Source: a virus
Direction: 5' to 3' (one strand)
DNA: 30,097 bases
Virus record (IMG/VR): IMGVR_UViG_3300042549_001727
Span: 1 to 30,097 of that record
Below are positions 1-30,097 of the stretch, piece by piece (within the stretch, counting starts at the first letter, position 1; each line of letters opens with the position of its first letter). Below the pieces are notes generated by a model. That model saw only the letters and a program-made list of their open reading frames with translations, made no database searches and was not told where the DNA came from. A program made the translations under genes and the position numbers.

Positions 1-893
1 AAACCCAATCCCATTTCATTAAAAGTCGCTTCCGCCGTAACAGGATCAGCCCATTGGCGAGTGGCCCGTTTGGGCACGAGTTTCCACCCCGGCACTGGCG
101 CGTTATTTTCCAGCATTGTTTGGGCCAATTCACGCACGCTTTTAGCCCATTCTTCCGCAAGGATCGCAAACGCCAGAGCATTGCTAACTTTCTCCACGTC
201 AATGGCCTTAACCTTCGTCGCAACGGCGCGCTCAAGCTGACCCGTCAGCAGCGGACAGACAGGCTTACCGGCGCACCAACGACAATGGTCGCCAGCTTCA
301 AACTTAGGGTTAGGACGAAACGACGCTTGCACGGCGTCATACAGCGTGCGTTCGAACGCCTTGATGCGACCGGGCGTTGTCACCCAACGCTTAACGTAAG
401 GCGGCTGCACAATGATGATTTCAATTTCATCAACGCCTTCAAAAATCCAGCGCAGCGCTTCCGTCCGCATACCAGCGGCGGTATAGAACATGCCCTGTTC
501 GTTTTCTTCGGCGTCTACCGCAACGCCATCCCCAAACTTCCAGTCAAGGATTATCGCACGATTGCGTATACGGCCAGCGAGATCGCAAGAACCGTAAACT
601 CCGGCAAGAAAGTCATTGAAATGGACATTTACCTCCGTAACGAACTCAAGTTCATTATTAGGGTCGATTTCATTCAACGCGTCAAGCGCAAGGATTAACT
701 TCTCATTGTCAGGATAATCTTCTACCTTCGCGCCATGCGACAGGATCATGTGCATAGCTTCGTGCAGACGCGAGCCTTCTTCAGCGTATTTGCTTGTAGG
801 CTTTTCAGGAACTGTATTAACAAGCGCCCGCGATGCAGGGCAATTTATCAAGCGCTTAGCGGTCGAACCGCCTACAATGTTGCTGTGTGCCAT
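1..893 (-). CDS. DUF2800 / Cas4-like PD-(D/E)XK nuclease, 3' end cut by window
   Basis: Reading leftward from ATG at 893 there is an uninterrupted frame of 297 codons running off the window, so the C-terminus is missing. It has the RecB/Cas4-type nuclease layout: G40xxxH44, GSCD at 101-104, LDWK at 116-119 and QGMFY at 133-137. Cysteines C18, C204, C207 and C213 fit the split Cys...CxxC-x5-C arrangement that holds an iron-sulfur cluster in Cas4/AddB nucleases. DUF2800 phage proteins have this architecture, and they are usually placed with replication and recombination genes. The role inferred is DNA end processing in phage recombination. It diverges from the VRR-NUC/helicase operon, with 66 bp between the two starts. 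Confidence 0.85.
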   Translation of the reverse strand, partial: MAHSNIVGGSTAKRLINCPASRALVNTVPEKPTSKYAEEGSRLHEAMHMILSHGAKVEDYPDNEKLILALDALNEIDPNNELEFVTEVNVHFNDFLAGVYGSCDLAGRIRNRAIILDWKFGDGVAVDAEENEQGMFYTAAGMRTEALRWIFEGVDEIEIIIVQPPYVKRWVTTPGRIKAFERTLYDAVQASFRPNPKFEAGDHCRWCAGKPVCPLLTGQLERAVATKVKAIDVEKVSNALAFAILAEEWAKSVRELAQTMLENNAPVPGWKLVPKRATRQWADPVTAEATFNEMGLG

Positions 894-919
894 TACTTTA
901 CCTAACCTTTCGTGATTCG

Positions 920-949
920 ACACTAGACTTTTCTTTACGGGTGTGTCAA
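920..949 (-). promoter_or_regulatory. Putative sigma70-type promoter for the DUF2800 gene
   Basis: On the minus strand a perfect TTGACA (944-949) is followed after 18 bp by TAGTGT (920-925), giving a start about 20 nt before the ATG at 893. The -10 is imperfect. It lies in the only gap between the divergent genes. Confidence 0.45.
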
Positions 950-959
950 GAGACTTTTT

Positions 960-1277
960 ATGCTTGAACGTGAAATCGAAAAATATTTTGTGAAATGTGT
1001 GCAAGCCGTTGGCGGCAAAGCATATAAATTTGTCTCGCCATCGAATCGCGGCGTCAGTGATCGTGTGGTTTGCTTTGCTGACGGGTCCACACATTTTGTC
1101 GAATTGAAACGTCATGGCGGTAAATTATCGCCATTACAACAAATATTTGCGTCTGATATGCGCGCGTTAAATCAGAACTATGCCTGCCTATGGTCCAAAG
1201 AGGATGTTGACCAATGGATCTGCGACCATACCAGCACGAAGCCGCCGATTTCCTCTTCGCCCATGATCGGGCGATGA
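960..1277 (+). CDS. VRR-NUC domain nuclease
   Basis: This 105-aa protein is about the size of stand-alone phage VRR-NUC enzymes, a PD-(D/E)XK family that cuts structured DNA. Visible core: E3, the GVSD motif with D34, then FVELK with E48 and K50, and Q60 in the following helix (SPLQQ). The start is the ATG at 960; no strong Shine-Dalgarno sequence precedes it. Its 3' end overlaps the helicase gene by 64 bp in another frame, so the two are likely co-translated. VRR-NUC next to an SNF2 helicase is a common phage pairing and suggests a shared role in replication or recombination intermediates. The last 15 or so residues are probably dictated by the overlap and may not be structured. Confidence 0.85.
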   Translation: MLEREIEKYFVKCVQAVGGKAYKFVSPSNRGVSDRVVCFADGSTHFVELKRHGGKLSPLQQIFASDMRALNQNYACLWSKEDVDQWICDHTSTKPPISSSPMIGR

Positions 1278-2488
1278 TCCTAGCGCCAGTCGGCGCGGGC
1301 AAGACAGCGATTACGCTAACGGCAATGTCGGACATGACGGCTAAAGGTCATTGCGACCGCTGGCTTGTGCTTGCGCCGAAGCGCGTCTGCACTGACGTGT
1401 GGCCTGTTGAGCGGCCAAAGTGGGCCGAACACATGAGCATGGCCGTGGCGGTCGGCACGCCAGGGCAGCGCAAGAAAGCGTTCGCCGCTGACGTTGATAT
1501 AGTCGTCACCAACTACGATAACATCCCATCAATAGATCCTAAAGACTTTGACGGCATTGTATTTGACGAGCTAACGCGTCTGAAAAACCCATCCGGCAAA
1601 CGCTTTAAGTTCCTGCTCAAGATCCTTGATAAGTTCAAGATCCGCTGGGGCTTGACCGGATCGTTCACATCGAACGGCTTAGAGGACGTATTTGGGCAAT
1701 GCAAGGTCGTCGACCAGACGCTGCTAGGCCGTAGCAAAGGCGCGTTTTTACAGCAATACTTTTACTGCGTGAACCGCGACTTTGGCCAGTGGGAGCCGCT
1801 GCCGCAATCTTTGCCAATGGTCATGGAACGAATCAAGCCAGCGACCTATTTGCTGGAGCCTGGCGAGTATAAGGACAAGCTGCCGCCGCTCCATGTCGTG
1901 CAGATCCGATGCGATCTTGAAGACCGCACGCCATATGAGAACATGAAGAAGGAATATGTGCATGAAGAGATCACGGCTCCAACAGCGGCTGCTGTCACAA
2001 ACAAGCTTCAGCAGCTCACGTCCGGCTTCGCTTATGATAGCCAAGGCGCTGCTCAGTGGTTTGGACGCCAAAAGTTTGAATCTCTCCGAGACATCCTCGA
2101 CGAAAACCAACGAGACAACACTATCATCGTCTACAATTACAAAGAAGAATTAGCGGAATTACAACGCCAATTTAACGTCACGACAATCGACGCACCAAAC
2201 GCCGTCGAGCGCTGGAACGCCGGCGAGATCGAATTGCTGGCGATCCATCCCAAAAGCGCTGGCCACGGGCTTAACTTACAGTTCGGCGGCAACAAGATCG
2301 TCTTCCTGTCGCTGCCGTGGTCGCTTGAACTATTCGAACAGACAGTCGGCCGCCTGCATCGCAGCGGGCAGACGCGCGACGTGTGGTGTTACGTCATCAT
2401 GTGTAATAAAACTATTGACGAGAGAATATGGTCTGCGCTACACGATAAACGAACACTGGCTGAAATAGCCTTGGAAGAATTGAAATGA
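1214..2488 (+). CDS. SNF2/superfamily 2 DNA helicase-like ATPase
   Basis: The 424-aa protein has a full superfamily-2 motor: Q-motif-like N-terminus (LRPYQHEA), Walker A APVGAGKT at 24-31, Walker B FDEL at 117-120, a motif III-like GLTGSF stretch, and C-terminal motif VI QTVGRLHRSGQ near 376-386. The HRSGQ form is typical of SNF2-like phage helicases. It should be an ATP-driven DNA translocase working in replication, recombination or repair. It starts inside the VRR-NUC gene and its stop overlaps the next start as ATGA at 2485-2488, so the genes form one translationally coupled unit. No accessory DNA-binding domain is visible, consistent with the short phage version of the family. Confidence 0.92.
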   Translation: MDLRPYQHEAADFLFAHDRAMILAPVGAGKTAITLTAMSDMTAKGHCDRWLVLAPKRVCTDVWPVERPKWAEHMSMAVAVGTPGQRKKAFAADVDIVVTNYDNIPSIDPKDFDGIVFDELTRLKNPSGKRFKFLLKILDKFKIRWGLTGSFTSNGLEDVFGQCKVVDQTLLGRSKGAFLQQYFYCVNRDFGQWEPLPQSLPMVMERIKPATYLLEPGEYKDKLPPLHVVQIRCDLEDRTPYENMKKEYVHEEITAPTAAAVTNKLQQLTSGFAYDSQGAAQWFGRQKFESLRDILDENQRDNTIIVYNYKEELAELQRQFNVTTIDAPNAVERWNAGEIELLAIHPKSAGHGLNLQFGGNKIVFLSLPWSLELFEQTVGRLHRSGQTRDVWCYVIMCNKTIDERIWSALHDKRTLAEIALEELK

Positions 2489-2691
2489 CAGTCACATGGA
2501 AAACTCTTAACGATCAGCTTGCTGATCTAACGGAACAAGAGGTCTTAGATCTCTTGGAGGAAGAACAGCGTCACGCCCGGCGCTCGACCATCTTAGTGCG
2601 TCTGCACCAACGCTATACGGTGCTGCGCATGTTACGCGAACGGGCGGCCATCATGGAGATGATAAATGAACCCTCAAGAACTGCTGTATGA
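2485..2691 (+). CDS. Small helical protein of unknown function
   Basis: A 68-aa acidic-then-basic protein made almost wholly of predicted helix (ADLTEQEVLDLLEEE followed by an Arg-rich stretch). I do not recognise a family. It is supported by context: its ATG overlaps the helicase stop (ATGA), and its 3' end overlaps the next gene start by 26 bp, so it is tightly packed in the operon. The helical charge pattern would suit a small nucleic-acid-binding or partner protein, but that is inference only. Confidence 0.7.
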   Translation: MTVTWKTLNDQLADLTEQEVLDLLEEEQRHARRSTILVRLHQRYTVLRMLRERAAIMEMINEPSRTAV

Positions 2692-3055
2692 AGCTGCTAA
2701 GATCATTGACCAGCGCGGTCAGGGATATGGCGGCATAGAGAACAATTTCCAGCTTGCGGCCGATCTGGCCACGCTGCGTCTGGGGCGCGAGTTTCACCCT
2801 TACGAGATTGCGATTATTCTGGCTTGCGTTAAGAACGCGCGCGCGTTTGCGTCACCTACCCACATGGACAGCCATGTCGACGCGGTGAACTATGAACTGT
2901 TCGCGGCCACGTTTGCCGAAGATTACGCGCAGGCGCGCGGTCTTCAGGACGTGTCATATAGGGCTAAGAAAGACTTAAAGGCGGCACGTGCGGCGAAGCC
3001 GGCCGTAGTCGACGACAAGTCGAGCAACAGCGCTGTCGCGGGGGAGAGCGCTTAA
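2666..3055 (+). CDS. DUF6378-like phage protein
   Basis: This 129-aa protein begins with an ELLYEAAKIIDQRGQGYGG segment and a following NFQLAADLATLRLG stretch. That pattern (Leu-rich helix, RGxxYGxxxxNF, then a helix ending LG) is what I know of the DUF6378 phage family, which has no established function. The C-terminal 40 residues are low-complexity Ala/Lys/Ser and probably a loose tail. A GGAG sequence sits about 9 nt before the ATG. It closes the plus-strand operon and overlaps tail to tail with the Rz1-like gene on the other strand by about 80 bp. Confidence 0.75.
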   Translation: MNPQELLYEAAKIIDQRGQGYGGIENNFQLAADLATLRLGREFHPYEIAIILACVKNARAFASPTHMDSHVDAVNYELFAATFAEDYAQARGLQDVSYRAKKDLKAARAAKPAVVDDKSSNSAVAGESA

Positions 3056-3196
3056 CTCTTTGGCCGCTTTGGTTTGGAGTTCGGCCGAATAGTCGACCAG
3101 CGGAGGGCACGTGCCGCTGCTGGTCGACTGACACCCACTAAAACTTGCCAGCATCAAGATCAGCGGCAGTTTCATCTTTGGTTTTAGGTTCTGCAA
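2975..3196 (-). CDS. Rz1-like outer-membrane lipoprotein (o-spanin candidate)
   Basis: Last gene of the lysis cassette. The frame holds a lipoprotein signal: basic start, hydrophobic LPLILMLASFSG, then the lipobox cysteine. The mature part begins near CPPLVDYS and continues with an AAKELSALP block and a DYGRLRR block, a pattern shared by Rz1-like proteins of many phages. I chose TTG at 3196 because GGGGA sits 5 nt upstream; an ATG at 3175 is the alternative and would leave a very short n-region. It would span the periplasm to fuse inner and outer membranes at lysis. The gene overlaps the convergent DUF6378-like gene and contains a large palindrome at 3091-3129. Confidence 0.7.
   Translation of the reverse strand: MQNLKPKMKLPLILMLASFSGCQSTSSGTCPPLVDYSAELQTKAAKELSALPRDSAVARLVVDYGRLRRTCRL
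3091..3129. repeat. Double palindrome (11-bp perfect arms around a 10-bp palindrome)
   Basis: AGTCGACCAGC at 3091-3101 is perfectly complementary to GCTGGTCGACT at 3119-3129. The 17-nt loop contains the self-complementary GGCACGTGCC at 3106-3115. It lies 36 nt past the stop of the plus-strand operon and inside the Rz1-like gene. There is no T-run, so it is not a classic terminator, but it could slow polymerase or protect mRNA ends on either strand. Confidence 0.6.
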
Positions 3197-3206
3197 CCTG
3201 TCCCCT

Positions 3207-3383
3207 TCAATCTTGCGGCTTGGTGCCGCCGGTGACGTTCCAGTCTTTAGCGGCGACAAGACCCAGCGCAACGAGCGCGTTTTGAAGATCCGTCCAGTTC
3301 ACGTCTTTGGTCTGCCAAGCGTGGAACAGAACGGACAACAGCGTCAAAATGCCAGGGATTGTGGTCATCCAGTTAACTAACAT
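3207..3383 (-). CDS. Holin-like small membrane protein
   Basis: A 58-aa protein with two hydrophobic segments (IPGILTLLSVLF and LQNALVALGLVAA) joined by a short polar loop, and a C-terminus AKDWNVTGGT. The AKDxNVTGG ending is common in small phage membrane proteins beside endolysins that are annotated as holins. I start it at ATG 3383 because GGAGG lies 5 nt upstream. A longer version begins at 3395, where the ATG overlaps the stop of the mini-lipoprotein frame as TAATG. It should sit in the inner membrane and set lysis timing or release endolysin; function is inferred from size and position. Confidence 0.7.
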   Translation of the reverse strand: MLVNWMTTIPGILTLLSVLFHAWQTKDVNWTDLQNALVALGLVAAKDWNVTGGTKPQD

Positions 3384-3394
3384 TTTAGCCTCCA

Positions 3395-3520
3395 TTAATT
3401 ACATGGCCGCGACGTGCTATCGCGGGCGATACATTCGGCATACTTAAGATCAGCGCAACCTGTTAGCGCGAGCATAAGTCCCGCACAACAGAGTAAACGT
3501 CGTTTATGCGGTTCGACCAA
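3395..3520 (-). CDS. Putative mini-lipoprotein overlapping the endolysin 3' end
   Basis: In a second minus-strand frame a short protein reads from TTG 3520 to TAA at 3395-3397. After an HKRR basic stretch comes a hydrophobic run LLCCAGLMLALTG, then Cys, which makes a good lipobox (LTGC). The mature peptide is only about 20 residues and ends TSRPCN. Short lipoproteins of this kind occur in phage lysis cassettes. An internal ATG at 3475 would leave almost no n-region. No clear ribosome site is visible, so translation may depend on coupling from the endolysin gene, which it overlaps by 58 bp. Its stop overlaps a possible holin start (TAATG). Confidence 0.5.
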   Translation of the reverse strand: MVEPHKRRLLCCAGLMLALTGCADLKYAECIARDSTSRPCN

Positions 3521-3960
3521 CCACGCCCAAACGTGCCCCATGTCGGCAATCCTTTTAGAAAACCGAGTCTTTTATCGGTGAGTTTATTGCCAAGATAGGC
3601 TTTGGCGGCGGCTATCGTCTTCGGGCCAATCACGCCGTCCTGCGTGACGCCGACCATTGACTGAAGATATTTAGAAGCACGCCCCACGCCTGAATTAACA
3701 GCAAAGTCAAACACGGCAAAGTCTAAGCCGTCTGGCAGATCGTCGCCTCTAATCTTGTCCCAGTATTGCGTCTTATAAATCGCGGCGACTTCATCCTGCG
3801 TGATGTTAAACACGTCTTTATCAGATTTGCCGCGCCACGCGTTGTAGGTATTCTGCGTAATTCCGTAGGCAGTCCGGCCGCCAGGGTCACGCGGATCGTC
3901 GACCTTGCCGCCTTCGTAGCGCAGCGTCGCCTTCAGCGCAGCGTCATAATTCTCTTTCAT
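3463..3960 (-). CDS. Endolysin, GH108 family peptidoglycan hydrolase
   Basis: The 165-aa protein matches the GH108 (TtsA/ZliS-like) endolysin layout. The N-terminal catalytic domain shows the YEGG motif with the expected catalytic Glu at 16, then DPRDPGGRTAYGIT at 22-35. A C-terminal peptidoglycan-binding-type segment contains VTQDGVIGPKT. It cuts the glycan strand of the host cell wall. There is no signal peptide, so it needs a holin. The ATG overlaps the stop of the upstream membrane protein gene (ATGA at 3957-3960), and its 3' end overlaps a lipoprotein frame. Length is normal for the family. Confidence 0.93.
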   Translation of the reverse strand: MKENYDAALKATLRYEGGKVDDPRDPGGRTAYGITQNTYNAWRGKSDKDVFNITQDEVAAIYKTQYWDKIRGDDLPDGLDFAVFDFAVNSGVGRASKYLQSMVGVTQDGVIGPKTIAAAKAYLGNKLTDKRLGFLKGLPTWGTFGRGWSNRINDVYSVVRDLCSR

Positions 3961-4217
3961 CGGTCAGCCTTTGTGCTGAGCATATCGCGGATCTTGTCTA
4001 GCCGCTCAAACACTTGATTGAGAGTCGAATTAAATTCTTCGCGGGTGATATACCGTCCAGCAACCAGCACTTCGATTTGTCCGACTTTTTCCGCCAGCTC
4101 TTTGTCGGCTTCCTGAAGATCCTTTACAGCCGCCCAAACGGTATTAAGCGTCCAGCCGCCCAGCACGCCGATAACGCCAATGGCCACATCAAAAAGAACC
4201 TGGTATTCGACCATCAT
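3957..4217 (-). CDS. Membrane-anchored coiled-coil protein of the lysis cassette
   Basis: An 86-aa protein with one strong N-terminal membrane segment (about 8-30, VAIGVIGVLGGWTLNTVW), followed by a charged helix with heptad-like pattern to the C-terminus. I do not recognise a named family. The anchor-plus-coiled-coil form resembles i-spanins and some single-span holins, and it directly precedes the endolysin with an ATGA overlap. ATG codons at 4217 and 4214 are both possible; GAGG lies closer to ideal spacing from the second. Role in lysis is inferred from position only. Confidence 0.75.
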   Translation of the reverse strand: MMVEYQVLFDVAIGVIGVLGGWTLNTVWAAVKDLQEADKELAEKVGQIEVLVAGRYITREEFNSTLNQVFERLDKIRDMLSTKADR

Positions 4218-5845
4218 TGCCTCGTAAATCTTGCGTAAGGATTGGCCATAGCATTCTGGCCCTGATATGCCAGACCCTGCGCGCCCGCAGCGGCCAATGA
4301 CGGAAGGTTTCCATAGCTTACAAGCGGCGCGACGACATTCCCAAGAATATTAGATTGAAGCTGCTGCGAAGCACGCATAGCGTTAGCCGTCTGCCGGCCT
4401 TTTGCAAGAGCGCCTAGAGTTGCGCCGCCAACAGCGCCTAACGCGCCAAGTTTAGCATAGTCGTCTAATAAGAAACGCTCGCGGTATTCGTCTGGCATAA
4501 AACCAACAGCGAATGGCGCGGCTGTCAGACCGGCTTCAGCTAAACCAGTCTTGCTAAAGCTAGGCGCAAACGCAGCCATGAAATTAATCGCGCCTGACGA
4601 CGAGCGACCAGCAGCAAGATCACCAATGATTTTCTGCTGCTCAGGCGTAAAAGACTTATACGCTCCAGACTTTTTAAGCGCCGTAAATTGTTGCTTTACG
4701 CCTGTCGCAAAGTTAGGTGCTTCTCTAGCGGCTGTCATCGCCGCTTGAACGTCAGCGTTTCTGAACAGCCGAGCGTCAGCCTCTATGGATTTGGTAAGAT
4801 CCGACGTGCCTTTAGCCGCTGCCAATTCTTTGCCAGGCACCGCGTTCAGGGGCTCATTACGGAATAAGTCAATGCGTTCTATGACATCGTGCGCCATAGC
4901 TTTTTCAACATCCGTCGCAGCCGGATTTTGAAACACCGCTCCGGCGTCTTTGCGCAGACCGTGTATGTCCGCCATAGATACGTCTTTACCCGTGGCCGAG
5001 GTCAAATCGGTCATAACGTCATTTATGGCCCCGAATCGCGATTTTTTAGCTGGATTCCATTGATATTGATCGGCAAAATCTTGAGCCATATTGCTAACGA
5101 GCGAATCATATGCCGAGGCATTGTATTTAGCACCGGACGAATAGGCTTCCGAGCGCAAATTACGCGCTTTTTGCCCCATATCTTTAACGCCGGTTTCGAT
5201 GTTCTGCGCCAGTGTAGGCGCGGCGCGCTCAAACGCGCCAGCAACACGGCCGCCCATGCCGCCGCCTAACACACCAAGACCAAACTGAAAGTATGGATTT
5301 TGACCGCCAGCTATCTCTTTGTAGTATTCAGGCGCTGCGCCGCCTACAGCGCCCGCTGCTGTCTGCGCAACCGGCCCCGCTGCAAAACCTTCGGCAATAC
5401 GAGCGCCGCGTGTCTCAGGCGCAAGATAACGCAAAAGCGCATTAGCCCCGCGCGCTTGCGTAAGACCGCCAAGCGCGCCGCCAATTAATCCCGCCTCGAC
5501 TTTTTCTGCGCCAGTTTTGGGCATGTAAGACGGCGTAAAGGTTTCTTGAAATATCTGAACCGGAGTGCGGACCGGCTGACCGCCAAATGCCGGTGCGGCT
5601 ATATTATATAAGGACGTTCCCAGTTCAGCCGCGCCAAGTGCGGTAGCGCCTAACGCCGCCGCCGGCAGAGCCCCCGCGCCAAGCGCAGCGCCCGCTAAAC
5701 CGCCAAGTCCCGCTGCCGCTGCGGTCGGCAGTGCCTCACCGATAGCGACTTCGGCCGCGCGGCCAAGCGTCAAGCCTTCTGGTTTGGCAAATTTCGCGTA
5801 TGGATTCGCAGAAGGCTTAGCAAACTTTGCGTATGGATTTTCCAT
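4214..5845 (-). CDS. Putative internal virion / DNA ejection protein with NPYAKFA motifs
   Basis: A 543-aa protein rich in Ala and Gly. It opens with two copies of NPYAKFAKP (residues 3-11 and 14-22) and closes with NPYARFTRQ (535-543). A long hydrophobic Ala/Gly-rich stretch at about 29-80 could insert in a membrane; the middle (about 210-400) looks helical. It follows directly after the transglycosylase-like ejection protein and is the last large gene before lysis. Podovirus ejection proteins are large, helical and partly membrane-active, so this is the likeliest role. No enzyme motif is visible. Confidence 0.7.
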   Translation of the reverse strand: MENPYAKFAKPSANPYAKFAKPEGLTLGRAAEVAIGEALPTAAAAGLGGLAGAALGAGALPAAALGATALGAAELGTSLYNIAAPAFGGQPVRTPVQIFQETFTPSYMPKTGAEKVEAGLIGGALGGLTQARGANALLRYLAPETRGARIAEGFAAGPVAQTAAGAVGGAAPEYYKEIAGGQNPYFQFGLGVLGGGMGGRVAGAFERAAPTLAQNIETGVKDMGQKARNLRSEAYSSGAKYNASAYDSLVSNMAQDFADQYQWNPAKKSRFGAINDVMTDLTSATGKDVSMADIHGLRKDAGAVFQNPAATDVEKAMAHDVIERIDLFRNEPLNAVPGKELAAAKGTSDLTKSIEADARLFRNADVQAAMTAAREAPNFATGVKQQFTALKKSGAYKSFTPEQQKIIGDLAAGRSSSGAINFMAAFAPSFSKTGLAEAGLTAAPFAVGFMPDEYRERFLLDDYAKLGALGAVGGATLGALAKGRQTANAMRASQQLQSNILGNVVAPLVSYGNLPSLAAAGAQGLAYQGQNAMANPYARFTRQ

Positions 5846-7792
5846 TTAGCGCCCCAAAATCTTAGCCGCTAAGCCTGGCACACCAAAATGTTCATCAAAT
5901 GCCGCCGCAGTATTTGGGTCTTGTCTAAGCATCTGGATAGCCTCAGGCGGGACACCGGCTGCTTCAGGCGGCGCAGCTTTAGCCGCTTCAATCTGACGAC
6001 GGCTTTCAGATTTGGCTGACGAACCGGAAATGTCGACTTTGGTGCCAAACGTCTTGTTAAGATTATTCAGCGTAGCGCGAACAGACTCAACCGTCGCTTT
6101 AGGATCGCCAAGCGCCTTAATGGCATTCTTAACGTCGAAGTTAGAGTTAAGTTCCTGCGCCGTCTTGCCTGTGGCGCGGGCCAGAACTGACACGAGATTT
6201 TGGCGGATACTATTAACAGTGTCGCGCGTAGATTGAATGGGCGAGCCTGTTAGCTGGCCATACGCCTGTCCAAGCCAAGACGCGCCGGAAGCAATTTCCA
6301 CGTTCTTAGCCGCTGGATTTTTGACGCTGGGCACACCGCCTTGCTCAGTAAGATACTCGATCTCATTAGCAAGGTTGGTAAGCATATTTTCAAGCTCAAC
6401 CTTGCTTTCGTATTTAGTTCTTTGGCCAAGCGGCGCGTTGGAAATAAACTTTTGTTGCCGCACGGCAGTATCTTCAGGCGGCGGTGCGACAGCCATAGAA
6501 GGAACAGGCGGAAGCGCAGCCGGCGGTTGCACGGCAGGCATTGCAGGAGCTGGCGCGGCAAAAGCATTTACGGGCGCAACAGGCGGCGCGAGCGCGTTAA
6601 TGGGTTCAGCCGGTAGCGCCCTAAGCGACGGACGTTCGCCCGTCAAAGGCACAGTCTTGGCGGTCTGATAAGGACCGACAGCGCCGCCCATAACTTTACT
6701 GACGTAATCTTGAACGCCCATGTTCACGTCGCGAGCGCCGGCCTTCGTAGCCTGCGCCAACGGACGGCCCGAAAACCAAACCGACACAGCGTCTTCAAGC
6801 GAGCCGTATTTAGCTATATTTCTCTTAAACTGATCTTCAAAGACGGCTTCTTGCGCGTCTTTGTCAGCCAGAAATTCTTGTGGAGTCAGACTACGGCCAA
6901 GAGCCTGCTTAGTCCATGACGGGATGTTTGCACCCATGACCTGATACTTGCCATAGGCGTGGTCAACGCCGTCTTTGCGTTTAACCGCAGGGCCAATAGC
7001 GCCATAGTTACCGCCGCTTTCAACGCGAGCAACGCCCTGTTTAGCTTGATTAACCAAGTTCATAGGCTCGGCCGCGGGCGGCGTTAGTGCGGGCGGGGCA
7101 ACAGCCGGGGGCTCAAACGCGCCCGCTTGCCCGCGCGACGCCGGAGCCGGAGCCGTGGCCATAGCTTTATATTCTTCAGGCGTTAATATTTTTGTGCCTT
7201 CAGCATTGGTATAATATTCTATCGCGCCTTTATTTAGGACAGGTTTCCAAGATTCTTTTGCAGGAACAAAAGAATCAGCCACCATTGTGCGCTGTTGCGT
7301 AAATGGGTCTGTCCTGAATAAAGCTTTGCCGCGAACACCATCGACGACCGTTTCAGTCTCGGTCGGCGAAAGCTGTTTCATAAGGTCATCGTGGCTGCTG
7401 ATAAAAGCTTGCCATGACTCCGGCGTGTGCGTTTTAGGCACGTTGGCCATTAGGGTAGGCGCAAGCGGCGTATATTTCTGTAAGAGTGCATCATATCCGG
7501 CCTGAAAATTAGGCGCGCGCGGGTTAAGCTTAGAGACTTCCGCGTTGAATTGATCTTTATATTTAGCCGCAAGATCAAATTCACGATTGAGCGCTTCTTG
7601 CTGTTCTTTTTCAGCCGCGCGTGCTTCTCTAGATGCGGTTACGCCGGCCGCGCGTTCAGCCAAGTCCATCTGCTGCTGAAGACGTTCATTTTGAAGCTGT
7701 TGCTGTTGAACAGCTTGCCCCTGCGCCAATGCGCCAAGAATGTTAACGCTAGGTAGTTGAAGCTGCGGAAGCGGCTGATATTGGATCGCCAT
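5846..7792 (-). CDS. Internal virion protein with lytic transglycosylase-like domain
   Basis: This 648-aa protein has a Gln-rich helical N-terminus, a Pro/Ala linker, and a lysozyme-like/transglycosylase domain at about 245-370. There E258 in VESGGNY is the expected catalytic Glu, followed by HAYGKYQVMG. A second Pro/Ala-rich linker (about 385-445) leads to a helical C-terminal region. Such proteins travel in the virion and open the peptidoglycan locally so DNA can pass during ejection. It sits between two other ejection-protein candidates. The translation start at 7792 is preceded by GAGAGAGTT, also found before the gene upstream. Confidence 0.85.
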   Translation of the reverse strand: MAIQYQPLPQLQLPSVNILGALAQGQAVQQQQLQNERLQQQMDLAERAAGVTASREARAAEKEQQEALNREFDLAAKYKDQFNAEVSKLNPRAPNFQAGYDALLQKYTPLAPTLMANVPKTHTPESWQAFISSHDDLMKQLSPTETETVVDGVRGKALFRTDPFTQQRTMVADSFVPAKESWKPVLNKGAIEYYTNAEGTKILTPEEYKAMATAPAPASRGQAGAFEPPAVAPPALTPPAAEPMNLVNQAKQGVARVESGGNYGAIGPAVKRKDGVDHAYGKYQVMGANIPSWTKQALGRSLTPQEFLADKDAQEAVFEDQFKRNIAKYGSLEDAVSVWFSGRPLAQATKAGARDVNMGVQDYVSKVMGGAVGPYQTAKTVPLTGERPSLRALPAEPINALAPPVAPVNAFAAPAPAMPAVQPPAALPPVPSMAVAPPPEDTAVRQQKFISNAPLGQRTKYESKVELENMLTNLANEIEYLTEQGGVPSVKNPAAKNVEIASGASWLGQAYGQLTGSPIQSTRDTVNSIRQNLVSVLARATGKTAQELNSNFDVKNAIKALGDPKATVESVRATLNNLNKTFGTKVDISGSSAKSESRRQIEAAKAAPPEAAGVPPEAIQMLRQDPNTAAAFDEHFGVPGLAAKILGR

Positions 7793-7804
7793 TTCAACTC
7801 TCTC

Positions 7805-8701
7805 TTAAATAGACGGCCAGTTCAGATAACGGCTTCCAGTTGAAGGTTTAGACGCGCCATACATATACGCGCCAAGCTGCCCAGCCTGCCCCAACGCATT
7901 AGCCAACAGATTCGTCGGACCCATCGCAGCCTGTCCATAGATCGAACCTATGTTCGCTGCGCCCTGACCGAGACCTTGGCCTAGATTGCCATAGACATTG
8001 GCGAGCTGATTAGCCGTGCCGGTGTAGACACCCGCGCCCTGCGTCGCCGCGCCAAGCGTCGTATTAGCGATATTTCCGGCGGTGCCAGTGTAGACGTTCG
8101 ACAGATTACCACCCGTCTGACCGGCTAGACCAGACGCAACATTAGCCGCGCCAGCGCCTGTGCCGGCCAAGTTTTGAAGCCCCTGTACCGCCTGCGCACG
8201 ATTAGCCATGAACCGAGCATAAGCGTTCTGATATTCTTGGCTTCCGGCTTCCTGACCATAGCGCGTCGCAGCTTTAAGCGCGCCGCCCGAACCAGCTAGA
8301 CCGCCCGAACGCGCAGCATTACGCATGGCCTCTTGGCCCTGCTGAAACCGGAAGGCATAGCCGGGGTCCATCTGAAGCTCAGCCAGCGTCGGCTGTTGCG
8401 TATATGCGCCGCCCTGACCAAACAACGCCGCAAGCTGATTTGTAGCACCTGCGCCTGCACCCATGTAAGGCTCTTGGAAGCCAACGCCGCGCCCATAGTA
8501 GTTCTCAAGCGCCGGGACGGCCGCAGCCTGACCTTCTCTAAGCGCGCCAATACCTTCAGTCTTACCTTTCTGAAGTTCGGCTAGAGCTTTGTCCTGCGCC
8601 TCGCGAAGAGCCTGCGCCTGCTGTTGGGCCGCGATGGCCTGAAACATCATACCTTCGCGAGTGCCTTGCGCTTGCGAGTTGGCGGCGGATTGAAAGCCCA
8701 T
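7805..8701 (-). CDS. Putative DNA ejection / virion protein
   Basis: A 298-aa protein with a Gln/Ala-rich helical N-terminus and a conserved-looking central block, DPGYAFRFQQGQEA followed by a GGLAGSGGALKA turn and YQNAYARF. I know this block from many podovirus and siphovirus proteins labelled as injection or internal virion proteins. The C-terminal third is Gly/Ala/Asn-rich with repeated TG(T)AN and NVYG units. It lies just upstream of the transglycosylase-bearing ejection protein and is probably packaged with it. Exact function is unknown. Confidence 0.72.
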   Translation of the reverse strand: MGFQSAANSQAQGTREGMMFQAIAAQQQAQALREAQDKALAELQKGKTEGIGALREGQAAAVPALENYYGRGVGFQEPYMGAGAGATNQLAALFGQGGAYTQQPTLAELQMDPGYAFRFQQGQEAMRNAARSGGLAGSGGALKAATRYGQEAGSQEYQNAYARFMANRAQAVQGLQNLAGTGAGAANVASGLAGQTGGNLSNVYTGTAGNIANTTLGAATQGAGVYTGTANQLANVYGNLGQGLGQGAANIGSIYGQAAMGPTNLLANALGQAGQLGAYMYGASKPSTGSRYLNWPSI

Positions 8702-8702
8702 T

Positions 8703-9059
8703 TTAACTCTCTCTAGCTACGGTTCCGTCCGGCTGGCGGCTGAAACCCAGTCTTTCCAGTATACCATACATGAAATCATGTCCGTCCGCGACTTTTGTAT
8801 ACCGCATGTCAGACAGAATTTCCTTCAATAACCCTTTTGTCGCCCAGCGCCGCCGCCACTTAGGCAGGATCGACACGTGTGTCTCGCCGTCTCGTTTGAA
8901 TATAGCGCCTATTGGCTCCTGTTCTCTAATCAAAACAGATACTTGCCAATCAGCCGCTATATCCGCGTAGTCCTTAAACTCAATAGGTTGCGCCCAGTCC
9001 GTAGCCGCGTAACCTATCAGTAAACCCAAATCCCTGTTAGCGACAATCTTTGTCGTCAT
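8703..9059 (-). CDS. GNAT-like acetyltransferase-fold protein
   Basis: A 118-aa protein whose central part looks like a small GNAT fold: a strand with PIGAIFKRDGETHVSILPKW, then RRRWATKGLLKEIL at the position of the acetyl-CoA-binding loop and helix, and a late GILERLGF strand-turn. Short proteins of this type are found next to tail or ejection genes in podoviruses, and T7 has a GNAT-like protein, gp13, needed for virion assembly. Whether this one still binds acetyl-CoA is unclear, since the usual Q/RxxGxG/A signature is degenerate. Its ATG overlaps the fibre stop (ATGA). Confidence 0.6.
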   Translation of the reverse strand: MTTKIVANRDLGLLIGYAATDWAQPIEFKDYADIAADWQVSVLIREQEPIGAIFKRDGETHVSILPKWRRRWATKGLLKEILSDMRYTKVADGHDFMYGILERLGFSRQPDGTVARES

Positions 9060-10255
9060 GTCTTGATGATGTAGAGAACGGCGTAGTTGTCCGGCCGTGT
9101 TTCCGTGCCACCAGTCGTTGATGTGTTTACAGTTATCCCGGTAGTGGCGGATAATGTAATCTGGCTTGTGACAAAATTCGCCGAATTAGCGCCGCCGGCT
9201 TGGCTGGTATTATTCGTCGCACCATTATTATACGTGTGCGTATGGCCTGGATCGGTGACGCCGTGACTATGGTTTAGATAAGCTTCAGCCTGAAAAGAAC
9301 CGACGGCGCGAGGGCTAGATGGGTCAAGCACGCTAGTGCCCGCACCGCGCAAAAACGCGCCGCGAAGTTCGGGCTTATTAAACGTTGTGGACCCGTCGCC
9401 GCTACCCCATGTCGTGCCGATAGCGGCAAACAACGCCGCATAAGTCGTACGTGATATGGCTGTTCCGTCGCAAACAAGCCATCCTGTAGGTGCGCTAGTC
9501 CCCGCAAAAGCTATGACCGCGCCAGGAGGCGCAGCCGTTGTTTGCGCGGTGTCAACATATTGTTTTGTGGCGGCTTGAAGTGAAGTCGTAGGATCGGTAG
9601 GCAATACAACCGGAACCGTGGACGTAGCTGTGCTACTGTTAATGGTAAGCCGCGTTGCAGCATTAGTCTTAACCGTAAAATTACGATCATCATTAACAGA
9701 AAAAATAGAGTCCGTAGAGTCCGCCGATATAATCGTGCGTGACACGCCGCCAGAAGTTGAAATCTGAATAGCGCCGCCCGCTATATCAAGAGCGTTAGCA
9801 GGTGAGGCAGTTCCAATACCGACTTGACCCGACGTATCAACAACAAATGGTGATGCGTCAGGATCGGCCGAGTCCTGAACACGAATAGCCGCGCCTGCAC
9901 CGGTTTGCGTGACTAGAAGCGCCGGGCCAGACGTATTGGCGGAGATCGTCACATTGCTGGAGAAAACTGGAGACAAAGCCGTAGACGGGGCGGCAATGTT
10001 GTCGACCGTCCAAATCTCAGTGCCATCGGCGTCAGTGAGCTTAAACTTATAATCCGATGACGACAGCCAGATATTAGCTTCGCCGCGCGCATCTAAAACA
10101 ATAGGATTACTATTCGCAGTAGAACCCGTCGAATCAGTATACGTCGCCTGCGGCGTGGTCGTGCCGGCAGCGTAAGTATAGAGAAAACCGCCAGCCAGCG
10201 GAATACCGGCAGCGTCGATAAACTGGGCTTTAGCTGTGGGGGTTACGACGGCCAT
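9056..10255 (-). CDS. Tail fibre/spike with phage collar domain
   Basis: The 399-aa protein starts with a virion-attachment-type domain (about 1-90: AQFIDAAGIPLAGGFLYTYAAG ... VLDARGEANIWL, of the kind seen in phage fibres and spikes). It continues through a Ser/Thr-rich beta shaft and ends in a Tail_Collar domain (about 240-310) with GTSAPTGWLVCDGTAISR and FNKPELRGAFLRG. The C-terminal His/Thr/Asn-rich tip (SHGVTDPGHTHTYNN) is typical of metal-binding trimer tips. It likely contacts the host surface. It lies downstream of the tail-hub gene, separated by a jelly-roll-like protein. Confidence 0.85.
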   Translation of the reverse strand: MAVVTPTAKAQFIDAAGIPLAGGFLYTYAAGTTTPQATYTDSTGSTANSNPIVLDARGEANIWLSSSDYKFKLTDADGTEIWTVDNIAAPSTALSPVFSSNVTISANTSGPALLVTQTGAGAAIRVQDSADPDASPFVVDTSGQVGIGTASPANALDIAGGAIQISTSGGVSRTIISADSTDSIFSVNDDRNFTVKTNAATRLTINSSTATSTVPVVLPTDPTTSLQAATKQYVDTAQTTAAPPGAVIAFAGTSAPTGWLVCDGTAISRTTYAALFAAIGTTWGSGDGSTTFNKPELRGAFLRGAGTSVLDPSSPRAVGSFQAEAYLNHSHGVTDPGHTHTYNNGATNNTSQAGGANSANFVTSQITLSATTGITVNTSTTGGTETRPDNYAVLYIIKT

Positions 10256-10852
10256 TTATCCACCTACAATACTAGTGACGGTCAAGATGACCGAAGGAAT
10301 GGCGGGGATATTCCCCGATGCAACAATGGCTGCTATTGAGACGTTCGTATTCGTCGTTTCCCAATATAGCTCAAAATAATCGCCTGCGGTTAGACTTACC
10401 ACGAAATTCCACGCGGCGACATAGGCGTTACTAGCTCCCGATAGCGTGATCTTTGTAGCTGAATCTGGCACATTTGTGCCATTTACGCCTAGCCATATGT
10501 GAACATCTTTGGAGTTAGAATTAGTGCTAACAAACTGCGCCGAAAATTGTATGTTGTAAGTGCCTGTATTGTCTACATAAATACGTGAATCGGGCGTCCC
10601 GCGATAGACGCCGTATTGCAACGGGCCATCGTTAATTTTATTGGCCGTGCTGTTCAATTTCATAGCATAGGCCGTATTAGCCGCCGCTGCCGTTTGCGTT
10701 GTCGTATCGTAATAAGACCCGTACCGCCGGCCATTTTCGACCGAGATATACATATTATAAAACCAGCGATACCATTCGCGTGTCACATAATCGGTGAGTC
10801 GATCCCATATCGGAACACGCGCGGCCGGTATCTGCGTGTTATTATCAGGCAT
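10256..10852 (-). CDS. Tail-associated beta-sandwich (C1q/TNF-like) protein
   Basis: A 198-aa protein with an N-terminal adaptor segment rich in aromatics (VTREWYRWFYNMYI at about 23-36). A C-terminal half reads as a beta jelly-roll of the C1q/TNF type, with NTGTYNIQFSAQFV, HIWLGVNG and LTAGDYFELYWE in order. Such proteins attach to tails or fibres in many phages. It is encoded between the gp10-like hub and the collar-domain fibre and overlaps the hub stop by 8 bp, which suggests a linker between them. The fold is inferred by eye. Confidence 0.72.
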   Translation of the reverse strand: MPDNNTQIPAARVPIWDRLTDYVTREWYRWFYNMYISVENGRRYGSYYDTTTQTAAAANTAYAMKLNSTANKINDGPLQYGVYRGTPDSRIYVDNTGTYNIQFSAQFVSTNSNSKDVHIWLGVNGTNVPDSATKITLSGASNAYVAAWNFVVSLTAGDYFELYWETTNTNVSIAAIVASGNIPAIPSVILTVTSIVGG

Positions 10853-12623
10853 TGGTCTGGCTCACATGGAGTTCCGCGCCCATAATAGCGATCTGAACAG
10901 GGTCTGTGCCTGACACTTCATATACGCGGTCACGCAATTTTAGCGTCATGCCAAGACGCCGCCAGATCGTGCGATAGCCGGTCTGGCCGATCTGGCCCAT
11001 AGACTTCCAATGTTCGTTAGACCACGTATGGCCGCCGTCATCAGACCAACGCAGCATGACCTGCGGATTAGCGCCAATCGTAATATTATACTGGGCGTAG
11101 TCGCGGATCTTTAGTGCAGAGCCGGCACGATCAAGAATATAGTCGTGGTTACGGTCATAGATATAAATGATCTCGTTAACTTCTTCCTGACTATAGCCAG
11201 GAAGACCCACGCCAGCTTGGCAGTCTAATTGAAGACTATGCTGCGCAGAGCGGTTAAGATCGTTCTGTCCGGTCGGCAGCGCGCGCCACGACCGCAGCCA
11301 TTTTTGCGTCGTGCCAGCCTCAGAATAAACTGTCGGGTCGTAAGCGAAAATCTCGCCCGTGCGGTAGTCGCCGACGACGATTTCATTGTTGAAGTTCATC
11401 TGGCAGTTGCCGCGAGTGCGGGTAAAACTGTTATTTTCCCAGCCCGCGCGCTCATGCCATGCGCTAGTCGCTACGTCATAAACCCATGTCGTATTGGCGT
11501 TTGGAAAATTCAGCACATAGAAGCTATGGCCGTCTTGCTGGTAAGTGTAGGCCACGGCGTCGGAAAGCGTCGAATATTGCTGAATCTGCCACTCGACGGC
11601 GTGCGTCGATATGCGTTCGCCGGAATAGCCTTTTGAGCGGTAGACAATACCGTTACCGCGAGCGTCAGCCCCCAGCCAAAACAACCCGTTGTCCAGTTTA
11701 GCCACGGAATAGGCGGCAAGACAGCCAATTTCGTTAAACGCGCCTTGAATACGCGCTAACGGAAAATCAGGCGTTCCGGCGTCATACCAAACCTCGACTG
11801 AATTTGTGCCAAATAGCCAGACTTCACGATGGTCGACGATTAGTGTAACAAGATTGTCGGGCGAACCTTCGGCGCTGGCAAAGTATAGCGGGTCAATCGT
11901 CGTGCCAGTCGAGTCCATGACCCAGAAGATTTGACTGTTTGGCTGGTTGAACACGAACCAACCATCAAGGAATCCGCAACCAACAGCGCCGGCAAAAGGT
12001 GACGTGAGCTGAGTCAAAAAAGGCGAAAAGGTCAGCGTCACGCCAGAATTGGTCGCGGTTGCCGCCGCCGATAACTCAAAAGTCGTGCTATTAGTGACGC
12101 TTGCAACTGTCGCGCCTACCGGAATACCCGTTCCAGACACAGGCTGGCCAACATACACATATGTTGTATCGCCGCCGGATACAGTCGTGCTAGTGTTCGT
12201 AGTATTAAACGCGAGTTCTTTATAGGTGCTATTGTATATGTAACCGTTTGTGCCGGCAGCTATGAACATCTGCCGACCATTATCCGTCATTGTAACTTGA
12301 TCGGTTCCAGAAATTGTTCCGATAGCCGTATAAACCCAATCCGAATCTAATCTATACAACGTAGTGGCCGATACAGCATAGCCGTATGTAGTCGTCGCAG
12401 ATTCGCCAGAAGCCGGATCAATAGTATCACTTGTAAATGTCCATAGCCCGCGAACCGGGCCAGCTCCTAGCGTCTGAAGATACCGAAGCCCTGGCGCGCG
12501 CTGTAGCCATGCCGCCTCTTTGCCGCCCTCTGGAATAACCTCTGGAAAGAGATTGACCATACGGGCGTCGGCCGCGTTGGGGCTGCGCGTTACATAAGAC
12601 GAGCCAAGGATCGGGGTTTTCAA
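10845..12623 (-). CDS. P22 gp10-like packaged DNA stabilization protein (tail hub)
   Basis: The 592-aa protein begins with PILGSSYVTRSPNAADARMV and NLFPEV, a characteristic start of the P22 gp10 / phage stabilisation protein family, and has repeated beta-propeller-like blades. In P22 gp10 plugs the portal channel after packaging and forms the tail hub. A Thr/Ser-rich insert around 140-205 (VSGTGIPVGATVASV) looks like an added Ig- or fibre-type module. The start codon is TTG at 12623, supported by AGGGAG 6 nt upstream. A homing-type endonuclease gene sits directly upstream on the opposite strand. Confidence 0.9.
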   Translation of the reverse strand: MKTPILGSSYVTRSPNAADARMVNLFPEVIPEGGKEAAWLQRAPGLRYLQTLGAGPVRGLWTFTSDTIDPASGESATTTYGYAVSATTLYRLDSDWVYTAIGTISGTDQVTMTDNGRQMFIAAGTNGYIYNSTYKELAFNTTNTSTTVSGGDTTYVYVGQPVSGTGIPVGATVASVTNSTTFELSAAATATNSGVTLTFSPFLTQLTSPFAGAVGCGFLDGWFVFNQPNSQIFWVMDSTGTTIDPLYFASAEGSPDNLVTLIVDHREVWLFGTNSVEVWYDAGTPDFPLARIQGAFNEIGCLAAYSVAKLDNGLFWLGADARGNGIVYRSKGYSGERISTHAVEWQIQQYSTLSDAVAYTYQQDGHSFYVLNFPNANTTWVYDVATSAWHERAGWENNSFTRTRGNCQMNFNNEIVVGDYRTGEIFAYDPTVYSEAGTTQKWLRSWRALPTGQNDLNRSAQHSLQLDCQAGVGLPGYSQEEVNEIIYIYDRNHDYILDRAGSALKIRDYAQYNITIGANPQVMLRWSDDGGHTWSNEHWKSMGQIGQTGYRTIWRRLGMTLKLRDRVYEVSGTDPVQIAIMGAELHVSQTNA

Positions 12624-12625
12624 TG

Positions 12626-12654
12626 TTTACTCCCTAACTACTAAATGCTATAAT
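12626..12654 (+). promoter_or_regulatory. Putative promoter of the antisense HNH gene
   Basis: TTTACT (12626-12631), 17 bp, then a perfect TATAAT (12649-12654). The expected transcription start falls at about 12661, the A of the endonuclease ATG, so the message would be leaderless; no ribosome site precedes the ATG. Confidence 0.45.
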
Positions 12655-12660
12655 CGGCCC

Positions 12661-13149
12661 ATGACCGAACTTACAGCAAAAGAGTTGAGAGATATATTGG
12701 CTTATGACGCCAATACGGGCATTTTTACTTGGACGATTCGTCCGAGTAGAGCAGTTAAAATTGGCGATATAGCTGGGTGCCCAGACGAAAAAGGATACCT
12801 TACGATAGGTATCAAACGCCGCGTTTATAAAGCGCATCGGTTGGCATGGCTGTATATGACCGATAAATGGCCTATCGGACTTATTGATCACATTAACGGA
12901 ATTAAAAGCGACAACAAATTTGATAATTTGCGCGTTGTCGACGAATCCGGCAATTCGCAAAATGTTCGTGAGCCAAATAAACGAAATAAATCTGGCTTTA
13001 TGGGCGTCATATTTTTTCAAAATAAATGGCGCGCCAACATAACGCATCAGGGCAAGACGCATTGGTTGGGCGACTTCAAAACACCCGAAGAAGCCCATCA
13101 AACATATCTTGCTGCCAAACGTAAACTTCACGCTGCTTGCACCTTGTAA
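12661..13149 (+). CDS. HNH homing endonuclease with AP2 domain (copy 1)
   Basis: A 162-aa free-standing endonuclease on the strand opposite to the late operon. The N-terminal part (about 1-45) is shared with the other two copies (LRDILAYDANTGIF). Then comes the HNH core AHRLAWLY at 60-67, LIDHING at 76-82, DNKFDNLR at 86-93, and a C-terminal AP2-like DNA-binding part with SGFMGVIFF, WRANI and HWLGDFKTPEEA. These enzymes cut intron-less or neighbouring sites and spread their own gene. It fills the gap between the gp4-like and gp10-like genes and is probably expressed from its own promoter. Confidence 0.9.
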   Translation: MTELTAKELRDILAYDANTGIFTWTIRPSRAVKIGDIAGCPDEKGYLTIGIKRRVYKAHRLAWLYMTDKWPIGLIDHINGIKSDNKFDNLRVVDESGNSQNVREPNKRNKSGFMGVIFFQNKWRANITHQGKTHWLGDFKTPEEAHQTYLAAKRKLHAACTL

Positions 13150-13162
13150 GTAGCTGAAAACA

Positions 13163-13876
13163 CTAAAAATTCCCTGCGTATATGTTGTACCTTTGTCTAG
13201 TCCCGACAATGCTGTAAGGCAGAGCCATGATGTCGTCAGGATTGTTAATGCGCTTCAAGTCGCGCTTGCTATACATGGCGATACGTTGCACCTGTGCGGA
13301 CGGCTCAACGCCAAACTCCGGCGCAAGTTCGCAAGCCAGATTATAGCGGAACGCGCGAAGATAGCCGGGCGGGAACGTCAGCGGCGTCGCCAGATTAGGG
13401 GCTTGCGTCAGTTTTTCCACTGAAATGAAATGCCATTCCAGAAGCCGCAATGGCACCGGATAAATGACCATTTCAATATCTGGGTAGGTCATATTCGTAA
13501 ATATGACTTGGGGGTAGGTCGAAGTAACGGTCTTGACGGCAATACCGTCGTATTGTTGTTGGTTGATAAACTTTATGCCGTAAGACACATTGGTCTGCGG
13601 ATCACGGAAATAAGTCGCGTCGTCTAAAAGAACAGGGCGGTCGCCTACAAAATCACCCGTCGGGCCAAGCGAACGACTACGTTCGCCGGCGGGCCAAAGA
13701 AATGTCTGATCCTGCGTTGAAAAGACTGACAGGCGTTCCGTGTTCCACGAGTCGATCATCTGGTTCAACGCCGTCAGCGCGTCGTTCGCTGTCTCTGACG
13801 AGGGCGTTTCGCCTTCCGCGAGAACGCCCAGAAGTCTCAGGGCTCCGCAGATCTGATCGTAAGCCGTCGTCGTCAT
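13163..13876 (-). CDS. P22 gp4-like tail accessory factor
   Basis: The 237-aa protein matches the gp4 family layout: N-terminal helices (YDQICGALRLLGVLAEGETP, then NDALTALNQMIDSW), a central beta part, and a C-terminal helical part with PPGYLRAFRYNLACELAPEFG. In P22, gp4 binds the portal after packaging and lets the gp10 hub attach. Length is close to family size. It starts at ATG 13876, with GGGAAAGG upstream. The start overlaps out of frame with the small upstream gene, and a plus-strand endonuclease separates it from the gp10-like gene. Confidence 0.9.
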   Translation of the reverse strand: MTTTAYDQICGALRLLGVLAEGETPSSETANDALTALNQMIDSWNTERLSVFSTQDQTFLWPAGERSRSLGPTGDFVGDRPVLLDDATYFRDPQTNVSYGIKFINQQQYDGIAVKTVTSTYPQVIFTNMTYPDIEMVIYPVPLRLLEWHFISVEKLTQAPNLATPLTFPPGYLRAFRYNLACELAPEFGVEPSAQVQRIAMYSKRDLKRINNPDDIMALPYSIVGTRQRYNIYAGNF

Positions 13877-13982
13877 TCGGGTCGAACCTTTCCCAGCCGT
13901 TCTCTATGTCGGCTTCGGCCTCTAAGTCCATTGTAGCGACTTTAACGCCATGAACCTCATGGCGCAAATAAATAACAGCCAT
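13677..13982 (-). CDS. Small conserved-type phage protein running out of frame into gp4-like gene
   Basis: From ATG 13982 (GGTGA upstream) a 101-codon frame begins with AVIYLRHEVHGVKVAT and ENGWERFDP, a beginning I recognise from short proteins located between coat and tail accessory genes in other phages. After about residue 38 the frame enters the gp4-like gene in a different frame, and the rest has the Arg/Ser-rich look of a shadow sequence. Either a truncated gene now ends by reading through gp4, or the overlap is tolerated. Function is unknown. Confidence 0.5.
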   Translation of the reverse strand: MAVIYLRHEVHGVKVATMDLEAEADIENGWERFDPNDDDGLRSDLRSPETSGRSRGRRNALVRDSERRADGVEPDDRLVEHGTPVSLFNAGSDISLARRRT

Positions 13983-14004
13983 TTTTCACCTATGGTAAGG
14001 GCCA

Positions 14005-14022
14005 GGCGGGCCGTAGCCCGCC
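14005..14022 (-). terminator. Stable hairpin with UACG tetraloop
   Basis: On the minus strand GGCGGGC-TACG-GCCCGCC folds to a 7-bp stem with a UNCG-class loop closed by C-G. It lies just after the stop of the 110-aa gene. There is no T-run, so it may be an mRNA stabiliser or a weak terminator rather than a full stop. Confidence 0.5.
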
Positions 14023-14034
14023 CGTAGGATTGAA

Positions 14035-14367
14035 TTACGCAACCACCGCATACTGCCACTTGGAGCCGTCCGAAACGAACAGCTTGCCAGTGCCGGTAGC
14101 ATTGGTCGTCGTGGCGATAGAGCCTTTAGGGGCGCTCGTCGTAGTGGAGTTGGCGGTAATCGCGCCGGTCAGGAAATACAGACCAGCCGTCGCGTTAGCG
14201 ACAACCGCGTCTGTAGTCGCCGTCGACGTGAACGTGCCAGAAACAGTCGCCGTCGTCAGGGCCGCACCAGAGATGGTGCCGCCGCTGATGGCCGCGCCCG
14301 TAATGGTCGTGCCGGCAACGAGTTCCGGGTCAGAGTAGGCAACGCCAACCGATTTGCTATTAGCCAT
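14035..14367 (-). CDS. Head-associated protein, paralogue B (decoration/head-fibre candidate)
   Basis: A 110-aa Thr/Ala/Gly-rich beta-type protein. Its C-terminal half (AITANSTTTSAPKGSI ... GKLFVSDGSKWQYAVV) is closely similar to the 101-aa protein encoded immediately upstream, so the two are tandem duplicates. The N-terminal half differs, with an ISGGTISGAALTTATVSG stretch like fibre shafts. GGAG precedes the ATG. Position directly after the coat gene suggests a decoration or head-fibre subunit. No family name can be assigned with certainty. Confidence 0.75.
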   Translation of the reverse strand: MANSKSVGVAYSDPELVAGTTITGAAISGGTISGAALTTATVSGTFTSTATTDAVVANATAGLYFLTGAITANSTTTSAPKGSIATTTNATGTGKLFVSDGSKWQYAVVA

Positions 14368-14381
14368 CGTTGTCGCTCCTA

Positions 14382-14687
14382 TTAGCTAACCGCAGCGTAC
14401 TGCCACTTAGAACCGTCCGAGTAGAAGATCTTGCCGACGCCCGTAGCGTTCGTCGTCAGACCAATCGAACCTTTGACCGCAGCGGTCGTGGTCGAGTTGG
14501 CCGTGATCGCCGTGTCGACAAAGTAGATACCCGCGCCGTTCGGGAACAGGATGGTCGTGCCGCCAACGAGCTTGGCGGCAGCCGTGTTACCGTCCGTGAA
14601 CAGGTAGCTGGCCGAACCGTTCGGAATCGCGCCGGTCGGGCCGTACGAGTCGAGCGGGTAAGAGGCATTCGAGGTAGAAGTCGTCAT
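14382..14687 (-). CDS. Head-associated protein, paralogue A (decoration/head-fibre candidate)
   Basis: A 101-aa protein sharing its C-terminal 45 residues with its downstream neighbour (AITANSTTTAAVKGSI ... GKIFYSDGSKWQYAAV). The N-terminal half (LDSYGPTGAIPNG) is different, so the pair may share an anchoring or trimerising end while exposing different parts. A strong AGGAGAAA ribosome site precedes the ATG, fitting an abundant virion protein. It follows the coat gene after a stable hairpin. Assignment as decoration or head fibre rests on position and composition. Confidence 0.77.
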   Translation of the reverse strand: MTTSTSNASYPLDSYGPTGAIPNGSASYLFTDGNTAAAKLVGGTTILFPNGAGIYFVDTAITANSTTTAAVKGSIGLTTNATGVGKIFYSDGSKWQYAAVS

Positions 14688-14711
14688 AAGAATTTCTCCT
14701 TAGTTGAAGAA

Positions 14712-14731
14712 GATGGGGCCGGAGCCCCATC
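14712..14731 (-). terminator. Hairpin with UCCG tetraloop after the coat gene
   Basis: On the minus strand GATGGGGC-TCCG-GCCCCATC gives an 8-bp stem with a UNCG-class loop, then a TCTTC tail. It starts 3 nt after the coat stop. It could act as an attenuator or protect the coat message from 3' decay. Confidence 0.55.
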
Positions 14732-14734
14732 CAA

Positions 14735-15931
14735 TTAACCCCACAGACGGACAGCCATCTGCGGACGGATGACCGAGTAGCCATACAGCACGTCGATACG
14801 GCACGGCAGGCGGTCGTTATTGATGTCGTACTGGCGCACGACGCGCAGGCTGATACCATTGTGAACCTGACGCGAAGCCATGTCGACGCCCTGCGGCATA
14901 AGCAGGTCGGCGGTGGCGAACGTGATGGCGTCACGATGATAGATCAAGTTCTGCGGATACTGCGTCGAAGCAGCGCCGAGGAACGTGACACCCGCCGAAG
15001 CGACCGGCAGAGCGTCGACCGTGGCGAGAGCCTGCGAAGCCGAATACATCGCCGGGACAGTGACCGTAGCGGTGGTCGACGCGGTAACGTCAGCCAGAGC
15101 AACGAACTGATACAGCGAGCCGGTCGACTCACGGGTCTGCGGATTGACGGCGTAAACGCCAGCAATCGTGAACACGTCGCCAGCCTTGATCGTCGTGGAG
15201 CCAAGACCCGTCAGCACGATGCTGGTCGAACCTTCGGTCGTGACCGAGGTGCTGACCGTCACGGTGCCAGCGCGCGAGCCGGTCGTGAACTGCTTGATCG
15301 ACTGCGACATATTCAGCTCGTCATAGCCGAGAATGCCTTCACCGAACATGCCGTTCTTGAACTGCTTGCTGATGGCCGAAACCGGGTTGAACAGGCCCTT
15401 CATGCCTTCGATCAGCGCGGCGTTCGCAGCCGGGTTGACCGTCGCATAACGCGGGGCCATGACAGCGGCGTTCTCGTTGAGCTTCTGCTGCGCCTGCAAC
15501 AGAACCAGCGAGGTCGCCGGGGTCGTGCCGGGCGTGCCGACCGAGTTGCCGATGTATTTGAACGAGTTCGCAACGTCGGCGTCGATGGAGGACGCGAGCT
15601 GCGAAATACGCGGCTTCAGCACACGTTCCGCAAAGTCGTCCAACTGCATCGTCAGTTCGGCGGTCGTGAAGTTCACGCCGATGTGCTTCTGCGACGAAAC
15701 GGTCAGGGTCGTGTACTGTTCGTTGTCGTCCTGCACCTGAAGCGCAGCGCCGTCCGTGACCAAAGCGCGGTCGGGCAGGCGGATACGCAGGGTCGAGCCG
15801 ATCTTAGCGCCTTCGACGGCAAAGCTGTCGTCATACTGGCGGTTAACGGTGCGCGTCAGGACAAGATTATTCTCAAGGATCTCAAGAGCCTTGCGAGTAA
15901 TCATGTCAATCGTAAGAATTGAATTAGACAT
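14735..15931 (-). CDS. Major capsid protein, P22 coat-like
   Basis: The 398-aa protein matches the P22 coat family: N-terminal helix (TIDMITRKALEILENNLVL), then TVNRQYDDSFAVEGAKIGST, IRLPDR, and the HIGVNFTTAELTMQLDDFAERVLKP stretch typical of this HK97-fold branch. A Thr/Ser/Val-rich insert at about 225-300 is where P22 coat carries its I-domain. The C-terminus (DVLYGYSVIRPQMAVRLWG) is as expected. It forms the icosahedral shell with the scaffold encoded just upstream. Strong codon bias toward GC-rich codons and a post-gene hairpin suit high expression. Confidence 0.93.
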   Translation of the reverse strand: MSNSILTIDMITRKALEILENNLVLTRTVNRQYDDSFAVEGAKIGSTLRIRLPDRALVTDGAALQVQDDNEQYTTLTVSSQKHIGVNFTTAELTMQLDDFAERVLKPRISQLASSIDADVANSFKYIGNSVGTPGTTPATSLVLLQAQQKLNENAAVMAPRYATVNPAANAALIEGMKGLFNPVSAISKQFKNGMFGEGILGYDELNMSQSIKQFTTGSRAGTVTVSTSVTTEGSTSIVLTGLGSTTIKAGDVFTIAGVYAVNPQTRESTGSLYQFVALADVTASTTATVTVPAMYSASQALATVDALPVASAGVTFLGAASTQYPQNLIYHRDAITFATADLLMPQGVDMASRQVHNGISLRVVRQYDINNDRLPCRIDVLYGYSVIRPQMAVRLWG

Positions 15932-15934
15932 ACC

Positions 15935-16714
15935 TTATCTCCGATTCTGCGCTTCCCATTTCTTGATCTGACGCTGCCGTTCCGCTTCAATCCAATCCGA
16001 TGTTGACATAGACTTTAATGATCTAGGATCAGTCGTGTCATAACGCGGGCCTGAGTTTGACCGGGTAGCCGTGACAGGAGCAAGAGGGGCGGGCGCGGTT
16101 GAGGTTTTCTTAACCGGCGGATTCGAAGTCAAATTGACCTCGATTTTTCCGATCTCTTTTGCCTGCAAGACTGGCGACAGACGGGAGATCCGGCTGGCTT
16201 CTTTTGGATTGGAACCGAGGTAATAGATTACTTCGGGGCCAATATCGGAAGCCTGAATAGCCTGGGCCATAACGTCCGTGACAGGGAGGTTGGGGTTATA
16301 CGCGACTTGTTCAAAGTCCTCGTATCGGTCCCTAGCCTCTTCTTCACGGTCCTTATAGGACTCCAAAAGAGCCGCTTGCTGGGCTGCGGCCTCGCGCTGA
16401 GCTAGAAGTTCCCGAGCCTTCTGCTCCGCTAACGCTTCCGCGTATTGCTGAGCTGACTCGAAATCATCCGGCGCAGGTGGAGGTGCGGCGGGCTGTCTAG
16501 CCTGCTGCTCCGCAAGCCGTTGGGCCTGCTCTCTTTCCCATTTGCGCTGTTCTCTTGCAAGGCGCTTGCTTACAATCGCGTCCAGCTCTTCTTGAGAGAA
16601 CGATTTTGTAGGCTGCTGTTCCTCCGGCGTCGTCTCAACAGATTCCGGTGCTGCCGTGGCTTCCGGTTCCGGCGCGGGGCTGATCTCCGCTACAGCCTGT
16701 TCTTCGTCGCTCAC
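15935..16714 (-). CDS. Scaffolding protein
   Basis: A 259-aa highly charged protein: Glu/Pro-rich N-terminus, a long helical Gln/Ala/Arg-rich middle (KRLAREQRKWEREQAQRLAE), and a basic helical C-terminus (WIEAERQRQIKKWEAQNRR). A basic C-terminal helix is what P22-type scaffolds use to bind coat protein. It begins with GTG at 16714, supported by AAGGAG 6 nt upstream. It lies directly before the coat gene, with only 3 bp between them. No protease motif is visible, so it may be released intact as in P22. Confidence 0.88.
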   Translation of the reverse strand: MSDEEQAVAEISPAPEPEATAAPESVETTPEEQQPTKSFSQEELDAIVSKRLAREQRKWEREQAQRLAEQQARQPAAPPPAPDDFESAQQYAEALAEQKARELLAQREAAAQQAALLESYKDREEEARDRYEDFEQVAYNPNLPVTDVMAQAIQASDIGPEVIYYLGSNPKEASRISRLSPVLQAKEIGKIEVNLTSNPPVKKTSTAPAPLAPVTATRSNSGPRYDTTDPRSLKSMSTSDWIEAERQRQIKKWEAQNRR

Positions 16715-16761
16715 GCGGCTCTCCTTACCCTAGCTGTCCGGCTAGTCGGTAACGAACATTA

Positions 16762-17136
16762 TTACTCTTTAGGCGTTTGATCGTCAACTAAGTCCCACGC
16801 CTGTGTTGACTCATTCCATACATACGGTTTGCCATCCGTAGGCATAGGGGTAGGTGCATACCAATTTGTATCTGGGCCTAAGAGCCAAGATAAATAGGGT
16901 TTAGGCGCTATAAAAGCATCCAGATCTTTGTCGTAAGTATAACCTATGCCCGCATATCGGGCGCGCATATTGCCGTTATAGCTGGTTTGAACCCAGTTGC
17001 CGCCAAACAGACGCTGGCAAAAAGCAACGCCGATGCTTTCTACTTCTGTGCCGTCGGGCGTCGAGGTGTCTTTGTTTCCGACAACAATCACTCGTAAAAC
17101 GACGTTGTTTGCGTCTAACTCTGCGAAATGAGCCAC
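16762..17136 (-). CDS. Small protein of a family common in aquatic phages
   Basis: The 124-aa protein begins AHFAELDANNVVLRVIVV and contains WVQTSYNGNMRARYAGIGY and a LDAFIAPKPYLSW stretch. I recognise this pattern from short proteins widespread in cyanophages and other aquatic phages, usually unnamed and encoded among structural genes. The start is GTG at 17136 with GGAG 7 nt upstream. Function is not known. A virion or tail-associated role would fit its place between tail and head genes. Confidence 0.75.
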   Translation of the reverse strand: MAHFAELDANNVVLRVIVVGNKDTSTPDGTEVESIGVAFCQRLFGGNWVQTSYNGNMRARYAGIGYTYDKDLDAFIAPKPYLSWLLGPDTNWYAPTPMPTDGKPYVWNESTQAWDLVDDQTPKE

Positions 17137-17137
17137 C

Positions 17138-17728
17138 TTATTTCTCCAACTTTAACGCGGTTAATTCGTTCTCGTCGCCAATTACGCCAATTGGAAACGT
17201 ATTGAAAGCCAAACTGATCCGCGTGTCTTCGCCCTCTACAGGCTGAACCATATGGGTTAGCGAGGAAGGAAATAACACAAGATCGCCAGTGCCGACAGGA
17301 TACCACCAACTCTCCGAATTGTATGCGTTCCATTCGGCAGGCGGAAATTTGATTTGCTGATAGCCGTCGCGATAGAAATAAATTCTATCGCTATCCTTAT
17401 GGGCGTTTACATAATAACACCCTGAGATCAGTGAGTTAGGATGTGCGTGTTTGTGATGAAATTGCCCTGGCTTTGTCCAGTTTAGCCAAGACTGCGTAAT
17501 CTTTAGATGCGCGTCGTTCTTAGGACAGAAGGTTGCCATGAAATATTCATGCAACGATTTTTCGATAAACTGACGAAGATTTAATAGTTTTTTCTGCTTT
17601 AGCAGATACTTATCTTCGCTACTTGTGTTGCCGTCATTTGGCCGTTGCGGCTGACCGGCGAGGAAATCTGTATCTACTTCGCCATCATATCTAAAAAACC
17701 CGATTGGAATCGGAAAAAGATTTTCCAT
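17138..17728 (-). CDS. 2OG-Fe(II) oxygenase-like protein
   Basis: A 196-aa protein of the putative 2OG-Fe(II) oxygenase type found in aquatic phages. It has FHHKHAHPNSLISGCYYVN (90-108) containing candidate iron ligands H94/H96, then GDLVLFPSSLTHMVQPV with H159, and R170 positioned to bind 2-oxoglutarate. It would hydroxylate a protein, nucleic acid or small molecule; the substrate cannot be read from sequence. I start at ATG 17728, just after the upstream stop; a GTG at 17734 is possible. Placement inside the late operon hints at modification of a virion component or late host metabolism. Confidence 0.83.
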   Translation of the reverse strand: MENLFPIPIGFFRYDGEVDTDFLAGQPQRPNDGNTSSEDKYLLKQKKLLNLRQFIEKSLHEYFMATFCPKNDAHLKITQSWLNWTKPGQFHHKHAHPNSLISGCYYVNAHKDSDRIYFYRDGYQQIKFPPAEWNAYNSESWWYPVGTGDLVLFPSSLTHMVQPVEGEDTRISLAFNTFPIGVIGDENELTALKLEK

Positions 17729-17730
17729 TA

Positions 17731-17982
17731 TCACGCGAGAGCTTTCTCTAGTTCGGCTTCCTTAACGTTCATTTCTTCTAATTGCGCTGCGGTATAGATC
17801 GTATTGATACTGTCCTCAAACGCTTTGATTTTATCAATAGTTTCGTAAACTTCTTCCATTGTCGGGCAAGGGCGTTCATCTTCCCAACGTGTGAATTTTC
17901 GACCATCACATTCCCATTTTGCTTCTGGGCGAAGAAGATACATAGCTGTGTTAATGCCGTAAAGTTTGTAGACTTTTTTCAT
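17731..17982 (-). CDS. Small protein of unknown function (aquatic phage type)
   Basis: An 83-aa protein starting KKVYKLYGINTAMYLLRPEAKWECDG and continuing with RPCPTMEEVYETIDKIKAFEDSI. This pattern recurs in small unnamed proteins of aquatic phages, often near the 2OG oxygenase. The N-terminal half appears beta-rich, the C-terminal half helical. Its ATG overlaps the stop of the glycine-rich gene (TGATG), and its own stop overlaps the possible GTG start of the oxygenase, so the three genes are coupled. Confidence 0.72.
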   Translation of the reverse strand: MKKVYKLYGINTAMYLLRPEAKWECDGRKFTRWEDERPCPTMEEVYETIDKIKAFEDSINTIYTAAQLEEMNVKEAELEKALA

Positions 17983-19547
17983 CAGTTAAACTTTATGATT
18001 ACAATGCCAGAGCCACCGTTGCCACCAATGTTGCCAGGGTTGTTTGACCCGCCGCCACCGCCGCCACCTGTATTAGTAGTTCCGGCTGTGCCATTACCCA
18101 CCGCAGGAGTTGCGCCATTGCCACCCCCACCAGCGCCGCCAGGAGCAGCCGTAGCGCCTTGAGCCGTTCCGCCACCACCCCCGCCACCTGCATAAGTGAC
18201 AGATGAACCAGAAATAGATGACGCTGTTCCAGCTCCACCAGAACCCGACGTGCCGCTGCCAGTTCCCCCAGCGGCTGACGCGCCGCCGCCGCCGCCTGTT
18301 GCGTAAGGCGCAGCCGCTTGAGAATTGCCGCCGCTATTACCTTGCGATGGCGTTGTAGCGGGCGTATTACCCGCGCCGCCAAGGTTTGTGACTGCGCCTA
18401 CTGACGAAGCACCGCCGCCAGAACCGCCAGCGTTCGCGTTAGTGCCATTGATAGACGCACCGCCGCCTGTAGATGTAACCGTCGTAAATGGCGCGGTGCC
18501 GGAAAGTGAACTATTTGTTCCATTAGTTCCAGAACTACCGCCTGTTCCGCCGCCACCTATAGTAGCTGTAAGTTTATTACCTGCGGTTACTGAAATACTA
18601 GTGCCAGTTCTAAATCCCCCAGCCCCGCCCGCGCCCGCGCCGTTTGGACTACCAGCGCCGCCGCCGCCGCCAGCAACAACGAGATAATCAACTGACGTGC
18701 AGCCAGTTGGAACTGTTACTGTAGCTGTAGAGTTGAATGTGACTGATGTGCCTGAGTTAATTGTGTAGGAAAGAATGACGATGCCAGAACCGCCGGTTGC
18801 CGCTGCGGTATTATTAGTGCCGCCGCCGCCACCACCGCCGGTGTTTGTTGCACCTGCTGTTCCGGCAGAAGAACTAATAACGCCTCCATTTCCTCCTGTG
18901 CTTGAACCGCCAGTGCCCCCAGGAGAACCGTTTGTTGCGCCGCCGCCACCGCCAGCATAAGGATTGCCAGAATATGTAGCGCCTGCACCACCATTTCCGC
19001 CGCCACTTGATCCGCTAGGTGGTGATACCCCTACTCCTGTTGCTCCACCTCCGCCAGCTCCCGGAAAAGACGGCCCACCTGCGCCTGTGCCGCCATTATT
19101 ACCTTGTGATGGCGTTGTGGCAGGTGTGTTCCCTGCGCCGCCTGCTGTGGAGTTACCACCGCCGCCGCCAGATCCCCCCGCTGCGCCTGCAACGCCGCCT
19201 TGACCGCCACCGCCGCCGCCGCCAGTAGAAGTGATAGAACTGAATACGGAGTTAGATCCGTTACCCCCAAGCGAACTAGGGGCTGGTCCGGTGGCCGCCG
19301 CGCCGCCGCCGCCGACAGTAACCAAATATTGAGTGCCTGCCGTCACAGATAAACCTGTGCCAGTTCGATAACCTCCGGCACCCCCGCCACCACCGTTATC
19401 CTTGCCGCCACCCCCACCGCCAGCAACAACAAGATAATCAACAGTAGTCACACCTGTAGGCGCGACCCAAGAGCCAGAAGCAAGAAAATTTTCTATAATT
19501 GTATATCGCGTGCCGCCAGCGAACAGCATTGCCATAATGCCGGACAT
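17982..19547 (-). CDS. Glycine-rich tail adhesin-like protein, two-domain repeat
   Basis: A 521-aa protein that is mostly Gly, Ser, Thr, Ala and Asn. Two similar halves each start with a VDYLVVAGGGGG unit, followed by AGG(Y/F)RTGT, SVTAG, a long glycine-block region (GGGGG/GGTG/GGAG runs), and close with GGSGIVI. Such glycine-rich domains occur in phage tail-tip adhesins, where glycine runs pack as polyglycine-II helices (T-even gp38 is the studied case). The start is ATG 19547, overlapping the tail-fibre stop as TAATG; a longer upstream frame is spurious. It probably caps the preceding fibre and binds host receptors. Confidence 0.8.
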   Translation of the reverse strand: MSGIMAMLFAGGTRYTIIENFLASGSWVAPTGVTTVDYLVVAGGGGGGKDNGGGGGAGGYRTGTGLSVTAGTQYLVTVGGGGAAATGPAPSSLGGNGSNSVFSSITSTGGGGGGGQGGVAGAAGGSGGGGGNSTAGGAGNTPATTPSQGNNGGTGAGGPSFPGAGGGGATGVGVSPPSGSSGGGNGGAGATYSGNPYAGGGGGATNGSPGGTGGSSTGGNGGVISSSAGTAGATNTGGGGGGGTNNTAAATGGSGIVILSYTINSGTSVTFNSTATVTVPTGCTSVDYLVVAGGGGGAGSPNGAGAGGAGGFRTGTSISVTAGNKLTATIGGGGTGGSSGTNGTNSSLSGTAPFTTVTSTGGGASINGTNANAGGSGGGASSVGAVTNLGGAGNTPATTPSQGNSGGNSQAAAPYATGGGGGASAAGGTGSGTSGSGGAGTASSISGSSVTYAGGGGGGGTAQGATAAPGGAGGGGNGATPAVGNGTAGTTNTGGGGGGGSNNPGNIGGNGGSGIVIIKFN

Positions 19548-22027
19548 TAGGTTACTCCGCCGCCGGATACGACAAATGTTGGCGTAGCGCCGCCAGTTAC
19601 GCAAAGCAATGTAACAACGCCATATTGAGCGAGTGTTCTATTGCCAGTTGTGGCAGTTCCAGCAAGACGGAAGGTCACGTTTGTGCCTGCCGTTATGGTC
19701 TGGCTAGAACCTGAGTTATTGTAGATCGTGAACACATCGCCAGCGCTGAACACAGAGGCGTTAACCGTCACACCGCCAGTTGTAATGCTGATGTGCTTGC
19801 CAACATCCCCAACAACCGCGACATAAGCTGATGTCTGGCTGTTCTGCGGTATGTTGAGATAGCCAACCGTAAAATCAGCGGCCGGCAAAGTAGCAGTATA
19901 ATTTGTTGCGCCAGAATTAGCCGACGCAATGGCGGTATAGCCCGTCGACGATCCAATTACGCGCGGCGTCGTAAGAGTTGGCGATGTGCCAAAAACAAGT
20001 GCGCCAGATCCGGTTTCGTCAGTAACAGCCGAAGCAAGATTAGCCGACGATGGTGTAGCCAAAAAAGTAGCGACGCCGGAGCCTAGGCCGCTAACGCCGG
20101 TGCTAATAGGTAGCCCAGTCGCATTGGTTAATGTTCCGCTAGAAGGCGTGCCAAGCGCCCCGCCGTTGACGACGACAGCTCCAGACGAACCGACATTAAC
20201 AGCAAGAGCCGTGGCGACATTGGTGCCTAGACCGCTAACGCCAGTGCTGATCGGCAAACCAGTCGCATTGGTAAGCGTTCCGCTAGAAGGAGTGCCGAGA
20301 GCGCCGCCGTTGACGACAACAGATCCGGCAGAACCGACAGCCGTGCCAAGAGCCGTGGCGACATTGGTGCCCAGACCGCTGACGCCAGTGCTGATTGGTA
20401 GGCCAGTCGCATTGGTGAGCGTGCCGCTGGAAGGAGTACCAAGCGCTCCACCATTAACAACGATTGCGCCGGCAGAGCCGACGTTAACGCCAAGCGCGGT
20501 GAGGACGCCCGTGCCTGTCGTCGTGCCGGACAGCGCATTCGTGCCGCTATAATAGGTGATCTGACCTACTGTGCCGGTGTTGATCGTGCCAATCGCAGCA
20601 GCAGCCCATGTCGTGTTGCCGGAACCGTCAGTCTGAAGGAAATAGCCGTTTGTGCCCGCCGATGTCGGCAGCGTCATCGTCCAAGCGGCGCTATTATTGC
20701 CGGAAGCAATCGTAATCGCGTTAGCGCTGGCCGAATTATAGAGCTTGGCAACGCCGCTGGTCGTCGAAGCGACGCCGAGCGACATAGTGGCCGTAGCGCC
20801 GCCGTTCGTGAACGTAAAGGCCGCGTCGCCGCCAAACGCGCCAGCGTTATTAAACTGGATCTGTGTATTAGAGCCGCCAGGCGAACCGCCGCCCCCGCCG
20901 CCGCCAGCCGCCCAAGAGAGCTGACCAAGATTGTCAGTCTGAAGATAATAGCCGTTGACCGGAGCCGCCGCCGGAAATGTCAGCGCATAGCTGGCCGCCG
21001 TGCTGTTAGACGAACGCAGCTTGACCGTGTTAGCGGTCGTATTAGCCAGAATCAGTTCGCCTTGCGCCGACGAAGAGACGCCAACAGTCACATCGTTAGG
21101 GAATGTCGGGTCAGTCGCAAAAACAAGCGAACCAGAGCCTGTTTCGTCCGTAACAGCCGCCGCAAGATTGGCGCTGGAAGGCGTGCCAAGGAACATCGCA
21201 ACGCCGCTACCCAGACCGCTGACGCCGGTGCTGATCGGCAGGCCAGTCGCATTGGTGAGCGTCGCAGCCGAAGGCGTGCCAAGGTTCGGCGTAACGAGCG
21301 TCGGGCTTGTGGCAAACACAAGCGAACCGCTACCCGTTTCGTCAGTGACGGCCGCAGCAAGATTATAGCTAGACGGCGTGGCGAGCCACGTGGCGACGCC
21401 AGCGCCAAGCCCGCTGATGCTGCCGGCCGGATAGCCCGTGCAGTTCGATAGATTACCGCTGGAAGGCGTGCCAAGAACGCCGCCATTAACGACCGGAGCG
21501 CCGGCCGAGCCGATGCTAACGCCGAGCGCCGTTGCGACGCCGGTGCCGAAGCCGCTAATGCCAGTGGCGAGCGGCAGACCCGTAGCGTTTGTCAGCGTAG
21601 CCGCTGATGGCGTGCCAAGGTTAGGTGTAACAAGCGTCGGGCTATCGGCCAGCACGATGCTGCCAGAACCAGTCGATGAATTACCGAGCGCCGTAACCGT
21701 GCCGCTGGTCGGCAGCGTCAGCGCTGTCGTGCCAGTCGCCGTGAATGTCACCGAATGCGCGCCAACAGTCGCAAAAGTCGAGCCGTCAGCCAGCGAGAAC
21801 GTCGCAGCCGTCGCCGGAGCGGTGATCGTGACCTTATTTACAGATCCGTTTAGCTCTAAATTACCGCTTTTATCGACAGTAAAAGAGGCCGTTGTGGCCC
21901 CCGAAACGGTCAAATTAAGCAGTTTGGAAGTCGCGCTAGACCCTGTGTTGGTGACGGCAAGTTTAATGCCGTTCCACGTCGTTGCGGCGTCGTTCCAGCT
22001 ATCAGTAAGATTGTAAATAAAGGCCAT
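19547..22027 (-). CDS. Repeat-rich tail fibre protein
   Basis: An 826-aa Ser/Thr/Gly/Ala-rich beta protein. The N-terminus (YNLTDSWNDAATTWNGIKL) is typical of fibre attachment ends. The body is built of related segments such as LGTPSSGTLTNATGLP and ISTGVSGLGTNVATAL. Three near-identical 48-residue units lie at about 500-645, and older, more diverged ones at about 130-310. Short linkers with DETGSGSLVFATSPTL recur. The C-terminal 100 residues form a different beta domain (YVAVVGDVGKHISITTGGV). It should be a long trimeric fibre for host recognition. It lies next to the glycine-rich protein, upstream of head genes. Confidence 0.85.
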   Translation of the reverse strand: MAFIYNLTDSWNDAATTWNGIKLAVTNTGSSATSKLLNLTVSGATTASFTVDKSGNLELNGSVNKVTITAPATAATFSLADGSTFATVGAHSVTFTATGTTALTLPTSGTVTALGNSSTGSGSIVLADSPTLVTPNLGTPSAATLTNATGLPLATGISGFGTGVATALGVSIGSAGAPVVNGGVLGTPSSGNLSNCTGYPAGSISGLGAGVATWLATPSSYNLAAAVTDETGSGSLVFATSPTLVTPNLGTPSAATLTNATGLPISTGVSGLGSGVAMFLGTPSSANLAAAVTDETGSGSLVFATDPTFPNDVTVGVSSSAQGELILANTTANTVKLRSSNSTAASYALTFPAAAPVNGYYLQTDNLGQLSWAAGGGGGGGSPGGSNTQIQFNNAGAFGGDAAFTFTNGGATATMSLGVASTTSGVAKLYNSASANAITIASGNNSAAWTMTLPTSAGTNGYFLQTDGSGNTTWAAAAIGTINTGTVGQITYYSGTNALSGTTTGTGVLTALGVNVGSAGAIVVNGGALGTPSSGTLTNATGLPISTGVSGLGTNVATALGTAVGSAGSVVVNGGALGTPSSGTLTNATGLPISTGVSGLGTNVATALAVNVGSSGAVVVNGGALGTPSSGTLTNATGLPISTGVSGLGSGVATFLATPSSANLASAVTDETGSGALVFGTSPTLTTPRVIGSSTGYTAIASANSGATNYTATLPAADFTVGYLNIPQNSQTSAYVAVVGDVGKHISITTGGVTVNASVFSAGDVFTIYNNSGSSQTITAGTNVTFRLAGTATTGNRTLAQYGVVTLLCVTGGATPTFVVSGGGVT
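20091..20500 (-). repeat. 144-bp tandem repeats in the tail-fibre gene
   Basis: The same segment starts at about 20091, 20235 and 20379, an exact 144-bp (48-codon) spacing, with most differences at synonymous positions. The last unit decays in its final 25 bp. The spacing keeps the reading frame, so unit number can change without breaking the fibre. Confidence 0.8.
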
Positions 22028-22032
22028 TTAGA

Positions 22033-22302
22033 TCACTCGAAAAAGACGGTGACTTTCGGACTTGTGCCGCCAAGGACGACATATAGACCTTTATTCAGAC
22101 TGATTCCTTCAGCCGTAAAGATGTAGTTGCCGGGCGTCGCCGCCGTGAACTGCGCCAGAACGAGAGGATCTGAGGTCGACGCCGCAGGAGAGTCATAAAC
22201 CGCGACTGTGACAGAGGTGCCGCTAGAGGCAAAAATGCCCTTCAGCTTGGCCAGACCGACCTTAAGCTGAGTAGATGCTTCGATTTCCTGATAATATGCC
22301 AT
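22033..22302 (-). CDS. Small beta-type virion protein
   Basis: An 89-aa protein, probably all beta (VTVAVYDSPAAS, YIFTAEGISLNKGLYVVLGG). It has the look of a small jelly-roll or fibre-adaptor domain. I do not recognise a family. It lies between the Dps-like gene and the long tail fibre, only 5 bp from the fibre gene, and is a likely partner or base of that fibre. Start ATG at 22302. Confidence 0.7.
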   Translation of the reverse strand: MAYYQEIEASTQLKVGLAKLKGIFASSGTSVTVAVYDSPAASTSDPLVLAQFTAATPGNYIFTAEGISLNKGLYVVLGGTSPKVTVFFE

Positions 22303-22309
22303 TTTTGCC

Positions 22310-22672
22310 TCACGCCAGGAATTTCAATTTATACAACGTCGACAGATATAAGTCCACGATACCGTCGATAATGTTCTGGATCGCCGTATCTTCCTTGTCG
22401 CACACCTTATAGCGCATAGATTCGACTTCTTTCAGCGAATCCTCAAGAAATTCAACGACATTGTTGGTCTTTTTGGCTGAATGCAGCGTAATCGGGCCAA
22501 TTAGGCCATGACGGCCCTGATAGGCTTCCGCCAAATCGTCGGCCAAGTCGATCACTTTGCTGTAAAAGCCGCCCAAAGCCTTGTGTTTAGCGTAAGAACG
22601 CGTGTTTAGATGCACCGAATGGGTCACATCGCGCGCAAGAAACAAATGCCCGATCAGATCTGCGCAGCTCAT
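22310..22672 (-). CDS. DUF5856 family, ferritin/Dps-like four-helix protein
   Basis: A 120-aa helical protein with SVHLNTRSYAKHKALGGFYSKVIDLADDLAEAYQG at 19-53, the signature I associate with DUF5856. This family resembles the Dps/ferritin four-helix bundle, with H, E and D residues where metal ligands would lie. Real iron binding is not shown. Its ATG overlaps the portal stop (ATGA at 22669-22672), so it is made together with portal. A small DNA- or metal-binding protein beside the portal is unusual; function unknown. Confidence 0.75.
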   Translation of the reverse strand: MSCADLIGHLFLARDVTHSVHLNTRSYAKHKALGGFYSKVIDLADDLAEAYQGRHGLIGPITLHSAKKTNNVVEFLEDSLKEVESMRYKVCDKEDTAIQNIIDGIVDLYLSTLYKLKFLA

Positions 22673-24786
22673 TGACCAATCTCCCGCATAGGCTCGCTGC
22701 CCGGCACTAAATCACCCGTGTCGAGCGCTGCCGCGATGGTGCCCTGCACAATATCCTGAATTTGTTCCGGCGTCAGGCCGCTTTGCATGGCCGACAGCCT
22801 TTTCGTCTCAGCTTCATAAGCCTTGATCTGGCTGTTTTGCTCGTCAATCGCCAACTTCTGCATCTCATACGACTGCATGAGCGCCTGAATTTGAGCGTTG
22901 GTCTGCTCCATCTCGTTGGCCATCTGCTCCATCTGCATACGCATGGCCTGCGCTTCCGGCGACTCGTCGGTGTCTTGCAACACTTTCGGGTCAAGCATCT
23001 TTTCAAACCGCTTGGCCATCGTCTCAGAGCCTGGCCAGTCCATGTTCTTGACGAACAGATCGCCCGCGACCGACCACAGCGCCGGATTGGTCTGAAGGAT
23101 CTGGCCCATCGTGTCCATGGCTTCCTGCTTACGGGTCATGTAACTGGGGCCGGACGACACATGCACGTCGTAAGTGCCGACGTTGGGATTGTAGATCTTC
23201 ATGATCTCAATGCCCTGCTCGTCGACGATTGACCGCACCGCTTCTGGCTGGGCCGGGTTGATGCGCGCCATGCCAACTTCGCCCTCGACGTTGATGATAC
23301 GGGCGACGCGCTGCGTGTCGTAAATCTTCGGGATCAGATCGACGAGCTGACGCGCAACGTATTTTATCGCCCGCGCGAGGTTGTCGACATAATGATAAGT
23401 ACTCGTGTCGCCTTGCCGCTCCCGAGCGAGGATCGCACGACCCGTCCGCTCGTTGGAAGTCGCCCCAATGCTACTATCGTACTGGCCAGTGGTCGATTTG
23501 ATGTCTTCGCCAGCCCCCATCTTGGCTTGAATAAGGCCCGTTTGAGCCATCGGAGGTTGGGCGCGCTCAGGTAGCGGTAACGGGTTTCCAGCGCCATCGG
23601 TAACGTCCGGGTTAACTTCAAGATACGGCCAGTTGTTCGTATTGGCCGTTTTCCAGTTGGTTTCGTAGCCTTCGAATTGGCCGCCATACCCAATGAACGG
23701 CGCTTTAGGCGCAAGCGCCAGCATTTCCGCTTCCTGGCTGACCCAGTAGTTATACATGCGCTGCGCGTCTTTAGCGTTACGCACCAGACCGCTAATGTAG
23801 ATCTGACCGTCAACCTCGAACTCGTTGCCGATCACGCGGATCACGGGAATATATTTACCCGCCCACTCGCGCTCTTCCAGCACCTCATAGCCGTTGGTTT
23901 TGATCCACATGATCTTGCGGCGGTCGCTCTCGCGCGACCGCAGCGGCTTGCCATAGACAGCCTTCAGACGCTTATCTTCCGGCGTATTGTTGAACGCCGT
24001 GATGTTGTCTGGATAGAGGTTGAGCGTCGCCTTCTTAGTGTCAACGTAAAAATACTCAGCGATGCGGACAGTCTCTTGGCTGACCCACATGCTTAGCGTC
24101 TGATCGCCCACGCCCTGACTCATCATGCCCGTCACAGGCGTCGCGTCAGGATACATGCGCTCGTATTCAGCTTTCGGAATGTCTTCCGTAATAAAGCACC
24201 AATTCGCGTCCTGACCGCACGGGTCTTGGATCATCGGGTCCATGTAGACCGAGAACGAGCTACGCACTCGCGCGATTTTGATGTCCTGTTCGAACGAATC
24301 TTCTTTGCAGTATTCCGTCAGGATGCGGATATAGCCTTCGCCGTATGTGACCTGGTTATCGCAGGCCGTGTCATAGGCAACGTCGGCGTCGGACATATAC
24401 TCAATGTGCCGCACGATACCGTCGAAGATCTCCGCGACTTCCGGGTCGGCGTTGTCGTCGGCGGGGATGACGCGCGCAGTCGGTCGGTTCTGGCGCTGCT
24501 CGTTCGTCACAAGGCGCACGTGCTGCGGCAGCTTGTTGATCGTCAGGCACGGCCGCGCGTTGATCGTCTGGCCCTGCACCGCGCCGCGTGTCGCCAGCAC
24601 GTCCGCTGGCCATTGCCACGCGTTGTCCGGCGAGCCCGCCATGAACCGCAGATCGTCTAGCTCGTCTTCACGACTGTCCGAATAGGCCGCCTGCGCTACC
24701 GTGAAGCGGTGACGCATTGTGACCAGACGGTCATCGTCCGGGTTGTCGGAGACTTTGCCAGCGGCGACTACATCATCACTTGCCAC
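22669..24786 (-). CDS. Portal protein, P22 gp1-like
   Basis: The 705-aa protein is the size of P22 portal and has the expected order: an N-terminal helical part with DLRFMAGSPDNAW, INKLPQHVRLVTNEQRQNRP, TYGEGYIRI, the DPMIQDPCGQDANWCF stretch of P22-like portals, and a long helical C-terminal barrel region rich in Gln/Met/Glu (about 595-670). Twelve copies form the vertex through which TerL packages DNA and to which gp4 binds. The start codon is GTG at 24786, which lies inside the 53-aa gene upstream (11-bp overlap). Confidence 0.93.
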   Translation of the reverse strand: MASDDVVAAGKVSDNPDDDRLVTMRHRFTVAQAAYSDSREDELDDLRFMAGSPDNAWQWPADVLATRGAVQGQTINARPCLTINKLPQHVRLVTNEQRQNRPTARVIPADDNADPEVAEIFDGIVRHIEYMSDADVAYDTACDNQVTYGEGYIRILTEYCKEDSFEQDIKIARVRSSFSVYMDPMIQDPCGQDANWCFITEDIPKAEYERMYPDATPVTGMMSQGVGDQTLSMWVSQETVRIAEYFYVDTKKATLNLYPDNITAFNNTPEDKRLKAVYGKPLRSRESDRRKIMWIKTNGYEVLEEREWAGKYIPVIRVIGNEFEVDGQIYISGLVRNAKDAQRMYNYWVSQEAEMLALAPKAPFIGYGGQFEGYETNWKTANTNNWPYLEVNPDVTDGAGNPLPLPERAQPPMAQTGLIQAKMGAGEDIKSTTGQYDSSIGATSNERTGRAILARERQGDTSTYHYVDNLARAIKYVARQLVDLIPKIYDTQRVARIINVEGEVGMARINPAQPEAVRSIVDEQGIEIMKIYNPNVGTYDVHVSSGPSYMTRKQEAMDTMGQILQTNPALWSVAGDLFVKNMDWPGSETMAKRFEKMLDPKVLQDTDESPEAQAMRMQMEQMANEMEQTNAQIQALMQSYEMQKLAIDEQNSQIKAYEAETKRLSAMQSGLTPEQIQDIVQGTIAAALDTGDLVPGSEPMREIGQ

Positions 24787-24937
24787 AAGATTTACCCTTG
24801 CTCATCTTACCGGACTTAGCCGCGCGCTTCGTAGAATACGCGATGGCGACGGCCTGCTTCGGCGGCTTACCGGCGGCGACTTCCGCTTTGATGTTTTTAC
24901 GGAACGCGTTTTTGGAGGTTGACTTGACTAGGGGCAT
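24776..24937 (-). CDS. 53-aa very basic protein between terL and portal
   Basis: From ATG 24937 the frame gives 53 codons ending TGA at 24776-24778. It carries about 15 Lys/Arg and one clear helix (KPPKQAVAIAYSTKRAAK). Short basic proteins with a KQAVAIAYS core occur in many phages, usually next to terminase or portal genes, without a known function. The ATG overlaps the terL stop as TAATG, and the stop overlaps the portal GTG start, so translation of terL, this gene and portal is coupled. DNA binding during packaging is an inference from charge and position. Confidence 0.8.
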   Translation of the reverse strand: MPLVKSTSKNAFRKNIKAEVAAGKPPKQAVAIAYSTKRAAKSGKMSKGKSCGK

Positions 24938-26466
24938 TAGTGTCCCATCCATCCTGAAGAGGCTGTGCCTGCACCATACGTCATGCGGGGTCTGTTGTCC
25001 ATTGGTCTTGCTTCCCTGTGCGCGACCGGATACGCGAACGTCACAGCGATAGCGTCGGCGGCGTCAGGGCTGGCCAGCCCCCGCGCTTTCATGTCCTTCT
25101 TGCTCTCTAGGAATATAGTCCCTTTACTGTCGGGCTTCATCATCGGGCCGGTCAGGTCGCTCTTGAGGAAGCGGTCGTTTGGTATGCTGGCTGTCTTCAG
25201 CCACTCCCGCATGGCGTGCCACATCTCGGCCCGCTTGTTCCCGAACATGACGGGCTTGGTGGATCTCATGCCGAAGTTGACGCCCCGGATCTTATATCGT
25301 TGCTCCTTTAGCCGGTCGACCACGCCCGCGCCTAGCCCGCCCTCGTCGATCACGACCAGCGCCGGTCGGAACTCTTCTATGATGTCGATGACCCTGCCGA
25401 CCACCTCCATGGTGTCGTCGCCCCGGTAGCGGCGTATGCCGATGATGTCACGGCCCTGCCGGATAGCGATGACCGTAGCGTCAGCCCCGAACCGCGCCGG
25501 GTCGACGCCCACGATTATCGGCGCTGTCTGATCTTTCTGCGGCGATCTTTGCTGCGCGTCTTGAACCAATGACGACGGTATGAACTGGTCGTCACTCGCG
25601 TTCGGGAAGGCTCCGTAGACCTCGACGTGGGCTTGAGAAGAGTCGGGTCCGTATTCGTCGATAATCTGCTGATAGACTGCCTTATCAGTTCCCTCCACGC
25701 TTCTGGCGTCAACAACCTTGTTTCGCCAGAACTCGCGCTTGCTGTTGAAGCACTCGTAGAAATATCCGCTATTACGGCGGGGGTTGCTAAAAGCAAGCCA
25801 AAAACGATTAGGAGTGTTCTCTGTAAAGAAGCCACTGGCCACCGCCCAGATAGAGTCATCAATACCGCTGGCTTCGTCGAACACCAACATGACGCCCGCG
25901 AAGTTGTGCACGCCCGCGTAACTGTCAGGGTTCTCGGCCGACCACAGCCGCCCCTCGACGCCCCAGTAGCGCGTGCCCAGCTTCAGATCCCGCTCGACTA
26001 ATTCGGCAATCCACTTGGCCGGTAGCACACGGGTAGCGCTCACCTCAAACCAATGGCTGTTAAGGCACATTGATAGCCATTTAGTTATCTCGGCCCAGGT
26101 GACGCTGCGTAGCTGCGCTTCACTGTTAGCCGACACGATGGTGGTCGAGCCGATCCGGGTCGTCAGCATCCAGATCACGAGCCATGAGACGAGCGCGGAC
26201 TTGCCGATACCGCGCCCGGAGCTGGTCGCCATGCGGAAGGTTTCGAAGTCGAGGCGGCCGTTGTTGTCTGCTATGTGAGCCTTCAGATCCTGTAAGACCT
26301 CAAGCTGCCATTTGCGCGGGCCTGTGAAGTGTTCCAGCGGCGTGCCGGCCTTACCCCACGGGAACGCTAGGCGGACGAACGCTACGGGGTCGTTCTTCAC
26401 CTGCGCCGACCATAGGGTCGCCATCAGCTTCTGTTCGTCTTCGGCGCTATAAATCGGAACCTGCAT
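24937..26466 (-). CDS. terL: Terminase large subunit
   Basis: The 509-aa protein has both terminase activities. ATPase: Walker A SGRGIGKS at 83-90, Walker B VMLVFDEAS with D197/E198, and a SNPRRNSGYF coupling segment near 227-236. Nuclease: acidic residues D322 in VGVDPARFGADATV, D374 in VVIDEGGLG, and D468/D471 in SPDAADA. It drives DNA into the prohead through the portal and cuts it. The ATG at 26466 lies inside the 3' end of the HNH gene upstream (20-bp overlap). Confidence 0.96.
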   Translation of the reverse strand: MQVPIYSAEDEQKLMATLWSAQVKNDPVAFVRLAFPWGKAGTPLEHFTGPRKWQLEVLQDLKAHIADNNGRLDFETFRMATSSGRGIGKSALVSWLVIWMLTTRIGSTTIVSANSEAQLRSVTWAEITKWLSMCLNSHWFEVSATRVLPAKWIAELVERDLKLGTRYWGVEGRLWSAENPDSYAGVHNFAGVMLVFDEASGIDDSIWAVASGFFTENTPNRFWLAFSNPRRNSGYFYECFNSKREFWRNKVVDARSVEGTDKAVYQQIIDEYGPDSSQAHVEVYGAFPNASDDQFIPSSLVQDAQQRSPQKDQTAPIIVGVDPARFGADATVIAIRQGRDIIGIRRYRGDDTMEVVGRVIDIIEEFRPALVVIDEGGLGAGVVDRLKEQRYKIRGVNFGMRSTKPVMFGNKRAEMWHAMREWLKTASIPNDRFLKSDLTGPMMKPDSKGTIFLESKKDMKARGLASPDAADAIAVTFAYPVAHREARPMDNRPRMTYGAGTASSGWMGH

Positions 26467-26929
26467 TGTCTGTCCTATGCGTGTGGTATTTTAGTTCAGC
26501 CGCCTTGCGTGCGGCTAAAGCATCTTCTCTATTCTTGAACTGGCCAAGAAAAATCTGGTGATTATCCAGTGAGATCCTAGCCCGCCAATACCCACGCTTA
26601 AAAGTCACGCCTTTATCTTGCCGCCGGGTATTTTGCATGTTTTCGCTGCGGGTGACCACGCGCAGATTACAAATCCGGTTATCGTTCTTAACCCAGTTAA
26701 TATGGTCTATCTCGCCGTCAGGCCATTCACCATGAACATAGAACCACGCCAGCCGGTGCGCTTTATACTGTCGGCGGAATATCATTATATTCCAGTAGCC
26801 TTTTTTATCGCGTGCGCCAGCTATCTTGCCGGCGTGGCTGCATCCACGGCGTTCGCGCCAGCGAAACCAGCCGGTTTCAGCGTTATAGTCCAGTAGACTT
26901 TTCAGGGTGTCTTGAGTAAAAGTCGTCAT
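26447..26929 (-). CDS. HNH homing endonuclease with AP2 domain (copy 2)
   Basis: A 160-aa protein with the same layout as the other two copies: LKSLLDYNAETGWFRWRER at the N-terminus, AHRLAWFY as first His motif, EIDHINWVKNDNRICNLR as core, and an AP2-like C-terminal part with YWRARI and IFLGQFKNREDALAA. It separates terS from terL and overlaps both: 47 bp with the terS 3' end and 20 bp with the terL start. I start at ATG 26929; ATG 26944 adds five residues. It likely nicks or cuts terminase-region DNA of related phages to spread itself. Confidence 0.9.
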   Translation of the reverse strand: MTTFTQDTLKSLLDYNAETGWFRWRERRGCSHAGKIAGARDKKGYWNIMIFRRQYKAHRLAWFYVHGEWPDGEIDHINWVKNDNRICNLRVVTRSENMQNTRRQDKGVTFKRGYWRARISLDNHQIFLGQFKNREDALAARKAAELKYHTHRTDNAGSDL

Positions 26930-27389
26930 AGCCGCCGTCCTCATTACGGTTGGTCAGAAGGCCGTCTGATGTCTCACCATCGGCGGCCTTTGTATTATCT
27001 AGCACATACCCCTCGACAACGCGAGCCTGCGCTTCCTCAAGCGCCGCAATAATGCTGATCTTTTGTTCGACTTGGATTTGAACAGATTGAGGCGCTGTCC
27101 AATGATGAACATGTTTTAGAATGTCCAGCGCCGCCTTAGTGTCGCCTTCGCGGGCGGCCTTGTGCAGCACTTCGGACATTTCCGCCTCGCCCTCGGCGCG
27201 GCCCTTCTGCTCAGCATACTCCGCAATCGGGTCGAACTGCACCAGCCGCCGATATTCCGTTGGCGTCATGCCAGCGGCGTAGGCGAGCGTGTCGCCCTTC
27301 AGCCCTTTGCGGGCGGCTAAGTAGATGCGCTCTAGGACGGCTTCCGTCGCCTCTATTTTGCGCGGCTCATAAGGTAGGCTTTCAAACAT
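26883..27389 (-). CDS. terS: Terminase small subunit (probable)
   Basis: A 168-aa protein with an N-terminal helix-turn-helix-like part (about 13-50: EAVLERIYLAARKGLKGD, then AAGMTPTEYRRLV), a central helical oligomerisation part (about 55-105), and an acidic, flexible C-terminus. That order fits TerS proteins, which recognise the packaging start site and pass DNA to TerL. Position one gene before terL supports it, though no sequence signature proves it. Its ATG overlaps the stop of the upstream HNH gene (TAATG), and its last 15 or so codons overlap the next HNH gene. Confidence 0.8.
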   Translation of the reverse strand: MFESLPYEPRKIEATEAVLERIYLAARKGLKGDTLAYAAGMTPTEYRRLVQFDPIAEYAEQKGRAEGEAEMSEVLHKAAREGDTKAALDILKHVHHWTAPQSVQIQVEQKISIIAALEEAQARVVEGYVLDNTKAADGETSDGLLTNRNEDGGYDDFYSRHPEKSTGL

Positions 27390-27865
27390 TACTTAAGCCC
27401 CAACACCCGTTTAGCGCCTTCATGCGCGGCAGCGGCTTCCTCTTTAGTAGCATACGCCCCTAAATAGACTTGTCTATATTCAATGCTTATCCGCGCCTCC
27501 CAAGGAAGCTTAGGGCGTCTAGACGGATTTACGCCGAGGATTCCAGATGAATTGCGGGCGCTAGGCGAACTATTATGCAAATTAGTAGACCTTGTGACTG
27601 CTCGCAAATTGACTATGCGATTGTCGGCGCGATTGCGGTTTATGTGGTCTATGTCGTTTTCAGGCCAAACACCATAGTAGTATAGCCATGCCAGCCTGTG
27701 CGCTGGGTAGGTCTTACCTAACAACCCTATCTGCCAATAGCCTTGTGGGCTAAGACACCCCGGCTCGTCACCGATGTTTTTACGCCCCCATTTTGTTTTG
27801 CGACGAAAGACGCCGGCTTCAGGGTCGTAGTCGAGTAAGGTTTTAAGAGTGTCATGGTCGATCAT
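27389..27865 (-). CDS. HNH homing endonuclease with AP2 domain (copy 3)
   Basis: A 158-aa member of the same family: LKTLLDYDPEAGVFRR, AHRLAWLYYYG, DIDHINRNRADNRIVNLR, then the AP2-like SSGILGVNP, WEARI and VYLGAYATKEEAAAA. It is the first gene of the leftward operon, ahead of terS. No ribosome site is visible before ATG 27865; a possible promoter places the transcript start at or next to the ATG. Its stop overlaps the terS start exactly (TAATG), so terS translation may depend on it. Likely a homing enzyme that has become part of the operon. Confidence 0.9.
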   Translation of the reverse strand: MIDHDTLKTLLDYDPEAGVFRRKTKWGRKNIGDEPGCLSPQGYWQIGLLGKTYPAHRLAWLYYYGVWPENDIDHINRNRADNRIVNLRAVTRSTNLHNSSPSARNSSGILGVNPSRRPKLPWEARISIEYRQVYLGAYATKEEAAAAHEGAKRVLGLK

Positions 27866-27872
27866 GGTTTTT

Positions 27873-27901
27873 ATTTTACGGTTTTATTTTTTATCTAGCA
27901 A
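27873..27901 (-). promoter_or_regulatory. Candidate leftward promoter for the late operon
   Basis: On the minus strand TTGCTA (27896-27901), 17 bp, then TAAAAT (27873-27878). The start would fall at about 27866, immediately before the HNH ATG. The surrounding AT-richness makes chance matches likely. Confidence 0.3.
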
Positions 27902-28046
27902 CAAAAAAATTTTTAAAAAGTTCGTGCAGACCCTTCGTATTTCTTAAAGGAGATCCCTCGGCCCAGCCTCCCCCGCCTTTCGACCTGGATCGACCCCAAT
28001 CAGCTCAATGAATGTAGACTTAAAGCATTACGTTAAGTTGACAATC

Positions 28047-28064
28047 AAACGTCGGATCGTCATG
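28047..28064 (+). repeat. Control-region repeat R1
   Basis: AAACGTCGGATCGTCATG, identical to R2. A TTGACA at 28038-28043 lies just before it, but no good -10 follows. Confidence 0.75.
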
Positions 28065-28093
28065 CACTTGAAGGGTTGCGTCACGCGTTAGCA

Positions 28094-28117
28094 AAACGTC
28101 GGATCGTCATGACGATC
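28094..28117 (+). repeat. Control-region repeat R2 with 16-bp palindrome
   Basis: The same 18-bp sequence as R1 at 28094-28111. Extended by ACGATC it forms a perfect palindrome, GATCGTCATGACGATC, at 28102-28117, as expected of a dimeric protein's binding site. Confidence 0.75.
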
Positions 28118-28160
28118 TAGGTCCATGCAGAGTGTTTGCGCCTGGACGGCGCGGGACAAA

Positions 28161-28192
28161 AAACGTCGGATCGTCGGATTGCCATGACGTTT
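28161..28192 (+). repeat. Control-region repeat R3 with inverted end
   Basis: AAACGTCGGATCGTC (28161-28175) matches the first 15 bases of R1 and R2. It is followed by CATGACGTTT at 28183-28192, the reverse of the repeat start, giving an imperfect inverted pair. Confidence 0.7.
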
Positions 28193-28232
28193 CAGGTCGC
28201 TGAAAACTTTTGCTGGTTGCTATACTATTATG

Positions 28233-28261
28233 TTTACATTTATTCTAAAACTCCCTATAAC
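28233..28261 (+). promoter_or_regulatory. Putative rightward early promoter
   Basis: TTTACA (28233-28238), 17 bp, TATAAC (28256-28261): one mismatch to consensus in each box with ideal spacing. The expected start at about 28268 coincides with the inverted repeat copy R4, so that site may be an operator. It drives the genes from 28448 with a leader of about 180 nt. Confidence 0.55.
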
Positions 28262-28267
28262 AACTCT

Positions 28268-28285
28268 CATGACGATATGACGTTT
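28268..28285 (-). repeat. Control-region repeat R4 (inverted copy)
   Basis: Read on the minus strand it is AAACGTCATATCGTCATG, 16 of 18 bases identical to R1 and R2. It overlaps the predicted start of the rightward promoter. A shorter core copy (CGGATCGTC) lies on the minus strand at 28332-28340. Confidence 0.65.
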
Positions 28286-28345
28286 TCAAGCAGCGCCTCG
28301 CATTCAACGCCATGTTGTCCGACGATTCGACGACGATCCGCGACT

Positions 28346-28354
28346 ATATCCACA
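28346..28354 (+). promoter_or_regulatory. DnaA-box-like site
   Basis: ATATCCACA, one mismatch from the TTATCCACA DnaA box. Similar sites occur at 28425-28433 (same sequence) and 28842-28850 (GTATCCACA). Three in 505 bp is suggestive, but the latter two are within ribosome-site leaders. Confidence 0.3.
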
Positions 28355-28447
28355 ATTAATCGCCCAAAATGGGGCAAAACATAACAAAACTCTTTACGGC
28401 TCTCAAAAAACGTGAGAGGATAACATATCCACAAAGGAGCCAAGACC

Positions 28448-28801
28448 ATGACTGACTTAGACCTGACAAACGACCTGATCGACGTTCGCGACATCATCGC
28501 GCGCATCGAGGACATCGAAAACGACGACGACAAGCGCGGTGAGACGACTATGCTCATGGCGATAATGAGCGACTTAGACGGTGCTGGCGGTGATGAGCAG
28601 TGGCGCGGCGACTGGTATCCGATCACGCTCATCCGTGACAGCCACTTCACCGATTATGCGCGCGAGCTGCTAGAAGATATCGGCGACTTACCGCGCGAGC
28701 TGCCGCATTATATCGAGATCGATTGGGATGCTACCGCGCGCAATATCCGCGTCGATTACACGCCGGTGACAATTAACGGCTTTACATACTGGACAAGGTA
28801 A
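28448..28801 (+). CDS. First early gene, conserved-type phage protein of unknown function
   Basis: A 117-aa acidic protein. The C-terminal half, GDWYPITLIRDSHFTDYARE ... HYIEIDWDATARNIRVDYTPV, resembles small proteins carried by many phages and plasmids, some of which are labelled antirestriction-like. I cannot confirm that role. Its high Asp/Glu content would suit a DNA mimic. A strong AAAGGAG site lies 9 nt before the ATG, and a terminator-like hairpin follows the stop, so it may be expressed strongly by itself at the start of infection. Confidence 0.8.
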   Translation: MTDLDLTNDLIDVRDIIARIEDIENDDDKRGETTMLMAIMSDLDGAGGDEQWRGDWYPITLIRDSHFTDYARELLEDIGDLPRELPHYIEIDWDATARNIRVDYTPVTINGFTYWTR

Positions 28802-28805
28802 CAAC

Positions 28806-28836
28806 AGGCGACGCTAGCAATGGCGTCGCCTATTTT
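28806..28836 (+). terminator. Rho-independent terminator-like hairpin
   Basis: AGGCGACGC (28806-28814) pairs perfectly with GCGTCGCCT (28823-28831) around an 8-nt loop, followed by ATTTT. The T-run is short, so termination is probably partial. Confidence 0.6.
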
Positions 28837-28864
28837 GTAACGTATCCACACAGGAGCCTAAACA

Positions 28865-29335
28865 ATGACAAGCTTAAAAGAATGGATGGACGCACAATGG
28901 CAAGAGCCGGGCGTTAAGTTCTCCGGCCATGGCGTCGTGTATATCGGAACCTGTCTTGCCGACATGCAGGTGCGCGGCGGGACAGCGCGCAATCCTACAA
29001 TCGACAAAGAGACTAAGAAGCGCCGCGCCGGGCTGGCGATGTATAACGAAAAGCTAAAGCCGATCATTTTGGCCGAAGCAACCAAAACGGACGGCGTGTA
29101 TCGCTGGCCAAAGACCGAAGCGCCGGCCAAAGCCGAACCTGTAGCCGCAATACCGCGCAAGCGCGTTCCCAAGGCTAAGCTAGAACAGGCGGCCGCGATC
29201 ATAGCCAAAGTGCCGCCGGAAGAGCTGGCGACGTTCCTTGCGCGGTTCGGCTTGTCACTGTCGCTCGCCGCGTCCATTGCGTCGCTCGACAACGCCGAGA
29301 TGATCGCACGTCAATTCTTGAGGGCAACGCTGTGA
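28865..29335 (+). CDS. Early protein of unknown function
   Basis: A 156-aa basic protein in two parts: an N-terminal part of about 75 residues (LKEWMDAQWQEPG, GVVYIGTCLADMQV), and, after a Pro/Ala/Lys linker, a helical C-terminal part with PPEELATFLARFGLSLSLAASIAS. No family is recognised. It has CAGGAG 8 nt upstream, within a leader very like that of the previous gene. Its stop overlaps the GTG start of the next small gene. DNA binding is possible from the basic linker, but unproven. Confidence 0.75.
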   Translation: MTSLKEWMDAQWQEPGVKFSGHGVVYIGTCLADMQVRGGTARNPTIDKETKKRRAGLAMYNEKLKPIILAEATKTDGVYRWPKTEAPAKAEPVAAIPRKRVPKAKLEQAAAIIAKVPPEELATFLARFGLSLSLAASIASLDNAEMIARQFLRATL

Positions 29336-29496
29336 TTGAATTAGAGCTGGAAGCCAAAGCGATAGAAGAGTTGATAGAGCTGTTATCCGCCCTACCAACT
29401 CGAACAAATCATCTGGACGACGCGCTGCTAACGCTGCGCGACGTTTACGACAACGCAGCCGAAGAATACTGGACAGAAAAGTGGAGCAACCCGTGA
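29332..29496 (+). CDS. Small acidic helical protein
   Basis: From GTG 29332 a 54-aa frame reads IELELEAKAIEELIELLSAL ... EEYWTEKWSNP. It is strongly acidic and helical, and it fills a gap otherwise without a gene. GAGGG lies 7 nt upstream. Its start overlaps the previous stop and its own TGA overlaps the next GTG (GTGA at 29493-29496), the same coupling seen throughout this cluster. Function unknown. Confidence 0.65.
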   Translation: MIELELEAKAIEELIELLSALPTRTNHLDDALLTLRDVYDNAAEEYWTEKWSNP

Positions 29497-29786
29497 CCTA
29501 CCATATTGACTATGAGCTTGATGAATTCCAGCCGTGGCCGGGGATGGCGATATACGCCTACGGCGTCGCGACCATCTCTTACAAGTGGGAGGGGCGCGAC
29601 CGCGACACGGGCGACGACGCCGGCCCGTACGACATAGAGCTAGAACACCTCACAATAAGCGCCGATAAGGCTAAGGAGCCTGACCGCTGCATAGAGCAGA
29701 CCGATCCACTCTTTAGGCAGGTCGAGTCCATCCTATGCGCCAGCCGCGACGTGTACGCCGCATGTAAGGAAGATTATGAAAACTGA
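29493..29786 (+). CDS. Small early protein of unknown function
   Basis: A 97-aa acidic protein beginning TYHIDYELDEFQPWPGMAIYAYGV. Its beta-rich first half ends near YDIELEHLTI, and a helical tail (FRQVESILCASRDVYAAC) follows. GTG at 29493 is preferred because GGAG lies 8 nt upstream and the codon overlaps the previous stop; GTG 29481 is the longer option. No family recognised. The 3' end overlaps the next small gene by 11 bp. Confidence 0.7.
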   Translation: MTYHIDYELDEFQPWPGMAIYAYGVATISYKWEGRDRDTGDDAGPYDIELEHLTISADKAKEPDRCIEQTDPLFRQVESILCASRDVYAACKEDYEN

Positions 29787-29868
29787 CCTGATCGCCTTCG
29801 CCATCGGCGCAGCGCTGGCAATCCCCGCGCTCGCCTTATTCGTAACATATCTACTGGGGGGCTTGTGA
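29776..29868 (+). CDS. 30-aa single-span membrane peptide
   Basis: ATG 29776 to TGA 29866-29868 encodes one membrane-spanning helix (LIAFAIGAALAIPALALFVTYLL) with a short KTD start. It overlaps the gene before it by 11 bp and shares its last base with the next ATG (TGATG). Tight packing supports it being real. Tiny membrane peptides are common among phage early genes, with diverse or unknown roles. Confidence 0.55.
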   Translation: MKTDLIAFAIGAALAIPALALFVTYLLGGL

Positions 29869-30050
29869 TGTTATACGTTGATGACGTTATGCACATTCTG
29901 GGCATAGACAATGATTGGATCGCGCGCTGCATCCTTGCGCGCATGGACTTAGACTTCTCTGAATGCACGCACGAAGAATTTATAGCCGAATGCAAGCGCG
30001 CGGCGGCCGAGTTCTATGAAGAGTGCGCCAACGCCGAACAAGGAAGCTAG
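29868..30050 (+). CDS. Small early protein of unknown function
   Basis: A 60-aa acidic helical protein (YVDDVMHILGIDNDWIARCI, then DFSECTHEEFIAECKRAAAEF). ATG 29868 has GGGGGG at a suitable distance; a GTG three bases earlier is possible. It overlaps the membrane peptide stop. I do not recognise a family. It is followed after 3 bp by the methyltransferase-like gene. Confidence 0.65.
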   Translation: MLYVDDVMHILGIDNDWIARCILARMDLDFSECTHEEFIAECKRAAAEFYEECANAEQGS

Positions 30051-30053
30051 GCC

Positions 30054-30097
30054 ATGCGAGTTTTAATCGCTTGCGAGTTTAGCGGCGCAGTCCGTGA
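30054..30097 (+). CDS. Start of a methyltransferase-like gene, cut by window
   Basis: Only 14 complete codons are visible: RVLIACEFSGAVR after the Met. This beginning (VLIACExSGxVR) is characteristic of phage DNA methyltransferase-like proteins, where it forms the first strand and loop of the SAM-binding fold. AAGGAAG lies about 9 nt upstream. The rest is outside the window, so activity and target cannot be judged. Confidence 0.6.
   Translation, partial: MRVLIACEFSGAVR

Follow-up and report, generated by a model that had tools for sequence, protein, structure and literature searches.

The closest described counterparts of the locus analysed here are iteron origins of satellites and other elements. 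In Gram-negative PICIs such as EcCICFT073, the origin is an AT-rich region between two iteron sets, used together with a Pri-Rep type initiator that occurs as allelic variants (PMC6092414). SaPI Rep and SCCmec Cch2 read their iterons via a C-terminal domain (PMC7581432), and SaPI Rep/PriRep and Cch2 are initiator helicases in which this domain binds short iterons (PMC7581432; PDB 7pds, 7ola). In the Vibrio cholerae PLE, origin iterons and the DNA-binding domain of the initiator swap jointly between close relatives; the initiator there is of the RepA_N type with an N-terminal binding domain, and the PLE-linked Odn is an origin-directed nuclease (PMC8263062). Satellite P4, whose alpha and ori appear in PMC6092414, combines a primase-helicase with a cognate origin. 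The NrS-1 primase-polymerase is described with an 8-nt recognition sequence, present in two copies in the genome, and not with flanking iteron arrays (PMC7102993). A literature search of titles and abstract beginnings, with partial coverage, returned no account of such origins in P22-like phages.

We analysed a stretch of phage DNA, hereafter the window (30,097 bases), in which the region 28047-28340 is, judged by its sequence, probably the iteron part of a phage replication origin. The locus resembles the PICI origins in its paired iteron sets around an AT-rich region, the proposed type of initiator and the allelic variation of that initiator, and resembles the SaPI and Cch2 systems in having a candidate initiator helicase whose C-terminal domain may read short iterons. 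Iterons and the putative DNA-binding domain of the initiator tend to swap jointly between close relatives, as in the PLE, and P4 is likened to this locus by description, not by sequence. There are also differences: the PICI origin follows pri-rep within an integrated satellite (PMC6092414), whereas the window phage appears to be free-living and P22-like, with its proposed origin beside terS and, in window-type relatives, ~4 kb from the initiator gene. Compared with SaPI Rep and Cch2, the candidate initiator carries a RepB/PrimPol-like primase and a DUF5906 helicase, and the window-type iteron has two CGTC motifs 8 bp apart. In PICI/SaPI-kind origins the iterons directly follow the rep gene; here, in window-type relatives, the distance rightwards from the terS start to the initiator gene is 4.1-4.7 kb (3.3 kb in the relative G013), and we therefore regard the locus as a variant of that kind and not a plain member.

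The window record has portal and terminase large-subunit (TerL) matches. The phage ctNMl277 (MW202483), with a TerL 83% identical to that of the window phage, has annotated P22-type coat and portal genes, and the next relative is DSL-LC05 (OR003940; TerL 65%). On the strength of these matches and annotations, the window phage is assigned by sequence to the P22-like podophages. A phage integrase (PF00589) was found in 0 of 13 related records, some perhaps incomplete, and HTH_3, the domain of CI/Cro-type repressors, in 0 of 20; a non-exhaustive search with two short peptide patterns found four TerL relatives within bacterial genome contigs, all of them MAGs. Together, these observations suggest that phages of the group are lytic. 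The titles of these MAGs refer to Rhodoferax, a beta proteobacterium, Proteobacteria and Gammaproteobacteria, which, for binned phage contigs, is weak evidence of the host.

The repeats sit between leftward late genes and rightward early genes, the latter starting at 28448. On the late side, a gene with HNH family matches (27389-27865, minus strand) adjoins the proposed origin and is followed by the leftward putative terS (26883-27389), named by its position and without a PHROG or Pfam match; two further HNH-like genes were recognised by eye from their translations at 12661-13149 (+) and 26447-26944 (-). The first early protein (28448-28801, +) shows a weak match to the antirestriction family ArdA (PF07275; 24.8 bits against a cut-off of 27). 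Scans of the window for Rfam families (gathering threshold) and tRNAs gave no matches, and GC skew in eight genomes showed no clear switch at the repeat site.

The original prediction had described an 18-bp repeat family in this divergent region, and every element of it was recovered: two exact copies of AAACGTCGGATCGTCATG, R1 at 28047-28064 (+) and R2 at 28094-28111 (+); a 15/18 copy, R3, at 28161-28178 (+), followed up to 28192 by GGATTGCCATGACGTTT; an inverted 16/18 copy, R4, at 28268-28285 (-); and a core fragment, R5, an inverted TCCGACGATTCGACGACGATCCG at 28318-28340 whose minus strand reads CGGATCGTCGTCGAATCGTCGGA. R1 has the two CGTC motifs, and a perfect 16-bp palindrome, GATCGTCATGACGATC (28102-28117), starts within R2 and reaches past its end, so that the whole element spans 28094-28117. 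R1-R3 are oriented one way and R4-R5 the opposite way, and between them lies an AT-rich stretch (28193-28267; 60-bp GC minimum 0.27, centre 28230), the proposed melting region. Two DnaA-box-like TATCCACA sites in the right flank (28347-28433; 28347-28354 and 28426-28433, both +) are only putatively part of the origin; a third copy lies at 28843, all three in the window being on the plus strand, to the right of the proposed origin and in the leaders of early genes.

Sites with at most three mismatches to AAACGTCGGATCGTCATG number only four in the 30,097-base record, all within 28047-28340, compared to a chance expectation of 0.01 on average and 1 at most (100 shuffles). Rarity of the repeat elsewhere in the genome had been set beforehand as a test, and the repeat passed it in 12 related records, each 10-40 kb long, in which the three exact 13-mer sites were confined to the region; with up to two mismatches, G001:4821 was the sole clear outlier. 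As in PICI/SaPI-kind origins, the short repeated sites are thus clustered in a single non-coding region.

Conservation in relatives, likewise proposed as a check, was borne out by a pattern scan that found a 16-mer of the repeat exactly in 34 viral contigs, 30 of them with the same context and four (L014, L027, L030 and L031) with an unrelated one. Two exact copies were present in 24 of the 30 same-context contigs, with a spacing of 47 bp in every one, and the spacing 0/47/114 was kept in 13 of 19 distinct sequences. Mean identity to the window was 0.96, 0.92, 0.94, 0.87 and 0.77 for R1 to R5, and 0.74 for both the AT-rich stretch and the R1-R2 spacer; the R2-R3 spacer, however, reaches 0.93, so the sites are not singled out by conservation alone. 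In a phage collection, 12 records had short matches to 27300-30097.

We next compared the layout across relatives. In the window, 8-mers shared across the AT minimum were inverted in 17 cases and direct in 8 (p 0.005). Upstream of terS, inverted exceeded direct sharing in 47 of 63 clusters of regions, with fewer in 13 and equality in 3 (sign test, 1.2e-5, for clusters that are not fully independent because some iteron types are common to several), and inverted sharing reached p<=0.05 against shuffled flanks in 44 of the 63. The layout rule was fixed and left out another, very AT-rich stretch that lies immediately upstream of the terS/HNH start; a form of the test without HNH handling (84 of 114 inverted, 25 direct, 5 equal) misplaced the AT minimum of the window and was superseded. 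One of the 13 contrary regions is that of ctNMl277 (inverted 1, direct 21), scored as a miss because the rule chose a different AT-rich spot; by eye, it reads TTGGTAGTG, an AT-rich stretch, then CACTACCAA. The result for OR003940 says little about layout, as the region was anchored on TerL since a terS match was not found. Two iteron sets flanking an AT-rich region, the PICI/SaPI arrangement, are thus present both in the window and in the 47 regions.

The position of the repeats is kept in relatives, and the motif upstream of terS varies from phage to phage, with forms including GTTTATGTAAAC, TTGTGGACAAT, TTGTGGGCAAT, TTTGGGTCAT and TTTATGCAG. Among loci sampled from the best 80 of more than 594 TerL relatives together with relatives from other searches, 76 of 116 had at least four near-copies of one 12-mer upstream of terS, against at most three in shuffled controls (12 shuffles per locus); some of these clusters are simple tandem repeats, so not every one is an iteron set. 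L123, whose TerL is 95% identical, retains the left flank of the block but has other repeats in place of these. Some loci have additional repeats: in ctNMl277 (L119:28211-28590), GTTTATGTAAAC occurs in seven near-copies in addition to the TTGGTAGTG sites, and L124 and L315 have a GATCGG tandem array in the left iteron arm and few TTTATGCAG sites. At the equivalent place, OR003940 (L120:33444-33980) has palindromic ACCCAGTGGGT repeats, without a DUF5906 match, which could be either operators or a different type of origin.

Relatives encode a protein of ~770 aa with a RepB-type primase and a DUF5906 helicase, which we propose as the initiator. The G003 protein matches both RepB_primase (PF16793) and DUF5906 (PF19263), the ctNMl277 protein matches DUF5906, and DUF5906 is present in 12 of 13 larger related records searched. 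The gene has no copy on the 30,097-base window record, and an initiator encoded by the element itself is therefore seen in the relatives only. A profile search of PDB sequences returned the NrS-1 'Primase' (6k9c, 6k9e; E 2.6e-11), and the top structural match of an initiator model (mean pLDDT 80.6, pTM 0.46) is the NrS-1 CTR (E 5.9e-19), making the NrS-1 primase-polymerase (PDB 6k9c, 6k9e, 6lrb) the best PDB relative of the helicase half in sequence and structure. AsfvPrimPol, poxvirus E5/D5, PriRep1 with dsDNA and the SaPI5 primase-helicase follow further down, with modest TM-scores. Residues 691-748 of the model form a strand-helix-helix-strand-strand unit, a predicted fold at the C-terminus that is similar to a winged helix. 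No Odn-like protein was seen among short ORFs (<330 codons) using a profile of the initiator C-terminus: of its 202 hits, all 12 in such ORFs begin at a locus edge and are initiator fragments, and the remaining 190 lie in longer ORFs.

To relate iterons to proteins, we used 46 phages forming 51 pairs with TerL at least 95% identical, of which 18 share iterons and 19 differ, 14 intermediate pairs being left out. Median identity of the initiator C-terminus (aa 685-777) was 0.96 in the 18 pairs sharing iterons compared to 0.60 in the 19 with different ones, while the first 300 aa gave 0.93 against 0.85 (14 and 18 pairs) and the DNA polymerase control 0.92 against 0.95, with few pairs (4 and 6). 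Permutation within clades yielded p 0.0028 (TerL >=0.95) and 0.0002 (>=0.90) for the C-terminus, and the N-terminus covaried weakly too (p 0.0058 and 0.0036). Along the protein, covariation begins near residue 316 and continues up to the C-terminus, so that it includes the helicase domain as well as the putative winged helix. Exceptions exist on both sides, since the different-iteron pair L151-L148 has a C-terminus 0.98 identical and the two iteron-sharing pairs of L024 have 0.53 and 0.55.

The window of the protein starting at residue 691 predicted iteron sharing, by computed similarity, with AUC 0.94, 0.88 and 0.89 in three settings, compared to 0.79, 0.80 and 0.78 for TerL; it was the best in settings one and three, and in setting two it was equalled or beaten by two other windows (0.888, 0.882) and the whole protein (0.903). 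The nearest neighbour had the same iteron type in 22 of 28 cases for the C-terminal window, 21 of 28 for the whole initiator and 13 of 28 for TerL, with type labels assigned by eye and partly merged, a count that the computed-similarity test repeats. A first Mantel test on k-mer cosine in 38 phages gave a weak correlation (whole initiator r 0.29, partial 0.19) because most pairs have no repeated words in common, and thresholded, TerL-matched comparisons were then used. In an open scan of protein families, 7 of 102 were testable, and the same-minus-different identity was 0.44 for a 98-aa early protein, 0.19 and 0.14 for two small proteins and 0.12 for the initiator, followed by the putative TerS (0.03), the polymerase (0.02) and TerL (0.01).

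The relationship was also tested in reverse, by fishing regions with the initiator C-terminus (61 distinct regions). With a C-terminus at least 90% window-like, 6 of 6 regions, on contigs that the iteron search had already returned, had 5-6 window-type sites. At 73-84%, on contigs new to our lists, the top three 8-mers included ATAGTCAT, which differs from ATCGTCAT in one base, in 8 of 9 regions, and the ninth (L253) had an ATATCGTCA form; at 68-69%, TATCGTCA was found in 2 of 2. Six regions have a G013-like C-terminus (98-100%): three contain 4-6 TTTATGCAG-type sites, two contain 2 such sites plus a GATCGG tandem, and the remaining one, L310, which is the L024 contig, has window-type iterons. 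L024 is in conflict with the rule, as its C-terminus is identical over 176 aa to that of G013, a phage with another iteron type; recombination or chimeric assembly may account for this pairing, and the contig bears only the C-terminus of the initiator.

The original prediction had left the choice between operators and iterons open, along with that between a regulator and a replication initiator. Binding sites for a transcription regulator of divergent early and late promoters, switching specificity as in immunity regions, would suit the position between leftward and rightward genes, and inverted arrays around divergent promoters would resemble the layout we observed; moreover, where 0.9 promoter-like matches would be expected in 27860-28460, there are three, each on the minus strand, including those at 28242-28270 and 28378-28406. 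We nevertheless consider this unlikely, given that HTH_3 and integrase are missing from the 20 and 13 related records searched, that the sites are not scattered over other promoters, and that iterons track the primase-helicase even in clades that yielded no 98-aa protein. The operator half of the claim, which gained no positive support, is thus less likely than the iteron half, which the inverted arrays and the covariation with the primase-helicase favour; a regulator of another kind is conceivable. The helicase/C-terminal half of a primase-helicase encoded by the phages covaries with iteron sequence, which provides a candidate for the initiator.

It is more doubtful still that another early protein reads the iterons and recruits the primase-helicase. 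Both proteins that could do so track iteron type in the window clade, the 98-aa protein more strongly than the initiator (0.90 against 0.46; 10 and 7 pairs) and the DnaA-domain-IV protein as well (0.85 against 0.59; 12 and 7 pairs, TerL >=0.90). DnaA domain IV is a DNA-binding domain, and in L024 the 98-aa protein agrees with the iteron type although the initiator C-terminus disagrees. However, the 98-aa protein is acidic, was found at only 29 loci, nearly all of the window clade, and its model has no PDB match at E<=0.001, while DnaA_C occurs in 7 of 13 records and is missing from G018, G020, G021 and G022, all of which have iteron clusters; the DnaA-domain-IV protein was found in 17 of 46 phages. 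Stand-alone DnaA domain IV proteins (PF08299, E 7e-16) are encoded in relatives, for example at L205:6290-6535 (-), and the window itself encodes an acidic early protein of ~100 aa (29481-29786, +) that has a confident model without a PDB match and tracks iterons in the window clade. Least probable of all is a packaging (pac) site that the small terminase would recognise: the sites do adjoin the putative terS gene, but its product hardly tracks the iterons (0.91 against 0.88; 16 and 23 pairs).

Taking the iteron origin as the preferred reading, the observed sites, their confinement, the layout and initiator gene in relatives, and the covariation lead us to infer how the origin might work. The window phage itself would encode a matching initiator of ~770 aa, comprising a RepB/PrimPol-like primase, an SF3-type (DUF5906) helicase and a putative C-terminal winged helix. 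Several copies would bind, some to R1-R3 on one side and some to the opposed R4-R5, and would melt the AT-rich stretch that separates the arrays, upon which two facing rings could self-load as helicase and primase for both forks. The choice of iteron would lie with the C-terminal domain, perhaps together with that of the helicase.

We tentatively suggest, as a possibility well short of probable, that free-living tailed phages run an arms race over origin identity, exchanging matched iterons and the helicase/winged-helix half of the initiator on near-identical virion genes and so giving rise to many origin specificities. If this were true, such exchange could offer escape from origin-directed nucleases, from initiator-hijacking satellites or from interference with replication by co-infecting relatives, and the HNH gene beside the proposed origin of the window could help to drive it. 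In this phage group, origins can be called from sequence, and the apparently lytic phages offer a natural series of origin/initiator pairs, from one-base iteron changes up to complete replacement in similar genomes, which prompts one to ask whether a phage can shut out another at the replication step, and through which the DNA-reading code of SF3-type primase-helicases becomes testable.
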